The notes below the pieces were generated by a model, which saw only the letters and a program-made list of their open reading frames with translations, was not told the DNA's origin and searched no databases. Made by a program: the position numbers and the translations under genes. From Bacteroidota bacterium (GTDB lineage: Bacteria; Bacteroidota; Bacteroidia; UKL13-3): a DNA stretch of 64,000 nucleotides. Positions 1-64,000 of the stretch are shown here, piece by piece; position 1 is the stretch's first letter; each line of letters begins with the position of its first letter. Where the stretch lies: positions 100,997 to 164,996 of the forward strand of contig CANJUD010000004.1 of NCBI GenBank assembly GCA_947477885.1, given 5' to 3'.

Positions 1-243
1 AAACAAACCAATATCGAACTCACTGATGAATCTCCTTGCCTAGTGGTATTTGGCTACACTCATCAAATTGTTCGTGAAATGAAAGATGTATTTTCACTTT
101 TTAAAAACAGATATGGAAATAATTCACCTCGATTTATTAAATGGCTAAGCGGCCCTTCAGTTGAAAATACAATTGAGATGATGGAACTACCAGGTTTCCG
201 AGGCCCTGTGGAAATATATTTGTTCTTGATTGATGAAAAATAA
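1..243 (+). CDS. C-terminal end of an unrecognised protein (partial)
   Basis: The frame is open from the first base to a TAA at 241-243, giving 80 residues, so this is the 3' end of a gene that begins before the window. The visible part is soluble-looking, with a segment RFIKWLSGPSVENT followed by a short hydrophobic tail that ends YLFLIDEK. I recognise no domain. The stop is followed by about 180 bases without a gene before the next start, so the next gene is probably transcribed separately. Confidence 0.5.
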   Translation, partial: KQTNIELTDESPCLVVFGYTHQIVREMKDVFSLFKNRYGNNSPRFIKWLSGPSVENTIEMMELPGFRGPVEIYLFLIDEK

Positions 244-423
244 CTCTTCTCACTAACGTGTTCTATGCACTCAGGGTATCAAAAAATAGAATATATTTGC
301 CCCCTTACTAAAGCCAGACGGCAATGGAAACAAAATATAAATTACATCTTCGGCTATCGCTCAGTGCAGGCTGCTGAGGGTGAAAATAAAAAATAATAAT
401 TTAAAAATAAAAAATAATATTTT

Positions 424-2160
424 ATGTCTCTACACCGCAAAAAAAGTTTGAATGATCTGATGGGCAACGTGGCCACAGATGAACACACACTGAAACGTAC
501 ACTTGGCCGAGGTAGCCTGATTGCACTTGGAATAGGTGCTATTATTGGAGCTGGCCTATTTGTAAGAACCGCCGCCGCCGCTGGCGAGCATGCTGGGGCC
601 GCTGTTACACTTTCATTTATAGTGGCTGCTGTGGGTTGTGCTTTTGCAGGTTTGTGCTATGCTGAGTTTGCTTCTATTATACCCATTGCAGGTAGTGCCT
701 ACACTTATGCTTACGCAACCATGGGTGAGCTTGTTGCTTGGGTTATTGGTTGGGCATTGGTGCTAGAATATGCACTGGGAGCTGCAACAGTTTCCATCGC
801 ATGGAGTGAATACTTAAATAAATTGTTGGCAGATTTTAATGTGTTCGGGGACCATAAAGGCTTAGCGTACGAATGGTGCCACTCCCCTTTCGAATTTATC
901 AAAGATACAGCTACGGGTGTTGAAACAAGTGGTATTATCAACCTGCCTGCTCTCTTTATTCTCGCATTGCTCACCCTCCTTCTCATACGTGGTACCCAGC
1001 AATCAGCTATTGTGAATAGTGTAATAGTGGTATTGAAAGTTTCTATCGTTATTATATTTATTGCTTTGGGTTGGGGCTTTATCGATGCTGCCAACCATAC
1101 TCCTCTTATGATCCCTGCCGATATGCACGATGTGATTCAGCAAAATGGGGAACCTTTTAGTTATAAAGATTTTTGGAACCATGGTTTTGGCGGTGTAATA
1201 GCCGGTGCAGGTGTGGTGTTCTTCGCATTTATCGGTTTCGATGCCGTATCTACGGCAGCACAGGAAGCCAAAAACCCGCAGAAAGATATGCCATTTGGTA
1301 TTTTGGGTTCATTAGCAATTTGTACAGTATTGTATATATTGTTCTCTTACGTTTTAACAGGCGTTGCTCCTTTTACAGATTTTATTAGTAGTGGTAAAGA
1401 AGCTTCTGTAAGTTTTGCAATCACCAAATATATGGCAGAATATACTTGGCTAGCCAAGCTTATCACCATCGCCATCCTAGCGGGATTCTCCTCCGTAATA
1501 TTGGTGATGCTTATGGGCCAAAGCCGGGTATTTTATACCATGAGTAAAGATGGCTTGCTACCTAAGGCGTTTTCTAAATTGGGTAAGTATCAAACACCTT
1601 ATAAATCTAACAGAATGTTGTTTTTGTTTGTTGGTTTTTTTGCAGCTTTTATTCCTGGAGATGTAGCTGGAGATCTAACAAGCATAGGGACTTTGTTCGC
1701 CTTCATATTGGTTTGTGCAGGGGTATTGATACTGCGTAAAACAGATCCGCAATTAAAACGTCCTTTCAAAACCCCTCTTGTTCCTTTTGTGCCAATTGCA
1801 GGGATTCTTGTTTGTACCTTGATGATCGTCGGACTTGACATTAAGACACAAATCGGCTCCATATCATGGATGCTTATAGGCCTTGATATTTATATGTTAT
1901 ATAGTTTAAAGAACAGCAAACTGCATCATAAAGCAGCTAACTTTAGTATAAAACCATTGTTCAATACAGGAATAGTCCTTTCAATATTGTTGGCAGGTTT
2001 GGCTGTAACTCATCACCTCCTGTTGAAGAGAGACGCGTTAGGTAATTTGTTAAAAGCAGATGATGATGACACTGTGTTGTTAAGTATTTCTTTATCAATA
2101 GCAGCTATTCATTTGATATTATTTGGTGTAAAATCAATGATGAAGCCTGCCATAAAATAA
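424..2160 (+). CDS. APC-superfamily amino acid permease (CAT/YfnA-like)
   Basis: A 578-residue inner-membrane protein with about a dozen hydrophobic segments, expected to import amino acids by proton symport or exchange. The N-terminal region carries the family signature around residues 29-50: GSLIALGIGAIIGAGLFV is the glycine-rich first helix that binds the substrate amino group. A second conserved helix follows (CYAEFASIIPIAGSAYTYAY). There is a polar loop at about residues 135-170 and an extra C-terminal helical part, as in the longer cationic amino acid transporter subgroup. The ATG is preceded by a very AT-rich leader. The stop codon overlaps the start of the isoaspartyl peptidase gene by one base (TAATG), so the two are probably co-translated, which fits uptake followed by breakdown of amino acids or dipeptides. 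The substrate cannot be read from sequence. Confidence 0.9.
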   Translation: MSLHRKKSLNDLMGNVATDEHTLKRTLGRGSLIALGIGAIIGAGLFVRTAAAAGEHAGAAVTLSFIVAAVGCAFAGLCYAEFASIIPIAGSAYTYAYATMGELVAWVIGWALVLEYALGAATVSIAWSEYLNKLLADFNVFGDHKGLAYEWCHSPFEFIKDTATGVETSGIINLPALFILALLTLLLIRGTQQSAIVNSVIVVLKVSIVIIFIALGWGFIDAANHTPLMIPADMHDVIQQNGEPFSYKDFWNHGFGGVIAGAGVVFFAFIGFDAVSTAAQEAKNPQKDMPFGILGSLAICTVLYILFSYVLTGVAPFTDFISSGKEASVSFAITKYMAEYTWLAKLITIAILAGFSSVILVMLMGQSRVFYTMSKDGLLPKAFSKLGKYQTPYKSNRMLFLFVGFFAAFIPGDVAGDLTSIGTLFAFILVCAGVLILRKTDPQLKRPFKTPLVPFVPIAGILVCTLMIVGLDIKTQIGSISWMLIGLDIYMLYSLKNSKLHHKAANFSIKPLFNTGIVLSILLAGLAVTHHLLLKRDALGNLLKADDDDTVLLSISLSIAAIHLILFGVKSMMKPAIK

Positions 2161-3086
2161 TGGACAAAATAACACCATGTATTGCCATCCACGGAGGAGC
2201 TGGTACTATTGAGAAATCTACCCTAACGCCTGAGTTACATGATATGTATACCCACGCCCTTAACCAATGTATCCAAGCTGGATATCGTATATTGCAGCAA
2301 GGCGGTTCTGCAATAGATGCAGTAACAACCTCGGTAACTGCTTTAGAAAATGAACCGCTCTTCAATGCTGGCAAAGGAGCCGTATTCACCCACAGTGGCG
2401 GGCACGAGATGGACGCTTCTATTATGGATGGTAGCAACCTTATGGCAGGAGGCGTTACCTGTGTTCGCAATATCAAAAACCCAATCATGCTTGCACGAAC
2501 AGTAATGGAAAAATCAGGCTTTGTGTTGTTGAGCAGTGATGGAGCTGAAGAGTTTGCTAAGCTTAATAATATAGCTTTCGAACCTAATGAATACTTTGAT
2601 ACGGATACTCGATATCAACAGTGGCAAAAAATAAAAGATAGCGAGTTTATGCAATTGGACCACAATGTGAACCTAAAAAAAGGAACTGTAGGAGCAGTCG
2701 CACTAGACCAATATGGAAACCTTGCAGCAGCCACTAGCACCGGTGGCATGACCAATAAAAGATATAATAGAATAGGCGACACACCTATTGTAGGTATTGG
2801 CACCTATGCAAATAATAATACCTGTGCCATTAGCTGCACAGGCCATGGCGAATACTTTATTCGAAGCGTTGTAGCCTATGATGTGAGCTGCCTGATGGAA
2901 TACAAAGGACTCAGCCTGCAAGAAGCATGTGAGCTGGTAGTGAACGATAAACTAGTAAAACTTGGCGGCGAAGGAGGACTGATAGCTATTGACCATTTGG
3001 GTAATATTGAGCTTCCATTTAATAGCGAGGGAATGTATAGGGCTTCGCAGAAAGTTGGCGGGGAGCGGTTTATTGCGATACACTAA
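2160..3086 (+). CDS. isoaspartyl peptidase / L-asparaginase (Ntn hydrolase)
   Basis: A plant-type asparaginase of 308 residues. These enzymes are made as one chain and cut themselves before a threonine, which becomes the N-terminal nucleophile of the beta subunit. The cleavage site GTVGAVALD is visible with the nucleophile at Thr176, followed by the substrate-binding stretch TSTGGMTNK. The N-terminal IHGGAG motif and the INAGKG-like segment (FNAGKGAVFT) are also typical. There is no clear signal peptide, so it is probably cytoplasmic. It removes isoaspartyl residues from peptides or hydrolyses asparagine to aspartate and ammonia. It overlaps the permease stop by one base and likely shares its mRNA. 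Confidence 0.93.
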   Translation: MDKITPCIAIHGGAGTIEKSTLTPELHDMYTHALNQCIQAGYRILQQGGSAIDAVTTSVTALENEPLFNAGKGAVFTHSGGHEMDASIMDGSNLMAGGVTCVRNIKNPIMLARTVMEKSGFVLLSSDGAEEFAKLNNIAFEPNEYFDTDTRYQQWQKIKDSEFMQLDHNVNLKKGTVGAVALDQYGNLAAATSTGGMTNKRYNRIGDTPIVGIGTYANNNTCAISCTGHGEYFIRSVVAYDVSCLMEYKGLSLQEACELVVNDKLVKLGGEGGLIAIDHLGNIELPFNSEGMYRASQKVGGERFIAIH

Positions 3087-3120
3087 TCCCACTAATTTAT
3101 TTTCCTGTTTTCATCTGACT

Positions 3121-3327
3121 CGTCCTAAAATAAGTACACAGTATAGTTGCTGGAACGAGCAGGAACAACTCAAGGCATTAAATGATAATGCTAGGAATGA
3201 AGTCGATGCTCAAATAGTGGAACTTAAAAAGAAATACCCCCCCCATATGTCGAACTACAAGATAGCAATGGAGCTTGATATCAACCAAATGCGAGTAAAA
3301 AGGGTGCTTAAAAGGACATTTTTTTGA
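3121..3327 (+). pseudogene. possible C-terminal gene fragment with a HTH-like end
   Basis: The frame is open through here and ends at TGA 3325-3327. The last 50 residues look protein-like: a charged helix (QLKALNDNARNEVDAQIVEL) followed by SNYKIAMELDINQMRVKRVL, which resembles a helix-turn-helix. There is no sensible start: the only in-frame ATG after the preceding gene leaves about 25 residues, and going further back runs into the asparaginase gene. It is either a remnant of a regulator or transposase, or chance. Confidence 0.2.
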
Positions 3328-3430
3328 TTGCTAACACTACTAATAAGCATTTTTGTGTTAGTATTGTTAGTAAGAGTTTTGAGAGACCCATGTTTAAACT
3401 ATGTTTAAACCAGCCAAATTGTTTTAAAAC

Positions 3431-3458
3431 AAAAAACCCTGCTACTTGCAGGGTTTTT
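3431..3458 (-). terminator. rho-independent terminator after tRNA-Val
   Basis: A 10-bp stem (AAAACCCTGC / GCAGGGTTTT) with a five-base loop and T-runs on both sides lies 8 bases beyond the 3' end of the minus-strand tRNA. Confidence 0.75.
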
Positions 3459-3466
3459 AATGTGTG

Positions 3467-3541
3467 TGGGGGATACTGGGTTCGAACCAGTGACCCTCTG
3501 CTTGTAAGGCAGATGCTCTGAACCAGCTGAGCTAATCCCCC
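3467..3541 (-). tRNA. tRNA-Val (TAC anticodon)
   Basis: Read on the minus strand, a complete 75-base cloverleaf. The acceptor stem GGGGGAT pairs with ATCCCCC, there is a standard D arm, an anticodon stem TCTGC/GCAGA with loop CTTACAA (anticodon TAC), and a T arm with TTCGAAC. The discriminator base is A. CCA is not encoded, as is common in this phylum. It has its own promoter and terminator. Confidence 0.96.
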
Positions 3542-3556
3542 ATTTTTTTTGGACTG

Positions 3557-3587
3557 CAAAAGTAAGCAGTATATTTTTCTATACAAA
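3557..3587 (-). promoter_or_regulatory. Bacteroidota-type promoter for tRNA-Val
   Basis: On the minus strand TTTG (3587-3584), then 19 bases, then TACTTTTG (3564-3557), which matches the phylum consensus TTTG-N19/20-TAnnTTTG. The tRNA 5' end at 3541 lies about 15 bases downstream. Confidence 0.75.
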
Positions 3588-3605
3588 TATATTTTTACTT
3601 TTTTT

Positions 3606-3628
3606 CTCCCTCTCCTTCGGAGAGGGCC
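3606..3628. repeat. small hairpin repeat (CCCTCTCC-TTCG-GGAGAGGG type)
   Basis: A perfect GC-rich hairpin, CCCTCTCC TTCG GAGAGGG, followed by CCGGCGTGAGGTC. It contrasts with the AT-rich surroundings and looks like a dispersed REP-like unit rather than a terminator, because a separate terminator follows immediately. Confidence 0.4.
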
Positions 3629-3639
3629 GGCGTGAGGTC

Positions 3640-3675
3640 AAAAAAGCCCGAACAACTTAATGTCCGGGCTTTTTT
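3640..3675 (-). terminator. terminator of the 3736-5655 T9SS gene
   Basis: AAAAAAGCCCG and CGGGCTTTTTT form an 11-bp stem about 60 bases past the stop codon of the minus-strand gene, with T-runs on both strands. It may work in both directions. Confidence 0.7.
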
Positions 3676-3735
3676 AAATATTGTTATTATGATTGTGGTG
3701 AGCTGAGTCGAACCATCACCAACCATAATAAGATC

Positions 3736-5655
3736 TTACTTCACAATCATCCTGCGGCTGGTCGATTGACCGTTGCTAGTGATTGTATAAATATAAATTC
3801 CTTGAGCAAGATTGGCACCATTAAATTCAATGGTTTGTTTGCCTGCACCAAAGTTATAGTTGTTAGTATATACTTGTTGTCCCAATAGGTTAGTTACAGC
3901 GAAGTTAACTTTACCAGTTTGTTTCATTTCTATGTTGATGAAAGTGTTATCTCTGAATGGGTTTGGTTGGTTCTGGCCAATTGAGAACATTATGTTTTCA
4001 ACTTTGCTGATACCGATATTTCCTGCTCTGATATTGGCAGTATATAATTCCAAGTATTTAATATCACAGGTTTGTGCAGGATTATTGGTACCATTTGATA
4101 CAAATGAACCTGGGTCTGATTTCTCTTGGTAGGTAATATGAAGGTTATTATCAGCAACACGAGTTTGCGAAGGGAAACACTCTTCAACACCACTGGTATT
4201 GGTAATATTAAGTGGTTTAGACCATGTTAAACCATTATCGCGTGAATACACTACATATATATCGCGGAAGTTTTCTTCGTCACCTGTGTTCTCGTCAAGT
4301 TCAACCAACGATACATAGGTAACATATATAATACCACTGTCATCCACAGAAGCAGAAGGTTGCGATACTACCGCACTTACAGTATTGGTAGCACTAAAGT
4401 TAAGCGACTGTCCATAACCACCAAATGTTACATTTCTTGCATTTGCTTGATAGGTCAATGCTCCATCAGCATCAATGTCTATTGCTTGGCCAACTAAAGT
4501 TGCAGGATAATAATCGTTTGTAGCAGTGTTTATCTTGTCCATCCAATGCATAATGCCATTGATAGCTGGGCTTGTTTTGTAGTAACGTAAAGTATCTTTG
4601 GTTGAAATAGAATCATAGCTAAGAGCAAGGATAGGATAGAATACATGGGTAACATCATTTTTATCAACCAAAACATGCACTGAACCATTGTTGATTATTG
4701 CTTCTGAACCATTAGGAATAGGATTTGCTCTATTAAAAGAGTCAATGATTATCTTAGTCCAATTTTGTCCTTCGTCGGATGATTTCCATAGTGCTAAGTC
4801 AGCACCTATACCACCTATTACATAAGAAATAACATTATCACTTGCATCCACTGCATATTCATCTCCAGAAGCACCGGTATAGCGAACAGAATCATAGCCA
4901 GGAAGTGTTTCATTTTTTACTGTCCAAGTTTTGCTGGTTGCATCATAAATGGAATAAACTGTAGGTCCTTTAACACCCGATTTAACAAATGTTTTAGGTT
5001 GCACTGAATTCGAATCAGAGAAAGTAGCGATCATGAATATTTTATTTTTCAATACCGCTGCACGTCCCCATATCGGTCCTGGTGACTGGGTAGCTGGATA
5101 AGTATCATCCAACACTACAGAACCTGCATAAGCTCCGTCGCCAATAGCAGTGTTTTTGCTGAACATAAATCCACCAGCTAAACCAGTAGTAGAAACGCTG
5201 TGAGCAAGAATAAACTCTTTTTGGCCCCCACCCTCAGAGATTACTCCGATGTTAGGCCATCCCACACGTTGGTTCTCAATTCTGTTTTTAGTTAATAACA
5301 AATCAGTTTGAAGCCAGCTTGTACCATTATAATGGTTGTAACCGCTACCTCTACTGGGCCATGGAGTTGCATCGCTGGCAGTTGTCCATACAATACTAAG
5401 TTTGTTGCCAGGGTGCATAATTATGCGACGTGCGACCGCAGCGTTCGATTGGAGATCGTACTCAGTCTGCCCAATGGTAACTGAACCTAATGCTGAAGCT
5501 GATGTTTTGTTAGATGTTGTCGATTTAGGGCTTGGATTTAGAAAAACCGCATCCGTTTTGGGTGTCATTTTAATGAATTTACTAGCAGGCATAATCTGGG
5601 TTTGACCCCATGCTATCATAGGTAGAATAGCAAATAGTGTAAATAATTTTTTCAT
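3736..5655 (-). CDS. T9SS-exported protein with BNR/sialidase-like repeats
   Basis: A 639-residue exported protein. It starts with a signal peptide (MKKLFTLFAILPMIAWGQ) and ends with a type A sorting domain of the type IX secretion system: NQPNPF near residue 555, LLGQQVYTNNY, then GIYIYTITSNGQSTSRRMIVK-like final strands. The middle is beta-rich, with Asp-box-like segments such as SRDNGLTWSKPLN and SSDEGQNWTKI that occur in sialidase/BNR propellers. Sialidase catalytic residues cannot be assigned, so an enzymatic role is not claimed. It is expected to cross the outer membrane by T9SS and be released or anchored at the surface. It is a single-gene unit with its own terminator. Confidence 0.85.
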   Translation of the reverse strand: MKKLFTLFAILPMIAWGQTQIMPASKFIKMTPKTDAVFLNPSPKSTTSNKTSASALGSVTIGQTEYDLQSNAAVARRIIMHPGNKLSIVWTTASDATPWPSRGSGYNHYNGTSWLQTDLLLTKNRIENQRVGWPNIGVISEGGGQKEFILAHSVSTTGLAGGFMFSKNTAIGDGAYAGSVVLDDTYPATQSPGPIWGRAAVLKNKIFMIATFSDSNSVQPKTFVKSGVKGPTVYSIYDATSKTWTVKNETLPGYDSVRYTGASGDEYAVDASDNVISYVIGGIGADLALWKSSDEGQNWTKIIIDSFNRANPIPNGSEAIINNGSVHVLVDKNDVTHVFYPILALSYDSISTKDTLRYYKTSPAINGIMHWMDKINTATNDYYPATLVGQAIDIDADGALTYQANARNVTFGGYGQSLNFSATNTVSAVVSQPSASVDDSGIIYVTYVSLVELDENTGDEENFRDIYVVYSRDNGLTWSKPLNITNTSGVEECFPSQTRVADNNLHITYQEKSDPGSFVSNGTNNPAQTCDIKYLELYTANIRAGNIGISKVENIMFSIGQNQPNPFRDNTFINIEMKQTGKVNFAVTNLLGQQVYTNNYNFGAGKQTIEFNGANLAQGIYIYTITSNGQSTSRRMIVK

Positions 5656-5844
5656 GTTTAGTTAATAGTGATTTTAGAATTGCAAATCAAAGGCATTTAT
5701 TTCAAAGTTGTACTTAATAAAACTAATTTTACAGAAAAATGGTTGCATCAGTTGAATATATATAGCAAGAGACTGAGAGGACAGTAGTCAGAAGCCCGAA
5801 GTTTAGTTGCGTAAGCCAACTTCCGTCTTCGACCTTCCAACTTT

Positions 5845-6873
5845 TTAACCCATAATTTGAGCCAACATTTCTTTATATAGTTCTTTATCAGGGGTTCCCA
5901 TATCGCCAACACCCTTTGCTCTCAAATCGAAATTGAGCAAGGCCGCCATCACTTTTTCTATTTTTACTTTTGCATAGTTTCGTGCAGCATTTTTATAATC
6001 GTCGGCAGTGTAGTAATTTATGCCCAATGCATCAGCAATTGCTTTGTTGTTTCCCTTGTCTGGAAGGTGTTGTAAAATATATAGTTTAGCAAAATATCCA
6101 TATAATAAACTAATAGTGGGTATGATGGAGTTTTTGCCGCTCCCCTCCCCCATATTATTCACTATTTTTAGTGCTTTGGCAAAGTTGCGTTGTCCAATAG
6201 CAGACTGTAATTCGAATACATTGAACTCTTTACTAATGCCCACATATTTTTCAATATCTTCGGCAGTAATTTCTTTGGCATCGGGTTTATTGATCAAGAT
6301 TTTATCTACCTCGTTTTCTATCTTGGTAAGGTCGCTGCCAAGGTGCGATGCCAAAAGCTCGGCATTGCGAGGTGCTATATCCAAACGCCTACCGTGCAAA
6401 TAACTGCTAATCCAAGTATGGAGTTTATAATCCGGGACAGGGCTACTCTCAAAAACCTGCTGATCTTTAAGCACTTTGTAAAACTTGGTGCGTTTATCCA
6501 CCTTATCGCTTTTCCAGCACATCACCAGTATAGTGCTTTTTAGTGGGTTTTCGAAGTATGGAATTAAGCTATCCGTATCTTTTAAGTTTTGGGCTTCTTT
6601 TACAATAATCACTTGGTAATCGGCCATCATGGGGTAACGTTTGCACATGTTTACTATTTGCTTGCAATCCGTATCGCGTCCATATATAATAGTTTGGTTA
6701 AAGCTACGTTCGCTTTCGGTTAGCACATGCCCTTCTATATAATTACTAAGTTTATCAATATAGAAGGCTTCACCCCCCATTAAAAAATATACAGGCACAA
6801 ATTTGCATTGCTGCAATTGCTGCATGATGGTTTTAAATTGCCCTTCGGTGTCTACTGTTTTTGCCGCTGCCAT
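5845..6873 (-). CDS. holA: DNA polymerase III subunit delta
   Basis: The delta subunit opens the sliding clamp within the clamp loader during replication. The 342-residue protein begins MAAAKTVDTEGQF and has the expected order: an N-terminal RecA-like fold with VYFLMGGEAFYIDKL, the middle SFNQTIIYGRD and KDTDSLIPYFENP segments, and a C-terminal all-helical domain containing ITAEDIEKYVG and FELQSAIGQRN. The frame stays open another 32 codons upstream, but that stretch would cover the start of the divergent HsdR-N gene, so the ATG at 6873 is chosen; it leaves 17 bases between the two genes. This divergent holA/HsdR-N arrangement is, to my knowledge, common in Bacteroidota. Confidence 0.92.
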   Translation of the reverse strand: MAAAKTVDTEGQFKTIMQQLQQCKFVPVYFLMGGEAFYIDKLSNYIEGHVLTESERSFNQTIIYGRDTDCKQIVNMCKRYPMMADYQVIIVKEAQNLKDTDSLIPYFENPLKSTILVMCWKSDKVDKRTKFYKVLKDQQVFESSPVPDYKLHTWISSYLHGRRLDIAPRNAELLASHLGSDLTKIENEVDKILINKPDAKEITAEDIEKYVGISKEFNVFELQSAIGQRNFAKALKIVNNMGEGSGKNSIIPTISLLYGYFAKLYILQHLPDKGNNKAIADALGINYYTADDYKNAARNYAKVKIEKVMAALLNFDLRAKGVGDMGTPDKELYKEMLAQIMG

Positions 6874-6890
6874 ATATTTGCCGTGTAATA

Positions 6891-7340
6891 ATGAAACTAA
6901 ATCTGCCTGAATATCACTTTGAGTTGAAATCCCAAACAGCGGAGCAAAAAAAACTGATTTACGACACAATACGAAAAAAATTTATCCCACTCACCCCCGA
7001 AGAATGGGTAAGGCAACACTGGCTTAGATATATGATTGAAGAACTACAAGTGCCCGCTTCACTTATTGCAGTAGAGGCTGGCCTCAAACTAGGCCGCCTG
7101 CAAAAACGTGCAGATGTGGTAGTGTATAATAATACCGGAGCTCCTATTTTGTTATTGGAGTGTAAAGCACCAGGCATTCCAATAAGCCGTGATACTTTTG
7201 AGCAAGCAGCACGCTACCGTATGCAGTTGCCCGTTAAGTACATGTGCGTGAGCAATGGCTTGCAACATTTCTGCTGTGCTTTTAGTGATAGCGGAAGCTA
7301 TGAGTTCTTAGACGGGGTTCCACTATTCGATAAATGGTAG
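6891..7340 (+). CDS. HsdR N-terminal-domain nuclease-fold protein (stand-alone)
   Basis: A 149-residue protein equal to the nuclease-like N-terminal domain of type I restriction enzyme R subunits, with no helicase part. A PD-(D/E)XK-type core is visible: RADVVVY supplies the acidic residue and LLECKAP the E-x-K. Start ATG at 6891; a longer reading starts inside the holA leader and is less likely. It lies divergently 17 bases from holA. Despite the family name it is not part of a restriction system here, because no hsdM or hsdS is nearby. Its role is unknown. Confidence 0.82.
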   Translation: MKLNLPEYHFELKSQTAEQKKLIYDTIRKKFIPLTPEEWVRQHWLRYMIEELQVPASLIAVEAGLKLGRLQKRADVVVYNNTGAPILLLECKAPGIPISRDTFEQAARYRMQLPVKYMCVSNGLQHFCCAFSDSGSYEFLDGVPLFDKW

Positions 7341-7404
7341 TTTTCAAAAGCGGAAAAATAAAAAACATTCACTATTATTACATTCCGTTTTTTTTCATTT
7401 GACT

Positions 7405-7550
7405 ATGAAAACCAAAAGAATATTAACCCTACTGTTCCTTTATTTTTTCTACAACAAGGTAGGGCACAGTTGTTCAATAGCATGGGGCGCTTTCATAATC
7501 TCATATTTGCGGGGGCTGGTTATACCTTGTCTTTCGGAAACATTAGTTAA
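7405..7550 (+). pseudogene. broken N-terminus of an outer-membrane beta-barrel-like protein
   Basis: The ATG at 7405 starts a signal-peptide-like stretch MKTKRILTLLFLYFF. After a run of six T at about 7443 the sense continues in another frame as LQQGRAQLFNSMGRF, with an AQ cleavage site, then LIFAGAGYTLSFGNIS, which looks like the first strand of a barrel protein, ending at TAA 7548-7550. Nothing barrel-like follows, so it is a truncated remnant with at least one frameshift. Read straight, the frame gives a 59-residue protein that makes no sense after the signal peptide. Confidence 0.35.
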
Positions 7551-7584
7551 GGCCTTAACCTCACACGTTACTTCAAACGCTTAA

Positions 7585-7922
7585 AAAAAGATATTGTTCA
7601 AACTTATTTATAATTTTGTTTTTGAACATTATGCAACACTTTCCAAATTTTTAGACTCTGTTCATTTAAAGAGAGGTCTTATAAAAATTAAAACAAAAGT
7701 ATCATAGTTAGAAGTTCCCAGGCAACCATTTCTTATTTTTTGTGCCGTATTAAGTATTAGAGACAAAATAACTAAATACGATTTAGACATTGAACCGAAT
7801 AGATTGGTTTTGGGTTATTAATATAAAGCAGTCTGCAATAAAATACATGCTGCTTTTCTTATTATATGATAATGCAGAACAATTACTAATGTTTCTATAA
7901 TACTTTCTTCGCCCCGCAATTA
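7585..7922. other. AT-rich intergenic stretch, no gene seen
   Basis: No convincing coding sequence on either strand. A 77-codon minus-strand frame overlapping 7783-8016 has no recognisable domain, an odd composition and no promoter match, and is treated as chance. Confidence 0.4.
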
Positions 7923-7959
7923 TTAACAAAATGTGCAAATCGTAGACACATTTTGTTAA
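7923..7959. promoter_or_regulatory. 13-bp perfect inverted repeat upstream of the nuclease gene
   Basis: TTAACAAAATGTG at 7923-7935 and its exact reverse complement at 7947-7959 are separated by 11 bases. The element ends about 100 bases before the start codon at 8063. There is no T-run, so it is more likely an operator or an mRNA leader structure than a terminator. Confidence 0.5.
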
Positions 7960-8062
7960 CTTCCTTATCATAATTAAATAACTAATTATATACACTTTGG
8001 TGAAAGTGCAAACCAACTTTTGTGTCCTAAATTAATCAAACTAACTATTAATTAAAACCCAA

Positions 8063-9427
8063 ATGGAAATTAAAAAATTTACCCAATTTGTGCTGGTGGC
8101 ATCTATCATGTTGTTCACTGTATTCGCAATTGATGGTTGCCGAAAAGAGCAAGTAACTAAATCTGCTGTCGTAAAATCTTCTGATGTCCCCAAAGCCTCG
8201 TCGACTGGTTTCCCTGAACAGTTTGAAAGTGGAAGCAAAGCAGCTTACGCCGCTGCTAATGTTACTTTAGCATCTGGTTCTTGGAATTTAAACAATGTAC
8301 TTATCGGCACCTCTGCATCTGACCACAAAAATGGCAGTCAAGCATTGCGAATTACTTCTACAGGTATCGTTACTATGAATTTCAATGTAACTGCAGGTGC
8401 AACTTCAGTTTCCGTTTCACATGCTACTTATGGCAGCGATGGAACTAGTACTTGGGAGTTGGATGCATCAACTGACAATGGAACTAGCTGGACACAAGTA
8501 GGAAGTACCCAAACTACTTCATCTAGTACTTTAAATACAGCAACATTTAGCAGCCTTACCTATACAGGCAATGTGCGTTTCCGTATCAAAAAATTAACAG
8601 GTACAAGTTACCGTATTAATATAGACGATTTTGATATACAAGATAATAATAGCTCAACACCTACCCGCGATAACAATATGGGAATGGGTAACCCTAGTGG
8701 TGCAACTACCAGCACCTCTGATAGTAATAATTTCTTGATGAGCAAAACCCAGTATACCTTGGCCTACAACAATAGTAAAGGCGGACCAAAATGGGTGAGC
8801 TGGCATTTGAGCAGTGCTTGGAAAGGAACGGCCACCCGTTGCGATTGTTTCACTGGCGATGCTGCTTTGCCTTCAGGGTATTTTAAATCAACAACAGGTA
8901 ATTATACCAATACAGGTTTCGATCGCGGCCATATGTGCCCCAGCGACGACCGCGATGGCAGCAGTACTGACAATGCAGCTACTTTTTTAATGACTAACAT
9001 TATGCCCCAAGCTCCTATACTTAACCAACAAACTTGGGAAAGTCTTGAAGCTTACTGCCGCAAACTTGTTACCAATGGTTACGAGTGTTATATTATATCA
9101 GGTGCTTATGGACAAGGCGGCACAGGTAGCAATGGCGGAACTACCAATACAATTGCAAGTGGCAAAATCAATGTAGGTTCGCACTACTGGAAAGTTATAG
9201 TAGTATTACCAATTGGTAGCAACGATGCAAGTCGTGTTAGTACATCAACCAGAGTAATCGCCATCGATATGCCCAATAACCAAAATGTGAATGCACAAAC
9301 TTGGGGTTACTACCGCACCACGGTTGACGCTATAGAATCAGCAACTGGATATAATTTTCTTTCAAATATCTCAACTACTATACAAAGCACAATAGAGTCA
9401 GTAGTTGATAGCGGACCAACACAATAA
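8063..9427 (+). CDS. DNA/RNA non-specific endonuclease, probable lipoprotein
   Basis: A 454-residue exported nuclease. The N-terminus MEIKKFTQFVLVASIMLFTVFAIDGC ends in a lipobox-like site with Cys26, suggesting a lipid-anchored envelope protein. Residues 60-195 form a beta-rich, Ser/Thr-rich domain (jelly-roll-like, possible binding module). The His-Me finger nuclease domain begins near residue 205. The signature DRGHMCPSDDR is at 287-297 with catalytic His290, and the metal-binding Asn lies in ILNQQTWE at about 321. It is expected to cut both DNA and RNA without sequence preference, for nutrition or defence against foreign DNA. A terminator follows at 9458, so the gene stands alone, with an inverted repeat in its leader. 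Confidence 0.9.
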   Translation: MEIKKFTQFVLVASIMLFTVFAIDGCRKEQVTKSAVVKSSDVPKASSTGFPEQFESGSKAAYAAANVTLASGSWNLNNVLIGTSASDHKNGSQALRITSTGIVTMNFNVTAGATSVSVSHATYGSDGTSTWELDASTDNGTSWTQVGSTQTTSSSTLNTATFSSLTYTGNVRFRIKKLTGTSYRINIDDFDIQDNNSSTPTRDNNMGMGNPSGATTSTSDSNNFLMSKTQYTLAYNNSKGGPKWVSWHLSSAWKGTATRCDCFTGDAALPSGYFKSTTGNYTNTGFDRGHMCPSDDRDGSSTDNAATFLMTNIMPQAPILNQQTWESLEAYCRKLVTNGYECYIISGAYGQGGTGSNGGTTNTIASGKINVGSHYWKVIVVLPIGSNDASRVSTSTRVIAIDMPNNQNVNAQTWGYYRTTVDAIESATGYNFLSNISTTIQSTIESVVDSGPTQ

Positions 9428-9457
9428 ATAATTTTTTGGATTAATATATAGATTATT

Positions 9458-9490
9458 GCCCGCTTCTTTTAATTAAGAGGCGGGCCTTTT
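9458..9490 (+). terminator. rho-independent terminator after the nuclease gene
   Basis: GCCCGCTTCTT and AAGAGGCGGGC pair around a short loop, followed by CTTTTCTGTTTT, 30 bases after the stop. Confidence 0.75.
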
Positions 9491-9522
9491 CTGTTTTATA
9501 TTAAAATGATGTGATATTTTCT

Positions 9523-9530
9523 TACTTTTG
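9523..9530 (+). promoter_or_regulatory. -7 element of the vapBC promoter
   Basis: TACTTTTG matches TAnnTTTG, 25 bases before the antitoxin ATG at 9555. No clean TTTG is seen at the -33 position. Confidence 0.5.
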
Positions 9531-9554
9531 CATAACAAAAATAAAAAAAGTATA

Positions 9555-9800
9555 ATGAAAGCAATAGATATCAATACTGCGCTTATAGAAGGTTATTTGA
9601 AATTGTTGGAAAACTTGAGCCCAAGTAGCAAGCTTGATTTAATTTCTAAGCTTACACTTTCTGTTAAAGCAGAAACAACCGACAAGAAAAAATCTTTCTA
9701 TAAAGCTTTTGGAGCCTGGGAGTCGAAGCTGACAGCGGATGAAATAATAGACGACATCAGGAATAGCAGGACTTTTAACAGGAAAATTGAAAAGTTTTGA
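9555..9800 (+). CDS. vapB: antitoxin of a VapBC-type toxin-antitoxin pair
   Basis: An 81-residue acidic/basic small protein directly upstream of a PIN-domain toxin. It begins MKAIDINTALIEGYLKLLENL. The end is typical of short antitoxins that wrap around a PIN partner: AWESKLTADEIIDDIRNSRTFNRKIEKF-like, with FNRKIE at the extreme C-terminus. A TTG nine codons upstream keeps the frame open, but it coincides with the -7 promoter element, so the ATG is preferred. The stop overlaps the toxin start (TTGA), implying coupled translation. Confidence 0.8.
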   Translation: MKAIDINTALIEGYLKLLENLSPSSKLDLISKLTLSVKAETTDKKKSFYKAFGAWESKLTADEIIDDIRNSRTFNRKIEKF

Positions 9801-10195
9801 AAAAATATTTGATTGATACCAATATCTGCATCTATTATATTAAAAGCAAATTCGACCTAAAGAAAAAGTTCGAAAAAGTAGACCCTGAAAATTGCTTTAT
9901 TTCAGAAATTACTTTAGCCGAATTAAAGTTTGGAGTTGAGAATAGTGAGAAAAAAGAAAAGAATCAAAGGGCACTCGATAACTTTCTATTTGGGGTGAAT
10001 ATTGTTCCAATTTATCATTATCTTGAATTGTATGCAAAAGAAAAAGCAAGACTAAGAAAAGAGGGAAATACCATTGATGATTTTGATCTTTTAATTGGTA
10101 TGACGTCTATTGCTCACAATTTAATAATGGTTACAAATAACATTATGCATTTCAAACGTATCAAAGAAATTGTATTGGAAGATTGGACAAAATAA
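9797..10195 (+). CDS. vapC: PIN-domain ribonuclease toxin VapC
   Basis: A 132-residue PIN-domain protein. The four acidic positions are recognisable: Asp in KKYLIDTNICIYY, Glu in SEITLAELKFG, Asp in IDDFDLLIG, and the last motif VTNNIMHFKRI, which has Asn where many family members have Asp; this TNN form is common in VapC. It starts with TTG overlapping the antitoxin stop by four bases. VapC toxins cleave tRNA or rRNA when freed from VapB. The gene is intact and the pair looks functional. Confidence 0.9.
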   Translation: MKKYLIDTNICIYYIKSKFDLKKKFEKVDPENCFISEITLAELKFGVENSEKKEKNQRALDNFLFGVNIVPIYHYLELYAKEKARLRKEGNTIDDFDLLIGMTSIAHNLIMVTNNIMHFKRIKEIVLEDWTK

Positions 10196-10281
10196 TATCT
10201 ATACAGATTATATATATTCCTTCCTTACTCCCTAAATTTCCCCTCATTAACAATTAACAATTCACCATTAACAATTATCCC

Positions 10282-11031
10282 TTGACCCCCATCATCCAAA
10301 TACACCAAATTACCAAAACTTTCACCGTTGGTCAAGAACAAGTGCATGCTTTAAAAGGTGTTGACCTTGTTATTAATAAAGGAGAATATGTAGCGTTAAT
10401 GGGGCCATCTGGTTCTGGCAAATCTACTTTAATGAATATGCTGGGTTGCTTGGATACACCAACGAGTGGAACTTATATACTTAACGGTACCGATGTGAGC
10501 AAAATGGATGATAATGAACTCGCTGAAGTTCGAAATAAAGATATAGGTTTTGTATTTCAAACATTCAATCTCATGCCACGCCTAACAGCTTTGGGCAATG
10601 TTGCTTTACCTTTGGTATATGCAGGAAAAAATAAAGAGACTAGAGAAGAAAGAGCCACCGAAGTTTTAAAACATGTAAAGCTAGAAGACCGTATGAACCA
10701 CAAACCCAACGAGCTTAGTGGTGGTCAACGCCAGCGTGTGGCTATTGCTCGTGCCTTGGTAAATAATCCAGCTATAATACTTGCTGATGAACCAACAGGA
10801 AATTTGGATACCAAAACCAGTATGGAAATAATGGCTTTGTTTGAAGAAATACATCAACAGGGAAATACTGTAATACTAATTACACACGAAGAAGATATAG
10901 CTAAGTTTGCATACAGAGTTGTACGCTTACGTGACGGCGTAGTAGAAAGTGATGAGCAGAATACCAATCGTTCGCGAGTGAATGCTGTGTTTGGTGATAG
11001 CAGTGTAGCGGTTGGTGGGGATGTTGGGTAG
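10282..11031 (+). CDS. ABC transporter ATP-binding protein (LolD/MacB-type)
   Basis: A 249-residue ATPase of the LolD/MacB group. It has Walker [11 protein letters not shown]-loop [20 protein letters not shown], signature [15 protein letters not shown], Walker [13 protein letters not shown] and switch His in VILITHEED. It would power a membrane partner in lipoprotein release or efflux, but no permease is adjacent, so the partner is elsewhere. No ATG precedes the conserved region; the TTG at 10282 gives the expected N-terminus [11 protein letters not shown]. The last 15-20 residues ([17 protein letters not shown]) are encoded by a dispersed repeat, so the natural end has been changed by repeat insertion or read-through. 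Confidence 0.88.
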
Positions 11032-11159
11032 CAATGGAAGTGGTCGGTGAAAACACCAACCACAGGCAAAATATGCTGCGGTCGAAAGTAGCAGTTGCGG
11101 TTGGTGGGGACAAAGAGCAGTAGCGGAAGTGGTCGGTGACAACACCGACCACAGGCAAA
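11008..11159. repeat. two 63-bp direct repeats containing palindromes
   Basis: Copies at 11008-11070 and 11097-11159 share GCGGTTGGTGGGGA at the left and a palindromic right part ending CACAGGCAAA, with 26 bases between them. The second copy has a perfect 10-bp hairpin, GTGGTCGGTG and CACCGACCAC, around ACAA (11129-11152). The first copy overlaps the 3' end of the ABC gene. Confidence 0.7.
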
Positions 11160-11160
11160 T

Positions 11161-11235
11161 GTCAGTCTGAGTTTATCGAAGACTGGCAAACGGAAGAGTA
11201 CTCACCCTGTCGCTCCTCGATGAACTCAGAGTGAC
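11161..11235. repeat. 19-bp imperfect inverted repeat (GTCAGTCTGAG type)
   Basis: GTCAGTCTGAGTTTATCGA at 11161-11179 faces TCGATGAACTCAGAGTGAC at 11217-11235 with two mismatches. A related half copy is found at 30264-30286, so this is a dispersed family. Confidence 0.6.
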
Positions 11236-11254
11236 AAGAAAATACAAAATAATA

Positions 11255-11271
11255 TCCCGATGCTATCGGGA
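11255..11271. repeat. TCCCGAT-GCT-ATCGGGA hairpin
   Basis: A perfect 7-bp hairpin with a three-base loop just upstream of the PolX gene. A similar TCCCGAAT/ATTCGGGA core is nested in the composite repeat at 53901-53943. Confidence 0.5.
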
Positions 11272-11293
11272 GTAAAATATAAAATATCGCGTT

Positions 11294-12961
11294 GTGCCAA
11301 AAATAAGTAACGACTCAATAGCAGACCAACTGAAGTTATATAGTCAGTTGATGGATTTGCATGGTAAAGACCCTTTTAAAGTTAAGAGCTACGCAGGTGC
11401 CTCCTATCGCATTGATAAACTTCCTACCAATTTATCAGAATTAGATATACCCGCACTTGAAAAAGTGGATGGTGTGGGCAAAAGTTTAGCAAGTAAAATA
11501 CATGAAATAAACGAAACAGGTTCATTCAAAGACCTGCAAGAGTTGCTTGCCGAAACACCCGTGGGTGTGATGGATATGCTCAATATTAAAGGTATCGGTC
11601 CTAAAAAGGTAAGGCAGATTTGGAAAGAACTTGATATTGAATCGGTAGGTGAATTATTATATGCCTGCAACGAAAACAGACTTTCGCAGCATAAAGGTTT
11701 TGGCGAAAAAACACAGCAAACTATTATAGAAGGAATTAACTTTAATGCAAGCAATACCGGCAAACTCCATTTTGCAAAAGCCGAAAAAGTAGCAAATGAA
11801 ATACAATTATTATTAGAACAAACAAATGTATTTGAAACCATTACAATATCAGGCCAACTTCGCCGCAAATGTGATGTGATAGAACTGTTTGAATGGGTTT
11901 GCATTGCAAATGAAGATTATATAGCTGACACATTGCAAACATTACCACAATTGGAAATAGAAGATGAGCAAGATGAATATATACAATTTAATATATTAGG
12001 CTCCTACCCTGCTATTATATATAAATGTGCCGATTATAATTACGATCAAACGCTTTTTGAAACTACTGCTACTCCTGAACATTTAAACCTGATGGGATAT
12101 ACTTCACTTACTGATAAGGAAATATATGAAGAAGCAGTATATACTAATTTGCAATTGCCTTATATAATTCCTGAAATGCGAGAAGGGTTGCATGAATTGG
12201 AAGTAATAAAACGAAAAAGCAAAATTATTGAGTTGTCTGATTTGAAAGGCATCCTTCACAACCACAGTACCTATAGCGATGGTCAGCATTCACTCAGAGA
12301 AATGGCTGTGTATTGCAAAGAATTGGGTTACGAATATTTCGGTATTTGCGACCACAGCAAAACTGCTGTTTATGCTAGCGGGTTGGAGGTTGAACGTGTT
12401 CATCAGCAACATATAGAAATTGACCAACTGAACAAAGAACTTGCACCCTTCAAAATATTTAAAGGAATTGAAAGCGATATATTAGGTGATGGTTCACTTG
12501 ATTATAATAATGACGTACTGGCAACATTCGATTTTGTTGTTGCATCAGTTCATCAAAACTTAAAAATGATTGAAGAAAAAGCGAATGCCCGTTTGCTAAA
12601 AGCAATCGAAAATCCATATACAACTATTCTTGGGCACCCTACTGGAAGGCTGCTTTTGTCTCGCCCCGGCTATCCAATCGACCATAAATTAATTATTGAT
12701 GCCTGCGCAGCTAACGGTGTCGCAATCGAGCTAAATGCCCACCCGTATAGGCTTGACATCGATTGGCGGTGGTTGTATTACTGTATGGAGAAGTCTGTTC
12801 CCGTTAGTATCAATCCCGATGCACATAAGAAGGAAGGCTTCCACGATATGCAGTATGGGGTTTATTCAGCAAGGAAAGGCGGCTTGACAAAAGATATAAC
12901 TTTGAATGCTCTCAGCAGAGACGAAATAGGAAAATATTTTATAACGAAACATAAAGTATGA
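11294..12961 (+). CDS. PolX-like protein: HhH domain, degenerate polymerase site, intact PHP domain
   Basis: A 555-residue protein with the domain order of bacterial family X DNA polymerases. Residues 1-150 hold the 8-kDa-like and helix-hairpin-helix DNA-binding parts (VDGVGKSLASKI, IKGIGPKKVRQIW). Residues 150-300 correspond to palm and thumb. Residues 318-555 form a PHP phosphoesterase domain with HNHSTYSDG (His322, His324), CDHSK, ASVHQN, GHPTG and NPDAH, all apparently intact. The palm motif is altered: after GQLRRK (187-192) the acidic pair that binds metal (DxD) is replaced by a sequence containing ELFE. The protein is therefore likely a 3'-5' exonuclease or AP-site phosphoesterase for repair, without polymerase activity. 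It starts with GTG. Confidence 0.85.
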   Translation: MPKISNDSIADQLKLYSQLMDLHGKDPFKVKSYAGASYRIDKLPTNLSELDIPALEKVDGVGKSLASKIHEINETGSFKDLQELLAETPVGVMDMLNIKGIGPKKVRQIWKELDIESVGELLYACNENRLSQHKGFGEKTQQTIIEGINFNASNTGKLHFAKAEKVANEIQLLLEQTNVFETITISGQLRRKCDVIELFEWVCIANEDYIADTLQTLPQLEIEDEQDEYIQFNILGSYPAIIYKCADYNYDQTLFETTATPEHLNLMGYTSLTDKEIYEEAVYTNLQLPYIIPEMREGLHELEVIKRKSKIIELSDLKGILHNHSTYSDGQHSLREMAVYCKELGYEYFGICDHSKTAVYASGLEVERVHQQHIEIDQLNKELAPFKIFKGIESDILGDGSLDYNNDVLATFDFVVASVHQNLKMIEEKANARLLKAIENPYTTILGHPTGRLLLSRPGYPIDHKLIIDACAANGVAIELNAHPYRLDIDWRWLYYCMEKSVPVSINPDAHKKEGFHDMQYGVYSARKGGLTKDITLNALSRDEIGKYFITKHKV

Positions 12962-12991
12962 CAAAGTTTCCATTATATATTTGCAGAATCT

Positions 12992-14848
12992 ATGTGTGGA
13001 ATATTCGGGGAGTTTCTCCCTAACTTCAAACTTACGCCAAAGGATGAATTTATTAAATTAAATAATCTTGCTACAAAACGTGGCCCTGACTCAGATGGTT
13101 ATTGGAGCGATGAACGCATGTGTACCCTTGGTTTCCGTAGATTGGCTATTATCGATTTGAGTGATACGGCCAACCAACCCATGCATAGCCATAAGAATGA
13201 TTGGGTAATAATATTCAATGGCGAAATATACAATCATTTAGAACTGCGTGAACAACTGCCCAAAAGCAAGTACAACTTCAAAAGCCACAGTGATACAGAA
13301 ACCATTTTGTGTTGTATTGAAGAATATGGATTTGAAAGAGCTATAGAAAAATTGGATGGAATGTTTGGTATAGCAGCTTTTCATATACCTTCTGATAAAC
13401 TATATTTGGCTAGAGATTTTGCTGGGATTAAGCCTGTGTTTTATGGTTTTAAAAATAACAATCTTGTATTTGCAAGTCAATACGATCAAGTAGCTTTGCA
13501 TCCATTGATAAAAGGTGCAAGTTATAATAATGAAGTATTAAAAACTTATCTGAATTGGCATTATGTTCCTGCTCCATTAGGCTTGCATGAAGGCACTCAT
13601 CAACTTAGGCCTGGAGAGATTATAGTATTTGATAAAGGAGGCATGGTTTCAAAGAAAATATACTGGGAGTTCCCCAATCATATAGAATCATCAGTTACAA
13701 ATGAACGTGAGGCACTAGATATAATTAATGATTCGCTTAAGCAAGCAGTAGCAGATGAAATGCTAAGCGATGTTCCATTGGGAGCTTTCTTGTCAGGCGG
13801 TATAGATTCGCCACTTATCGTTAATTATGCCAGAAAAAAATCATCATCAACCTTAAAAACATTTTCAATAGGCAGCGATAGTAAAAAGCACGATGAGAGT
13901 GAAGATGCACGCTACTATGCCGAGAAATTCAAGACAGAGTTTTTATTGGACATGATGGATTCTGATAAAGCTGCATTTTATCTTGAAAATGTGATGCAAG
14001 GAATTAAGGAACCACTTGCTGATTTTTCTGTGATACCCACATGGCTTGTCTGTAATCATGCACGTAAGCAAGTAACAGTATCGCTTTCAGGCGATGGAGG
14101 CGATGAACTTTTTTATGGTTATGAGAGATTTTGGTCATTGCTGAAAAACAGGAAATTTTCTTTCATACCTAAAGGCATGAGATATATAGCTTATGCAGCT
14201 GATAAAGTTATCTCAAAAAATAAATATATAAATAGCAATTTCTTATTTAATAAAATGGGCGAAGCCCATGCCCACTTGCATAGTCGTTTTCATACTACCG
14301 ATATCAATAATATATTTCCTGAACTAGAAAACACGAACACTTCTCCCCTATTCGATGCCTATAATTATATTGATTCAGGCAGCGAAAAAGATATGTTACT
14401 AAAAATGGCCAAGGCCGAGTTTTATGGTATGATGCAAAAAACATTAGCCAAAGTTGACCGCATGAGCATGGAAAACTCTTTGGAAGTTCGTGTCCCTTTT
14501 TTGAAGAAAAGTTTTATAGAAAAAGCATTAACTATTGATCCGTATTTGAGTTGCAAAGACCAAAAGAAAAAGGAAATATTAAAAACATTATTAAGAAGTA
14601 AAACGGGACATACACCCAATGATAAGTTTAAACGAGGCTTCTCGGTACCACTAGACAAATGGTTACGAGAGCAATTAAAACAGCCAGTATATGATACTCT
14701 TTTATCAGATAGTTTTATTACAACTTTTGATATAGACAAAGAGAAACTTCAAAACATATTGAACGTGCACAAATCGAAAAAGGCAGATATGAAATGGCCT
14801 ATATTTACGTTGTATGCTTTAGCTATAAGCCATGCTAAAATCAATTGA
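12992..14848 (+). CDS. asnB: asparagine synthase (glutamine-hydrolysing), AsnB family
   Basis: A 618-residue two-domain enzyme. Met1-Cys2-Gly3 gives the N-terminal catalytic cysteine of the glutaminase domain, with RLAIIDLS, NGEIYNH and SHSDTETIL to about residue 200. The synthetase domain follows, with the ATP pyrophosphate loop LSGGIDSPL near residue 268 and SGDGGDELFYGYERFW. It makes asparagine from aspartate, glutamine and ATP, or amidates another carboxyl group. Paralogues of this form often sit in polysaccharide loci. A glycosyltransferase gene follows directly, so a role in a surface glycan is possible but is inference. Confidence 0.92.
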   Translation: MCGIFGEFLPNFKLTPKDEFIKLNNLATKRGPDSDGYWSDERMCTLGFRRLAIIDLSDTANQPMHSHKNDWVIIFNGEIYNHLELREQLPKSKYNFKSHSDTETILCCIEEYGFERAIEKLDGMFGIAAFHIPSDKLYLARDFAGIKPVFYGFKNNNLVFASQYDQVALHPLIKGASYNNEVLKTYLNWHYVPAPLGLHEGTHQLRPGEIIVFDKGGMVSKKIYWEFPNHIESSVTNEREALDIINDSLKQAVADEMLSDVPLGAFLSGGIDSPLIVNYARKKSSSTLKTFSIGSDSKKHDESEDARYYAEKFKTEFLLDMMDSDKAAFYLENVMQGIKEPLADFSVIPTWLVCNHARKQVTVSLSGDGGDELFYGYERFWSLLKNRKFSFIPKGMRYIAYAADKVISKNKYINSNFLFNKMGEAHAHLHSRFHTTDINNIFPELENTNTSPLFDAYNYIDSGSEKDMLLKMAKAEFYGMMQKTLAKVDRMSMENSLEVRVPFLKKSFIEKALTIDPYLSCKDQKKKEILKTLLRSKTGHTPNDKFKRGFSVPLDKWLREQLKQPVYDTLLSDSFITTFDIDKEKLQNILNVHKSKKADMKWPIFTLYALAISHAKIN

Positions 14849-14856
14849 TTGTATCA

Positions 14857-15978
14857 ATGCACTCCAAACCCTATAAAATACTTTTTACAATTCCCAATTT
14901 CGACACTGCAGGAAGCGGAAAAGCCATGCTTAATATAGCATTAAGGCTTAACAAGGATATATTTGAGCCACATATATGTACAATATCCGATAGCGGAAAA
15001 TTCTTTGACACAGTTAAAAAAAGTGGTGTTCCCGTTCATGTGTTCCCTTATATATTGAGAGGCAAACATGGTCGTATAAAATCATTGCTTCATGCTTGTA
15101 AAGTTTCTCGGTTTATTAAAAAAAACAAGTTCGACCTTGTGCATTCTTTCAATTATTCTGATGATTATTATGAAGCACTTGCATGCCGGCTAGGTGGTGC
15201 CAAATGGGTATATACAAAAAAGAACATGAGTTGGGGTGGGAATGGTTGGCGTTTTCGCACGATGCTTGCAAATAGAATCGCAGTTCAAAACAATGACATG
15301 ATGCACGACTTCTTCAATGGTGGAAACGAAAAAACAACGCTGTTGCCAAGAGGTGTAAATACTTATGAATTCAAAAAGATTGATTTACCTCAAAATCTTC
15401 TTAAAAAAGAATTCAATCTCAATGCTGATATTAAAATCATCACCACTGTTGCCAACATAGTTCCCCGCAAAGGAATTGAATACTTGATAGATGGATATGA
15501 CCTCATCAAAGATAAATATCCAAACACGGTGGTCTTTATTATTGGCGACGACAGGGATGAATATGCACAGAAACTCAAAGATAGGATTATTGAGAAACAG
15601 CTTTCCCATAAAGTATACCTAATAGGCAAGCGACTAAATATAAATGAGCTCTTGAATTGTTCAGATTGTTTTATCCTTCCCACAACAAATTTGGGCGAAG
15701 GCAGCCCCGTAGCTCTTTTAGAAGCCATGGCTGCAGAGTTGCCATGCATTGCCACAGATGTATATGGCATTAGAGACCAATTGAAAACCTTGCCCAGTCA
15801 GATGTTTCAAGAATCAGATGCCAAAAGTCTGGCAGTAAAACTGGACTGGTTGCTAAAACTAGAAACCGAAGAACTTAATAATATAATTTCACAACAGTCA
15901 GACCTAGTTAACCACAACTACACTATTGACATTGAGGTAAAAAAACATGAGAAACTTTACTGTAAAATTATTAATTAA
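14857..15978 (+). CDS. glycosyltransferase family 4 (GT-B)
   Basis: A 373-residue GT-B glycosyltransferase. The N-terminal half begins YKILFTIPNFDTAGSGKAML, with the glycine-rich loop typical of family 4. The C-terminal half has the nucleotide-sugar site: IVPRKGIEYLIDGY, then LPTTNLGEGSPVALLEAMA with the E-x7-E pattern, and IATDVYGIRDQ. There is no membrane segment. The ATG at 14857 is preferred; a TTG at 14845 would give the overlap with asnB seen in coupled pairs and remains possible. The sugar and acceptor are unknown. It forms an operon with asnB and may end it, because the next gene codes for an exported protein. Confidence 0.88.
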   Translation: MHSKPYKILFTIPNFDTAGSGKAMLNIALRLNKDIFEPHICTISDSGKFFDTVKKSGVPVHVFPYILRGKHGRIKSLLHACKVSRFIKKNKFDLVHSFNYSDDYYEALACRLGGAKWVYTKKNMSWGGNGWRFRTMLANRIAVQNNDMMHDFFNGGNEKTTLLPRGVNTYEFKKIDLPQNLLKKEFNLNADIKIITTVANIVPRKGIEYLIDGYDLIKDKYPNTVVFIIGDDRDEYAQKLKDRIIEKQLSHKVYLIGKRLNINELLNCSDCFILPTTNLGEGSPVALLEAMAAELPCIATDVYGIRDQLKTLPSQMFQESDAKSLAVKLDWLLKLETEELNNIISQQSDLVNHNYTIDIEVKKHEKLYCKIIN

Positions 15979-16045
15979 TATTTGGTTAATACGAAAAAAA
16001 ACCTCTAAATTGCACATCCGTTTAATTTTCTCTCTTAAATCTGGT

Positions 16046-17371
16046 ATGTTAAAAACAGTCAAAATATTTTTCCTCCTTTTTGCAGTAGTTAACTGTGCAA
16101 ATGGACAAATTACGATTACCCAAAACGATATGCCATCCAATGGTGACCAAATAAGGTATACCAATGCACAAACTCAGAATACTGGATTCTCAGCTACTAA
16201 AACTGGTTCTAATCAAACTTGGGATTTTTCTAAACTAGTACCTAATAGTCAGGATGTATATAATTTTAAAAGTTCTTTACAAACTAGCTACTTGCTATAT
16301 TTCTTCAATACAATTGGGCTTAAAACTCAAGACTCACTAAATTTATTCATTGCAACTTTTTCTGATATTTATGATTTTTATAAAAAGAATAAAGATAAGT
16401 GGAGTATTGTTGGCCGTGGTTTTACCTATAGTAAAATTCCTTTGCCTGCAAATTTCACCAAAGAAGATATTATTTATAAATTCCCTCTAAATTACGGGGA
16501 TATCGATACCAATGATTATGCTTTTAAACTAAGCGACCCAACTGGAACTTTGCCTATCTCTTTCAAAGAATATGGTACCCGAATAAATACTGTTGACGGA
16601 TGGGGAAGTTTGACAACACCTCATGGTAATTTTGATTGTGTAAGAATAAAATCCAAAATTACTTATATAGATTCTATTAAAGTATCCAATTTTTCTTTCG
16701 GTATCCCTGGTACACGTTACGAATATAAATGGCTAACCAATGGCGAGAAAATACCTGTCTTGCAAATAGACGGTACTCAAACGTTCAATACTTTTACAAT
16801 ATCATCTGTTAAATTCAGAGACGATAAAAGAGATATAACACCTGTCGCAGATTTCCAAGCTGATAAAACTTTAATATTGCCAGGACAACCTATTAACATT
16901 AAAGATAGAAGCACGAATTCGCCTACTTTGCATATTTGGGATATCAGTCCAGGCAATTTTCATTATGTTAATGGAAGCAATGTAGGAAGTCCAGATATCA
17001 CAGTAGTTTTTGATACGTTTGGTAGCTACAATGTAAAACTAAAAGCCGAAAATAGTGCTGGCAGTTCCACTCGTACGAAATCGAATTATATCACTGTTTC
17101 AAAACTAGCTTCAATTGAAACAGCAGTGGGAACAGATAATTTCTTATTATATCCGAACCCTGCAGCTGATAAACTGTATGCTCGTTTTGGTCAAGTATTC
17201 GAAAAAATAGAAATAGAGCTTTACGATTTAACAGGAAGAAAGGTATTGAATCAGTCTTTTTCAAATTGTCCTCAAGCAGAAATAGAAGTTAAGAATTTGA
17301 CACCTGGAATATACGTGGTTCAAATAAAATCAAATAAATTTACTGAAAGCCAACTCGTTAAAGTAGAATAA
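16046..17371 (+). CDS. T9SS-exported protein with PKD-like domain
   Basis: A 441-residue exported protein starting MLKTVKIFFLLFAVVNCANGQ, a clear signal peptide. An upstream ATG at 15947 would add 33 residues lacking signal character and would overlap the glycosyltransferase, so the later ATG is used. Residues 25-280 are beta-rich and unrecognised. A PKD/Ig-like segment lies at about 285-365 (VADFQADKTLILPGQPINIKD, then GSYNVKLKAENSAGSS). The type A sorting domain closes the protein: FLLYPNPAADKLYARF, YDLTGRKVLNQ, LTPGIYVVQIKS. The function of the N-terminal part is unknown. Confidence 0.85.
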   Translation: MLKTVKIFFLLFAVVNCANGQITITQNDMPSNGDQIRYTNAQTQNTGFSATKTGSNQTWDFSKLVPNSQDVYNFKSSLQTSYLLYFFNTIGLKTQDSLNLFIATFSDIYDFYKKNKDKWSIVGRGFTYSKIPLPANFTKEDIIYKFPLNYGDIDTNDYAFKLSDPTGTLPISFKEYGTRINTVDGWGSLTTPHGNFDCVRIKSKITYIDSIKVSNFSFGIPGTRYEYKWLTNGEKIPVLQIDGTQTFNTFTISSVKFRDDKRDITPVADFQADKTLILPGQPINIKDRSTNSPTLHIWDISPGNFHYVNGSNVGSPDITVVFDTFGSYNVKLKAENSAGSSTRTKSNYITVSKLASIETAVGTDNFLLYPNPAADKLYARFGQVFEKIEIELYDLTGRKVLNQSFSNCPQAEIEVKNLTPGIYVVQIKSNKFTESQLVKVE

Positions 17372-17455
17372 GTTTAATTTACTTTTAACTTACTAAACCT
17401 TTACTGACATTTGTTGTCTACAACTGAAATTTACCAAAATCAATTTAATTAAAAA

Positions 17456-20400
17456 ATGAAAAAAATTATTTATTCTTTGCTCCTACTATGGGGTTTAAAC
17501 ACAAATGCCCAAACTGTAAAGTGGGCAAAAGATTTTGGAAGTACTACTAGCGATATTGGTACAAGAGTTATATCAGATGCTAGTGGCAATACTTATATTA
17601 CAGGCTGGTATACTGGAAGCATGACAATGGGATCAACGTCCCTCACAAATCAAGGAAATAATGATATTTATCTTGCAAAATTAGATTCAACCGGTGCCCC
17701 CGTATGGGCTGTTAGTGCCGGAGGTGCAGGCGATGACCGTGCTTATGGACTAGCGATAGATGCTAATGGTGATTTATATCTAACAGGATTATATAGTGGT
17801 ACCGCTACCTTTGGCACAGGAGGTAATTCAGTTAGTCTCACTAGTGCTGGCAATTCAGATATATATGTGGCTAAGTATAATAACTCTGGTACCTTGAAAT
17901 GGGCAAAAACAGCTGGCTCTACAAATAATGAAAGGTCACTTGGATTGGCATTGGATACTAGCAATGATATATATATATGTGGTTACTACAATCTTTCAGT
18001 TGGTAAACCTACTAATGTTAATGCTACATTTGGAAGTTATACTGTAAACGGAGTTGGCAATGGAGATTTTTTCGCTGCTAAAATAGATAATAGTGGTACG
18101 TGGAAATGGGCTGTTGGAGGAGGCAGTGCGAATGCAGCTGCTGAAAGTGCAAATGATTTAGCTTTTGATAATTCAGGTAATCTATATGTTGTTGGGCAAT
18201 TTGCCGACTCTGTAAATTTTGGTACTGGTGGATATAAAGTTACAAAAGGTGGACTTGATATATTCCTTGCCAAACTAGATAAAAGCGGAAATGTAAATGG
18301 TATTTTTACAGCCGGAAGTAGAGGTAATGATAATGCAGCAGGGGTGACAATAGGTGCTGATGGACGAATATATATTGGAGGTGGTTTTAACGCAGTGCAA
18401 GCAAATGGAGGAAATAACACTATTACTTTTGGCTCATACACCTTAACTCCCCAAGCTCAGGATGCTTTTATAGCATGTTTTGACAATAACCTATCTGTTA
18501 AATGGGCGAATAACTACGGAGGAACTCAGAATGATAATATTCAAAAATTAGCGGGTTCCAATGATGGGAATATTTATGCATGTGGTTCATTTAATGGAAC
18601 TGCATCATTTGGCTCTATTTCATTAACTTCTTTAGGTAGCAGCGATGTGGTAGTTTGTGCTATTGATACCTCCTCAACAATGCAGTGGGCATTAGGTATG
18701 GGAAGCATGAACGCTGATGACTGCAGAGGGATATCTGCTAACAATAATGGAAAACAATTTATCACAGGGATTTTTAACACCGCAGGAGGTGCCGCAGTTA
18801 CAGGAAAATTTGGTAGTCAAACAATAACTTCTGTTAATTCAGGCGATATTTTTGTGGCTGAATTTGCTGGTTGCCCCGGTATTAGTTCTAAAGTAAGTGC
18901 GAGTGGTCCTACCGATTTCTGCCAAGGAGATTCGGTTACTTTAACAGCAGCAAATGGTGCAAGTTCTTATCAATGGAATTTGAATGGATCAGCTATCAGT
19001 GGTGATACTAGTGCTGCTATTACTGTTAATGCCGCCGGCACTTATGATTGTGCAATTTCTAACAGTCAAGGATGCACTCAAGCATCTGTGTCAGTTACGG
19101 TAAATATTGGCACTCCCCCAACCGCTAGCATATCAGCACCTGCAACACAGTTTTGTACTGGCGACTCAATCGTTCTAACTGCCAATGCAGGCAATGGCTA
19201 TACTTATAAGTGGTATTTAAATGGTACTGCTCAATCAGCAAATTATACTACCACTAGTTTATACTATGCTAAGCAAGCAGGAGATTATACTTTAGAAGTA
19301 AATAATTTTGGTTGTAAAAAGATTTCTTCAAAAGTTACATTAACAACAATTGCTTCTCCAACAGTTACTATTAAAGCAAATGGTTCCACCACGTTTTGTT
19401 CTGGCGACTCTGTACTTTTAACTTCGGATACAAACTCCACATGGACCTACCAATGGCAGCTTAACACCCAAACAATCAACAACGCTGCTACCGATCAGTA
19501 TTATGCTAAAACAGGCGGCACTTATCGTATCATTATAAGCACACCTGCCGGATGCACAGTAGCTTCAAATAATATAGTAGTGAACGCACCAAATGGGGCA
19601 AACGCTCCCCTGTTTGTTCAATATCCGCAGGGGCAAAATTATCTTTGTAAAGGTAATTCTTTGTCTATGGGAACTAAAGGCGCTGGTGGTTCAACCTACC
19701 AATGGTATAATGGAAGTTCAACTATTGCAGGTGCTACCAATAGATTAATTGCTGTAACAAAAAGCGGTGTCTACAAAATTCAAGTTACGGCAAATGGTTG
19801 TTCAATATTCTCTAAAGATACTGTAATCAATTTTATAAACGAAAATGCAGCAATCAGCCCAAGTCCTGCAGCAGGTTTTTGCCCCAACGATACTGTAACT
19901 TTGAATGCTATCTCTGCTGATGCAGGATCTACTTACCAATGGCTGCTAAATGGCAATACCATAAACGGTGCTACAAATAGTTCGTTAAAAGTTACCGCTA
20001 CAGGTTCATATTCAATATATGTATATGCCAATAAATGTATTGACACAATTACACCTGTAACAGTTACCCAATTTACAGCACCCGCTGCACCTAGTATTGT
20101 TACCAATGTAAATAACTTGGCATGCTCGGTTACAGCTTCATCTTATCAATGGTATTTAAACGGTGTAGCAATTCCTAATAGCAATACACAATTTATATAT
20201 GGATGGCAAACTGGATTTTACTTGGTAGAAATAACTGATGCAAATGGATGTAAAGCAAAATCTCAATTACTAAGTTTTACAAACAATGGTATAGAATCTA
20301 TTAGCGTTGAAAAAGCCCAGATTATGCCCAATCCAAACGCTGGGTATTTCTCGCTCAGTTTAAATTGTCCATATAGTTCTACAATTCAAGTTACCGATAT

Positions 20401-20548
20401 GACAGGCCGAATCGTATTAAACCAAACTTATAATAGTTTAAGCGGCTTAACTGCTATCGACCTTGGTACACAACCGGAAGGTTTATACTTGCTTACAGTA
20501 AAATCAGGCAATAAACTTTGGAGAGAAAAAGTACAAGTGACAAAATAA
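17456..20548 (+). CDS. large T9SS-exported protein: SBBP-type propeller plus Ig-like domains
   Basis: A 1030-residue exported protein. It has a signal peptide MKKIIYSLLLLWGLNTNAQ. Residues 20-470 contain about eight repeats of the type GNTYITGWYTGSMTMGS and NNDIYLAKLDSTG, the pattern of SBBP/beta-propeller proteins. Residues 475-950 hold about six Ig-like units, each opening FC.GDSVTL and containing YQW, typical of gliding/adhesion-type surface proteins. The end is a type A sorting domain (IMPNPNAGYFSLSLN, VTDMTGRIVLNQ, PEGLYLLTVKSG). It is expected to be cell-surface, perhaps adhesive; no enzymatic motif is seen. It is followed by a strong terminator. Confidence 0.87.
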   Translation: MKKIIYSLLLLWGLNTNAQTVKWAKDFGSTTSDIGTRVISDASGNTYITGWYTGSMTMGSTSLTNQGNNDIYLAKLDSTGAPVWAVSAGGAGDDRAYGLAIDANGDLYLTGLYSGTATFGTGGNSVSLTSAGNSDIYVAKYNNSGTLKWAKTAGSTNNERSLGLALDTSNDIYICGYYNLSVGKPTNVNATFGSYTVNGVGNGDFFAAKIDNSGTWKWAVGGGSANAAAESANDLAFDNSGNLYVVGQFADSVNFGTGGYKVTKGGLDIFLAKLDKSGNVNGIFTAGSRGNDNAAGVTIGADGRIYIGGGFNAVQANGGNNTITFGSYTLTPQAQDAFIACFDNNLSVKWANNYGGTQNDNIQKLAGSNDGNIYACGSFNGTASFGSISLTSLGSSDVVVCAIDTSSTMQWALGMGSMNADDCRGISANNNGKQFITGIFNTAGGAAVTGKFGSQTITSVNSGDIFVAEFAGCPGISSKVSASGPTDFCQGDSVTLTAANGASSYQWNLNGSAISGDTSAAITVNAAGTYDCAISNSQGCTQASVSVTVNIGTPPTASISAPATQFCTGDSIVLTANAGNGYTYKWYLNGTAQSANYTTTSLYYAKQAGDYTLEVNNFGCKKISSKVTLTTIASPTVTIKANGSTTFCSGDSVLLTSDTNSTWTYQWQLNTQTINNAATDQYYAKTGGTYRIIISTPAGCTVASNNIVVNAPNGANAPLFVQYPQGQNYLCKGNSLSMGTKGAGGSTYQWYNGSSTIAGATNRLIAVTKSGVYKIQVTANGCSIFSKDTVINFINENAAISPSPAAGFCPNDTVTLNAISADAGSTYQWLLNGNTINGATNSSLKVTATGSYSIYVYANKCIDTITPVTVTQFTAPAAPSIVTNVNNLACSVTASSYQWYLNGVAIPNSNTQFIYGWQTGFYLVEITDANGCKAKSQLLSFTNNGIESISVEKAQIMPNPNAGYFSLSLNCPYSSTIQVTDMTGRIVLNQTYNSLSGLTAIDLGTQPEGLYLLTVKSGNKLWREKVQVTK

Positions 20549-20567
20549 GAAACACAATGATATTTAC

Positions 20568-20599
20568 AAAAGCCGTCCTCCTAAAAAGGGCGGCTTTTT
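20568..20599 (+). terminator. rho-independent terminator
   Basis: AAAAGCCGTCC pairs with GGGCGGCTTTT (one G-T pair), followed by a T-rich tail, 20 bases after the stop of the large T9SS gene. Confidence 0.75.
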
Positions 20600-20730
20600 G
20601 TTTTTTGTTGAAAATTGGTGGATGCTATGCGGTCATATCAAGTCGTAATTTGCCCTGAACTTTTATACATGGTTTTGTGTTGTATAATAGCAATTCTAAA
20701 ATAATTTACGTTAACTCTTAATAATAATAT

Positions 20731-21387
20731 ATGAAATTTTTCATTGACACCGCAAACCTTGACCAGATAGCCGAAGCACAGTCTTTGGGTATATTAGATG
20801 GGGTAACAACTAACCCTAGTTTAATGGCAAAAGAAGGCATCAAAGGCAAAGCAAATGCAATTAAACACTACAAAGCTATCTGTAAATTGGTAGCTGGTGA
20901 TATTAGTGCTGAAGTGATTTCTACAGAACTTGCTACAATTATTTCAGAAGGTGAAGAACTAGCAGCTATCGATGAAAAGATAGTAGTAAAAGTGCCGATG
21001 ACTTTAGAAGGATTGAAAGCAATTAGGCATTTTAGCAATGTGGGTATTCGCACCAATTGCACTTTAGTATTCAGTGCAGGGCAAGCCATATTGGCCGCTA
21101 AAGCTGGAGCAAGTTATATATCTCCATTCATAGGCAGACTTGATGATATTAGCTATGATGGTATACAATTAATTGCTCAGTTAGCTGGCATATATGCCGT
21201 GCAAGGATTTCAAACCGAGATATTAGCAGCGAGCATACGCAATCCAGTGCATATCGTGCGGTGTGCTGAGGTGGGAGCACATGTAATTACAGCTCCGTTA
21301 GAACCTATTCTGCAATTATTGAAACATCCACTTACTGATATTGGCCTGCAAAAGTTTTTAGCCGACCATCATAAACTGAACGACTAG
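20731..21387 (+). CDS. transaldolase / fructose-6-phosphate aldolase family
   Basis: A 218-residue protein of the short transaldolase group. It begins MKFFIDTANLDQIAEA, then GVTTNPSLMAKEG, and the Schiff-base lysine lies in KIVVKVPMT, followed by NCTLVFS and the closing SPFIGRLDD. The length fits the fructose-6-phosphate aldolase/TalC clade rather than long TalB. Whether it acts as transaldolase in the pentose phosphate pathway or as aldolase is not decided by sequence alone. It is followed by trxB on the same strand 73 bases away. Confidence 0.92.
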   Translation: MKFFIDTANLDQIAEAQSLGILDGVTTNPSLMAKEGIKGKANAIKHYKAICKLVAGDISAEVISTELATIISEGEELAAIDEKIVVKVPMTLEGLKAIRHFSNVGIRTNCTLVFSAGQAILAAKAGASYISPFIGRLDDISYDGIQLIAQLAGIYAVQGFQTEILAASIRNPVHIVRCAEVGAHVITAPLEPILQLLKHPLTDIGLQKFLADHHKLND

Positions 21388-21460
21388 TCAAAAGGCATTT
21401 CGAATTATATTATACAACTATATGATATTGTTGTAATCTAAAATTATTTTTACAAGAAAA

Positions 21461-22402
21461 ATGGAACACATAGAATGTTTGATTATAGGTAGCGGTCCTG
21501 CGGGATATACTGCTGCTATTTATGCTGCACGGGCAGATATGAAACCCGTTGTATATGAAGGTATGCAACCTGGTGGGCAATTAACAATTACTACTGATGT
21601 AGAAAACTATCCAGGTTACCCAAATGGAATTATGGGGCCCGAAATGATGGAGTTATTCAAAACTCAAGCAGTAAGGTTAGGTACAGATGTGAGATTTGGT
21701 CTTATTACATCTGTCGATTTTTCATCGGGTAAACCGCCATATATTGTATCAGTTGATGATAATATACAAATTTCAGCAGCTACTGTTATCATAAGTACTG
21801 GTGCGAGTGCTCGTTGGTTGGGTATCCCAAGTGAAACTAGACTCAATGGTTCGGGCGTATCTGCCTGTGCGGTATGCGATGGATTCTTTTTCCGTCAACA
21901 ACCTGTTGCTATTGTTGGCGGTGGAGATACAGCTTGCGAAGAAGCTAGCTATCTTGCCAAAATATGTAGCAAAGTATATATGCTCGTGCGTGGAGATAAT
22001 TTCAGAGCATCGAAAGCTATGCAACACCGTGTATTGAACACTCCCAATATTGAAGTATTGTTTAATACAGATACTGATGAAATATTAGGAGATAAAGCTG
22101 TAACAGGGTTGCGTGTTAAAAATAATAAAACAGGGGAAACGAGGGAAGTAGAAATTGGTGGTTTCTTTGTTGCGATAGGTCACACCCCCAATACAACTAT
22201 ATTTAAGCCTTGGATAGAAATGGACGCAACAGGCTATATTATAACAAAACCCGATAGTACCCATACCAATGTAGAAGGAGTTTTTGCTTGCGGCGATGCA
22301 CAAGATAAAACTTATAGACAAGCTGTTACAGCTGCTGGCACTGGCTGCATGGCTGCGTTAGATGCTGAACGATATTTGAGTTCAGTAATGCATAGTAAAT
22401 AA
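21461..22402 (+). CDS. trxB: thioredoxin reductase
   Basis: A 313-residue flavoprotein. The FAD-binding GSGPAGYTAAIYAARA is at 10-25, the redox-active CAVC at 136-139, the NADPH-binding GGGDTACEEA at about 153, and the C-terminal GVFACGDAQD closes the FAD site. It transfers electrons from NADPH to thioredoxin in the cytoplasm. The next gene, a pterin dehydratase, starts 16 bases after the stop, so they are probably co-transcribed. Confidence 0.95.
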   Translation: MEHIECLIIGSGPAGYTAAIYAARADMKPVVYEGMQPGGQLTITTDVENYPGYPNGIMGPEMMELFKTQAVRLGTDVRFGLITSVDFSSGKPPYIVSVDDNIQISAATVIISTGASARWLGIPSETRLNGSGVSACAVCDGFFFRQQPVAIVGGGDTACEEASYLAKICSKVYMLVRGDNFRASKAMQHRVLNTPNIEVLFNTDTDEILGDKAVTGLRVKNNKTGETREVEIGGFFVAIGHTPNTTIFKPWIEMDATGYIITKPDSTHTNVEGVFACGDAQDKTYRQAVTAAGTGCMAALDAERYLSSVMHSK

Positions 22403-22418
22403 CATATAATATACTACC

Positions 22419-22697
22419 ATGACAACTTATAACGAAGAATCCGCAAAATCAAATCTTGACAATCTGAATGGGTGGAATTATAATGATAATGGGATTGAGA
22501 AAAAATTCATTTTCGAAAATTTTAGTGAAGCTCTGTCATTTATGGTAAGGGTCGGCTTGTTGGCTGAACAAATGGATCACCATCCTGAATGGTCGAATGT
22601 ATATAATAAAGTTGATATTAGACTAAGCACACACAGTGCTGGGGGACTTACGGATAAAGACTTCAACCTTGCCAAATCGATTGATAAATTAACTTAG
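22419..22697 (+). CDS. 4a-hydroxytetrahydrobiopterin dehydratase (PhhB/PCD family)
   Basis: A 92-residue protein of the usual family size. The signature [14 protein letters not shown] is followed by [15 protein letters not shown]. It dehydrates 4a-hydroxypterin to recycle the cofactor of aromatic amino acid hydroxylases. No phenylalanine hydroxylase is seen here, so the partner lies elsewhere or the protein has another role in pterin chemistry. Confidence 0.9.
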
Positions 22698-22764
22698 TCT
22701 ATTAAACTATTTTGAAATTAATTATATCATGAAATATTACTTTATATTTCTTAATTCAAAATAA

Positions 22765-23307
22765 TCACATACAAGCATCTCTCAGCATTTTAAAGTAAGC
22801 ACTTCCCTTTTCTTTTGCAAAATTGATATTTCTTTCAGGTATGTTTTCGGGGTTGGGATAATTTAACAAAGCTTGCTCAATACTTTCTTCTCGTAATAAA
22901 TGCAGCATTGGGTAAACGGATCTATTAGTATAATTTGCGGCATCGTTTATATCAGAATCAGCAAAACAATAATCGGGATGAAAGCTTGCAACTTGATATA
23001 TTCCTTCATATCCTTCATCAACAATTAGTTGTTCTGCCAACGAAACAATATATAAATAATCTTCAAATTTATAGAAAGCATTAGGGAAAATTAAAAAGCT
23101 TGTTTCTATATTTTCATCTTCATCAAGCCTTATACATTCATTGTTAAATGCTTGCAAACTTTTATCGATATTATTACTCTCTTCTACTTCATAATGAATG
23201 GTATTATGCTTTACTTCCTTAGCTGCAAAAGGACAAAAATTGCAACCAACTACCACGTCGGTAATCCATTTCTTGGTTTGTTCAATGATAGTTTCTGACG
23301 GAAGCAT
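22765..23307 (-). CDS. DUF1415 family protein
   Basis: A 180-residue soluble protein matching the DUF1415 pattern: TKKWITDVVVGCNFCPFAA near the N-terminus, with two cysteines, and the central YLYIVSLAEQL and GYEGIYQVASFHPDYCFA. The family has no established function; the conserved CNFCPFA and HPDY suggest an enzyme or metal site. Convergent with the pterin dehydratase gene, and transcribed toward it from the tRNA side. Confidence 0.85.
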   Translation of the reverse strand: MLPSETIIEQTKKWITDVVVGCNFCPFAAKEVKHNTIHYEVEESNNIDKSLQAFNNECIRLDEDENIETSFLIFPNAFYKFEDYLYIVSLAEQLIVDEGYEGIYQVASFHPDYCFADSDINDAANYTNRSVYPMLHLLREESIEQALLNYPNPENIPERNINFAKEKGSAYFKMLRDACM

Positions 23308-23371
23308 ATGTTATATTTTGAGGTCTTGAAACATAAAAAAAGAGTTGCCATTTGACAACTCTTCCTATATG

Positions 23372-23445
23372 TGGGCCCACTTGGAATCGAACCAAGCACC
23401 TACTGATTATGAGTCAGTTGCTCTAACCGAATGAGCTATAGGCCC
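23372..23445 (-). tRNA. tRNA with CAT anticodon (elongator Met or Ile2)
   Basis: A complete 74-base cloverleaf on the minus strand. The acceptor GGGCCTA pairs with TGGGCCC (one G-U), the anticodon stem is ACTGA/TCAGT with loop CTCATAA, and the T arm contains TTCGATT. The first base pair is G-C, so it is not the initiator. CAT could be elongator methionine or, if lysidine-modified, isoleucine (AUA); sequence alone does not settle this. CCA is not encoded. Confidence 0.93.
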
Positions 23446-23475
23446 CACGAATAATAGCTTGCTAGAATTCGAGTG

Positions 23476-23507
23476 CAAATATATGTACACATTGCCTAGC
23501 TAACAAA
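23476..23507 (-). promoter_or_regulatory. Bacteroidota-type promoter for the CAT tRNA
   Basis: Minus strand TTTG (23507-23504), 20 bases, TATATTTG (23483-23476). The tRNA 5' end at 23445 is 30 bases further on. Confidence 0.7.
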
Positions 23508-23568
23508 CGTGTCAAAAAAAAACTATTATTTTTATTATAGTAGCAATAATGTCACAGTTGTTTATCAT

Positions 23569-23576
23569 TACCTTTG
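23569..23576 (+). promoter_or_regulatory. -7 element of the ftsH promoter
   Basis: TACCTTTG matches TAnnTTTG and lies inside the longer possible reading of ftsH, 39 bases before the ATG at 23615. This supports the later ATG as the true start. Confidence 0.5.
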
Positions 23577-23614
23577 TGGCATATCTATTGACCAACAAAT
23601 CAAAAAACAATTAC

Positions 23615-25663
23615 ATGGCCGAAGAAGAAAAAAAATCGTCAAACAAGAATCCACAAGCAGATCCAAATAATCCTTTTAAGAAAAAGAAAAAGAATAATTT
23701 GCCTCAAATTAATTTCTATTGGTTTTATATAATACTAATAGTAGGATTTGCTGCCATGTATCTTTTCCCAAAACCTAGCGTAGAATCGGTAACTTGGTAC
23801 GACATCAAAAACAAGATGCTCAAAAACCACGACATTGAAAAAATAGAAGTGGTAAAGACGAAAGACGTAGCAAAAATATATATTAAACAAGAGCGTTTAA
23901 AAGAAAGCCGTTATAATGATATAAAAGGTAAAGAAACAACAGGTCCACAGTACTATATGGACCTAATTAATCCTGAAAAGTTTTTAACAGATCTTAGCAA
24001 TGCCCAAACAGAATTTGCTTACCAGGAAAATGAAAAGATAGAGCCCAAACGTATTGACGAATCAGAAACCCCTTGGTTATTATACCTCATTTATGGCGGT
24101 CTCTTTTTTGGTGCTTGGATGTTTATCATGCGTAGAGTTGGTGGACAAGGTGGAGGGGGCGGAGGCCAATTGTTTAATATTGGCAAATCAAAAGCTACAC
24201 TGTTCGATAAAGATACCAAAGTTAATGTGACCTTTGCCGATGTGGCAGGTTTAGAAGAAGCGAAAGTAGAAGTAATGGAGATTGTAGACTTCTTAAAAAA
24301 CCCTACTAAATATACAAAACTTGGTGGCAAAATCCCTAAAGGTGCTTTATTAGTTGGTCCTCCGGGAACTGGTAAAACCCTAATGGCAAAAGCTGTTGCA
24401 GGCGAAGCCAATGTGCCTTTCTTCTCACTTTCAGGTTCTGATTTTGTGGAGATGTTTGTAGGTGTTGGAGCTTCACGTGTTCGTGACCTTTTTCGCCAAG
24501 CAAAAGAGAAAGCTCCCTGTATTATATTTATTGATGAGATTGATGCTATCGGTCGTGCCCGTGGACGTTCGATGGTGCAAGGTGGAAACGATGAACGTGA
24601 GAATACCTTGAACCAATTGCTTACTGAGATGGATGGATTTGGAACTGACTCAGGTGTTATTATACTTGCTGCTACCAACAGACCTGATATCTTAGATTCG
24701 GCTTTGATGCGTCCAGGTCGTTTTGATAGACAGATATCGATTGATGGTCCAGATTTGAATGGACGTGAGCATATATTTAAAGTGCATTTGAAACCTTTGA
24801 AACTGGGTGATGATATCGATCCTAAAAAACTTTCAGCACAAACTCCAGGTTTTGCTGGTGCTGATATTGCCAATGTATGTAACGAAGCTGCCTTGATAGC
24901 TGCCCGTAACAACAAAGAATGTGTGGAAATGCAAGACTTTCATGATGCCATCGACCGCGTGATAGGTGGGCTTGAAAAGAAAAATAAAATTATATCACCC
25001 GAAGAGAAAAGGATTATCGCTTATCATGAAGCTGGTCACGCTATTAGTGGTTGGTTCTTGGAACATGCCGACCCTGTTGTAAAAGTATCTATCGTGCCTC
25101 GTGGCGTTGCTGCATTGGGTTATGCCCAGTACTTGCCCAAAGAACAATATTTATATACTACCGAACAACTTACTGATACCATTTGCATGACACTTGGTGG
25201 ACGTGTAGCTGAAGATATTGTATTTGGAAGAATATCAACCGGTGCATCAAACGATTTGGAACGTGTTACCAAAACTTGTTATGCCATGGTAACCATGTAC
25301 GGAATGAACAATGCTGTGGGCAATGTAAACTTCTACGACCCAAACAACGAATACGGATTTACCAAACCCTATAGTGAAAAAACTGCTGAGATAATAGATG
25401 AACAAGTTCGTGAAATGATTTCTGCAGCATACCAACGTACCAAGAATTTACTCAACGACAAACGTGATTCACTAGAGAGAGTTGCCAATGAACTTTTGAA
25501 AAGGGAAGTAATTTTCCAATATGATTTGGAAGAGATACTAGGCAAACGCCCATTCCACCAAAAAACATCGTATGATGAATTTGTGAATGGTGCGATACAA
25601 CCTGAATTAGAAGCTCTCCCAGCTAGACCTGAAGCAGAAGAAGAAAAGAAAGAGGATATTTAA
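23615..25663 (+). CDS. ftsH: ATP-dependent zinc metalloprotease FtsH
   Basis: A 682-residue inner-membrane protease that removes misassembled membrane proteins and regulatory proteins. Two membrane helices (about residues 34-51 and 154-171) flank a periplasmic domain. The AAA+ domain has Walker A GPPGTGKT at 248-255, Walker [12 protein letters not shown] at 303-313 and the arginine-finger region MRPGRFDRQ. The zinc site HEAGH is at 471-475. The C-terminus is acidic ([10 protein letters not shown]). The start chosen is MAEEEKK at 23615; an ATG at 23549 keeps the frame open, but a promoter element lies between the two. Confidence 0.95.
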
Positions 25664-25680
25664 TATACTATAATATATAT

Positions 25681-25716
25681 AAAAGCAGCGTGTCTTTTGG
25701 ATACGCTGCTTTTTTA
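25681..25716 (+). terminator. terminator after ftsH
   Basis: AAAAGCAGCGT and ACGCTGCTTTT pair around a 10-base loop, followed by a T-run, 17 bases past the ftsH stop. Confidence 0.75.
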
Positions 25717-25741
25717 ATACAAACCCACTCCGATTTATACT

Positions 25742-25790
25742 GTGATTACAAATCACGATTCAGTTAGCACGCCAATTGCAAATCGGCGTG
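25742..25790. repeat. two small palindromes between ftsH and mazEF
   Basis: GTGATTACAAATCAC (25742-25756) and CACGCCAATTGCAAATCGGCGTG (25768-25790) are short palindromic units 11 bases apart. They look like a dispersed non-coding repeat. Confidence 0.4.
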
Positions 25791-25823
25791 GGTTGAGAAG
25801 TGCGACACTAACTTAAAATTTTA

Positions 25824-25855
25824 TTTGGAAAGCAGAAATTAATGTAGTTACTTTG
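25824..25855 (+). promoter_or_regulatory. promoter of mazEF
   Basis: TTTG (25824-25827), 20 bases, TTACTTTG (25848-25855), one base off the TAnnTTTG consensus, 21 bases before the mazE ATG. Confidence 0.6.
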
Positions 25856-25876
25856 TAATTACAATTAACATAAGCC

Positions 25877-26122
25877 ATGAATATATCAGTAATACCAATT
25901 GGAAACTCTAAGGGAATACGACTTGGAAAATCTTTGCTCGAAAAGTACAACATCAAAGATGCTGTTGAAGTTATACTTGAAGAGGATTATATCATCATAA
26001 AGCCGACCAGTTCACCAAGAAAAGGCTGGGATAAAGCATTTAAGAAAATGCACGAAAATGGAGACGACAAGCCATTAATGTCGGACATTTTTGATGACGA
26101 AAATCTTGAAGAATGGAATTAA
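25877..26122 (+). CDS. mazE: MazE-type antitoxin (AbrB/SpoVT fold)
   Basis: An 81-residue protein. The N-terminal half is the swapped-hairpin DNA-binding fold: ISVIPIGNSKGIRLGKSLLEKY, with EVILEEDYIIIKP following. The acidic C-terminus (DIFDDENLEEW) is the part that blocks MazF. It overlaps mazF by 10 bases, so translation is coupled. It probably represses its own promoter just upstream. Confidence 0.9.
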   Translation: MNISVIPIGNSKGIRLGKSLLEKYNIKDAVEVILEEDYIIIKPTSSPRKGWDKAFKKMHENGDDKPLMSDIFDDENLEEWN

Positions 26123-26436
26123 AACAATATCAAATTGTATTGGTCAATTTAGACCCGACAATCGGCAGCGAAATGAAAAAGACTCGCCCTTGTGTTATCA
26201 TTTCTCCGAATGAAATGAATAAGTATTTGCAGACTATTGTTATAGCTCCAGTTACCAGTAACTCTATACCATATCCAACTAGAGTTGAGATAAAGCATAA
26301 CAAAACTAAAGGCTGGGTGGTTCTTGACCAGATAAGAACAATTGATAGGAAAAGAGTTGTTAAATGTTTCGATTCTTTAACGGAAAAAGAAATTGTAAAA
26401 ATTAAGACCACCATTCAAGAAATATTTGTTGACTAA
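26113..26436 (+). CDS. mazF: MazF/PemK-type endoribonuclease toxin
   Basis: A 107-residue toxin. The hallmark GSEMKKTRPCVIISPNEMN is at about 18-36, with the catalytic arginine in KTRP, and APVTS near 55 supplies the Thr. GWVVLDQIRTIDRKRV is the strand-loop that binds RNA. It cleaves mRNA at specific sites when not held by MazE. Intact, so the pair should be active. Confidence 0.92.
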   Translation: MELKQYQIVLVNLDPTIGSEMKKTRPCVIISPNEMNKYLQTIVIAPVTSNSIPYPTRVEIKHNKTKGWVVLDQIRTIDRKRVVKCFDSLTEKEIVKIKTTIQEIFVD

Positions 26437-26506
26437 AACTCGAAATTCTATTTTCTTTGAGAAAAGCAGCATGTGAAAATCGCCACCTTCGCAAAGCCCG
26501 AAACCG

Positions 26507-27340
26507 TTACAAGTCCCCCAACCTAAACACCTCCTTCACCTTATACCCCCGCTCCCCCAACTCAACAGTGCAGCATTCATTCACGGGGTCGTGCTCAAAG
26601 AACAGCACCCAATTATTTGCAGCAGCCATTTCTAAAAAGCGTTTCTTCTCATCCATAATATCCAGAGGTCTGATATCGTAACCCATATTATAATTAATGG
26701 GAATATGATGCATGGAAGGAAACAAATCAGCAACAAAACATACAGTTGTGTTTTTATAGGGAATCATGGCCACCATCATCCCGGTTGTATGTCCGTCGGA
26801 ATAGAACAAATCAAATGGCATATCATGCCCATCATCCACAAACTTTAACTGACCCGATTCTTCCATCGGCAATAGGTTTTCTTTTAGGAAAGATGCCTTC
26901 TCTCTGGGGTTAGAATCTAATGCATTTTCCCAATGTTTTTTGCTAGTCCAGTAGTTTGCGTTTTGGAAAGTGGTTTTATATTTTGAGCGGTCTTCATTCC
27001 ACTCAACTCCACCGCCAGCATGGTCAAAATGCAAATGCGACAAAAAGTTGTCGGTGATGTTTGAAGGTGCAAAGCCTAGGTTTTGTAGCGATTTTTTTAG
27101 TGAATCATCGCCACTCAAATGGTAGTAGCTGAAGAACTTTTCGCTCTGCTTTTTCCCTATTCCATTGTCGATTAAAATCAGTTTATTTCCATCCTCAATC
27201 AGCAAACAACGCATAGCCCATGTGCACATATTGTTCTCGTCGGGTGGGTTTAGTTTTTGCCAAATAGTTTTGGGCACAACGCCGAACATGGCACCGCCAT
27301 CGAGTTTGAAAAAGCCGGTGTTGATGGTATGGAGTTTCAT
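26507..27340 (-). CDS. MBL-fold metallo-hydrolase
   Basis: A 277-residue metallo-beta-lactamase-fold protein without signal peptide. The metal motif SHLHFDHAGG is at about residue 106, IDNGIG precedes it, SDGHTTGMM supplies the next His, and FEHDP the last. The N-terminus (MKLHTINTGFFKLDGGAMFG) is typical of the lactonase/quorum-quenching-like subgroup, but the substrate is unknown. The 3' end is followed convergently by mazEF. Confidence 0.88.
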   Translation of the reverse strand: MKLHTINTGFFKLDGGAMFGVVPKTIWQKLNPPDENNMCTWAMRCLLIEDGNKLILIDNGIGKKQSEKFFSYYHLSGDDSLKKSLQNLGFAPSNITDNFLSHLHFDHAGGGVEWNEDRSKYKTTFQNANYWTSKKHWENALDSNPREKASFLKENLLPMEESGQLKFVDDGHDMPFDLFYSDGHTTGMMVAMIPYKNTTVCFVADLFPSMHHIPINYNMGYDIRPLDIMDEKKRFLEMAAANNWVLFFEHDPVNECCTVELGERGYKVKEVFRLGDL

Positions 27341-27362
27341 GGTGTTATATATACTTAGACGA

Positions 27363-27370
27363 CAAAATTA
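27363..27370 (-). promoter_or_regulatory. -7 element of the MBL hydrolase promoter
   Basis: TAATTTTG on the minus strand, 23 bases upstream of the ATG at 27340; no clear -33. Confidence 0.45.
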
Positions 27371-27432
27371 TGATATTATTCGTGAACATATTTTTAATTT
27401 ATATGGTATTCTACGACTTTCGACGCGTTTCA

Positions 27433-27649
27433 ATATTTCGTCCCTGCGGGACTTTGCAAAACTACATATCCATTTTTGCTACCGATATTTCGTCCCTATG
27501 GGACTAACTTATTAATATGCATAATAAAAAAACTCGTAGGTATGAAATATCGGAGCACAAAATACCACAAGAGAGAAAAGTCCCATAGGGACGAAATATC
27601 GGTAGGACAAAAGACGACAAGAAAAGAAAGTCCCATAGGGACGAAATAT
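27433..27649. repeat. four copies of a 21-bp repeat in inverted pairs
   Basis: ATATTTCGTCCCTATGGGACT occurs at 27433-27453 (one variant base pair, CTGCGGG) and 27485-27505, and its reverse complement at 27579-27599 and 27629-27649. Copies within a pair are 50-52 bases apart start to start, with different sequence between. Each copy contains the small palindrome GTCCC-TA-GGGAC-like. This fills the gap between the MBL gene and the methyltransferase. It is not a CRISPR array: there are only two copies per direction. Confidence 0.75.
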
Positions 27650-27679
27650 TGAATTTCCCGAACGATTAGATATAAATTG

Positions 27680-28459
27680 CTACACCCATATTTTAAAATG
27701 CTCCCTCGCTTGATCTTTCTTGAAAAAAACCAAGCCGAAGCGATACAAATCAATAGTGATAGTAACACCAGGCATATTCTGCACTTCAAGCCACGCCAGT
27801 TCCATTTCTTTACTCCAGTGTATATCATCCAAAACTATTATAGTTTCATCATGCGATTTCTCAGCAAGCCAGCTAAAATATTTAATTGTGGGAGTAAACT
27901 TATGGTTCGCATCAATAAATGCAAAATCTATTTTGTCAATCAAAGCCTCAGTTTGCGGTAGCTTATCATCAATATTTCCATTGAAAACGGTGATGGTATC
28001 TGACAATTTCATTCGTTCAAAATTCTGTTCAGCAAATGCGGCTATTTGCGGGCTTCCTTCATACGTGAAAAGCTTGGCGGATTTATCGAGAGCTGATGCC
28101 ATATATAATGAACCCACGCCTAGCGAAGTTCCCAATTCAACTACCAATGATGGATGTGCAAATCGCACCAATCGGTGCAAAAGCCTGCCCCACTTGGGTG
28201 TAACGGCTGAGCGATTTGCTATTTCAGAAACTTTAAGTTTTTTATTATTGGTCTGGCCGGCTCCTAATTCTATATGTTCTAGTGTTTGAGAAGTATTTCG
28301 CAATTCATCAAAATATATCTCGGGTAATTTATAAGCTATATGCTCGCGCTTATCAGCAATTACTTTGGTTGCCAAATCATATACAAAGGGCGAATGTACC
28401 CCATGTCCTAACCTTTTGGCGGTGATAAAATGATTAACAAATGAACTAATTCTCGACAA
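27680..28459 (-). CDS. class I SAM-dependent O-methyltransferase
   Basis: A 259-residue methyltransferase. The SAM-binding motif I is VVELGTSLGVGSLYMASAL near residue 108, with LFTYEGSP as the acidic motif II and DFAFIDANHKFTPT as the motif with the metal-type acidic residue seen in the catechol O-methyltransferase group. The substrate is unknown. Its start codon directly follows the stop of phoH (no gap), so the two form one transcript, phoH first. Confidence 0.85.
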   Translation of the reverse strand: MSRISSFVNHFITAKRLGHGVHSPFVYDLATKVIADKREHIAYKLPEIYFDELRNTSQTLEHIELGAGQTNNKKLKVSEIANRSAVTPKWGRLLHRLVRFAHPSLVVELGTSLGVGSLYMASALDKSAKLFTYEGSPQIAAFAEQNFERMKLSDTITVFNGNIDDKLPQTEALIDKIDFAFIDANHKFTPTIKYFSWLAEKSHDETIIVLDDIHWSKEMELAWLEVQNMPGVTITIDLYRFGLVFFKKDQAREHFKIWV

Positions 28460-29422
28460 TTATTTTTTATCGTCTTTAGGATCTCTATTATATGCTTTGA
28501 TAATTTCTCTAACCAGTCTGTGTCGAACTACATCTTCTATAGTGAGCTGAATAACGCTGATACCTTTAATATCTTTCAATCTGTCAACAGCAGTAGGTAA
28601 GCCCGATTGTTGTTGCTTGGGCAAATCTATCTGTGTGATATCGCCTGTTATAATAAACTTTGCATGTGGTCCCATCCTAGTTAAAAACATTTTCAATTGC
28701 AGCTCAGTTGCGTTTTGTGCTTCGTCCAATATTACAAAAGCATTATCCAAAGTACGGCCACGCATAAAGGCCATTGGGGCAATTTCTATCACACGACTTT
28801 CTATATACTGCTTCAGTTTCTCAGCAGGAATCATATCATCCAAAGCATCATATAGCGGACGCAAATACGGATCTATTTTCTCTTTCAAATCGCCCGGCAA
28901 GAAACCCAGGTTCTCCCCTGCTTCTACAGCAGGTCGGGCAAGTATGATACGTTTTATTTCTTTGTTCTTCAAGGCTCTAACAGCCAATGCAACAGCAGTA
29001 TATGTTTTTCCAGTACCCGCTGGTCCAATGGCAAACAGGATATCATTAGTCTCCATCGATTCCACCATTTTCAACTGGTTGGGCGTGCGGGCTTTTATTA
29101 CTTTACCATTGGGTCCAAATACCAATACATCTTTATCTGTAGATGCTTGTGGCGTAGATTCCGAATCGGGTTTATGATTAAGTAAATCGGCAACATGGGT
29201 TTCAGTTAATGAGCCTTTCTTTAACAAATAGTCGACAAGTTGTGCTATTTTAACTTTCACATCTTGTATTTCATGGTCGTCGCCCACTATTTTGAGTTGA
29301 TTGCCACGGCTAATAATTTTGGTTTTAGGAAATGCCGCTTGGATAATTTTGAGGTTGGCGTTGTTCACACCAAGGAAGTCGGAGGGATTAACCTCATCGA
29401 GCATAATTTCGATTTCGTTCAA
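28460..29422 (-). CDS. PhoH-family ATPase
   Basis: A 320-residue cytoplasmic protein. The N-terminal KH-like part is at 1-110, then the PhoH ATPase core: GPAGTGKTYTAVALAV (Walker A) near 137, RIILARPAVEAGE, GFLPGDLKEK and FVILDEAQNAT (Walker B). The length and N-terminal region match the PhoH/YbeZ group, associated with RNA metabolism together with YbeY; the exact function is unsettled. It is driven by a good promoter match and transcribed with the methyltransferase gene. Confidence 0.92.
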   Translation of the reverse strand: MNEIEIMLDEVNPSDFLGVNNANLKIIQAAFPKTKIISRGNQLKIVGDDHEIQDVKVKIAQLVDYLLKKGSLTETHVADLLNHKPDSESTPQASTDKDVLVFGPNGKVIKARTPNQLKMVESMETNDILFAIGPAGTGKTYTAVALAVRALKNKEIKRIILARPAVEAGENLGFLPGDLKEKIDPYLRPLYDALDDMIPAEKLKQYIESRVIEIAPMAFMRGRTLDNAFVILDEAQNATELQLKMFLTRMGPHAKFIITGDITQIDLPKQQQSGLPTAVDRLKDIKGISVIQLTIEDVVRHRLVREIIKAYNRDPKDDKK

Positions 29423-29463
29423 ATTGTGGTAAAGGTTTTAATATATGGTGAGTGTTATTGGGT

Positions 29464-29471
29464 TAATTTTG
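29464..29471 (+). promoter_or_regulatory. -7 element of the SAM hydrolase promoter
   Basis: TAATTTTG on the plus strand, 28 bases before the GTG at 29500. It lies four bases from the divergent phoH -7 element. Confidence 0.5.
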
Positions 29472-29474
29472 CCC

Positions 29475-29506
29475 CAAAAGTAATAATAAATATTTCCAAG
29501 TGCAAA
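29475..29506 (-). promoter_or_regulatory. phoH promoter
   Basis: Minus strand TTTG (29506-29503), 20 bases, TACTTTTG (29482-29475), a full consensus match. It overlaps the start codon region of the divergent gene. Confidence 0.72.
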
Positions 29507-30258
29507 TCATTTCTTTGTTAAGCGACTGGCAAAATCAATCTGTATATGGTGCATGGGCAGAAGCAGCTTTGCTTTCTAGGGCGGCAGATTTGCGTATCAT
29601 CGAGCTCAGCAATCAAATTAATAATTTCGATTTGCCCCATGCGGCTTACTTGCTCAATATATCTTTTGCTAAGTTTCCTGAAGGAACTATCCATATCAAT
29701 TATATTGAAAGCGATAAAAAAGATAAAAAGATTCTTATTGCTCGTGCAAAAGGACAATATATAATATCAGCCAATAATGGTTTTATATCCATGCTTGATG
29801 ATATAGAAAAAGTATGGTTTTTCGAAAGTGTGGAAACACCTTTTAATTATATAAATCTATCTGCAGATATTGCGAAAAGGTTGAGCACGCATGAAGCAAT
29901 CGCAGAGTTTGCAAAAGAAACCAAAGATTATTTAAACCTGAACGAAGAGTATGATAAACCCTCACTCGCAGGCAATATGCTCACAGGCCATATCATGCAT
30001 GTGGATGGATTTGGAAACCTGCATACCAATATTAGTAAATCATATTTTGATAAGAATATAGGCGTAAAGAAATTTACTTTGTTTCTTCGCAGACACGATA
30101 CACACAACACCCTGCAAACACATTATATTGACAGACCCGAAACAGAGATTGTGATATTCTTCAACTCTTCAAATTATATGGAAATAGCCCAAAACAGACA
30201 AAATGCAGAAAAACTGATGGGGATGAAACTGGGAATGAAAGTGATTATAGAATTTTAG
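29500..30258 (+). CDS. SAM hydroxide adenosyltransferase (DUF62 / chlorinase-fluorinase family)
   Basis: A 252-residue protein of the family that splits S-adenosylmethionine with water (or a halide) into adenosine and methionine. The N-terminal ISLLSDWQ replaces the usual TDFG motif, and a C-terminal domain begins GHIMHVDGFGNLHTNI, which matches the family's VDxFGNL-type motif. The halide-specific fluorinase loop is not apparent, so hydrolase activity is more likely. It starts with GTG at 29500; no ATG gives a better N-terminus. Confidence 0.82.
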   Translation: MQIISLLSDWQNQSVYGAWAEAALLSRAADLRIIELSNQINNFDLPHAAYLLNISFAKFPEGTIHINYIESDKKDKKILIARAKGQYIISANNGFISMLDDIEKVWFFESVETPFNYINLSADIAKRLSTHEAIAEFAKETKDYLNLNEEYDKPSLAGNMLTGHIMHVDGFGNLHTNISKSYFDKNIGVKKFTLFLRRHDTHNTLQTHYIDRPETEIVIFFNSSNYMEIAQNRQNAEKLMGMKLGMKVIIEF

Positions 30259-30263
30259 GCAAT

Positions 30264-30286
30264 GTCAGTCAGAGTTCATCGAAGAC
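30264..30286. repeat. half copy of the GTCAGTCTGAG repeat
   Basis: GTCAGTCAGAGTTCATCGAAGAC resembles the left arm at 11161-11183, followed by a short hairpin GAAGACGGTCTTC. Confidence 0.5.
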
Positions 30287-30320
30287 GGTCTTCGGCAACA
30301 CAAACCAAAACAGCATATAT

Positions 30321-30620
30321 ATGATAGTAAGAATCGTTCAAATGACTTTTAAAGCTAGTGAAGTAGATTACTTTATTGAAGAAGTATTTAACCGCTCCAA
30401 AACATTTATAAGAAACTTTGAAGGTTGTTCTCATTTGGAATTACACCGAGATGCAACTCAGAAAAATATATTATATACTTATAGCATTTGGGAAAATGAA
30501 GATTGCCTAAATGCATATAGAAACTCTGAGCTCTTTAACAATACTTGGGCACGAACAAAAGTTTTATTTACCGATAAGCCCAAGGCTTTTAGTTTGGAGA
30601 AATTGCAGGAGGTATTATAA
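30321..30620 (+). CDS. antibiotic biosynthesis monooxygenase-family protein
   Basis: A 99-residue ferredoxin-like alpha/beta-barrel protein of the ABM family. It begins MIVRIVQMTFKASEVDYF, has the central GCSHLELHRDA and the helix-strand YSIWENEDCLNAYRNSELF. Members act as quinol or heme-related monooxygenases, but many are uncharacterised. No cofactor residue can be named. It lies between a repeat and a convergent SDR gene. Confidence 0.8.
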   Translation: MIVRIVQMTFKASEVDYFIEEVFNRSKTFIRNFEGCSHLELHRDATQKNILYTYSIWENEDCLNAYRNSELFNNTWARTKVLFTDKPKAFSLEKLQEVL

Positions 30621-30645
30621 TAATATCATCCATTCAGGGTTTTTT

Positions 30646-31434
30646 TTACAAACACCCCGTCCTTCCTCCATCCACCGGCACATTAATTCCATTAATATAA
30701 CCCGCAAGCGGACTCGCCAAAAAAGTAATTGCATTCGCAATCTCACTCGGGTTTCCAAATCTTCCCGCAGGGATTTCGCCTAGCATTTCTTTTTCTACCT
30801 CTGCCCTATCGTGGCCACTGTTTTTTGATTTATTTTGTATAATAGTTTCCAATCTTTCTGTACTCGTAGCTCCAGGTAATACATTATTTACTGTGATACC
30901 AAATGATGCTAACTCATTCGCTATAGTCTTTGCCCAGCTTGCTACAGCACCACGAATTGTATTTGATACACCAAGTCCTTTCAAAGGCTGTTTAACAGAA
31001 GTGCTTATTATATTAATTATTCTTCCATAGCCCGCTTCTTTCATACCCGGAGAAAGTGTTTGCACCAAAATCTGATTACATAATAAATGTTGTTTAAACG
31101 CATTCACATAATCCATTGGGTCAGCGTCAATAGCTTTACCTGCTGCGGGACCGCCGGTGTTGTTCACGAGTATATGGCAAGTATTTGTCTCCGCCCAGGC
31201 TTCTATTTTCTCTTGCAAAAAAACAGGTTGGGCAAAATCGGCTTGTATATAATTGTGGGTTTGGCCTGCTTTGTTATCCAATGTTTTTAGGGCTTCTTCT
31301 AGCTTTTCTTTGTTTCTAGCAACCAAAGTAATCGTTGCTCCGGCTAGTGCCATTTGCTGCGCAGTGGCAAGACCAATTCCTTGGGTTGAGCCGCATACAA
31401 CGGCGTGTTTAGTTGTTAAATCTATCGTTATCAT
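30646..31434 (-). CDS. SDR-family oxidoreductase with atypical active site
   Basis: A 262-residue short-chain dehydrogenase fold. The dinucleotide site is AVVCGSTQGIGLATAQQ, with a second motif VNNTGGP near residue 90. The C-terminus has VDGGRTGCL. The canonical Y-x-x-x-K is not present: after the serine of INIISTSVK the expected position reads S-N-T-I-R. Classical SDR catalysis via Tyr/Lys is therefore doubtful; the family assignment (Rossmann fold) is secure. It is convergent with the monooxygenase gene. Confidence 0.88.
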   Translation of the reverse strand: MITIDLTTKHAVVCGSTQGIGLATAQQMALAGATITLVARNKEKLEEALKTLDNKAGQTHNYIQADFAQPVFLQEKIEAWAETNTCHILVNNTGGPAAGKAIDADPMDYVNAFKQHLLCNQILVQTLSPGMKEAGYGRIINIISTSVKQPLKGLGVSNTIRGAVASWAKTIANELASFGITVNNVLPGATSTERLETIIQNKSKNSGHDRAEVEKEMLGEIPAGRFGNPSEIANAITFLASPLAGYINGINVPVDGGRTGCL

Positions 31435-31456
31435 ATATCTCTTTTTTTAGTTTGTT

Positions 31457-31525
31457 GTCATGCTGAACTTGTTTCTAAATCTCTATTAACACTCGAAAAG
31501 GATTCTGAAATAAATTCAGGATGAC
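31457..31525. repeat. dispersed palindromic repeat (GTCATGCTGAA...TTCAGGATGAC)
   Basis: GTCATGCTGAACTTGTTTC and GATTCTGAAATAAATTCAGGATGAC face each other across about 26 bases between the SDR and S9 peptidase starts. This resembles a repeat often seen between genes in Bacteroidota. Confidence 0.55.
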
Positions 31526-31563
31526 GGTGCGGATTGTCCTGTTGTTAATTGCTCTTTACACTT

Positions 31564-31571
31564 TATTTTTG
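31564..31571 (+). promoter_or_regulatory. -7 element of the S9 peptidase promoter
   Basis: TATTTTTG, 22 bases before the ATG; GTTG 20 bases upstream is a weak -33. Confidence 0.45.
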
Positions 31572-31593
31572 AAGCCACAATTTTACGCACTTT

Positions 31594-33627
31594 ATGAAAC
31601 TTTCCCGTATTGTTTTTTTCTTTTGTTTTTGCTGGCAATTCTCTCACGCACAAAATATGATAACACCCGAAACCCTTTGGAAACTTGGCCGTATAAATGA
31701 GCCTCGTCTTTCGCCCGATAAAAAAATGCTGATTTATGGCGTGAAACGCTATGATGTAGCCGAGAACAAAGGCACTACTACATTATATAAAGTAGGTTTC
31801 AGTGCTACCTCTGCTCCCAAAGCAATTGCAGACTCAACTTATAATCCTTCGGCTGCAAAATATTCATCTGATGGTAAACGTATTGGTTTCCTATCAGCAA
31901 AAAGTGGCAGCAGCCAAGTATGGGAAATGAAAACTGATGGCAGCAGCAAACACCAAGTTACCAATTATCCCGATGATGTAAATGGCTTTAGCTACTCGCC
32001 CGATGGAAAACATTTGATGCTGATCATGGAAGTAAAGCTCGACCAAACCATCACCGAACAATATCCTGACCTGCCCAAAGTAAAAGCAAAAATAATCGAT
32101 GCCCTCGCCTACCGCCATTGGGACCACTGGGAAGACGAAAGCTACAGTCATATATTTTATGTAAAGTATGATAGTGGTTTAATTACCGGAACGCCTTATG
32201 ATATCATGAAAGACCAACGCTACGAAAGTCCCTTACAGCCTATGGGTGGCGAAGAACAAATATGTTGGAGTCCTGATGGGAAAAGTATTATATATACTTG
32301 CAAAAAGAATTCGGGAACTGAGTTCGCTTATTCTACCAATAGCAATTTGTTCTGCTTTGATATGGACACCAAAGTAACAAGCAATCTCACCGACGGCATG
32401 GTGGGCTATGACCAAGACCCACAGTGCAGTGCCGATGGTAAAAAATTATTCTGGCTTAGCATGGAAAAGCCAGGTTACGAGAGCGACAAAAACCGTTTGA
32501 TGTGTTACGATTTCGACAAGAAAGATAAGTATGAAATTACAAGTACCCTCGATAGAACGGTAGATAATTTTTGCATCGCACCACACGGCCAACATATATA
32601 CTTTATTGCCATTACTGAGGGTACTAAACAAATATATAGTTACGATTTTAAAAGCAAAAAGATAAACCAAATCACCCATGGCGATCACGATTATTTGAGT
32701 GTGGAATGGCAAAATGAAAAAACATTAGTAGGCAGCAAACAAAGCATGAGCATGCCCACCGAATTATATACTATTACAATTAGCAAAGGCAAGGAAACCC
32801 GCGTATCGCATGTAAATGATGAGTATTGGGGAAAACAAAAAATGGGCAGAATAGAAAAGCGTTTTATAAAAGCCACCGACGGAAAAACTATATTAACCTG
32901 GGTTATATATCCTCCCGATTTCGATGCTGCAAAAAAATACCCCACACTATTATACTGCCAAGGCGGCCCACAAAGTCCCGTCTCACAATTTTTTAGTTAC
33001 CGTTGGAATTTTCAGTTAATGGCAGCAAATGGATATATTATAGTAGCACCCAACCGCCGCGGACTGCAAGGCTTTGGAAAGGAATGGAACGACCAAATTA
33101 TTGGCGACTACGGTGGCCAATGTATCGCCGATTACCTCAGTGCCATCGATACCCTAGCCAAAGAAAAATATGTAGACAAAGACCGCCTGGGTTGCGTAGG
33201 TGCAAGCTTTGGCGGCTACAGTGCGTATTGGTTGGCAGGCCATCACAACAAGCGCTTCAAATGTTTCATCTCACATTGTGGTATGTTCAATATGGAAAGT
33301 TGGTATGGCACCACCGAGGAAATGTTCTTTGCCAAAAACGACCAAAAAGGCTCGTACTGGGACAACCCCACAAACTATAATAAGTTCTCGCCTCACCACT
33401 TTGTACAAAACTGGGACGCTCCTATTCTAATCATACATAACGAAAAAGATTTTCGAGTTCCCATTGGCCAAGGCATGGAAGCCTTTACCGCAGCCCAAAG
33501 CCGCAATATCCCCAGCCGCTTCCTCTACTTCCCCGATGAGAACCACTGGGTAAGCAAACCACAGAATAGTATCCTGTGGCAAAGGTTGTATTTTGAGTGG
33601 TTGGATAAGTGGCTCAAAAAAGAATAG
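31594..33627 (+). CDS. S9-family prolyl oligopeptidase-like peptidase
   Basis: A 677-residue exported peptidase. A signal peptide (MKLSRIVFFFCFCWQFSHAQ) precedes a seven-bladed-type propeller with WD/TolB-like units (SPDKKMLIYG, YSSDGKRIGFL, SPDGKHLMLI) to about residue 400. The alpha/beta-hydrolase catalytic domain follows: GASFGGYS with the nucleophilic Ser at about 540, NEKDFRVP with the Asp and DENHW with the His. It acts on peptides in the periplasm, as dipeptidyl or acyl-peptide hydrolase. The repeat sits in front of it. Confidence 0.92.
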   Translation: MKLSRIVFFFCFCWQFSHAQNMITPETLWKLGRINEPRLSPDKKMLIYGVKRYDVAENKGTTTLYKVGFSATSAPKAIADSTYNPSAAKYSSDGKRIGFLSAKSGSSQVWEMKTDGSSKHQVTNYPDDVNGFSYSPDGKHLMLIMEVKLDQTITEQYPDLPKVKAKIIDALAYRHWDHWEDESYSHIFYVKYDSGLITGTPYDIMKDQRYESPLQPMGGEEQICWSPDGKSIIYTCKKNSGTEFAYSTNSNLFCFDMDTKVTSNLTDGMVGYDQDPQCSADGKKLFWLSMEKPGYESDKNRLMCYDFDKKDKYEITSTLDRTVDNFCIAPHGQHIYFIAITEGTKQIYSYDFKSKKINQITHGDHDYLSVEWQNEKTLVGSKQSMSMPTELYTITISKGKETRVSHVNDEYWGKQKMGRIEKRFIKATDGKTILTWVIYPPDFDAAKKYPTLLYCQGGPQSPVSQFFSYRWNFQLMAANGYIIVAPNRRGLQGFGKEWNDQIIGDYGGQCIADYLSAIDTLAKEKYVDKDRLGCVGASFGGYSAYWLAGHHNKRFKCFISHCGMFNMESWYGTTEEMFFAKNDQKGSYWDNPTNYNKFSPHHFVQNWDAPILIIHNEKDFRVPIGQGMEAFTAAQSRNIPSRFLYFPDENHWVSKPQNSILWQRLYFEWLDKWLKKE

Positions 33628-33671
33628 AGAAAAGATTAAAGACTAGGGCTGTTATCATTTATATACATCTC

Positions 33672-33820
33672 ATGAAAAAGAAGAATAAAATTTCGACGCT
33701 ATAAAAGTGATGCGTGAAATTAGAGACCAATTAAGTTTAGAGATAATGAACATGACCTACGAAGTAGGACGAGCATATTTAGATAAACTTTTAAAAGAAG
33801 GATTTGTGAAGAGCAAATAG
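33672..33820 (+). pseudogene. small protein broken by one frameshift
   Basis: The ATG at 33672 gives MKKKNK and then a stop after ISTL. In the next frame the sense continues from about 33689 as NFDAIKVMREIRDQLSLEI to YLDKLLKEGFVKSK and a TAG at 33818-33820. One missing A in the A-run at 33687-33690 would restore a single ~49-residue protein. It resembles short proteins that often precede toxin genes in Bacteroidota, but that identity is a guess. Confidence 0.4.
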
Positions 33821-33850
33821 TTCTCTTTCATAGCTCGGAAACAACTAATT

Positions 33851-34060
33851 TTATTTGTCCATTGATTTGGCCACCTCTACCCCATCTTTGTAAAACTTAC
33901 ATTCAGTTGCATTGCCTAATTTATCATAAGTATTCCAAACGCTGTCTTGTTTTTCTTTTTTTGTAGTAACCTTCTCCGTCAACATATATTTTGAATTTGA
34001 ACAGTGGAGCATGGAAGTATATGCTGGTTTTATGGCTATTGAACATAACAAACAAACCAT
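33851..34060 (-). pseudogene. possible remnant of a MORN/YwqK-like lipoprotein
   Basis: The last 45 residues have a protein-like pattern: KVTTKKEKQDSVWNTYDKL, GNATECKFYKDGVEV, similar to W-x-x-Y-D-x-x-G-N repeat units of MORN/YwqK-type proteins. The upstream part (a cysteine-rich stretch ending LHCSNSKYM) resembles a lipobox, but no proper signal sequence precedes it. It overlaps the start of the plus-strand remnant at 34011, so one of the two is decayed or chance. Confidence 0.3.
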
Positions 34061-34522
34061 GTCACTGTCGCCTTATATTACTTGGGCAGTTTGCAAAAAA
34101 GATGCACCACCCATCGAAGAAGATTTCATGTTACTACGAATAGCCAGTGAGCCCGATTTATGGGAATCCAGAATGGCAAGCCAGGCTCCCATCCCTCCTA
34201 TCTATGTACCCATTATTAATACTGATATTGCGAATGCAATGACTTATTTAAATACTTATCTCAAACAACAAAATACTGATGCATTGGGCGAAAAAGTAAA
34301 ATCAATAAAACAATTAGATATACAGTTTATTGTAACATGGGCCGCTACCATTGCAATGTGCAGACTTCAAATAAAGCACTTAATGCAAACGATGCGGAAC
34401 GCATACAATTACTTCTTTTAAATCTCCCGCACCAATGGCAACCAGCCCAAGAATATAATATAGTAGACGGCGACAAGCTATATAAAGTCAATTATAAAGT
34501 GCATTTACAAATTAAGTTTTAA
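34011..34522 (+). pseudogene. TonB-C-terminal-like protein, frameshifted
   Basis: Two overlapping frames make one protein. The first runs from 34011 through PPIYVPIINTDIANAMTYL to LDIQFIVTW at about 34338. The second continues GRYHCNVQTSNKALNANDAE to NLPHQWQPAQE and the ending YKVNYKVHLQIKF, a TonB C-terminal-like pattern (strand, LP.W.P, KV.Y.V...F). A single missing base near 34338 explains the break. The N-terminal part has no recognisable start. Confidence 0.4.
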
Positions 34523-34537
34523 TGAAAACCAATTCAT

Positions 34538-34545
34538 TATATTTG
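34538..34545 (+). promoter_or_regulatory. -7 element of the Kir channel promoter
   Basis: TATATTTG, 41 bases before the ATG at 34586, matches TAnnTTTG. A TTTT at 34517-34520 is a poor -33. Confidence 0.45.
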
Positions 34546-34585
34546 CAAACAATACATACACAGTTTTGTTAATTTTGGAAAGTTT

Positions 34586-35584
34586 ATGTTTCATAAAAAA
34601 CCACACAGGAATGCAGAGCCGCCAAAAGATTTGGGATTTGGCACCCAAGTACAAAGTGGACAAGGGCGATTGATTAATGGCGATGGCTCTTTTAATGTGC
34701 GTCGCAAGGGATTTCCATTGCTTGAGAGACTTAGTTTCTATCACCAGCTTATAGCGATGCCTTGGTGGAAATTCCATTTGCTGGTATTCCTTGTATACTT
34801 TGTCGCCAATTTATTATTTGCTTGTGTGTATTGTATTATAGGTTTGGAACATTTGGGCGGCATGCAAATGGATGCCTCTCCTTTGGATAAATTCTGGGAA
34901 TCGTTTTTCTTCTCAGCACAAACACTTACTACAGTTGGTTATGGTCGCATTAATCCTGTTGGATTTACTGCCTCAACCGTTTCGGCCATTGAATCATTAT
35001 CTGGGTTGCTAGGTTTTGCCTTAGCCACCGGACTTATATATGGTCGATTTGCCCGGCCAGTTGCCAATATATTATTTTCTAAAACAAGTGTTATAGCCCC
35101 TTTCCAAGACATGAATGCCTGGATGTTTCGGATGGTAAATGCACGAGATAATCAGTTGATTGAAGTGGAAGTACAGGTTAATATTACCTATATAAAAACA
35201 GTCAATGGAAAACCACTTAGGCAATATGCTGCATTGGAATTAGAACGAAACAAAGTAACCATGTTCCCCACTACCTGGACCATTGTTCATCCGCTTACTG
35301 ATAAAAGTCCGTTATATAATATTGGTCCTAATGAAATGCGTGACATGCAATTAGAGTTTATGATCATGGTAAAAGCTTTCGATGATGGATTCTCAACCAA
35401 TGTCCATTCACGATATTCATATATAGTGGAAGATGTGGAATGGGGCGAAAAATTTGTAAATATACACGAAACCACACCTGATGGAAAAACACTAATACGT
35501 CTTGATAGACTGGACTTGCGTGAGAAAGCAGAACTACATGGTACTGGTGTTAAAACAGAAAAGCCTGGTCAAGCAAGAGCCTAA
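34586..35584 (+). CDS. inward-rectifier potassium channel (KirBac-type)
   Basis: A 332-residue channel. A slide-helix region precedes the first membrane helix (about 62-86). The pore helix and selectivity filter TLTTVGYGR are at 113-121, and the second helix is about 130-155, ending at RFARP. Residues 160-310 are the C-terminal cytoplasmic Ig-like domain found in Kir channels (NVHSRYSYIVEDV, WTIVHPL). It should conduct K+ as a tetramer. The domain order and length match bacterial KirBac. Single-gene transcription unit with a possible promoter. Confidence 0.93.
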   Translation: MFHKKPHRNAEPPKDLGFGTQVQSGQGRLINGDGSFNVRRKGFPLLERLSFYHQLIAMPWWKFHLLVFLVYFVANLLFACVYCIIGLEHLGGMQMDASPLDKFWESFFFSAQTLTTVGYGRINPVGFTASTVSAIESLSGLLGFALATGLIYGRFARPVANILFSKTSVIAPFQDMNAWMFRMVNARDNQLIEVEVQVNITYIKTVNGKPLRQYAALELERNKVTMFPTTWTIVHPLTDKSPLYNIGPNEMRDMQLEFMIMVKAFDDGFSTNVHSRYSYIVEDVEWGEKFVNIHETTPDGKTLIRLDRLDLREKAELHGTGVKTEKPGQARA

Positions 35585-35716
35585 ACTACTATTTCCATTT
35601 TTTATTTTATCAAACACTGCCAGTATGTCTACCAATGCTAATTTTATTGAACCATTGAAAACAAAGGCTTCCAAAAATAAAAATAGCCAAAAAGTCGCAC
35701 AATAACATTTGAGGTT

Positions 35717-35724
35717 TAAATTTG
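35717..35724 (+). promoter_or_regulatory. -7 element of the sigma-54 activator promoter
   Basis: TAAATTTG, 32 bases before the ATG at 35756. Confidence 0.45.
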
Positions 35725-35755
35725 CAAACCACTGCGGGTAAGCGCAAGTACATAT

Positions 35756-37015
35756 ATGAATTTACAAGATATTAAAAACCGTTTCGAGATTGTAGGTAAT
35801 TCTCCTTTGCTCAATCTCTCCCTCGAAACTGCCATCAAAGTTGCCCCCACCGAAATGACTGTATTAATCAATGGTGAAAGTGGCGTAGGTAAAGAGAACT
35901 TTAGTAAAATAATCCATACACTTAGCAATAGAAAGCACGGGCCTTTTATAGCTGTTAACTGCGGAGCAATACCCGAAGGAACTATAGACAGTGAGTTGTT
36001 TGGTCACGAAAAGGGAGCTTATACTGGAGCGCATGAGTTACGTAAAGGATATTTCGAAACTGTAAATGGGGGTACAATTTTCTTAGATGAAATAGGAGAA
36101 TTACCCTTAGAAACACAAGCACGATTGCTCAGGGTTTTAGAGTCGGGCGAATTTATTAAAGTGGGGAGTAGCAAATCACAAAAAACCGATGTCCGCGTAG
36201 TAGCCGCAACCAACCGTGATTTACTGGAACTTACCCAGCAAGGTAAATTTAGAGAGGATTTATATTATAGACTTAATACCGTACCCATCAAAGTTCCTGC
36301 TTTGCGTGATCGCGGGGAAGATGTGGTATTGTTATTTCGCAAATTTGCACAAGGCTTTGCCGAAAAATATAAAACACAGCCTGCCACATTGCAGCCAGAT
36401 GCCGCTCAGTTGTTAATAAACTATCGTTGGCCAGGTAATATCAGGCAGCTTAAGAATATCACTGAGCAATTATCGGTATTGGAAAATGAAAAAAGTATTG
36501 TAGCTGAACTATTATATAATTATTTACCAAAAGAAAATCCACAGGTCCCCGCACTATTTGCTGGCAATACCAATGAGCATGGATTAAGTGAGCGTGATAT
36601 CTTCTACAAAGTACTATATGATTTAAGGCGTGACATGAATGAGCTAAAACAGGTTGTGTACAGCATGATGCAAAATCCTACAGAAGCTGCTAAAATGGTG
36701 CAAAGCGAAAAGGTACAAAGCCTCATGAAAATCACACATGAAGAAGATACAATGCAGATGGTTCAGCCTTATATGCAGCCTCAGCAAGTATATAGCAAAC
36801 AGCAGCCAATCATAATCAGCCAACCTATGACACAGTCTTTAGAAGTGAGAGAAGAGCCAGAGAATGAGGTACTCTCGCTAGAGAAGAGAGAACTAGAATT
36901 TATCAAGAAAGCTTTAGAGAAGTACAAGAACAAACGTCGGTCAGCTGCAAGAGAATTGGGCATCTCAGAACGGACCTTATATAGAAAAATTAAGCAGTAC
37001 GATTTAGATAAGTAG
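35756..37015 (+). CDS. sigma-54-dependent transcriptional activator (AAA+ and Fis domains only)
   Basis: A 419-residue regulator that activates RNA polymerase containing sigma-54. It starts directly with the AAA+ domain: Walker A GESGVGKE at 40-47, the sigma-54 contact loop GAYTGA at 87-92 (Tyr in place of the usual Phe), and Walker B GTIFLDEIGELP. A low-complexity Gln/Met/Pro linker at about 310-370 leads to the Fis-type helix-turn-helix at the C-terminus (RRSAARELGISERTLYRKI). There is no receiver or GAF domain, so it is not directly phosphorylated and may be controlled by a partner or its own level. Confidence 0.9.
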   Translation: MNLQDIKNRFEIVGNSPLLNLSLETAIKVAPTEMTVLINGESGVGKENFSKIIHTLSNRKHGPFIAVNCGAIPEGTIDSELFGHEKGAYTGAHELRKGYFETVNGGTIFLDEIGELPLETQARLLRVLESGEFIKVGSSKSQKTDVRVVAATNRDLLELTQQGKFREDLYYRLNTVPIKVPALRDRGEDVVLLFRKFAQGFAEKYKTQPATLQPDAAQLLINYRWPGNIRQLKNITEQLSVLENEKSIVAELLYNYLPKENPQVPALFAGNTNEHGLSERDIFYKVLYDLRRDMNELKQVVYSMMQNPTEAAKMVQSEKVQSLMKITHEEDTMQMVQPYMQPQQVYSKQQPIIISQPMTQSLEVREEPENEVLSLEKRELEFIKKALEKYKNKRRSAARELGISERTLYRKIKQYDLDK

Positions 37016-37023
37016 TAACTACT

Positions 37024-37413
37024 TTACTTTATAGTGTAACCCTTCATATTCAAATTCACGCTGCCATTTCTTGCATCTGAATATACAATAACCTGCTTGC
37101 TAAAATTTCCCAAATGGCCTTGCGGGTCATAAACACACTCCACCCAACCCCATCCGCCAGCCTTTATTGTTTCCTTACTCCATACTGGGATGATACAATT
37201 GCACAAACTGCCAACGTATCTAATTGTTAAAGACATATTCCCTGTATTTTGAAAAAAGTATTTAAATGTAGCGGGTGTACTTACTTTAATAGTTGTTGTG
37301 TCAATCGATGTTTTGATGAAGGTCATCTCAGCATATAAGGTATCGCTTTTTTGAGATAGGGATGCCTTAGTAATAAGACTCGCTAATAATAGAAAGAAGA
37401 TTTTAAATTTCAT
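37024..37413 (-). CDS. small DUF1573 protein
   Basis: A 129-residue exported protein starting MKFKIFFLLLASLITKASLS. It has the DUF1573 pattern: TPATFKYFFQNTGNMSLTI followed by SLCNCIIP with the CxC pair, and a strand-rich end SVNLNMKGYTI. DUF1573 forms Ig-like domains whose role is unknown. An ATG 8 codons upstream is open but less like a signal-peptide start. The longer paralogue is at 46682. It is convergent with the sigma-54 gene. Confidence 0.8.
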   Translation of the reverse strand: MKFKIFFLLLASLITKASLSQKSDTLYAEMTFIKTSIDTTTIKVSTPATFKYFFQNTGNMSLTIRYVGSLCNCIIPVWSKETIKAGGWGWVECVYDPQGHLGNFSKQVIVYSDARNGSVNLNMKGYTIK

Positions 37414-37461
37414 ATGGAATGCTTGCCCCAATCCCAACTATTATACCAAGTAAAAGATAGT

Positions 37462-37893
37462 TTATTTATACAGGTTTTTATTTTGCTTAGAGAATAAGCT
37501 ATCAATGCTCATTTTACCAGGCCCTGCAATAAATAAAACCAGATATGTAATCATATATAAAAAAGCTTCTTGCCCGTCACCAAATATTTCACCTTTATGC
37601 GAAACAAAAACCGCTACTACCATTGTTATTATTAGTGGGATTAAAGTGAGTCGGGTAAGCAGTCCAGCAGCTAACAGAATGGAGCAAAACAATTCGGCTA
37701 CTATTACCAAGGCTAACGAAATCTCACCGCTTAAGCCCATAAAGCTCATAAATTTGGCTTGCTTCTCAGCAAAATTTGCCATTTTATTGTAGCCATGAGG
37801 TACCATTAGAATAGCAACCATGAGACGCAAAATAAGCAGCCCCATGTTTATTCGGAATGGTTGCAGTTCGGTATTTAGGATTTTTTTAATCAT
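37462..37893 (-). CDS. DoxX-family membrane protein
   Basis: A 143-residue protein with four predicted membrane helices, starting after a cytoplasmic N-terminus: INMGLLILRLMVAILMVPHGY is the characteristic first helix, then EISLALVIVAELFCSILLAAGL. DoxX proteins are small membrane proteins, sometimes linked to oxidative stress or quinol oxidation. No partner is visible in the vicinity. Confidence 0.85.
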   Translation of the reverse strand: MIKKILNTELQPFRINMGLLILRLMVAILMVPHGYNKMANFAEKQAKFMSFMGLSGEISLALVIVAELFCSILLAAGLLTRLTLIPLIITMVVAVFVSHKGEIFGDGQEAFLYMITYLVLFIAGPGKMSIDSLFSKQNKNLYK

Positions 37894-37943
37894 TGGAAGT
37901 GCTATTATATTAAGTTTAGGGAGATAATGAGTGATTTAATGCA

Positions 37944-37951
37944 CAAATGTA
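37944..37951 (-). promoter_or_regulatory. -7 element of the doxX-like gene
   Basis: TACATTTG on the minus strand, 51 bases upstream of the ATG at 37893. No clear -33. Confidence 0.4.
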
Positions 37952-38024
37952 GGAGAGTTTGCTCAATTACACATAAAGTAAACATTAACTAGCTATTGTA
38001 ATTGAAAATTGAGTGCTCAGTATC

Positions 38025-38906
38025 TTATTTTACCACCACTCTGCTCACATACTTGCCTGCAAATATTCCATAACCTTGCCCAATAATATTTGAGTATATC
38101 TGCAATTGGTCTGTTCCACCCGCTTTTATGTATGCCGATAATGAGGTTTGGTAAGTTCTCCAATCACTGCTTAGGTTCGATAAGTTTAGCCTGAACTGAG
38201 TAAGTCCATTTACATTATAGTCAATGCTGGTCACATATAAATCGAACGCTACAGCAGCTCCTTTCCAGTCACTATTGCTTATGGTGTATGTTGCTGAGGT
38301 AACTCCTGTACTTGCATATTTTTTCCAATTATTATCGGGGATAAAGCTTAATATGGGTGAATATTGTGCTCTTTGTGCATCATAATACTCTATGAACATT
38401 TCGGGATTCAGCATCCCTGCTATGTCTGCAATCTCAAAATGTATTTTCCCTAGCCAATTGCCTAATGCGTCTTGCTTGGCTGAGTCTTTAAAATAAGCAT
38501 TTAAAATACTTATACTATCAGGAATTGTTGCAACAGCGTCTACCTGATAACGGTTATCTGCAAATCGAGGATTACGCACTTCTAATTTATAGTTAGCACC
38601 CGCCTTAGCAATTGTGGAACTTTTATAGACGGAATAAAACTTCACATAAGGGATAATCTCTTTGAAAACAGCATTTTCATATAAAATCACCACAGAATTT
38701 GAATCAGTACCAAATAAATTTGAATCAATGGGGGTGCCAGTTAATGAAGTATATACATAAAAATTATCTCCATTTGCAAACAGGCAATTTACTACTTGTT
38801 TATGCTCTTCAAATTTTGAATTCAAATTTGCTGGCCGCTCACAGCTTGGTATTATGCCTATTATCAAAACATTATATAGAAGTAGCTTTATAAATCTTGG
38901 TTTCAT
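38025..38906 (-). CDS. DUF4249 lipoprotein (partner of the TonB receptor)
   Basis: A 293-residue lipoprotein beginning MKPRFIKLLLYNVLIIGIIPSC, with the lipobox Cys at residue 22. The rest is beta-rich, with segments KLEVRNPRFADNRYQVDA and FAGKYVSRVVVK at the end. This pattern is DUF4249, a family often encoded directly after TonB-dependent receptors. It starts 4 bases after the receptor stop, so it is in the same operon. Probable surface or outer-membrane-attached component of a nutrient uptake complex; the ligand is unknown. Confidence 0.82.
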   Translation of the reverse strand: MKPRFIKLLLYNVLIIGIIPSCERPANLNSKFEEHKQVVNCLFANGDNFYVYTSLTGTPIDSNLFGTDSNSVVILYENAVFKEIIPYVKFYSVYKSSTIAKAGANYKLEVRNPRFADNRYQVDAVATIPDSISILNAYFKDSAKQDALGNWLGKIHFEIADIAGMLNPEMFIEYYDAQRAQYSPILSFIPDNNWKKYASTGVTSATYTISNSDWKGAAVAFDLYVTSIDYNVNGLTQFRLNLSNLSSDWRTYQTSLSAYIKAGGTDQLQIYSNIIGQGYGIFAGKYVSRVVVK

Positions 38907-38910
38907 GGTG

Positions 38911-41328
38911 TTAAAATCTATATTGGTAGCCAATAGAAGGTATTAATGGAAATGATCTTGCTGCTACAAGTGTGTATCGGTTGGTTAGTTTATCGTAATT
39001 GTAACTAAGTAATTCGGGGTTGAATGAGGCCAAGGCATTGTATAAAGTAATAGTAAACGATTGTTGTCGTCTGCCATCAGGATGTTTTCCTATAAGGTTC
39101 ATGCTAAAGTCTATTCGCTTAAATACCCCAAATGCAGAATTGTTTTTTCCCCCATACAATAATACTTGCTGCCCTTGCCAATTGGGATAACTTTGTTGCC
39201 CCTGAGGTAGGAATAATTTAGCAATAGGAACTGAAATAGGAAATCCTCCTGAAAGTACTACTGTGGTTCCCAAAACAACCTTTCTTCTCCACTGATGTGT
39301 CATACATAATGTAATGTCGCTTTTCCTATCGAGGCTGTATCTGTAGTACTCTCCATTGTTGTATCCTGCAATTTTGCGGTAACTCCACGTTTGGCACCAA
39401 CTAATCCATCCTTTACTCAATCCAGCGTTTTTATGAAATATAATTTCCGTACCATAACTCTTGCCTTTGCCATCAATCAATAATCTTTGCCAATCAAAAT
39501 CAGCACTGTTTTTTGGCTTCGCTCCAGGATTTGCTACTGATACTCGCTCCATATAAATATAGTAAGCATTACCTTCAAAGGACCATTTTCTGTTAAGGGT
39601 CTTAACCATTTGTAAACTTAATTGGTCATTAACTTGCGGCCCAAGCGCAGTTGTAAGTGGGAACCAGTGATCACTGAGCATTAGCCCGCTATATAAGGTT
39701 TGAAAATAATTTTTCATTTGCCCTGTCCTATCATATGCCATTTTCATATGCCAATTATTTTGAAGCAATTGGTAATAAGCAATTCGAGGTTCGGGCACTA
39801 TATATAATTTACCATTTGAATAGGCCATACTTAATCGTGCCCCTATGGTAAATGACTTGTGACCCTTATTCACTTCTTTGTGAAGGCTAAAATACAAAGA
39901 GCTTGTTAACTGCTTTATCATCGGTTCAGACCTGTAAGTGGTATCGTATAGCTTAATTGTGTCAGAAGTTTGAAGTAGTTTTTGGCTTCCTGTTTCATAA
40001 TTCTCTATCCAAAAATTGCCCCCATACAATAAGTTACCATCTGATTTGGCCTTGTATTCATCATACATTAGGCCGTAGCAATTTAAACCTCTAAGGTTGT
40101 CACGCGTTGTTTTGGTTATGTTAGTAATAAAAGAACCTGCAATTATATTCTTCTCTTCATTTATCGCGTTTTTAAAATATATATTATTAACTGCCAAAGC
40201 AACAGCACTGTACCCCCTTTTCATTACCTTTTCCCATTTAAGCCAACTCGTATATCCTCCATATTTTAAACTCTCGTCGCGTTTCAATTCAGCTGTTTTA
40301 CCATTGCCGCTTGCATCCGTTTTCTTTCTAAAAAAAGATAATACATCCTCGTTTTTAAGTAGTTGAAAATATAGATTATCTTTTTTATTGAGAATATACT
40401 TCAATCTCACGTTAATATCTCTAAAATTATAAGCATTTTTGATGCTATCACTATTATCAATCTTTACTAACCAATCGACATATGAACGCCGATAACTGAT
40501 ACTATAAGTTAACCGTTTACCTATAGGCCCATTAAAGTTGATTGAAAAAGCAGCTAGACTTAACTGATAACCACCAGAGAGTTTTTTTGTATCACCTTCA
40601 TTGGGTGTTAATAATATTGCTCCTCCAGCCCTACCACCCACATTAGCCCCCATGCCACTCTTCACCAATTCGGTCCTAGTAAAATCACTTTCATTAAATA
40701 CTGACAAATAGCCTGAAGCATGCTGAATATTATACACGGGTACTCCATCCACAAAATAGTTAGTTTGATTGGTATTGCATCCGCGAAGCGAAGCATATAC
40801 TATCCCACTTCTGTTCTTATTAACACCAGGGGCAAATTGCAAGTTCTTAAGTAAATCAGGCTCGCCAAACAGCACCGGAATATTATTTAGCTTTTTATTG
40901 TTAATCATATAGGTACCTGTGCTAGCTCCAATTGAATCATTTTGCAGCACTTGAGTGGTTTTTCTAAGTAATGCCATATCTGGGATCCTAAAAAGTGAGA
41001 TGTCTAAATTCTCATCATTATATATTTTTAAATTGATACTAAAATCTTTGAAACCAGAGGACAGCATATTTATTCTATGATCTCCGTATCCAACTAATAA
41101 GATATATCTACCGCGTTCATTTGAAAAACAGCGAACATCTTTACTGGTAACCAATACGCCCGGCAAAGGTTTGCCAGTAACCATATCGGAAATTGTACCA
41201 CTTATTAAAAAATTTTGCCCTAATGTTTTCTCTGGCACAAATACCAGTGCAACAAGACCTAACCACAACAGTACTTTTAACTTAAACCTATACACTACAG
41301 CAAAGCTAAAAGATTTTGCCCATTTCAT
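38911..41328 (-). CDS. TonB-dependent outer membrane receptor with carboxypeptidase-like N-domain
   Basis: An 805-residue receptor. The signal segment (about residues 15-38) ends at LGQ, followed by a carboxypeptidase-regulatory-like domain (ISGTISDMVTGKPLPGVLVTSKD). The plug is at about 140-230, with LLKNLQFAPGVNKNRSGIVYASLRG and QTNYFVDGVPVYN and the RTELVKSGMGANVGGRAGG signature. The barrel extends to residue 805 and ends with an aromatic residue (YQYRF). It imports a ligand using TonB energy. The DUF4249 gene follows on the same mRNA. Confidence 0.9.
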   Translation of the reverse strand: MKWAKSFSFAVVYRFKLKVLLWLGLVALVFVPEKTLGQNFLISGTISDMVTGKPLPGVLVTSKDVRCFSNERGRYILLVGYGDHRINMLSSGFKDFSINLKIYNDENLDISLFRIPDMALLRKTTQVLQNDSIGASTGTYMINNKKLNNIPVLFGEPDLLKNLQFAPGVNKNRSGIVYASLRGCNTNQTNYFVDGVPVYNIQHASGYLSVFNESDFTRTELVKSGMGANVGGRAGGAILLTPNEGDTKKLSGGYQLSLAAFSINFNGPIGKRLTYSISYRRSYVDWLVKIDNSDSIKNAYNFRDINVRLKYILNKKDNLYFQLLKNEDVLSFFRKKTDASGNGKTAELKRDESLKYGGYTSWLKWEKVMKRGYSAVALAVNNIYFKNAINEEKNIIAGSFITNITKTTRDNLRGLNCYGLMYDEYKAKSDGNLLYGGNFWIENYETGSQKLLQTSDTIKLYDTTYRSEPMIKQLTSSLYFSLHKEVNKGHKSFTIGARLSMAYSNGKLYIVPEPRIAYYQLLQNNWHMKMAYDRTGQMKNYFQTLYSGLMLSDHWFPLTTALGPQVNDQLSLQMVKTLNRKWSFEGNAYYIYMERVSVANPGAKPKNSADFDWQRLLIDGKGKSYGTEIIFHKNAGLSKGWISWCQTWSYRKIAGYNNGEYYRYSLDRKSDITLCMTHQWRRKVVLGTTVVLSGGFPISVPIAKLFLPQGQQSYPNWQGQQVLLYGGKNNSAFGVFKRIDFSMNLIGKHPDGRRQQSFTITLYNALASFNPELLSYNYDKLTNRYTLVAARSFPLIPSIGYQYRF

Positions 41329-41351
41329 AGCACATTTAACTTATTTTTCGT

Positions 41352-41359
41352 TATTTTTG
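41352..41359 (+). promoter_or_regulatory. -7 element of the tRNA-Arg promoter
   Basis: TATTTTTG on the plus strand, 14 bases before the tRNA 5' end, matches TAnnTTTG. No matching -33 at the usual distance. Confidence 0.5.
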
Positions 41360-41372
41360 CACCCTCATAAAT

Positions 41373-41446
41373 GGTTTTGTAGCTCAACTGGATAGAGCAT
41401 CTGACTACGAATCAGAAGGTTAGGGGTTCGACTCCCTTCAAGACCA
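41373..41446 (+). tRNA. tRNA-Arg (ACG anticodon)
   Basis: A 74-base cloverleaf: acceptor GGTTTTG pairs with CAAGACC, anticodon stem TCTGA/TCAGA with loop CTACGAA (anticodon ACG), T arm with GTTCGAC. The discriminator base is A and CCA is not encoded. Confidence 0.95.
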
Positions 41447-41457
41447 CTCGATGTTTT

Positions 41458-41491
41458 AAAAACCAAGCCTTTTTATAGGTTTGGTTTTTTT
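41458..41491 (+). terminator. terminator after tRNA-Arg
   Basis: AAAAACCAAGCC and GGTTTGGTTTTT form a stem with a T-run, 12 bases after the tRNA. Confidence 0.72.
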
Positions 41492-41989
41492 ATGCCTACA
41501 TTTTTAATCTATTTTATACACCTCTATTTCCTATTATTTAACCATCACACCATAGAAGAAGCTACAAAACAAAAAAATAGTGAGTCACATAAGCTCATGG
41601 TTAATAATCTTTATACTTATAGCTGGGTCAAACGTATTCATCAGCGTTTTTTCAAATCGTATGGTATCACAGCACAGCAGTATAATGTGCTCCGCATACT
41701 TCGTGTTTAATATGCTAATGCTGATTCAGCAGGTATAGTGCTTGATAGAATGATTGATAAATCATCGAACATTACAAGGTTGGTGGATAAACTGACCGCA
41801 AAAAAGTATGTAACAAGAACTGAAAATCCTGAAAACAGAAGGATGCAGCAATTACTTATAACACAAAAAGGGCTGGACTACTTAACGAAATTGGACCCGC
41901 TAGTTGATTCGCAATTTGATATCTGAGAGAGGTTGAATGATGCAGAAGCTAAAACCCTCAACGATTTACTAGACCGACTGCGGGGTTGA
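41492..41989 (+). pseudogene. MarR-family regulator with two in-frame stop codons
   Basis: One reading frame encodes a whole winged-helix MarR protein but is interrupted twice. The first part has YSWVKRIHQRFFKSYGITAQQYNVLRILR and then TAA at 41708-41710. The sense continues in frame with SSNITRLVDKLTAKKYVTR, PENRRMQQLLITQKGLDYL, then TGA at 41924-41926. It ends LNDAEAKTLNDLLDRLRG and TGA at 41987-41989. The N-terminus is uncertain because the frame begins at the terminator. The last 21 bases overlap the convergent XRE gene. Confidence 0.75.
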
Positions 41990-42331
41990 TTTTAAATCTC
42001 TAATTAGCTGTATTGCCTTGTGCAACGATTGGTTGCCCGCCACTATTAGTTTATCTATATCTTCAAGCACAAGCATCTTTTTTTCAAGTGCTTTTATGTT
42101 GCTGTCCTTTTTAAAAGTATCGCCATTACCCGTAATCAGCCATTCAGGGTTAATGTTAGGGTAACTTATTATTATTTTTTGCAGTATCTCAAGCGATGGG
42201 TTGTTCCTGCCATTGCACAAATGGGTGATAACAGGTTGCGAAACATCTATTGCCTGGGCAAATGACTTTTTGTTGTGCCCCAGCTCATCTATCAGCTGGT
42301 TTATCCTTACCGAAAATTCATTATCATTCAT
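41969..42331 (-). CDS. XRE-family helix-turn-helix regulator
   Basis: A 120-residue DNA-binding protein. The XRE helix-turn-helix spans about residues 10-60: INQLIDELGHNKKSFAQAID, VSQPVITHLCNGRNNPSLEI, ILQKIIISYPNINPEWLITG. The C-terminal 45 residues are helical and charged and could dimerise. Its own promoter region contains four copies of an 8-bp motif, so autorepression is likely. It may be the survivor of a lost mobile element or phage, but no such genes remain. Confidence 0.85.
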   Translation of the reverse strand: MNDNEFSVRINQLIDELGHNKKSFAQAIDVSQPVITHLCNGRNNPSLEILQKIIISYPNINPEWLITGNGDTFKKDSNIKALEKKMLVLEDIDKLIVAGNQSLHKAIQLIRDLKSTPQSV

Positions 42332-42367
42332 AAGTATTTAGTTAATAAATATATAAAACAACATATA

Positions 42368-42442
42368 ACATTTGTTAGTTGTTTAGTTTACAAATGTAAA
42401 CCGCCGTTGCCGCACTGCAAACATTTGTTAACTAACATTTGT
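42368..42442. promoter_or_regulatory. operator cluster: four ACATTTGT/ACAAATGT sites
   Basis: ACATTTGT is at 42368-42375, its complement ACAAATGT at 42390-42397 inside a TTTACA-AA-TGTAAA palindrome (42387-42400), and two more ACATTTGT copies at 42421-42428 and 42435-42442. They lie across and upstream of the XRE promoter, as expected for autoregulation. Confidence 0.6.
42391..42421 (-). promoter_or_regulatory. promoter of the XRE gene
   Basis: Minus strand TTTG (42421-42418), exactly 19 bases, TACATTTG (42398-42391), a full consensus match. The -7 element sits inside the operator palindrome at 42387-42400. Confidence 0.7.
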
Positions 42443-42740
42443 ATTATTTTTGTATACATCGTAAGTGTCTCTTAATGATTTTTATACACACACAACGTAA
42501 ACCTATACTTTAGATTTCTGTTTTTAAACCGATAGTGTGCAGTGTTTGTATTGCTGCATACCAAAAAAAGTGAAATACTGGCAAAGCACCACCTTTAATA
42601 AATCATATTGCCCCGCTCCTATTTTTTAAACCCGACACAAAGCAGTGGATGCTTGCAGCAAATAATAGAACCGCCCTTAAAATAAACTAACTAGAATTTT
42701 TCTTACAAGGTAATCCTGATGAAAGTAGATTTTTTTAAAC
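42443..42740. other. intergenic region, no gene seen
   Basis: No coding sequence or RNA is recognised. A plus-strand TATTTTTG at 42445-42452 lies 17 bases from TTTG at 42424, which could be a second, divergent promoter, but no product follows. Confidence 0.35.
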
Positions 42741-42770
42741 AAAAAAAGCCGCAACTCATCAGTTACGGCT
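42741..42770 (-). terminator. terminator of dnaK
   Basis: On the minus strand AGCCGTAACT and AGTTGCGGCT pair around GATG, followed by seven T, 26 bases after the dnaK stop. Confidence 0.75.
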
Positions 42771-42795
42771 ACTATTTGATAGTTATTTTTGCTTT

Positions 42796-44706
42796 TTACT
42801 TCACTTCTTCGAAATCTACATCTGTTACTTCAGCATTTTTATCCGAATTTTCAGTACCTTTATTATTTGCAGCGTCTTCTGCAGGCGGAGTTTGTTGGTT
42901 TTGAGTTGCTGCATATATATCTTGTGATGCTGCATTCCAAGCTTCGCTCAATTCAGTTGTTGCTATTTCAATTGCAGCAAAGTCTTTGCTAGCATGAGCT
43001 TCTTTAAGCTTATCGCAAGCATCTTGTATTGCTTTCTTTTTGTCTTCAGGGATTTTATCTCCGTATTCTTTTATCTGCTTTTCAGTTGAGAACACAAGTG
43101 CATCAGCAGCATTTAGTTTTTCAATTTCTTCTTTGGCTTTAGTATCTGCATCTGCATTGGCCGCTGCTTCATCTTTCATTCGTTTTATTTCAGCGTCGCT
43201 CAATCCGCTAGAGGCTTCGATTCTAATCTTCTGTTCTTTGCCTGTACCTTTATCTTTAGCCGAAACACTAAGTATTCCATTGGCATCAATATCAAAAGTA
43301 ACTTCAACCTGCGGAACTCCACGTGGTGCTGGAGGTATTCCATCCAAATGGAAACGTCCGATTGTTCTATTATCCTTAGCCAATTGACGTTCGCCTTGCA
43401 ATACATGTATTTCTACTGAAGGCTGGCTATCGCTTGCTGTGCTAAATGTTTCAGATTTTTTGGAAGGAATGGTCGTATTCGATTCTATCAAACGTGTGAA
43501 TACGCCGCCCATAGTTTCAATACCTAAAGATAACGGTGTTACATCTAGCAATAACACATCTTTTACCTCGCCTGTTAGCACACCTCCTTGAATAGCCGCA
43601 CCAATAGCAACTACCTCGTCAGGGTTTACACCTTTACTTGGAGCTTTGCCAAAGAACTTCTCAACTGCTGCCTGAATGGCTGGTATGCGAGTTGAACCAC
43701 CTACCAAAATAACTTCGTCAATATCGCTTGTAGTATATCCAGCGTTTTTCAAAGCTGATTTACAAGGCTCAATTGTGCGTTGCACTAAATCATCAACCAA
43801 CTGTTCAAATTTTGCACGGCTTAGGGTACGAACCAAATGTTTGGGGATTCCGTCAACTGGCATTATATAAGGTAAGTTAATTTCTGTGGAAGGGCTGCTA
43901 GATAATTCTATTTTTGCTTTTTCTGCTGCCTCTTTTAAACGTTGCAGGGCCATGGGGTCTTTACTTAAATCTAGGCCACTATTTTCATCTTTAAATTCTT
44001 GAACCAACCAATCTATTATTTTGTGGTCGAAATCGTCGCCACCTAAATGTGTATCACCGTCGGTCGATTTAACCTCAAATACTCCTTCGCCAAGTTCTAA
44101 TACTGATACATCATGAGTTCCACCACCACAATCAAATACAGCTATTTTCATATCTTTGTTGCGTTTGTCTAGTCCATAAGCAAGAGCTGCCGCAGTAGGT
44201 TCGTTAATAATACGTTTCACAATAAGTCCTGCGATTTCACCAGCTTCTTTAGTAGCTTGGCGTTGGGCATCATTGAAATATGCTGGAACTGTAATAACTG
44301 CTTCTTTCACTTCATGTCCTAAAAAGTCTTCCGCAGTCTTCTTCATTTTTTGAAGAATCATCGCACTAATTTCTTGAGGAGAATAAAGACGTTCGTCAAT
44401 TTTAACTCGAGGAGTATTATTGTCACCTTTAACAACATTATAAGGAACACGAGAAACTTCTTTCGTACATTGATCGAATGTGTTTCCCATAAACCTTTTA
44501 ATTGAATAAATGGTGTTTGTAGGATTGGTGATGGATTGGCGTTTGGCTGGATCGCCTATTTTACGTTCGCCATCTTTTAAAAATGCCACTATTGATGGAG
44601 TGGTGCGTTTGCCTTCGCTGTTTGAAATAACCACTGGCTCATTGCCTTCCATCACTGATACACAAGAGTTTGTAGTTCCGAGGTCTATACCTATAATTTT
44701 TGCCAT
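42796..44706 (-). CDS. dnaK: molecular chaperone DnaK (Hsp70)
   Basis: A 636-residue Hsp70. The ATPase domain starts [18 protein letters not shown] and contains [19 protein letters not shown] and [13 protein letters not shown]. The substrate-binding domain begins after [19 protein letters not shown], and the C-terminus ends in [10 protein letters not shown]. It folds nascent and stressed proteins with DnaJ and GrpE, which are not in this window. No CIRCE or sigma-32-like promoter was identified upstream. Confidence 0.97.
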
Positions 44707-44842
44707 ATTTTTTATTTATTATTTGTTGCTCGTTTTACAACTATTTTGCCATCACTCAAACAGGAAATTTTGGCAGAAAAATAATCAATTTATAAAAATC
44801 GGTGACAGCTTATAAGACATAATAGAGTTTTTATTTCTATTA

Positions 44843-45925
44843 TTATTTTGCAATGGCTCTAATATACATTACAAAAGCAATAAGAGAATATATGATATTT
44901 GGAATCCATACAGCTAAAAGTGTTGGAATCACATTTTTTTTAGCAAACTCACCTGCAAAACGCATTAGAATTATATACGAAAAGCTGAGCGTAATTCCAA
45001 TCAGTATTTTGAGCCCCATTCCTCCTCTAGTTTTTTTATATGAAACTACAAACCCAATAATAGTGAGGATAAAAGTAGAAAATGGTATAGAAAAACGTTG
45101 GTATTTTTCTAATTCGTACCATTCTATATCTTCTGCCCCGCGCAATTTTTCTTTTGCAATAAAATCATTCAAGCGTTCATAGTTAAGTTGCTCCACCCAA
45201 TGCTCGTCCTGTATAAAATCACGCGGATTAAAATTAAAAGTACTATCTAAAAAATTCCCAGTTTCTAGATTGTCTCCTTGCTTACCAATAGTGCGAATAG
45301 TATACCCTTCTAATTTCCATTTTTTTGTGCTCTTGTTCCAACTAATCCTATTTGCAGTCAATCGGGTTTTTAACTGCTTGCCCTCAAACTTATCGGCACT
45401 GAACATATAACCAGTGGAGTCGGTATAAAGGAAACTTTGTATGGTAATAAACACACCAGGCTGCACTTGTCTGTGCATATTCCTGCTTACGTTGGGTCTG
45501 TTGGGGCTGATATATTCATACTCAAATTTCCATCGTTTTATCTGGTTACCCGGTATTATTTCGTTATATAAATATGCAGACAATAAGGTAATAATTAGGG
45601 CACAAATCATATAAGGTCGTAAAATCCTATTAACCGATACACCACTGCTAATAATAGCGACGAATTCCGTTTGCCCAGCCATACGTCCTGTAAAAAAAAT
45701 AACTGCGATAAATACAAATAATGGCAGCAATAGATTGAGCATGAAGGGCAGGAAGTTCGCATAATATTCAAATATGACTGAATTTATAGATGCGTGATTT
45801 TTAATAAAATCATCTATCTTCTGCGACATATCAAACACCGTGATGATGCCCGACAACAATAACAACATCAGTGTTAATGTGCCGAAGTATTTTTTGATGA
45901 TATATAAATCGAGTGTTTTAAACAC
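44843..45925 (-). CDS. LptF/LptG-family permease
   Basis: A 360-residue inner-membrane protein of the LptF/LptG family, which forms the permease pair moving lipopolysaccharide out of the inner membrane. The N-terminus MFKTLDLYIIKKYFGTLTLM is typical, three helices follow to about residue 120, then a periplasmic jelly-roll region (about 130-270) and three helices to the end (FSIPFSTFILTIIGFVVSYK). It cannot be assigned to LptF or LptG with certainty; the partner and ATPase are not in the window. It is oriented like dnaK and lies 136 bases upstream of it. Confidence 0.85.
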   Translation of the reverse strand: MFKTLDLYIIKKYFGTLTLMLLLLSGIITVFDMSQKIDDFIKNHASINSVIFEYYANFLPFMLNLLLPLFVFIAVIFFTGRMAGQTEFVAIISSGVSVNRILRPYMICALIITLLSAYLYNEIIPGNQIKRWKFEYEYISPNRPNVSRNMHRQVQPGVFITIQSFLYTDSTGYMFSADKFEGKQLKTRLTANRISWNKSTKKWKLEGYTIRTIGKQGDNLETGNFLDSTFNFNPRDFIQDEHWVEQLNYERLNDFIAKEKLRGAEDIEWYELEKYQRFSIPFSTFILTIIGFVVSYKKTRGGMGLKILIGITLSFSYIILMRFAGEFAKKNVIPTLLAVWIPNIIYSLIAFVMYIRAIAK

Positions 45926-45952
45926 CGATTGTGTTAGCTATTATAATATTTG

Positions 45953-46486
45953 TTATTTCCAAACTACGGGGCAACCTACTGCTTCTATTTCTGGGTAATC
46001 TACTTCTACACCATCTAGCGCATAATCTATTGCATCTTCAAGCCACACCTGAGTAACCATTGCTTCATTATCCCAACAGTCATCAATTGCACCTTTATAT
46101 ACAAGCTCTCTTTTTGAGTTGAATAAAAATACTTCCGGATTTACTTTGGCACCAAAATGCTTGGCTACATCTTGTGTAGGATCGTGCAAGTAACGAAAAT
46201 TCAATTCGGGCAAATGCAATTTGCTGCTAATTTTCACCATTTCGTCGTAACTATCTTCTGGACTTTTTGTGGCATCATTGCTATTAATTCCCAATATGCC
46301 TAAGTTGTCTTCTTCAAATTCGTGAAAAATATCAATAAGTCTTTGGCCATAGGCTTTCGAAATATTACAAGAGTTACATGTAAAAACAATTGCTAAGGCA
46401 TATTTATCAGAATAAGAGAATTGGGTATACCAATTACCATCAGCACCTAGCAAATTGAAATCAGGAAGTTTGTCGCCTATTTGCAT
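45953..46486 (-). CDS. thioredoxin-fold protein (AhpC/TSA-like)
   Basis: A 177-residue thioredoxin-fold protein. It begins MQIGDKLPDFNLLGADGNWY, and the active site is FTCNSCNISKAYG, with CNSC in the CxxC position. NPEVFLFNSKRELVYKGAIDD is the typical later motif. The C-terminus has a third cysteine in GCPVVWK. No signal peptide or membrane anchor is seen, so it is likely cytoplasmic and may be a peroxiredoxin-like reductase. It lies 28 bases upstream of the lptF/G-like gene and is probably co-transcribed with it. Confidence 0.85.
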   Translation of the reverse strand: MQIGDKLPDFNLLGADGNWYTQFSYSDKYALAIVFTCNSCNISKAYGQRLIDIFHEFEEDNLGILGINSNDATKSPEDSYDEMVKISSKLHLPELNFRYLHDPTQDVAKHFGAKVNPEVFLFNSKRELVYKGAIDDCWDNEAMVTQVWLEDAIDYALDGVEVDYPEIEAVGCPVVWK

Positions 46487-46634
46487 TTTAAATATTTTGA
46501 ATGAAATGAGGCCACGAAGATAATACTATGTGGCAAAACCTATATTTAATTATTAAATTTTTGAACCGACAAATATTCAACTATATAAACCAACTAGCTT
46601 TCAGCCCTATATATCAAATGTATAATTAGCTTTT

Positions 46635-46642
46635 TACCTTTG
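46635..46642 (+). promoter_or_regulatory. -7 element of the DUF1573 gene
   Basis: TACCTTTG matches TAnnTTTG, 40 bases before the ATG at 46682. Confidence 0.5.
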
Positions 46643-46681
46643 TACAACTTTTAGCTCGATTATTGCGTCTATAAAATAGAT

Positions 46682-47782
46682 ATGAAAAAAATAAATATAA
46701 TAGTTTTTGCATTTGCCCTTTGTGTAAATATAGCAAAAGCTCAGGTTCCTTCTGATACCTTGGGTAGAATTGTTTGGGAAAAATCGGAATATAACTTTGG
46801 TACTATTAAAGAAATAGATGGGAAAGCAGATGCCATATTTTATTTTTTGAATGTGGGCAAAGTCCCAATTAAGGTTGAAGAAGTTAAGACATCATGTGGT
46901 TGCACTATTGCTGAATATAGCAAAGAAGCAGTAAAGCCCAACGAAAAGGGCTTTGTGAAAGCAACCTTCGACCCTACTATGAAAAAAGGCGAATTCAATA
47001 AATCTATTACGGTAAAAGCCAATACAGTTCCATTTTATCATTTGCTGGATATAACAGGTATTGTAACACCCCGGGCGCAAGGACCGACTGATTGGTATCC
47101 CAATAAATTTGGCCATTTGCGAATGACCACCAATCATTTCGCCATGGATAAAGTAAAGACCAATTCTGCTAAAACCACATCTACCAAAATATACAATGAA
47201 GGTAATGAAACTATTAAGTTATTAGGATTTGAAAATCCACCTTACGTGAAGTTTACACCATCAAAAATGGAGATACAGCCAGGTGAAACTATCGAATTGC
47301 TTGCTACCCTTGATGGGAAAACTATTAATGACTATGGGTTTATTTTTACAGAAGCGAAAATGAGCACCACTGACCCAGACTTAAAGCAAGTAGGTATCTT
47401 TATATCAGCCAATGTGGAAGAATTTTTTCCTGATACCAGCAAGAAATTTATGAACAAAGCCCCAAGGGCAGCTATTGTGAGCACTGTGCACGACTTCGGC
47501 ACTATTAAGGACAATGAGCACGTATCGACTATTTTTGAAATAAAGAATACTGGTAAAACCAATCTTATTATTCATAAAGCAAAAGCTGATTGCGGCTGCA
47601 CCGTTCCAAAACTTGAGAAGACTATATTAAAACCCGGCGAAAGTGGAAATGTTTCAGTGATATATAATCCTACTAATAAAACAGGTTTGCAAAGTAAAAA
47701 TGTGCAGGTAATGATGAATGATCCAAGGCAGCCTATGATCAACTTGACTATTAAGGCTAACGTACTGAAAACTGGAGAGTAA
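46682..47782 (+). CDS. DUF1573 protein with two domain copies
   Basis: A 366-residue exported protein. A signal peptide (MKKINIIVFAFALCVNIAKAQ) precedes a first DUF1573 domain at about 35-125 (YNFGTIKEIDGKADAIFYF, CGCTIAEY with its CxC). A middle Ig-like part follows, then a second DUF1573 domain at about 265-360 (HDFGTIKDNEHVSTIFEI, DCGCTVPKL). Each domain carries a conserved cysteine pair. The family is exported but of unknown role. It has its own promoter element and starts about 195 bases from the divergent thioredoxin gene. Confidence 0.88.
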   Translation: MKKINIIVFAFALCVNIAKAQVPSDTLGRIVWEKSEYNFGTIKEIDGKADAIFYFLNVGKVPIKVEEVKTSCGCTIAEYSKEAVKPNEKGFVKATFDPTMKKGEFNKSITVKANTVPFYHLLDITGIVTPRAQGPTDWYPNKFGHLRMTTNHFAMDKVKTNSAKTTSTKIYNEGNETIKLLGFENPPYVKFTPSKMEIQPGETIELLATLDGKTINDYGFIFTEAKMSTTDPDLKQVGIFISANVEEFFPDTSKKFMNKAPRAAIVSTVHDFGTIKDNEHVSTIFEIKNTGKTNLIIHKAKADCGCTVPKLEKTILKPGESGNVSVIYNPTNKTGLQSKNVQVMMNDPRQPMINLTIKANVLKTGE

Positions 47783-47800
47783 GTTTCGCAGCTTAGCGTG

Positions 47801-47971
47801 CTATAATTGTATTGCCTCCGCCTCCTTCATTCCCGGAAATTTCATTTTGAATCCTTCTAGTGTTTCCACCACCTTTTTTGCTATCAGATATTCTTTATAC
47901 CAATTTTGATCAGATGGTATGATATGCCATGGGACAATTTCTGAGCAGTTTAATAATTCGCCCGGCGAATT
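47801..47971 (-). pseudogene. C-terminal remnant of a PPK2-family polyphosphate kinase
   Basis: About 56 residues at the end of the frame match the C-terminus of PPK2 kinases: SEIVPWHIIPSDQNWYKEY (the family's APW-IP-D-KW motif) and LIAKKVVETLE. The natural stop is present, but the frame upstream (to 48055) is unrelated, so the catalytic part with the Walker motifs is gone. The fragment is too short to be functional. Confidence 0.6.
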
Positions 47972-48055
47972 TATACTTTTAAATTGTAATGTTTTTTTTG
48001 GGGGGTGGGGATTACAATACGATATCCGCAATTTCATAACAACAATATAATACAA

Positions 48056-48213
48056 AAATCAATTACACAAAAAACATCGACAATACCTTTGCGCCGCTTA
48101 CTGAATGGATTAGGTAAGGGTTAAATTGAGTGCAAGGCTGCCCACTATGGCGGCCTTTGTGCGTATAACTATCCAGTGATTCACACCAAATAAATCCGCA
48201 CCTTTAATCATAA
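48056..48213. other. short non-coding gap with a GC-rich hairpin
   Basis: AAGGCTGCC and GGCGGCCTT pair (one G-T) around 48134-48157. There is no T-run, so it is a weak candidate terminator for the minus-strand operon upstream. Confidence 0.3.
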
Positions 48214-49029
48214 TTATTGTATCACCACTACTTTTTTATCACTAGTAAACACACCAAAATATCCCAGGCAGCCTCCTGTAATATTTGAATTGGGATTGGC
48301 TGGTGATGCATTGTTGTTAATATCCCGACTAGCAATTGCATTTACAGTATTAAAATAATCATATACTTTGGCATCTATTGATTGTAATTCTACTTCAACA
48401 GTATCGCCTTTGTTAAATCTTCCACGCAGATTATTTTTTGTTTGCAATCCATCAATTTTTTTATCATCGAATATATCATATTTCCTTTGACTATTGGGAT
48501 TGCTACCATTTGCTATATATGATAATTTATAATAGTTTTTTACACCTGCTGGATCGGTAAATATACACTTCAAGCTAATCCTTGGTCCTTTTCCAGGTCC
48601 ACCTGGGCCTGGGCCGCCGCCTGGCACAGAATCTACCATAATGGAATCTATGGCTATATGAGAAGGAAGATATGCAGATGCATTAAATACCTTGCCATCA
48701 ACTGTAATAGTTAAATTATATGTTACATTATTTGGAGCATTATAGTTTGCAATTCTATACCAACCATCGCCTACAAATGCAGCGGTTTGATTATTGCCCG
48801 AACTATTAGCTATAATAACGATAGCATTGTTAACTGGTGGCGGAGTTATCGTATCAAAATAGTCAGAACTTTTTGTGATACGAACGGTAAAATCATTGGT
48901 ACCTTCAAATAGTTTTGCTTCCACTACATATTGCGGATTGGCAGAATTCAAATCTATATGTATCACACGTTGACACGATGCAACAAATATGATAAGTATT
49001 ATATATATAAAGTTTTTCATTGTAATCAT
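48214..49029 (-). CDS. DUF4249 lipoprotein (second partner)
   Basis: A 271-residue lipoprotein. The N-terminus MKNFIYIILIIFVASC (after a three-codon lead-in) has a clear lipobox with Cys at residue 19. It has a beta-rich body and a Gly/Pro-rich loop (GGGPGPGGPGKGPR) at about residue 136. DUF4249 pattern. Its start overlaps the upstream receptor's stop by one base (TAATG), or the ATG three codons later is used. It belongs to the operon with the receptor at 49029-51350, in the same order as the pair at 38025-41328. Confidence 0.82.
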   Translation of the reverse strand: MITMKNFIYIILIIFVASCQRVIHIDLNSANPQYVVEAKLFEGTNDFTVRITKSSDYFDTITPPPVNNAIVIIANSSGNNQTAAFVGDGWYRIANYNAPNNVTYNLTITVDGKVFNASAYLPSHIAIDSIMVDSVPGGGPGPGGPGKGPRISLKCIFTDPAGVKNYYKLSYIANGSNPNSQRKYDIFDDKKIDGLQTKNNLRGRFNKGDTVEVELQSIDAKVYDYFNTVNAIASRDINNNASPANPNSNITGGCLGYFGVFTSDKKVVVIQ

Positions 49030-51350
49030 TAGAATTTAAAGTTATAAGAAAATGCTGGAACAAAACGGAACAAGGAAGTTTCAAGAGCTTCAGTTAATGC
49101 AGGATTAGTTGCATTTTGTTGAAAAGATATAATATATGGATTCCACCTGGCATATACATTATATATAGATATGTTCCAGCTCGACTCATACTTCGCGGTT
49201 TTTTTCTGTATCCATGTTATACCTACGTCAAGCCTATGATAATTGGGCAGGCGTGAACCATTTCGTTCTGTAAAATACGGAATTTCTTTTCCGTCAACTA
49301 TGTATTTTCCTGCTGGCCATGTAATAGCATTCCCTGTATAATATATCCAGTTGGCTGAGATTTTTATTTTCTTCGTTAAATCATACATTCCTACAATTGC
49401 AATATCATGAATCCTGTCTTGCCTAGCTGGATACCAATTACCACTATTCACTTGGTCGAACTGGCGAAGTGTTCTGGATAATGTATAACTTACCCAACCC
49501 GTTAATCTACCAATTTGCTTATGTAAATAAAACTCTGCCCCATAAGCTTTGCCTTGTCCATACACCAGTTCAGATTCCACATCGGTATTTAAAAATAATT
49601 GCGCACCATTTTTATAATCGATTTGATTATACATTTTCTTATAATAAGTTTCTACGGAAACCTCATACATATTGTTCTTGAAATTTCTAAAATAACCTAT
49701 AGCAACCTGATTGGCAATTTGTGGCTTTACATTGTTGCTACTGGGCACCCATAGGTCGGTGGGCGACGAGGTAGTTGCATTGGAGAGTAAATGTAGGTAT
49801 TGAAAATTTCTATTCAATGACGCTTTAAAAGAGCTCATTTTATTAACCTGATACCGTGCAGAAATTCGTGGTTCCCATCCACCATAAAGTTTAATAGTTT
49901 GCCCACTTGCATAATCTTTTTGCGATATGCGATTTCCATCAGCATCATAAGTATATGCAGTTCCAGTTCCTATATAGTCGAACATGGAATAACGCAGTCC
50001 ATAATTCAAACTTAATTTCTTACTGAGTTTCTGTTCATTCTGTATATATATTCCACCTTCAAATGCATGTTTCAATTGCAGGGTATCAGCAAATGTGATG
50101 ATGGTACCTGTTATATGCGTAGGGCTGAAGGTATGGTCTATTATATTAACACCAAACTTTATTGTATTTTTTGAATTGGGATACCAACTAAAATCTTGTT
50201 TCAAATTATAATCTTGTATCGATGATTTTATTTGGAAAGTTTGGTTGCTAAAACTACGGTCGATTTGATAATTATAGTTACTAAATATGAGAGAAGTATT
50301 TGAAAATAATTTGCTATTGAATACATGATTCCATCGAAGAGTAGCGGTTTTGTTACCCCAACTAAAACCTATTTGCGAACCAAAGGCAAATTTGTCTTGT
50401 CCAAAATATCCAGATAAAAATAAACGGTCTTTTTTTGTGATGGTGTAATTTGCTTTCATATTCAAATCATAAAAATACAAAGTCACGGTTTTCAAATTTG
50501 CATTGTTTGATAGTTTCAAAAACATATCGGCATAAGTTCTTCGGGCAGATATAATAAATGAACCTTTGTCTTTTTTAATAGGAGCTTCCACAGTTAGTCG
50601 TGATGATATTAAACCTATACCTCCGGACACTGCTAGCTTTTTATTATTGCCATCCTTCATCTTCACATCCATTACCGACGATGCCCTGCCACCAAATTCA
50701 GCCGGCATTCCTCCTTTATATAAAGTAACATCTTTCAATGCATCTGAATTAAATATAGAAAAAAATCCGAGCACATGCGAGGCATTGTATACAGGTGCCT
50801 CATCCAATAAAATAAGATTCTGATCCACACCTCCACCACGCACATAAAAACCTGCATTGCCTTCGCCTGCTCCTTTTATTCCAGGCATCATTTGCAAAGT
50901 TTTCATAATATCTTTTTCTCCAAATAATACTGGAACCGTTTCAATACTTTTTGGTTCTATTCTTATCACACTCATTTCAGTTGAAGTTACGTTCTTGTTG
51001 GTTTTATGTGCCTTTACTGTAACCTCTTGCATCTGCTCTGCTAAGGGGGTTAGCTGAATTCTTAATATTGAATCTTTATCAAGAAAAATAACTAATTCTT
51101 GTTTTTCGAATCCTATTGCTTGAAACAATAAAGTATAATTCCCATTGGGCACTGTGAGTGAATAAAAACCATATACATTGGTAAACACGCTAAAGGATGT
51201 ATTCTCTTTAATACCTATGGTTGCACCTATTATATCTTCTCCATTTTTGGAATCTTTAACAGTTCCGCTTACAGTATAATTTTGTGCATGAATAAATGGA
51301 GAGAATAACAATAAAAACGTTACAATAGAAAGTATTTTCTTGTGGAGCAT
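49029..51350 (-). CDS. TonB-dependent outer membrane receptor
   Basis: A 773-residue receptor with a signal peptide (MLHKKILSIVTFLLLFSPFIHAQ), a carboxypeptidase-regulatory-like domain (VSGTVKDSKNGEDIIGATIGI), and a plug containing FGEKDIMKTLQMMPGIKGAG and NLILLDEAPVYNASHVLGFFS, then KDVTLYKGGMPAEFGGRAS. The barrel is to the end, closing FSYNFKF. It pairs with the DUF4249 gene downstream. About 30 percent similarity in layout to the receptor at 38911 is judged by eye only. The ligand is unknown. Confidence 0.9.
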   Translation of the reverse strand: MLHKKILSIVTFLLLFSPFIHAQNYTVSGTVKDSKNGEDIIGATIGIKENTSFSVFTNVYGFYSLTVPNGNYTLLFQAIGFEKQELVIFLDKDSILRIQLTPLAEQMQEVTVKAHKTNKNVTSTEMSVIRIEPKSIETVPVLFGEKDIMKTLQMMPGIKGAGEGNAGFYVRGGGVDQNLILLDEAPVYNASHVLGFFSIFNSDALKDVTLYKGGMPAEFGGRASSVMDVKMKDGNNKKLAVSGGIGLISSRLTVEAPIKKDKGSFIISARRTYADMFLKLSNNANLKTVTLYFYDLNMKANYTITKKDRLFLSGYFGQDKFAFGSQIGFSWGNKTATLRWNHVFNSKLFSNTSLIFSNYNYQIDRSFSNQTFQIKSSIQDYNLKQDFSWYPNSKNTIKFGVNIIDHTFSPTHITGTIITFADTLQLKHAFEGGIYIQNEQKLSKKLSLNYGLRYSMFDYIGTGTAYTYDADGNRISQKDYASGQTIKLYGGWEPRISARYQVNKMSSFKASLNRNFQYLHLLSNATTSSPTDLWVPSSNNVKPQIANQVAIGYFRNFKNNMYEVSVETYYKKMYNQIDYKNGAQLFLNTDVESELVYGQGKAYGAEFYLHKQIGRLTGWVSYTLSRTLRQFDQVNSGNWYPARQDRIHDIAIVGMYDLTKKIKISANWIYYTGNAITWPAGKYIVDGKEIPYFTERNGSRLPNYHRLDVGITWIQKKTAKYESSWNISIYNVYARWNPYIISFQQNATNPALTEALETSLFRFVPAFSYNFKF

Positions 51351-51522
51351 TATATAAATATTAGAATAATTTTAGAACAAATGTACTATTCAAAGTATAA
51401 TTAGATATTTGTTATTACGGATCAATTTAAATAATGGTGGGGTCAGTATTTTTTTGTGGATTGTGTGCAATGCAACTTTTATTTCCAAATGAGCGTTTTT
51501 ATGTGCAATTTGCAACACTTTT

Positions 51523-53847
51523 ATGGCGACAGGTATACACAGAAAACTCCCACTTATTTTTTTCTTTCTCATAATTTGCTTGGCGAGCATTGCCCAAACA
51601 GCTGATTTGCGGGGCACTGTAATGAGTTCAGATGATGGGACAAGTATCGAAAATGTAGTAGTTAAACTCAGTGGCACCAAATTACAAGCTGCTTCCGATA
51701 AAAATGGAATCTATAATTTTGGAAAGGTGAAAATAGGTGACTACAAACTTATTGCTGAAGCTAATGGATTCGAAATATACGAACAAAATATTACAGTGGC
51801 GGCTGATAGGGCAAATAACGTTGCCGTATATTTAAAACTTCAAATTAAAACCTTGGAAGTTGTGGATGTAAATACCAAACGCGGACAGAAAAAGGACAGC
51901 AATAAAGTAGATGTAGGCGTCATAAAAATTGACCCGAAAAAAGAATTCCCTCGCTTGCCATCAGTAGGCGGAGAACCTGATTTGGTGCAATACTTACAAA
52001 TATTGCCCGGCGTAGTGAGTAGCGGCGACCAAGGAGGTCAATTATATATTCGTGGTGGTTCGCCTGTAATGAATAAAATGCTGTTGGATGGTATGACTAT
52101 ATATAATCCTTTCCACTCCATTGGTTTGTTCTCAGTGTTTGATGGTGATATTATGAAAGATATAGAAGTGCACTCAGCTGCTTTCAATGTGCAATATGGC
52201 GGCCGCATAGGTGCGGTGGTTGATGTAAGCACACGTGATGGAAATAAAAAGAATTTTTCAGGCAAAGCATCAGCAGGGCCATTTGTAGCCAAAGTTATTT
52301 TTGAAGGACCACTAAAAGCATATAAACCGGGCGAAGGCAGTTCCTCTTTCTTGGTGAGTTACCGCAATTCATATCTGGATCAAAGTGCTCCTAAATTATA
52401 TCCTTATGCTATTAAAGAACAGGGCTCACTCCCATACTCTTTCCAAGATTTTTTTGGCAAAATCAATATTGCCGCAGTTGGTGGTTCAAAACTTAATCTT
52501 TCTACTTTTAAATTTAGCGACCGCGTTAGTTTTCCTGGCTCAACAAATTTTGCTTGGGATTCATACGGCGGCAATCTCAATTTCTTGATGTTGCCAGAAG
52601 GTAGCTCTAGCATTATAAATGGTGTGATAGGATACAGCAGCTATAAAATGCAGCAATTAGAGCCCGATCAAAAAGCTCGTTATAGCAGTATCGACGGATT
52701 TAATGCAGCCATCAACTTTACTTATTTCTTTGGTGCCGACGAGTTTAAATATGGAATTGAGACCAATGGGTTCTCTACCAATTTCCACACTTATAATGCA
52801 GCAGACAGATTAATTGAACAAGTAAATTTTAGCACTGAGCTTTGCCTATTCACTAAATATAAACGTCGTTGGAAAAAGTTTTTATTAGAGCCTGGCATTC
52901 GGATGCAATATTATGCATCGCTCGGAAACACTTCATTCGAGCCACGTTTCCAAGGCAAATATGATATTACCAGTTATATGCGATTGAAGTTTGCTGCCGG
53001 TCATTATTCTCAAAATTTAATGTCAGCCGCAAGTGATAGGGATGTTGTGAATTTATTTTATGGTTTCTTAAGTAGCCCAGAAGATTTACCAAAAACTTTT
53101 GATGGAAAACCTGTTACCTCACGCCTACAAAAATCGGATCATATACTAATAGGTTGGGATATGGATTTGGGGCGTAAAAGTAATTTGAGTATTGAAGCGT
53201 ATCGCAAACAATTTGGTCAGCTTACCAATATTAATCGTGATAAGATATATGATAACAATGAAAAAAACCAAGACAAGCCTGAGCAGTTACGAATGGATTA
53301 TATTTTAGAAAATGGCTATGCCCAAGGTCTCGATTTTAAATATATGTGGGAAAACAAACATTGGTATTTTTGGTCGGTTTATTCGCTTACCTATGTTACA
53401 CGTTACGATGGCATACGCCAGTATTTCCCTACCTTCGACCGCAGGCACAATATAAACTTATTACTCAGTTATAAATATCAAACTAATACCAACCGTGTAT
53501 TATTTAATGCCCGTTGGAATATTGGCTCAGGGTTCCCATTCACACAAACCCAAGGATTTTACGAGAAGCTTGATTTAACAAATATCAGTAGTAATTATAC
53601 AAATGCGAATGGCAACTTGGGGATACAATACGCACAAATTAGTGGTGGCCGCCTGCCTTGGTACCACAGGCTAGATATAAGTATTGACTGGCGACACAAT
53701 ATGAAAAAACGACAGTATGTAAATATAAATTTAGGTTGTACCAATGTATATAATAGACCCAATATATTTTACATGAACCGGGTAACTTCTCAAAGAGTAA
53801 ATCAGTTGCCTATTCTGCCTTCATTTAGTGTGGCTTGGGGATGGTAG
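51523..53847 (+). CDS. TonB-dependent outer membrane receptor without DUF4249 partner
   Basis: A 774-residue receptor, divergent from the one at 49029. It has a signal peptide ending SIAQ, then LRGTVMSSDDGTSIENVVVKL, a plug with LVQYLQILPGVVSSGDQGGQLYIRGG and NKMLLDGMTIYNPFHSIGLFS, and GGRIGAVVDVSTRDG. The barrel ends SFSVAWGW, with a terminal aromatic residue. No DUF4249 or SusD-like gene follows, so it either works alone or with a partner encoded elsewhere. Confidence 0.9.
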   Translation: MATGIHRKLPLIFFFLIICLASIAQTADLRGTVMSSDDGTSIENVVVKLSGTKLQAASDKNGIYNFGKVKIGDYKLIAEANGFEIYEQNITVAADRANNVAVYLKLQIKTLEVVDVNTKRGQKKDSNKVDVGVIKIDPKKEFPRLPSVGGEPDLVQYLQILPGVVSSGDQGGQLYIRGGSPVMNKMLLDGMTIYNPFHSIGLFSVFDGDIMKDIEVHSAAFNVQYGGRIGAVVDVSTRDGNKKNFSGKASAGPFVAKVIFEGPLKAYKPGEGSSSFLVSYRNSYLDQSAPKLYPYAIKEQGSLPYSFQDFFGKINIAAVGGSKLNLSTFKFSDRVSFPGSTNFAWDSYGGNLNFLMLPEGSSSIINGVIGYSSYKMQQLEPDQKARYSSIDGFNAAINFTYFFGADEFKYGIETNGFSTNFHTYNAADRLIEQVNFSTELCLFTKYKRRWKKFLLEPGIRMQYYASLGNTSFEPRFQGKYDITSYMRLKFAAGHYSQNLMSAASDRDVVNLFYGFLSSPEDLPKTFDGKPVTSRLQKSDHILIGWDMDLGRKSNLSIEAYRKQFGQLTNINRDKIYDNNEKNQDKPEQLRMDYILENGYAQGLDFKYMWENKHWYFWSVYSLTYVTRYDGIRQYFPTFDRRHNINLLLSYKYQTNTNRVLFNARWNIGSGFPFTQTQGFYEKLDLTNISSNYTNANGNLGIQYAQISGGRLPWYHRLDISIDWRHNMKKRQYVNINLGCTNVYNRPNIFYMNRVTSQRVNQLPILPSFSVAWGW

Positions 53848-53900
53848 GAATCAGTGTGAGGGTGAGTGGTGTGTGTGGCTTACACCTGATTTTAGCTCTG

Positions 53901-53943
53901 CCTGTGGTTTGGTCCCGAATAAGATTCGGGATTCACCAACCAC
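53901..53943. repeat. composite palindrome made of two repeat families
   Basis: An outer GTGGTTTGGT and (C)ACCAACCAC pair encloses an inner TCCCGAAT-AAG-ATTCGGGA hairpin. The outer arms resemble the 11008-11159 repeats and the inner one the 11255-11271 hairpin. Confidence 0.55.
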
Positions 53944-54081
53944 AACCCTTTGGTGCTCCCCTCCCATCAGCAGATACGTGCGAGTGTTCTCGAATCTTTC
54001 CAATATATTTGTAATTCTAAATTCAGTTATCTGAAATATTACTTCATCATATTATATATTACTTGCTGCTCTTTTAACACC

Positions 54082-54384
54082 ATGGAGCAATCAGCTTTTC
54101 TTTCTTTGTATGAAGATGTGAAGAAAGAGGATTTGAAGTTATTGGAATTAATCAGAGATACAAACTATAGGGCTGCGAATGATTCTTCACAATTATTTCA
54201 ATCGCATTATGCCTTGCTAAATGAGAAGAGAATTATGAAAGGGCATCGAACACCCGAAAAATATCGCAACCTTTTTTGTAATAACTTTTCTATAAAAAAT
54301 GATACCTTATATAGATATGCGATATCGGTTCTACGAACAAGGATTTATTCTCGTTGGGCCGTCCCTACAATCAACTTAATATGA
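54082..54384 (+). CDS. unknown small protein, first gene of a coupled operon
   Basis: A 100-residue soluble, helical, charged protein (MEQSAFLSLYEDVKKEDLKLL). It has no recognised domain. It overlaps the next gene by the four bases ATGA at 54381-54384, a sign of translational coupling. A further open frame upstream is unlikely to be coding. An alternative frame over the last 60 bases (YRFYEQGFILVG) looks sensible too, so a frameshift joining it to the next gene cannot be excluded. I cannot assign a function. Confidence 0.5.
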   Translation: MEQSAFLSLYEDVKKEDLKLLELIRDTNYRAANDSSQLFQSHYALLNEKRIMKGHRTPEKYRNLFCNNFSIKNDTLYRYAISVLRTRIYSRWAVPTINLI

Positions 54385-54827
54385 GTTTGTTTAAAGTTCG
54401 AATTTCAGACAGAAGCTACTTATTATATAATATGTTGATGGGTTATAATGGTTACGAAACTATTAGATGTTCGATGTTTGATATCTATACTCATAAAATC
54501 ACAGATATGATAGATGCACTTGTGCTTTTCGGGTGTGGATACAAAATTGGAATGAAAAGCCAGTTTTGTTTTAACTGCAATGATTATCAAATCGTATCAA
54601 GTAATTTTTCCTGCATTAAGGATGGCAATGCCACGAGTAATCTCTTTGATTCATCATACAATCCTATATATAACGTGTATTATTACAGCAAATGTTCTAA
54701 AAATTCTGGTAATCATTTTATTGGTAATGAACTCAAACAATACACAAAAAAAATTCTAGATAATAAAGATAAAGAATATTATTTTGAACTCCCACCCTAC
54801 GACGAACTTTTCAAAAATAAAAAATGA
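54381..54827 (+). CDS. unknown cysteine-containing protein, second gene of the operon
   Basis: A 148-residue protein beginning MSLFKVRISDRSYLLYN, with cysteines in GCGYKIG, FCFNC and FSCIK that could bind a metal or form disulfides. No signal peptide or membrane helix is seen. It overlaps both neighbours by ATGA. Because the third gene is a metal transporter, a role in metal handling is conceivable but unproven. Confidence 0.5.
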   Translation: MSLFKVRISDRSYLLYNMLMGYNGYETIRCSMFDIYTHKITDMIDALVLFGCGYKIGMKSQFCFNCNDYQIVSSNFSCIKDGNATSNLFDSSYNPIYNVYYYSKCSKNSGNHFIGNELKQYTKKILDNKDKEYYFELPPYDELFKNKK

Positions 54828-55822
54828 CACGTACCACAGAAAACTATAATATACAAAAAAAGTTAGTAGCCATTACTATCATACTTTTTGTAGTTAAGAT
54901 TTTGGCGTGGTATCTTACGGATTCTGTCGCTATTCTTACTGATGCCATAGAGTATACCATTAATGTGGTGAGTGGTTTGGTGGGATTATATAGTTTATAT
55001 TTATCATCACTGCCACGCGATAGTAATCATCCGTATGGGCATGGCAAAGTGGAGTTTCTTTCCGCAGCAATCGAGGGGACATTGATGGTGGTTTCTGGTT
55101 TCTTGATTATATATGAAGCGATAAATAACTTAAAACATCCGCATGAAATTAGTCAGTTAGATTATGGTATTTATCTAGTTGCTTTTACCGCACTCATTAA
55201 TTACGCGATGGGGTATTATGCTATTAAAAATGGCAGAAAAAACAAATCCATTGCCCTGGAAGCCACGGGCAAGCACATGCAGAGCGACACATACGCTACC
55301 ATAGGTATTATAATAGGATTGATTTTAATTTATATATTTCGCCAAGCATGGATTGATAGTTTTGTTGCTTTGGCATTTGCATTGATTATTATAGTTTCGG
55401 GATACAAAATTTTACGTGGTTCGGTTGCTGGAATTATGGATGAAGCAGATGATAAATTATTAAAGCAAGTAGTCGCATTACTGCAAGCAAACAGACGTGA
55501 AGCATGGATTGATTTGCATAACCTACGAATTATTAAATATGGTGGAACGCTGCACTTGGATTGCCACCTTACCGTGCCTTGGTATTATAATGTGCATGAA
55601 GCACACACAGAGATTGACCAGTTGGATTTATTAATCAAAGATAATTTTGGACCTAGTATAGAAATGTTTGTGCATACCGATGGCTGCTTAGATTTCTCCT
55701 GCCAGATTTGTACTATGCAAAATTGTGCCGTGCGGAAAGACGAATTGGTGAAGAAGATTGAATGGAATATTGAGAATATGTCGGGAAATAATAAGCATAG
55801 AGCTCCCCTATCCCCGCTCTGA
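54824..55822 (+). CDS. cation diffusion facilitator (CDF) metal transporter
   Basis: A 332-residue transporter with six membrane helices. The metal site motifs are TDAIEY in helix 2 and SDTYAT in helix 5. The histidine-rich HPYGHGK is in the loop after helix 2. The cytoplasmic C-terminal domain runs from about 205, and after residue 285 there is a cysteine cluster (CLDFSCQICTMQNC) unusual for the family and suitable for binding a metal. It starts with the ATGA overlap. It should export Zn2+, Mn2+ or Fe2+; the specificity is not given by sequence. Confidence 0.9.
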   Translation: MTRTTENYNIQKKLVAITIILFVVKILAWYLTDSVAILTDAIEYTINVVSGLVGLYSLYLSSLPRDSNHPYGHGKVEFLSAAIEGTLMVVSGFLIIYEAINNLKHPHEISQLDYGIYLVAFTALINYAMGYYAIKNGRKNKSIALEATGKHMQSDTYATIGIIIGLILIYIFRQAWIDSFVALAFALIIIVSGYKILRGSVAGIMDEADDKLLKQVVALLQANRREAWIDLHNLRIIKYGGTLHLDCHLTVPWYYNVHEAHTEIDQLDLLIKDNFGPSIEMFVHTDGCLDFSCQICTMQNCAVRKDELVKKIEWNIENMSGNNKHRAPLSPL

Positions 55823-56504
55823 AGAATAGGGCAATTAATAAATTAAAATCCGCTACCACTCCCCCATTCATTTTTTCTATTTTATGTGGCTGTTCGTCTA
55901 ATATGCTTGAATTTGCACCTCTTATTTGCAAAAAAGCAGCGATAGTTTCATCCTGCGTAACCATATGGTCGGCTGAGCCTATGCACATTAGCACGGGTAT
56001 TTGTATAATATTCAAATGCTGGTTTGTAATTGGATTTTGTCCGATATGTGTTAACATATATTGTGTATCGGTTAATATATCGGGCCAATTATTGGGATGC
56101 CAATTTTGTTGTGCGGCTATAAATTGTGGTGCTTTTTCAGTCAATATTTGACAATCTAATTTAACTGTTTCTTTTTGTGAAATTGCCTCATCCCATTGCA
56201 TCTTGGTGGCTATAGTAAATAGTTTTAGTAATCCTTTATAATGCTTTACCGCCATATATAAACCTATATATCCGCCCATACTATATCCTACTATTATATA
56301 ATCGTTTAATTTATTTTCTTCTGAATAATTTAATATATAATCGCTAAAATATTTTAATGTATTTTCTTCTATTTTGGAAACAGATTTTCCTTGTCTGGGC
56401 AAATTGATATTGTGGATATCATTATTCCCCTCAAGGTGTGGAATAATATGATCTTATGAACCTGTTGAGCCGAGTGCTCCGTGTATTAAAATTAGATTTT
56501 GCAT
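55713..56504 (-). pseudogene. alpha/beta hydrolase inactivated by one nonsense codon
   Basis: Reading from ATG at 56504, the protein opens MQNLILIHGALGSTGS, which contains the oxyanion HGxxG motif, then meets an in-frame TAA (56456-56454). The sense continues in the same frame with DHIIPHLEGNNDIHNINLPRQGKS, then the nucleophile motif VGYSMGGYIG, ADHMVTQDE and PHKIEKM. A Gln codon (CAA) mutated to TAA would explain it. The 3' 110 bases overlap the CDF gene on the other strand. A shortened product from the TTG at 56402 would lack the oxyanion motif. Confidence 0.72.
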
Positions 56505-56604
56505 GGTGCAAAAATAGGGAAAATAGAAATTGGGATTTAGGATATGGGGTTGCTAACGCCCTATGCTCCCCAAATCCCATATCTCAATTCCTAACCCCAT
56601 CCCT

Positions 56605-56612
56605 TAACTTTG
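56605..56612 (+). promoter_or_regulatory. -7 element of the pseudouridine synthase promoter
   Basis: TAACTTTG matches TAnnTTTG, only 8 bases before the ATG at 56621, so the leader would be almost absent. Confidence 0.4.
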
Positions 56613-56620
56613 CACCGCAT

Positions 56621-57652
56621 ATGACCGAAGAAACAGAACTGATAGAAGAACAACCCGAATTATTTGAACACTTTAATATAGTGGTGGACAATGGACAAAG
56701 TCTGCTAAGGGTGGACAAGTTCCTGATGCACAAAATACAGAATGCCAGCAGAACTAAAATACAAGCAGCTGCCGATGCGGGATCGATCATAATAAATGGT
56801 AAGGCTGTAAAATCGAGCTATAAAGTAAAACCTGCAGATAAACTTAGTATTGTACTCCCTACCCCACCAAGGGATACAGAACTTATTCCTGAAAATTTAC
56901 CACTAAATATCATATATGAGGACGACCAATTATTATTGGTGAACAAGGCAGCGGGTATGGTGGTGCATCCAGGTTACAATAATTATACTGGCACTTTGGT
57001 AAATGCACTGGTATATCATTTTCAAAATTTGCCAACGCACCGCAATGGTGAGATTCGCCCAGGCTTGGTGCACAGAATAGATAAAGACACTTCGGGCATT
57101 TTAGTTATTGCCAAAACAGAAATAGCGATGAGCCATTTGGCTCGCCAGTTTTTCGACCATAGCATCAATAGAAAATATATAGCTTTGGTATGGGGGGATG
57201 TGGAGCAAGATAGCGGAACTGTTGTGGGACACATAGGACATAACTTAAAAGATAGACGCATTATGCAAGTATTCCCTGATGGTGAGCATGGCAAAGAAGC
57301 TATTACGCACTATACAGTGCTCGAACGTTTCCATTATGTAACGCTTATAGAGTGTGTACTTGAAACAGGCCGTACGCACCAAATACGGGCACATATGAAG
57401 CACTTGGGTCATCCCTTATTTAATGATGCAACTTATGGAGGTGATAAAATTTTGAAAGGTACCACATTTGCTAAATATAATCAGTTTATCGACAACTGTT
57501 TTAATATCATACCTCGCCAAGCTTTACATGCGAAGATGCTTGGTTTTATTCATCCCACCACGCATGAACATATAATATTTGAAAGCGAATTACCTCTAGA
57601 TTTCGCTTCCGTAATGGAAAAATGGAGACATTATATTGCACATAGCAAATAG
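56621..57652 (+). CDS. RluA-family 23S rRNA pseudouridine synthase (RluD-like)
   Basis: A 343-residue protein. An S4 RNA-binding domain at about 25-85 (VDKFLMHKIQNASRTKIQAAADAGSIIING) is followed by the catalytic domain: VNKAAGMVVHPG near 115, then GLVHRIDKDTSGILVIAK with the catalytic Asp in the HRIDKDTSG motif. ETGRTHQIRAHMKHLGHPL is the closing family motif. It makes pseudouridine in 23S rRNA. An earlier in-frame ATG (56456) would add residues with no domain and overlaps the hydrolase, so MTEETELIEE is chosen. Confidence 0.93.
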   Translation: MTEETELIEEQPELFEHFNIVVDNGQSLLRVDKFLMHKIQNASRTKIQAAADAGSIIINGKAVKSSYKVKPADKLSIVLPTPPRDTELIPENLPLNIIYEDDQLLLVNKAAGMVVHPGYNNYTGTLVNALVYHFQNLPTHRNGEIRPGLVHRIDKDTSGILVIAKTEIAMSHLARQFFDHSINRKYIALVWGDVEQDSGTVVGHIGHNLKDRRIMQVFPDGEHGKEAITHYTVLERFHYVTLIECVLETGRTHQIRAHMKHLGHPLFNDATYGGDKILKGTTFAKYNQFIDNCFNIIPRQALHAKMLGFIHPTTHEHIIFESELPLDFASVMEKWRHYIAHSK

Positions 57653-57904
57653 TTTTGTTTTATTTTCCAAATAGTTTTAAGTAATACTATCAATTTTACT
57701 GATAATAAATATAGATTGTTGCATCTCTAATTATATTCTGGTTTAATATAGAGCTACTTTTTATTATAATATCTTTATAGAAGTATAGAATGTTATTTAA
57801 CTATAATTGAATGGTGCATTATTTATAAAATGTATATAGTGCTGGTATTCTTATTAATTTTACTATATTGGAAAATAATATTCACATTGAAAATCATTAA
57901 TAAA
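57653..57904. other. AT-rich gap, no gene seen
   Basis: Nothing is recognised here except AT-rich sequence leading into the kinase relic. Confidence 0.35.
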
Positions 57905-58102
57905 AGTTGGGGGTAATGGAATTGGTATCCAAAAGAATATGTTCACCGAATATTTCAAATGTTCTTTAGGGCCAACGAATTAAGCCAAGGCACTTTATTG
58001 ATTCGCGAAATCATTAATAAAATGAACGGTCAAATAAATGTAGATTCAACCTATGGAGAAGTTACTACGTTCGAACTCATACTGCAGAATAATATTGCTT
58101 GA
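57905..58102 (+). pseudogene. histidine-kinase ATPase-domain remnant
   Basis: The C-terminal part of a HATPase_c domain is readable: IKVGGNGIGI (G1 box), then, one base short, PKEYVHRIFQMFFRANE (F box), REIINKMNGQINVDSTYGE and TTFELILQN, ending with TGA at 58100. Restoring one base at about 57929 joins the frames. The second glycine box (GxGLGL) is shortened (SQGTLLI), and the N-terminal sensor and HisKA parts are absent. It does not code for a working kinase. Confidence 0.65.
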
Positions 58103-58106
58103 TAAA

Positions 58107-59432
58107 CTAGAAGTTCAGAAGAACTAATTTCCCAGTTAGGGTTTTCCCATTATCCATATTCACCTTTACCAAATAAAGGCCATTGGCAATATAAGATAGG
58201 TTCATTTCCGTTGATGCCAATGACATCATTCCCGATGAGCATAGCACCTGTCCGTTTATAGCTAAGATATCAATACTATAATTTATGTTGTCGGGTTTTT
58301 CAACTACAAACTTAAATTCTCCTCTGGTAGGATTGGGATATATTACCAATCCTTGGCTAAATACTTTAGTGCTTGGAGTATTGACTTCTGAAACACGAAT
58401 CATTTTTTTATAGACTCTTTGTCCGCTACAGCCTGTTTCATCGTCATACATGTTCAAGGTAACGCTGTATTCGCCGTGCTGTGTGAATGTATGCGAAGTA
58501 TTAGGCAACACCGAAGTATTTAATGATTGTGATTTCGCATCTCCAAAATCCCAACTTACATTTTGGAAATTTGCTATATGATTGGCAGAAAAATTAACCG
58601 TAAGCGGGGCTGTTCCTTCAACTACATCTGATAAAAAATCGGGGTTGATTTCTTTTACTATAATTGTAACTTTATCGGCTGCAACACATTGATTTTCGTG
58701 CGTAGTATATATTAATTCGTGTGTGCCATTGCCTGCTTTTTCAGGATCGAATGTATTGCCATCAACGCCATTGCCTGTCCAGATACCACCTGCTGGTATA
58801 CCTGTTAATAATTGCTGGCCATTGTACATGCAAATGGTTTTATCATTCCCAGCTTCTGCCGAGGCTGTGTTCTTAATAACTACTTTACTATTAAAGTAAG
58901 AATACTCACAAGCACCATCTGCCAAATATTTTAGTGAATAATTATAGGTGCCTGGTCCCGGATAAATATGTGTGGGCTCCCATTCATTTGTATTTAACAA
59001 TCCATCATCGCCTGTCCACTCATAAAATTTAGGTAGATGGGTTTGATCGGAAACTATAAAATGAAACTTAGCTTCCGTACAATTTTGAAGGGCGTAAGCA
59101 GCCATAACTGAAACAGGTTCGTAATCTATATAAACAGAGTCTATGAATTTATAATCGCTGCAATCGTTCGATATATGAACAGTGAAGCGGATATAACGCT
59201 TACCAGAAAAATTGAGGGAAAAATCATTCCTAGTTTCGAACTTGAGGTTGTCAATAATCCAATCAAAATGGATTACCCCATTACCCTTTTCAATAATATA
59301 TTTGAATTGAATTTCACCACAAGTTTTAACCTGAACATCTTTTACGGCGAGTATTTTTTCACACTGCCCAAAAGAAGACTTGGCCAAAAACAGGCCGAAC
59401 ACCAGTAGAATGAAGTTAAAACACTTTTTCAT
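58107..59432 (-). CDS. T9SS-exported protein with PKD domain
   Basis: A 441-residue exported protein. The signal peptide is MKKCFNFILLVFGLFLAKSSFGQ. A PKD domain lies at about 270-350 (GTAPLTVNFSANHI, VSWDFGDAKS, HTFTQHGEYSVTLNMY). A type A sorting domain ends the protein (LVIYPNPTRGEFKFVVE, ILAINGQVLCSSG, ANGLYLVKVNMDNG). The first 200 residues are unrecognised. It is divergent from the ECF sigma factor and may be among its targets, but that is speculative. Confidence 0.86.
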   Translation of the reverse strand: MKKCFNFILLVFGLFLAKSSFGQCEKILAVKDVQVKTCGEIQFKYIIEKGNGVIHFDWIIDNLKFETRNDFSLNFSGKRYIRFTVHISNDCSDYKFIDSVYIDYEPVSVMAAYALQNCTEAKFHFIVSDQTHLPKFYEWTGDDGLLNTNEWEPTHIYPGPGTYNYSLKYLADGACEYSYFNSKVVIKNTASAEAGNDKTICMYNGQQLLTGIPAGGIWTGNGVDGNTFDPEKAGNGTHELIYTTHENQCVAADKVTIIVKEINPDFLSDVVEGTAPLTVNFSANHIANFQNVSWDFGDAKSQSLNTSVLPNTSHTFTQHGEYSVTLNMYDDETGCSGQRVYKKMIRVSEVNTPSTKVFSQGLVIYPNPTRGEFKFVVEKPDNINYSIDILAINGQVLCSSGMMSLASTEMNLSYIANGLYLVKVNMDNGKTLTGKLVLLNF

Positions 59433-59448
59433 GGCTATTTTATGTGTT

Positions 59449-59456
59449 CAAATGTA
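59449..59456 (-). promoter_or_regulatory. -7 element of the T9SS gene
   Basis: TACATTTG on the minus strand, 17 bases before the ATG at 59432. The nearest TTTG is only 14 bases away, so the -33 is uncertain. Confidence 0.45.
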
Positions 59457-59550
59457 CAAAGAAGTTTGAACAAAAAAAAAAATTTTTTATGCAGGCAACT
59501 TTTCGTTCCTTTGTTAGGTCATGTTTTATGTAGCCCCTAATAATTTGGAT

Positions 59551-60096
59551 ATGGACGACAAAGAACTTGTGGAAGGATGTCTTTTAGAAAATGTGATTTT
59601 TCAGGAGAAACTTTACCGCAAGTATTGTGGAAAAATGATGGGACTAAGTTTGCGTTACGTTAAAAGCAGAGAAGAAGCCGAAGACGTGGTACAAGAAGGG
59701 TTTATAAAAGTATTTAATCATTTAAAAAACTTCAGATTCGATTGTGCTTTGGAGGGATGGATAGCAAGAATAATGGTAAACACGGCCATTACTTTTTATA
59801 ATAGAAACAGAAAAACTGCATTTGAAGAAGACATAAACAATATAAATGAAGATATAAACCACAACTGCGAAAGTGTTGGGCAAAATCTTCAAGCACAAGA
59901 CCTACTTAAATTGATTAATATGTTACCCGACGGATATAAACTGGTTTTTAATATGTTTGCCATTGAAGGATACAGCCACAAGGAAATATCATTAATGCTT
60001 GGCGTAACTGAGAATACAAGTAAAACACAATATTTTAAAGCCCGTAACTATTTAAAGAAATTATTAGAACAGCAACACTTAGCAGAATATGAGTAA
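59551..60096 (+). CDS. ECF-family RNA polymerase sigma factor
   Basis: A 181-residue sigma-70 family factor of the ECF class. Region 2 is visible at 20-85: LYRKYCGKMMGLSLRYVKSREEAEDVVQEGFIKVF with the -10 binding residues, then region 4 at 115-170: LINMLPDGYKLVFNMFAIEGYSHKEISLML and GVTENTSKTQYFKARNYLKKLL. The ATG at 59551 is preferred over 59521 because the latter adds 10 residues without family character. It overlaps the next gene by 8 bases, so the pair is an operon. It directs transcription of its own regulon when the partner releases it. Confidence 0.92.
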   Translation: MDDKELVEGCLLENVIFQEKLYRKYCGKMMGLSLRYVKSREEAEDVVQEGFIKVFNHLKNFRFDCALEGWIARIMVNTAITFYNRNRKTAFEEDINNINEDINHNCESVGQNLQAQDLLKLINMLPDGYKLVFNMFAIEGYSHKEISLMLGVTENTSKTQYFKARNYLKKLLEQQHLAEYE

Positions 60097-61627
60097 AAAT
60101 ATTGAAGATTTATTCAAGGATGGTTTCGAAGGCTTTGAGCAGCAGCCTAAGAATGATATGTGGGATAAGATTGTGCAACAAAGGCAAATCAACAATCTCA
60201 CTAGCAACGCCAACCATGAAGTAACTCCTGAACATACATATAGCAAAGAATTTAAAAATTTTGAAGCTCAACCTGGCGAAAGAGTGTGGCGTAATGTATT
60301 GACACATATTAATAGCAGACGCCAACAAAAGAAATATACCACTTGGTCCATACTCCTATTGTTTCTTATAGGTAGTTGCAGTTCGTTAGTTTGGTTATAT
60401 GATAATAATGGTGATGGGAATTTGATTACGGAAGAATCTACAAAGCAAAAAGGAGCAACACATATCAAGCAAAAATCAAATAATAACTCTACTAGCCCCG
60501 CTCAAAGCGCCAATGACAATAGAGTTAAGGATCAAGAAAATACGTTTAGTGAAAGAACTATAGGTAGTAGTGCTGTTAAATATAATAAATCTTATCACCG
60601 CTTTGCAAGAAATGCTTTTGCATTAACAAATGATGAGGGAGTTTTAGGCAATAGTGAAACTCCTATCCATGTTTCAAATGATAAAATAGTTGATGAAAAT
60701 ATCAAAGCAAAAAACATTGAAATTATTACTATTATTAACGACCATAATAAACTGAAAGAAATTGCTGAGACATTTACTAACGAAGGGCTTGCAAGCAATG
60801 GTTCTTTAATAAAACCAGATTCAGCAGCAACTGCTTTTGCCAGTAATAAGAAAAAAGATGAAAAGAAAACACTTGATACAAAAGCCGACAAAAAATGGTG
60901 GCATGGTCCTAGCTACTTTAAATATACTAGCGAAACCGATATGAATAATGAAGAATCAAATTGGAAATTAGGTGCTTCTGTGGGCTATGAATGGCCAACA
61001 GCGAAATTTACTGGCAATGCAAATTCTTTATATACCCAATTTAGAAAAGATGATGAATCGAGAGCCCAGTCATATAATGCCCAAGCTTTTCTGGTTCGCC
61101 AAATAGGAAGACCATATTTGGTGCAATTTGGTGTTGGATTTATTTCATATGGTTTTAAAGGTGATTACCAACATAGCATTTACACTGTGCGTGACTCAAC
61201 AACGCCGCAGGGAAATATTATACACGACACTACCTACTCCTATAAAATAAATGCCCAAAGCCATTTTAGAATTAATTTTATTGAACTGCCAATAATTTTC
61301 GGCTACCGTTTTGGAGATAATAGGACTAACTTCGATTTTAAAGCTGGATATATCATGCAATTATTGCATGCACAAAATGGTTACGTTTTATCCCCCACTT
61401 CTCATCAGCTTGAACCTATAGGTGCTGCTAACGAATTGTCTGCAAACAGATTTGGTTCTTCAGCATTACTCAGTGCCAGAGGAAATTGGCAAATTATGCA
61501 TGAGCTAAGTGTATTTCTGGAAGGAAACATCAGATATAACCTCAAGCCATTAATGGGCGACGCAACTCAGCAACAGTATATTAGTTCAGTTGGAATTAAT
61601 GGTGGGATTAAATTCCATATAGATTAA
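60089..61627 (+). CDS. anti-sigma protein spanning both membranes (Dma-like)
   Basis: A 512-residue protein with an unusual layout. Residues 1-82 are cytoplasmic and contain two copies of a motif F-x-x-F-E-x-Q-P-x4-W-x2-[IV] (at 13-28 and 55-70). Residues 84-104 are one membrane helix (TTWSILLLFLIGSCSSLVWLY). Residues 105-270 are a low-complexity, Asn/Ser/Lys-rich linker long enough to cross the periplasm. Residues 285-512 have alternating strands that end YISSVGINGGIKFHID, an outer-membrane beta-barrel pattern. It overlaps the sigma gene by 8 bases. The plan fits the dual-membrane anti-sigma proteins reported in Bacteroides; the barrel is predicted, not proven. Confidence 0.78.
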   Translation: MSKNIEDLFKDGFEGFEQQPKNDMWDKIVQQRQINNLTSNANHEVTPEHTYSKEFKNFEAQPGERVWRNVLTHINSRRQQKKYTTWSILLLFLIGSCSSLVWLYDNNGDGNLITEESTKQKGATHIKQKSNNNSTSPAQSANDNRVKDQENTFSERTIGSSAVKYNKSYHRFARNAFALTNDEGVLGNSETPIHVSNDKIVDENIKAKNIEIITIINDHNKLKEIAETFTNEGLASNGSLIKPDSAATAFASNKKKDEKKTLDTKADKKWWHGPSYFKYTSETDMNNEESNWKLGASVGYEWPTAKFTGNANSLYTQFRKDDESRAQSYNAQAFLVRQIGRPYLVQFGVGFISYGFKGDYQHSIYTVRDSTTPQGNIIHDTTYSYKINAQSHFRINFIELPIIFGYRFGDNRTNFDFKAGYIMQLLHAQNGYVLSPTSHQLEPIGAANELSANRFGSSALLSARGNWQIMHELSVFLEGNIRYNLKPLMGDATQQQYISSVGINGGIKFHID

Positions 61628-61658
61628 TTATTCCCTGTGTAAAACTGTGTAATCGAAC

Positions 61659-62525
61659 TTATCTAGATTTATACGCTTTGAGCATGCGTGATTTGCCATG
61701 AATATCTCGGCTTACTTCTGGATAGTAATTATTTTTTTTAAACAATTGCTGAGTTTGTCTATGATAGTCTTCATGAATTTCGCAATAGATTAAACCATTT
61801 TCTGCTAAATGCTTTTGAGCAAATTGTATAATGGCTTTATAAAATTGTAATGGATCGCCGTCAGTTACAAATAGAGCTGTGTGTGGTTCAAAATGTAATA
61901 CATTTTTTTGCATCAAGTCTTTATCCTCCTCCGTTACATATGGAGGATTTGAAACGATGATATCGTACATTCCGTATTCATATTGGGGATATAATATATC
62001 ATCATTTATAAATTCTATATCGGCTTGGTGCTTGGCGGCATTAACTTGAGCAACATGCAATGCTTGTTCTGAAATATCCATCGCTGAGACTTTCCATGCT
62101 TGATTCTTTAATTTTAAACTGATGGCAAGAATGCCGCTCCCTGTTCCAATTTCCAAACATCTTAATTTCAATTCAGAAGCGTACTTATATTCGGTACTAA
62201 TCCATCTCAACAGTTCTTCGGTCTCGGGTCTTGGAATTAAAACGTGTTTATTGACTTCAAATTGTCGTCCAGCAAATTCTGAAATTCCGGTAACATATTG
62301 GATGGGTTCATTTTGCAGAAGACGTTTGAGAGCTTCCTCAATTTGATGAATCTGTGGAAAACTGAGTTGTAAATCAGGCGATGTCGCAATGGTGCTTTTG
62401 CTTACTGATAGTAGGTCTTCAAATAAAATATGGGCTATGGAATTGGCCTCGTTCTCCACATATTCACATAGCAACTCTTTGCGAACTTTATCAAACCAAA
62501 ACTTTAAACTTGTGTCAGAAGGCAT
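61659..62525 (-). CDS. prmC: peptide chain release factor N5-glutamine methyltransferase
   Basis: A 288-residue methyltransferase that modifies the GGQ glutamine of release factors. The N-terminal domain (LQLSFPQIHQIEEALKRLLQNEPIQYVTG) precedes the SAM site: LRCLEIGTGSGILAISL near residue 125, and the catalytic NPPYVTEED near 190. VLIPRPETEELL is the typical linker. It is followed 5 bases upstream by lysA, so the two probably form an operon. Confidence 0.95.
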   Translation of the reverse strand: MPSDTSLKFWFDKVRKELLCEYVENEANSIAHILFEDLLSVSKSTIATSPDLQLSFPQIHQIEEALKRLLQNEPIQYVTGISEFAGRQFEVNKHVLIPRPETEELLRWISTEYKYASELKLRCLEIGTGSGILAISLKLKNQAWKVSAMDISEQALHVAQVNAAKHQADIEFINDDILYPQYEYGMYDIIVSNPPYVTEEDKDLMQKNVLHFEPHTALFVTDGDPLQFYKAIIQFAQKHLAENGLIYCEIHEDYHRQTQQLFKKNNYYPEVSRDIHGKSRMLKAYKSR

Positions 62526-62530
62526 GGGAA

Positions 62531-63766
62531 TTACAATCCGATATCAACCACATTACGCATCAAATCATCCATATTTTCTGCCTTACGAATCAGATGTGTT
62601 TTGCCATTCATTACTAAAATTTCGGCGGGGCGAAAACGGGCATTATAGTTATTGCTCATGGTGTAGCCATAAGCACCTGCATTGCACAAAGCCAATATAT
62701 CGCCTTCTCTTACTTCGGCAAGTGAGCGGTCCCAACCAAGGGTATCAGTTTCGCAGATATAGCCCACAACAGTATATATACGTGGTGTGCCAGCAGGGTT
62801 CGATACATTTAAAATGCGGTGATATGCATCATAAAACATAGGACGTATCAAGTGGTTCTGTCCTGTGTTTACGCCCACAAATACAGTTGCTGTGGTTTGT
62901 TTCACCACATTGGTGCTAACTAGTAACGTTCCAGATTCGCTCACGATGAATTTACCGGGCTCGAACCACAGTTCCAGATCACGACCATATTCTTTGCAAA
63001 ACTGCTTGAAGGTTGTTCCTATTGCTTTGCCCAGTGCCTCAATATCTGTGGTAATATCGCCATCTTTGTATGGAACTTTAAATCCACTACCAAAGTCTAT
63101 AAATTCCAAATCGGGGAAATTGCTTGCGGCTTCAAACAATAATTCTGCTCCTTGCAAAAACACACCAGCATCCAAAATATCGCTGCCCGTGTGCATGTGA
63201 AGTCCGTTTACAAATATACCAGCTTGTTTTACCACACGGGTAATGTGACGCATCTGATGAATGGAAATACCAAACTTGGAATCTATATGGCCTGTTTGAA
63301 TATGGGCGTTACCGCCAGCTACTATATGTGGATTGATACGAATGCAACAAGGCACAGTGCCTTTATATAAATGACCAAACTGCTCCAGCGTGCTGATATT
63401 ATCAATATTGATGCGAATTCCTAAGTCCACAGCTTCTTGAATTTCGGCAAACGAGACACAGTTGGGAGTGAATAATATTTGCTGTGGCTCAAAGCCTGCC
63501 ATTAATCCCAAACGTGCTTCGTTGATAGAAACCACATCTAAACCAGAGCCTTCGTTCTTTAATAACTTTAATATATTGATATTATTCAATGCCTTGCAGG
63601 CATACTTTATCTGCACCTTGCAATCAACAAATGCATTTTTTAGGCGGTGGTACTGAGAAGAAATTTTAGCAGCATCGTACACAAATATGGGCTGACCATA
63701 TTGTTCTACAATTTGCAAGGCGGAGATACCGCCTATTTCGTATTGATTGTTATTTAATTCCATCAA
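62531..63766 (-). CDS. lysA: diaminopimelate decarboxylase
   Basis: A 411-residue PLP enzyme, the last step of lysine biosynthesis. The PLP lysine is in KYACKALNN (Lys58), followed by RLGLMAGFEPQQILFTPN, HTGSDI, and EPGKFIVSESGTLLV. The C-terminus carries the residues near CNAGAYGYTMSNNYN. Start at MMELNNN. It lies just upstream of prmC on the same strand. Confidence 0.95.
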   Translation of the reverse strand: MMELNNNQYEIGGISALQIVEQYGQPIFVYDAAKISSQYHRLKNAFVDCKVQIKYACKALNNINILKLLKNEGSGLDVVSINEARLGLMAGFEPQQILFTPNCVSFAEIQEAVDLGIRINIDNISTLEQFGHLYKGTVPCCIRINPHIVAGGNAHIQTGHIDSKFGISIHQMRHITRVVKQAGIFVNGLHMHTGSDILDAGVFLQGAELLFEAASNFPDLEFIDFGSGFKVPYKDGDITTDIEALGKAIGTTFKQFCKEYGRDLELWFEPGKFIVSESGTLLVSTNVVKQTTATVFVGVNTGQNHLIRPMFYDAYHRILNVSNPAGTPRIYTVVGYICETDTLGWDRSLAEVREGDILALCNAGAYGYTMSNNYNARFRPAEILVMNGKTHLIRKAENMDDLMRNVVDIGL

Positions 63767-63797
63767 ATGAACATTTGTTTTTTATTTTATTCGTTAT

Positions 63798-63871
63798 CCT
63801 GAGCGAAGTCGAAGGATTTTTTTATAATAGTGTCTTCTATGAAATATTGCTGCCCTTCGACTACGCGCAGG
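63798..63871. repeat. inverted repeat CCTGAGCGAAGTCGAAGG / CCTTCGACTACGCGCAGG
   Basis: 18-bp arms with a few mismatches separated by 38 bases, in front of lysA. This resembles a common intergenic repeat of Bacteroidota. Confidence 0.55.
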
Positions 63872-63885
63872 GTGCCAATAATTTA

Positions 63886-64000
63886 CTATGGAAGAACCCT
63901 CCCTACCATCCTTGGGAATGGGATGGCTTCGCGCACATGCGGTAGTTTGCATACCCAGCATACGAGTCTTTCCAATCCCAAGCCAAAGCCTGCATGTTTT
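63886..64000 (-). CDS. C-terminal end of a class II aminoacyl-tRNA synthetase (AsnRS-like, partial)
   Basis: The minus strand is open from the window end to TAG at 63886-63888, 37 residues. It reads [19 protein letters not shown], then [26 protein letters not shown] with the arginine and the closing PFPR are motif 3 of the D/K/N class II synthetases, most like asparaginyl-tRNA synthetase. The rest of the gene lies outside. Asp or Lys specificity cannot be excluded from this piece. Confidence 0.75.

Follow-up and report, generated by a model that had tools for sequence, protein, structure and literature searches.

Background

In the FecR/FecI system, which comprises three proteins, an outer-membrane event is relayed to an ECF sigma factor via an inner-membrane anti-sigma factor. 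A related arrangement is formed by the Dma1/Das1 and Dma2/Das2 pairs of Bacteroides thetaiotaomicron, which were reportedly first described by Pardue et al. in 2024. That paper is cited in PMC12045153. Deletion of Dma1 or Dma2 raises vesicle release in a sigma-dependent manner, i.e., the proteins behave as anti-sigma factors (PMC13088901). In Porphyromonas gingivalis, the type IX secretion system (T9SS) is controlled by PorXY-SigP, with SigP under the response regulator PorX (PMC4800418, PMC7712824). The matching of cargo and cargo-specific barrel production to export in Bacteroidota is known mainly from this pathway of one oral pathogen.

Here, we analyzed a 64-kb stretch of a Bacteroidota genome (hereafter, the window) in which an ECF sigma factor gene precedes a gene for a putative dual-membrane partner. 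We propose, with a probability of roughly 0.7, that the pair is a Dma-type cell-envelope signalling module controlling part of type IX secretion, in which the sigma factor is held until release. The dual-membrane Dma layout is already published, and is not in itself new. The pair resembles Dma1/Das1 and Dma2/Das2 in having an ECF sigma factor beside an N-terminal anti-sigma region, one transmembrane helix, a long disordered tether, and a C-terminal barrel, a likeness drawn from the published descriptions of domain order. It differs by its duplicated motif and by a predicted regulon of T9SS cargo and PorP/SprF, whereas the published studies of Dma deal with vesicles and polysaccharide utilisation loci. 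With SigP, compared by description, the pair would share an autoregulated ECF sigma factor acting on T9SS genes, including a porP-type gene, and we also liken to it the input that the SigP pathway takes from the CTD-bearing surface protein PorA. However, SigP is controlled by PorX, the gene downstream of SigP is not among the listed putative anti-sigma factors, and the proposed SigP promoter motif differs from the one found here, AGGCAACTTTT-N14-GTCAT. FecR/FecI similarly carries an outer-membrane signal to an ECF sigma factor via an inner-membrane anti-sigma factor, but with three proteins, whereas here one chain holds the inner-membrane and barrel parts, and the pair has no match to the FecR domain at E<=1 in Pfam.

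If the proposal is true, the pair is a second, self-contained candidate circuit, with a sigma factor, a dual-membrane inhibitor, a conserved exported partner, a predicted promoter, and named targets. The Dma class, linked to vesicle control in gut Bacteroides, would then also include control of secretion, with motif copy number as an added variable that the papers we consulted do not describe.

Gene layout and protein architecture

The sequence-only reading of this DNA had described two open reading frames with an 8-base overlap. Both were recovered on the same strand, overlapping at 60089-60096 (Table 1). The sigma factor matches sigma-70 region 2 (E 4e-14) and region 4 (E 9e-14) in Pfam, and no specific family above the cut-off among the NCBIfam profiles. 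An ATG at 59521 offers an alternative start, 10 residues upstream. As the conserved -10 element (59518-59522) overlaps this ATG, 59551 is the better start and the longer reading frame is unlikely.

Table 1. Features of the gene pair and its divergent neighbor (positions in the window; residues refer to the 512-aa protein)
Feature	Position	Strand	Basis
Divergent gene, PKD domains and T9SS type A sorting domain	58107-59432	-	Pfam PKD_4, Por_Secre_tail
TACATTTG element 5' of the divergent gene, putative vegetative-type -7 element	59449-59456	-	consensus alone; TAnATTTG in 5/5 loci
Predicted ECF promoter of the sigma gene, AGGCAACTTTT-N14-GTCAT	59493-59522	+	conserved in 5/5 orthologous loci
ECF sigma factor gene, 181 aa	59551-60096	+	Sigma70_r2 and r4_2 matches
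Putative Dma-type dual-membrane anti-sigma factor gene, 512 aa	60089-61627	+	ORF, architecture, AlphaFold2 model
Anti-sigma motif copy 1, residues 5-32	60101-60184	+	motif HMM, 28.2 bits
Anti-sigma motif copy 2, residues 48-70	60230-60298	+	motif HMM, 12 bits at residues 53-68
Predicted inner-membrane helix, residues 85-103	60341-60397	+	hydropathy 1.85; helix in AlphaFold2 model
Predicted disordered periplasmic tether, residues about 105-285	60401-60943	+	pLDDT mostly <50 over 109-285
Predicted C-terminal 8-stranded outer-membrane beta-barrel, residues about 290-512	60956-61624	+	AlphaFold2 model, PDB fold matches

The 512-aa protein has a single hydrophobic segment with RRQQKK just before it, which predicts a cytoplasmic N-terminus. 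Its AlphaFold2 model, computed from an alignment with relatives (62 rows, almost all of sigma-linked proteins, and four of free-standing barrels), has helices at residues 5-12, 22-35, 48-54, and 64-104, followed by a disordered stretch of about 180 residues. The 8-stranded barrel that had been expected for residues 285-512 was obtained, with pLDDT mostly >90 and strands at 292-309, 328-339, 343-371, 377-409, 413-434, 455-468, 473-484, and 494-511. This domain matches OprF, OmpW, OmpA, and NspA among PDB structures (Foldseek and VIA-align, Z 16.8-17.7). The Pfam family OMP_b-brl_2 matches it weakly, and matches one orthologue (L005) with E=1e-10. From fold and homology we infer that the barrel sits in the outer membrane, a location supported by the occurrence of homologous barrels as free-standing proteins with signal peptides. 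The proposed dual-membrane anti-sigma architecture, with a single helix and a long tether, is thus supported by the hydropathy profile, the RRQQKK stretch, and the modelled disorder and barrel.

Residues 1-84 lack cysteine, and hence the H-x3-C-x2-C motif of zinc-binding anti-sigma factors (ZAS) is absent. The comparison of the N-terminus with solved structures returned a chance match alone. Within the membrane helix, the stretch LIGSC (residues 93-97, 60365-60379) is lipobox-like in the genus of the window and is not kept in more distant orthologues.

Duplicated N-terminal motif

The N-terminus was described as holding two copies of F-x-x-F-E-x-Q-P-x4-W, and both fit this pattern exactly (FEGFEQQPKNDMW and FKNFEAQPGERVW). 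An HMM of the motif, trained independently on other sigma-linked proteins with the window's orthologues left out, detected each of them (Table 1) and gave 0 matches of at least 8 bits in 20 shuffled sets. The internal repeat of the N-terminus, measured by its off-diagonal score, was equalled by 1 of 1000 shuffles. Both copies are kept, with the linked pair, in four relatives, and the duplication is thus present in five species.

The motif occurs in 105 of 114 sigma-linked proteins. Among the 114 sigma-partner pairs, the HMM gave one match in 87, two in 17, and three in one; L067 and L071, both among the 17, were rejected as double motifs because each consists of two overlapping alignments of one copy. 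Three-copy N-termini are found in L056, L188, and L219, and further weak copies in L137 and L143. Judged from these sequences, the copy number ranges from one to at least three across Bacteroidota, and tandem copies recur in several lineages. Hence, the search for duplicated motifs in other sigma-linked proteins did reveal them, and since they recur in many of these proteins, the duplication alone is less exceptional than the sequence-only reading had presented it.

Two copies might bind two sigma molecules and form a 1:2 membrane store, as opposed to binding one sigma factor at two faces. Such a store would fit the likeness of each copy to the entire single motif found in other members, and also the variation in copy number, with some copies very similar to each other in L219. 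However, copy 2 scores 12 bits against 28 in the window's group, and in the AlphaFold2 model the helix 64-104 joins its Trp region to the membrane helix. For these two reasons copy 2 may be divergent or structural, and we consider a store of two sigma molecules doubtful.

In another locus of the same genome (L178:2864-4121, G000:C11), the two motif copies are distributed over two genes, an arrangement also found in L230 and L231 (three species). The first copy lies in a separate, soluble 64-aa protein encoded between the sigma factor and the barrel protein, in a gene overlapping that of the barrel-bearing partner, which has the other copy. This first copy scores 1.3 bits and was assigned mainly by the spacing of Phe, Pro, and Trp. 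We rejected the possibility that L178 is one frameshifted double-motif gene, since the split and the overlap are kept in two sister genomes.

Partners of ECF sigma factors in Bacteroidota

The genome of the window (G000) has 16 genes with a sigma-70 region 2, and in 8 of the 16 cases the gene is followed by one for a partner with a motif-like N-terminus, a transmembrane helix, and a linker. In the Bacteroidota loci that we collected, the partners were 59 barrel proteins, about 35 short proteins without an outer-membrane domain, and 8 proteins with CHU_C-like endings of T9SS type B cargo (8 by regular expression, more by eye, Pfam-confirmed in four). The orthologues, and about 59 barrel proteins linked to sigma factors, have the same layout with overlapping genes.

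The CHU_C-ended proteins resemble ECF anti-sigma factors, with a motif, a transmembrane helix, and a linker, and have no barrel. Four are Pfam-confirmed with E 1e-12 to 1e-15 (L181:2662-3885, i.e., G000:C6, L219, L225, and L226), and the sequences of L040, L046, L072, L079, L121, and L123 have similar ends. These proteins could dock on PorP-type barrels. We found no published account of them in a literature search of limited coverage. In L041 and L044, the two-membrane form is split: a sigma factor and a short transmembrane anti-sigma factor are accompanied by a homologue of the window barrel in a gene of its own.

There are also natural fusions of an ECF sigma factor with a partial motif (lacking the Trp), a transmembrane helix, and a linker (L224:2452-3585, L223:848-1915, and L228:3578-4690). 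In L224 and L228, the fusion is followed by another gene, whose product has a signal peptide and a barrel-like C-terminus; the sequence of L223 ends earlier. In a structure model of one fusion, the sigma part was confident and the motif helix middling, with no contact information. Because the motif is permanently attached to its own sigma factor in these proteins, one might think that the membrane partner is a co-activator or a pro-sigma partner instead of an inhibitor, in which case its loss would lower sigma activity. We find this very unlikely, given that the published Dma1 and Dma2 act as anti-sigma factors (PMC13088901) and that a sigma factor gene followed by a membrane partner is the typical order of anti-sigma operons.

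Orthologues and the divergent PKD gene

Across the relatives in which the sigma factor and its double-motif partner were found together, the sigma orthologues have 92-93% or 54-55% identity to the window copy. A search of viral contigs revealed no relative. In two sister species the entire neighborhood around the pair is conserved. In G013 and G005, which belong to other genera of the family, the shared genes are the sigma factor, the barrel protein, and the divergent PKD/T9SS type A gene, and no others. The conservation of these three genes where all other synteny is lost points to a functional unit. The PKD/T9SS gene is divergent from the pair in 5/5 orthologous loci, and its products can be aligned over their full length, with 31-68% identity to the PKD protein of the window.

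The divergent gene had been put forward as a candidate target of the sigma factor. As a direct target it is not supported, as the predicted ECF promoter faces the sigma gene only and the strand of the PKD gene carries the vegetative-looking TAnATTTG and no matching promoter. The gene is better seen, from these sequence comparisons, as a conserved partner of the pair. Being conserved, exported, and outside the control of the sigma promoter, the PKD protein is a candidate ligand.

Promoter and predicted regulon

The element AGGCAACTTTT-N14-GTCAT is directed to the sigma gene in all five loci, with close variants in G013 and G005, and the copy at 59493-59522 is the sole strong match in the window. 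We searched whole genomes with AGGCAACTNTT-N14-GTCNT, allowing up to one mismatch and using the reversed pattern as a control. The pattern was defined from the self-sites of the five genomes with an orthologue, which represent three lineages. These genomes have 5, 11, 5, 9, and 5 sites (reversed controls: 2, 3, 2, 0, and 0). The 35 relatives without an orthologue have 0-2 sites each, 35 in total against 56 for the control. Site counts thus separate genomes with and without the orthologue completely, even when self-sites are excluded, but the five genomes amount to three lineages and were themselves the source of the motif.

Self-sites aside, G005 and G013 have 12 sites, all of which lie between genes, 7-70 nt upstream of an ORF start. 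The genes behind them match CHU_C (2), Por_Secre_tail (4), and PorP/SprF (2) in Pfam; the remaining four encode an OMP barrel, another ECF sigma factor, NamZ, and a TPR protein. Hence, 8 of the 12 are T9SS-linked (binomial p about 2e-7 under an assumed background of 7%, in which the type A share was measured and the other shares were estimated). In G000, genes preceded by sites encode a stand-alone CHU_C protein of 117 aa, a secreted protein of 194 aa, and a protein of 285 aa whose type A tail is borderline. Others lie before large CHU_C proteins in C1 (first ORF start 160 nt downstream) and C4 (spacing 13), and a CHU_C site in C8 has two mismatches and lies within a longer reading frame. The predicted regulon is thus one of T9SS export, and T9SS genes as targets in a wider sense gain support from genes elsewhere in the genome, while the divergent gene itself drops out of the list. 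The conservation of the PKD/T9SS gene in 5/5 loci and the predicted sigma promoter with its T9SS-linked sites go beyond the sequence-only reading.

The pair could instead control the general state of the outer membrane or of vesicles, with T9SS genes among the targets through abundance alone. The domain order is that of Dma1 and Dma2, whose deletion raises vesicle release (PMC13088901), at least 150 genes of the genome encode a Por_Secre_tail, and the predicted targets include envelope genes outside the T9SS (NamZ, the OMP barrel, the TPR protein). Yet, the T9SS-linked share of 8 in 12 stands against a background of about 7%, and two PorP/SprF genes as well as a stand-alone CHU_C protein have sites in separate genera. 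We regard such general control, with T9SS genes listed through abundance alone, as unlikely.

The other ECF paralogues of G000 have a GCAAC-type -35 element in common, and not the full promoter. As GCAAC is shared, some listed targets may belong to paralogues and regulons may overlap. Tiny secreted proteins consisting almost entirely of a signal peptide and a CHU_C domain are encoded behind predicted promoters of the sigma factor in L277:610-960 (G000:C15) and L315:7782-8168 (G005). The other ECF sigma gene is that of L324:6968-7558 (G013:C12), which suggests a sigma cascade in G013.

Proposed mechanism

In the Dma-type secretion module that we favor, the membrane protein, made together with the sigma factor, probably holds it at the inner membrane by the cytoplasmic motif or motifs. 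The barrel would lie in the outer membrane, at the far end of the periplasmic tether. Release of the sigma factor, whether by proteolysis, tension, or a ligand, would follow when the barrel changes or when something that it contacts does, possibly the PKD protein or T9SS traffic. Once free, the sigma factor would transcribe its own operon from AGGCAACTTTT-N14-GTCAT (autoregulation), together with a small regulon that comprises T9SS cargo of types A and B, barrels of the PorP/SprF type, and a few envelope genes of other kinds. Co-expression of type B cargo and PorP/SprF would make sense because PorP/SprF proteins anchor type B cargo (PMC9143113).

A more specific version is that one protein monitors type IX secretion and its state at the outer membrane, through contact of the barrel with T9SS cargo or the PKD protein, and signals directly to RNA polymerase, with the tandem motifs setting the number of sigma molecules stored and released. 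As a whole, this version seems rather unlikely to us.

Gene remnants in the window

Between rluD and the PKD gene, both sister species have an intact gene of 627-629 aa with a PAS-like-looking N-terminus. In the window, a remnant at 57932-58093 corresponds to its last 58 residues, and the remainder is gone. Elsewhere in the window, at 53950-54827, a frameshift near 54315-54324 splits a gene that is a single 253-aa ORF in G001.
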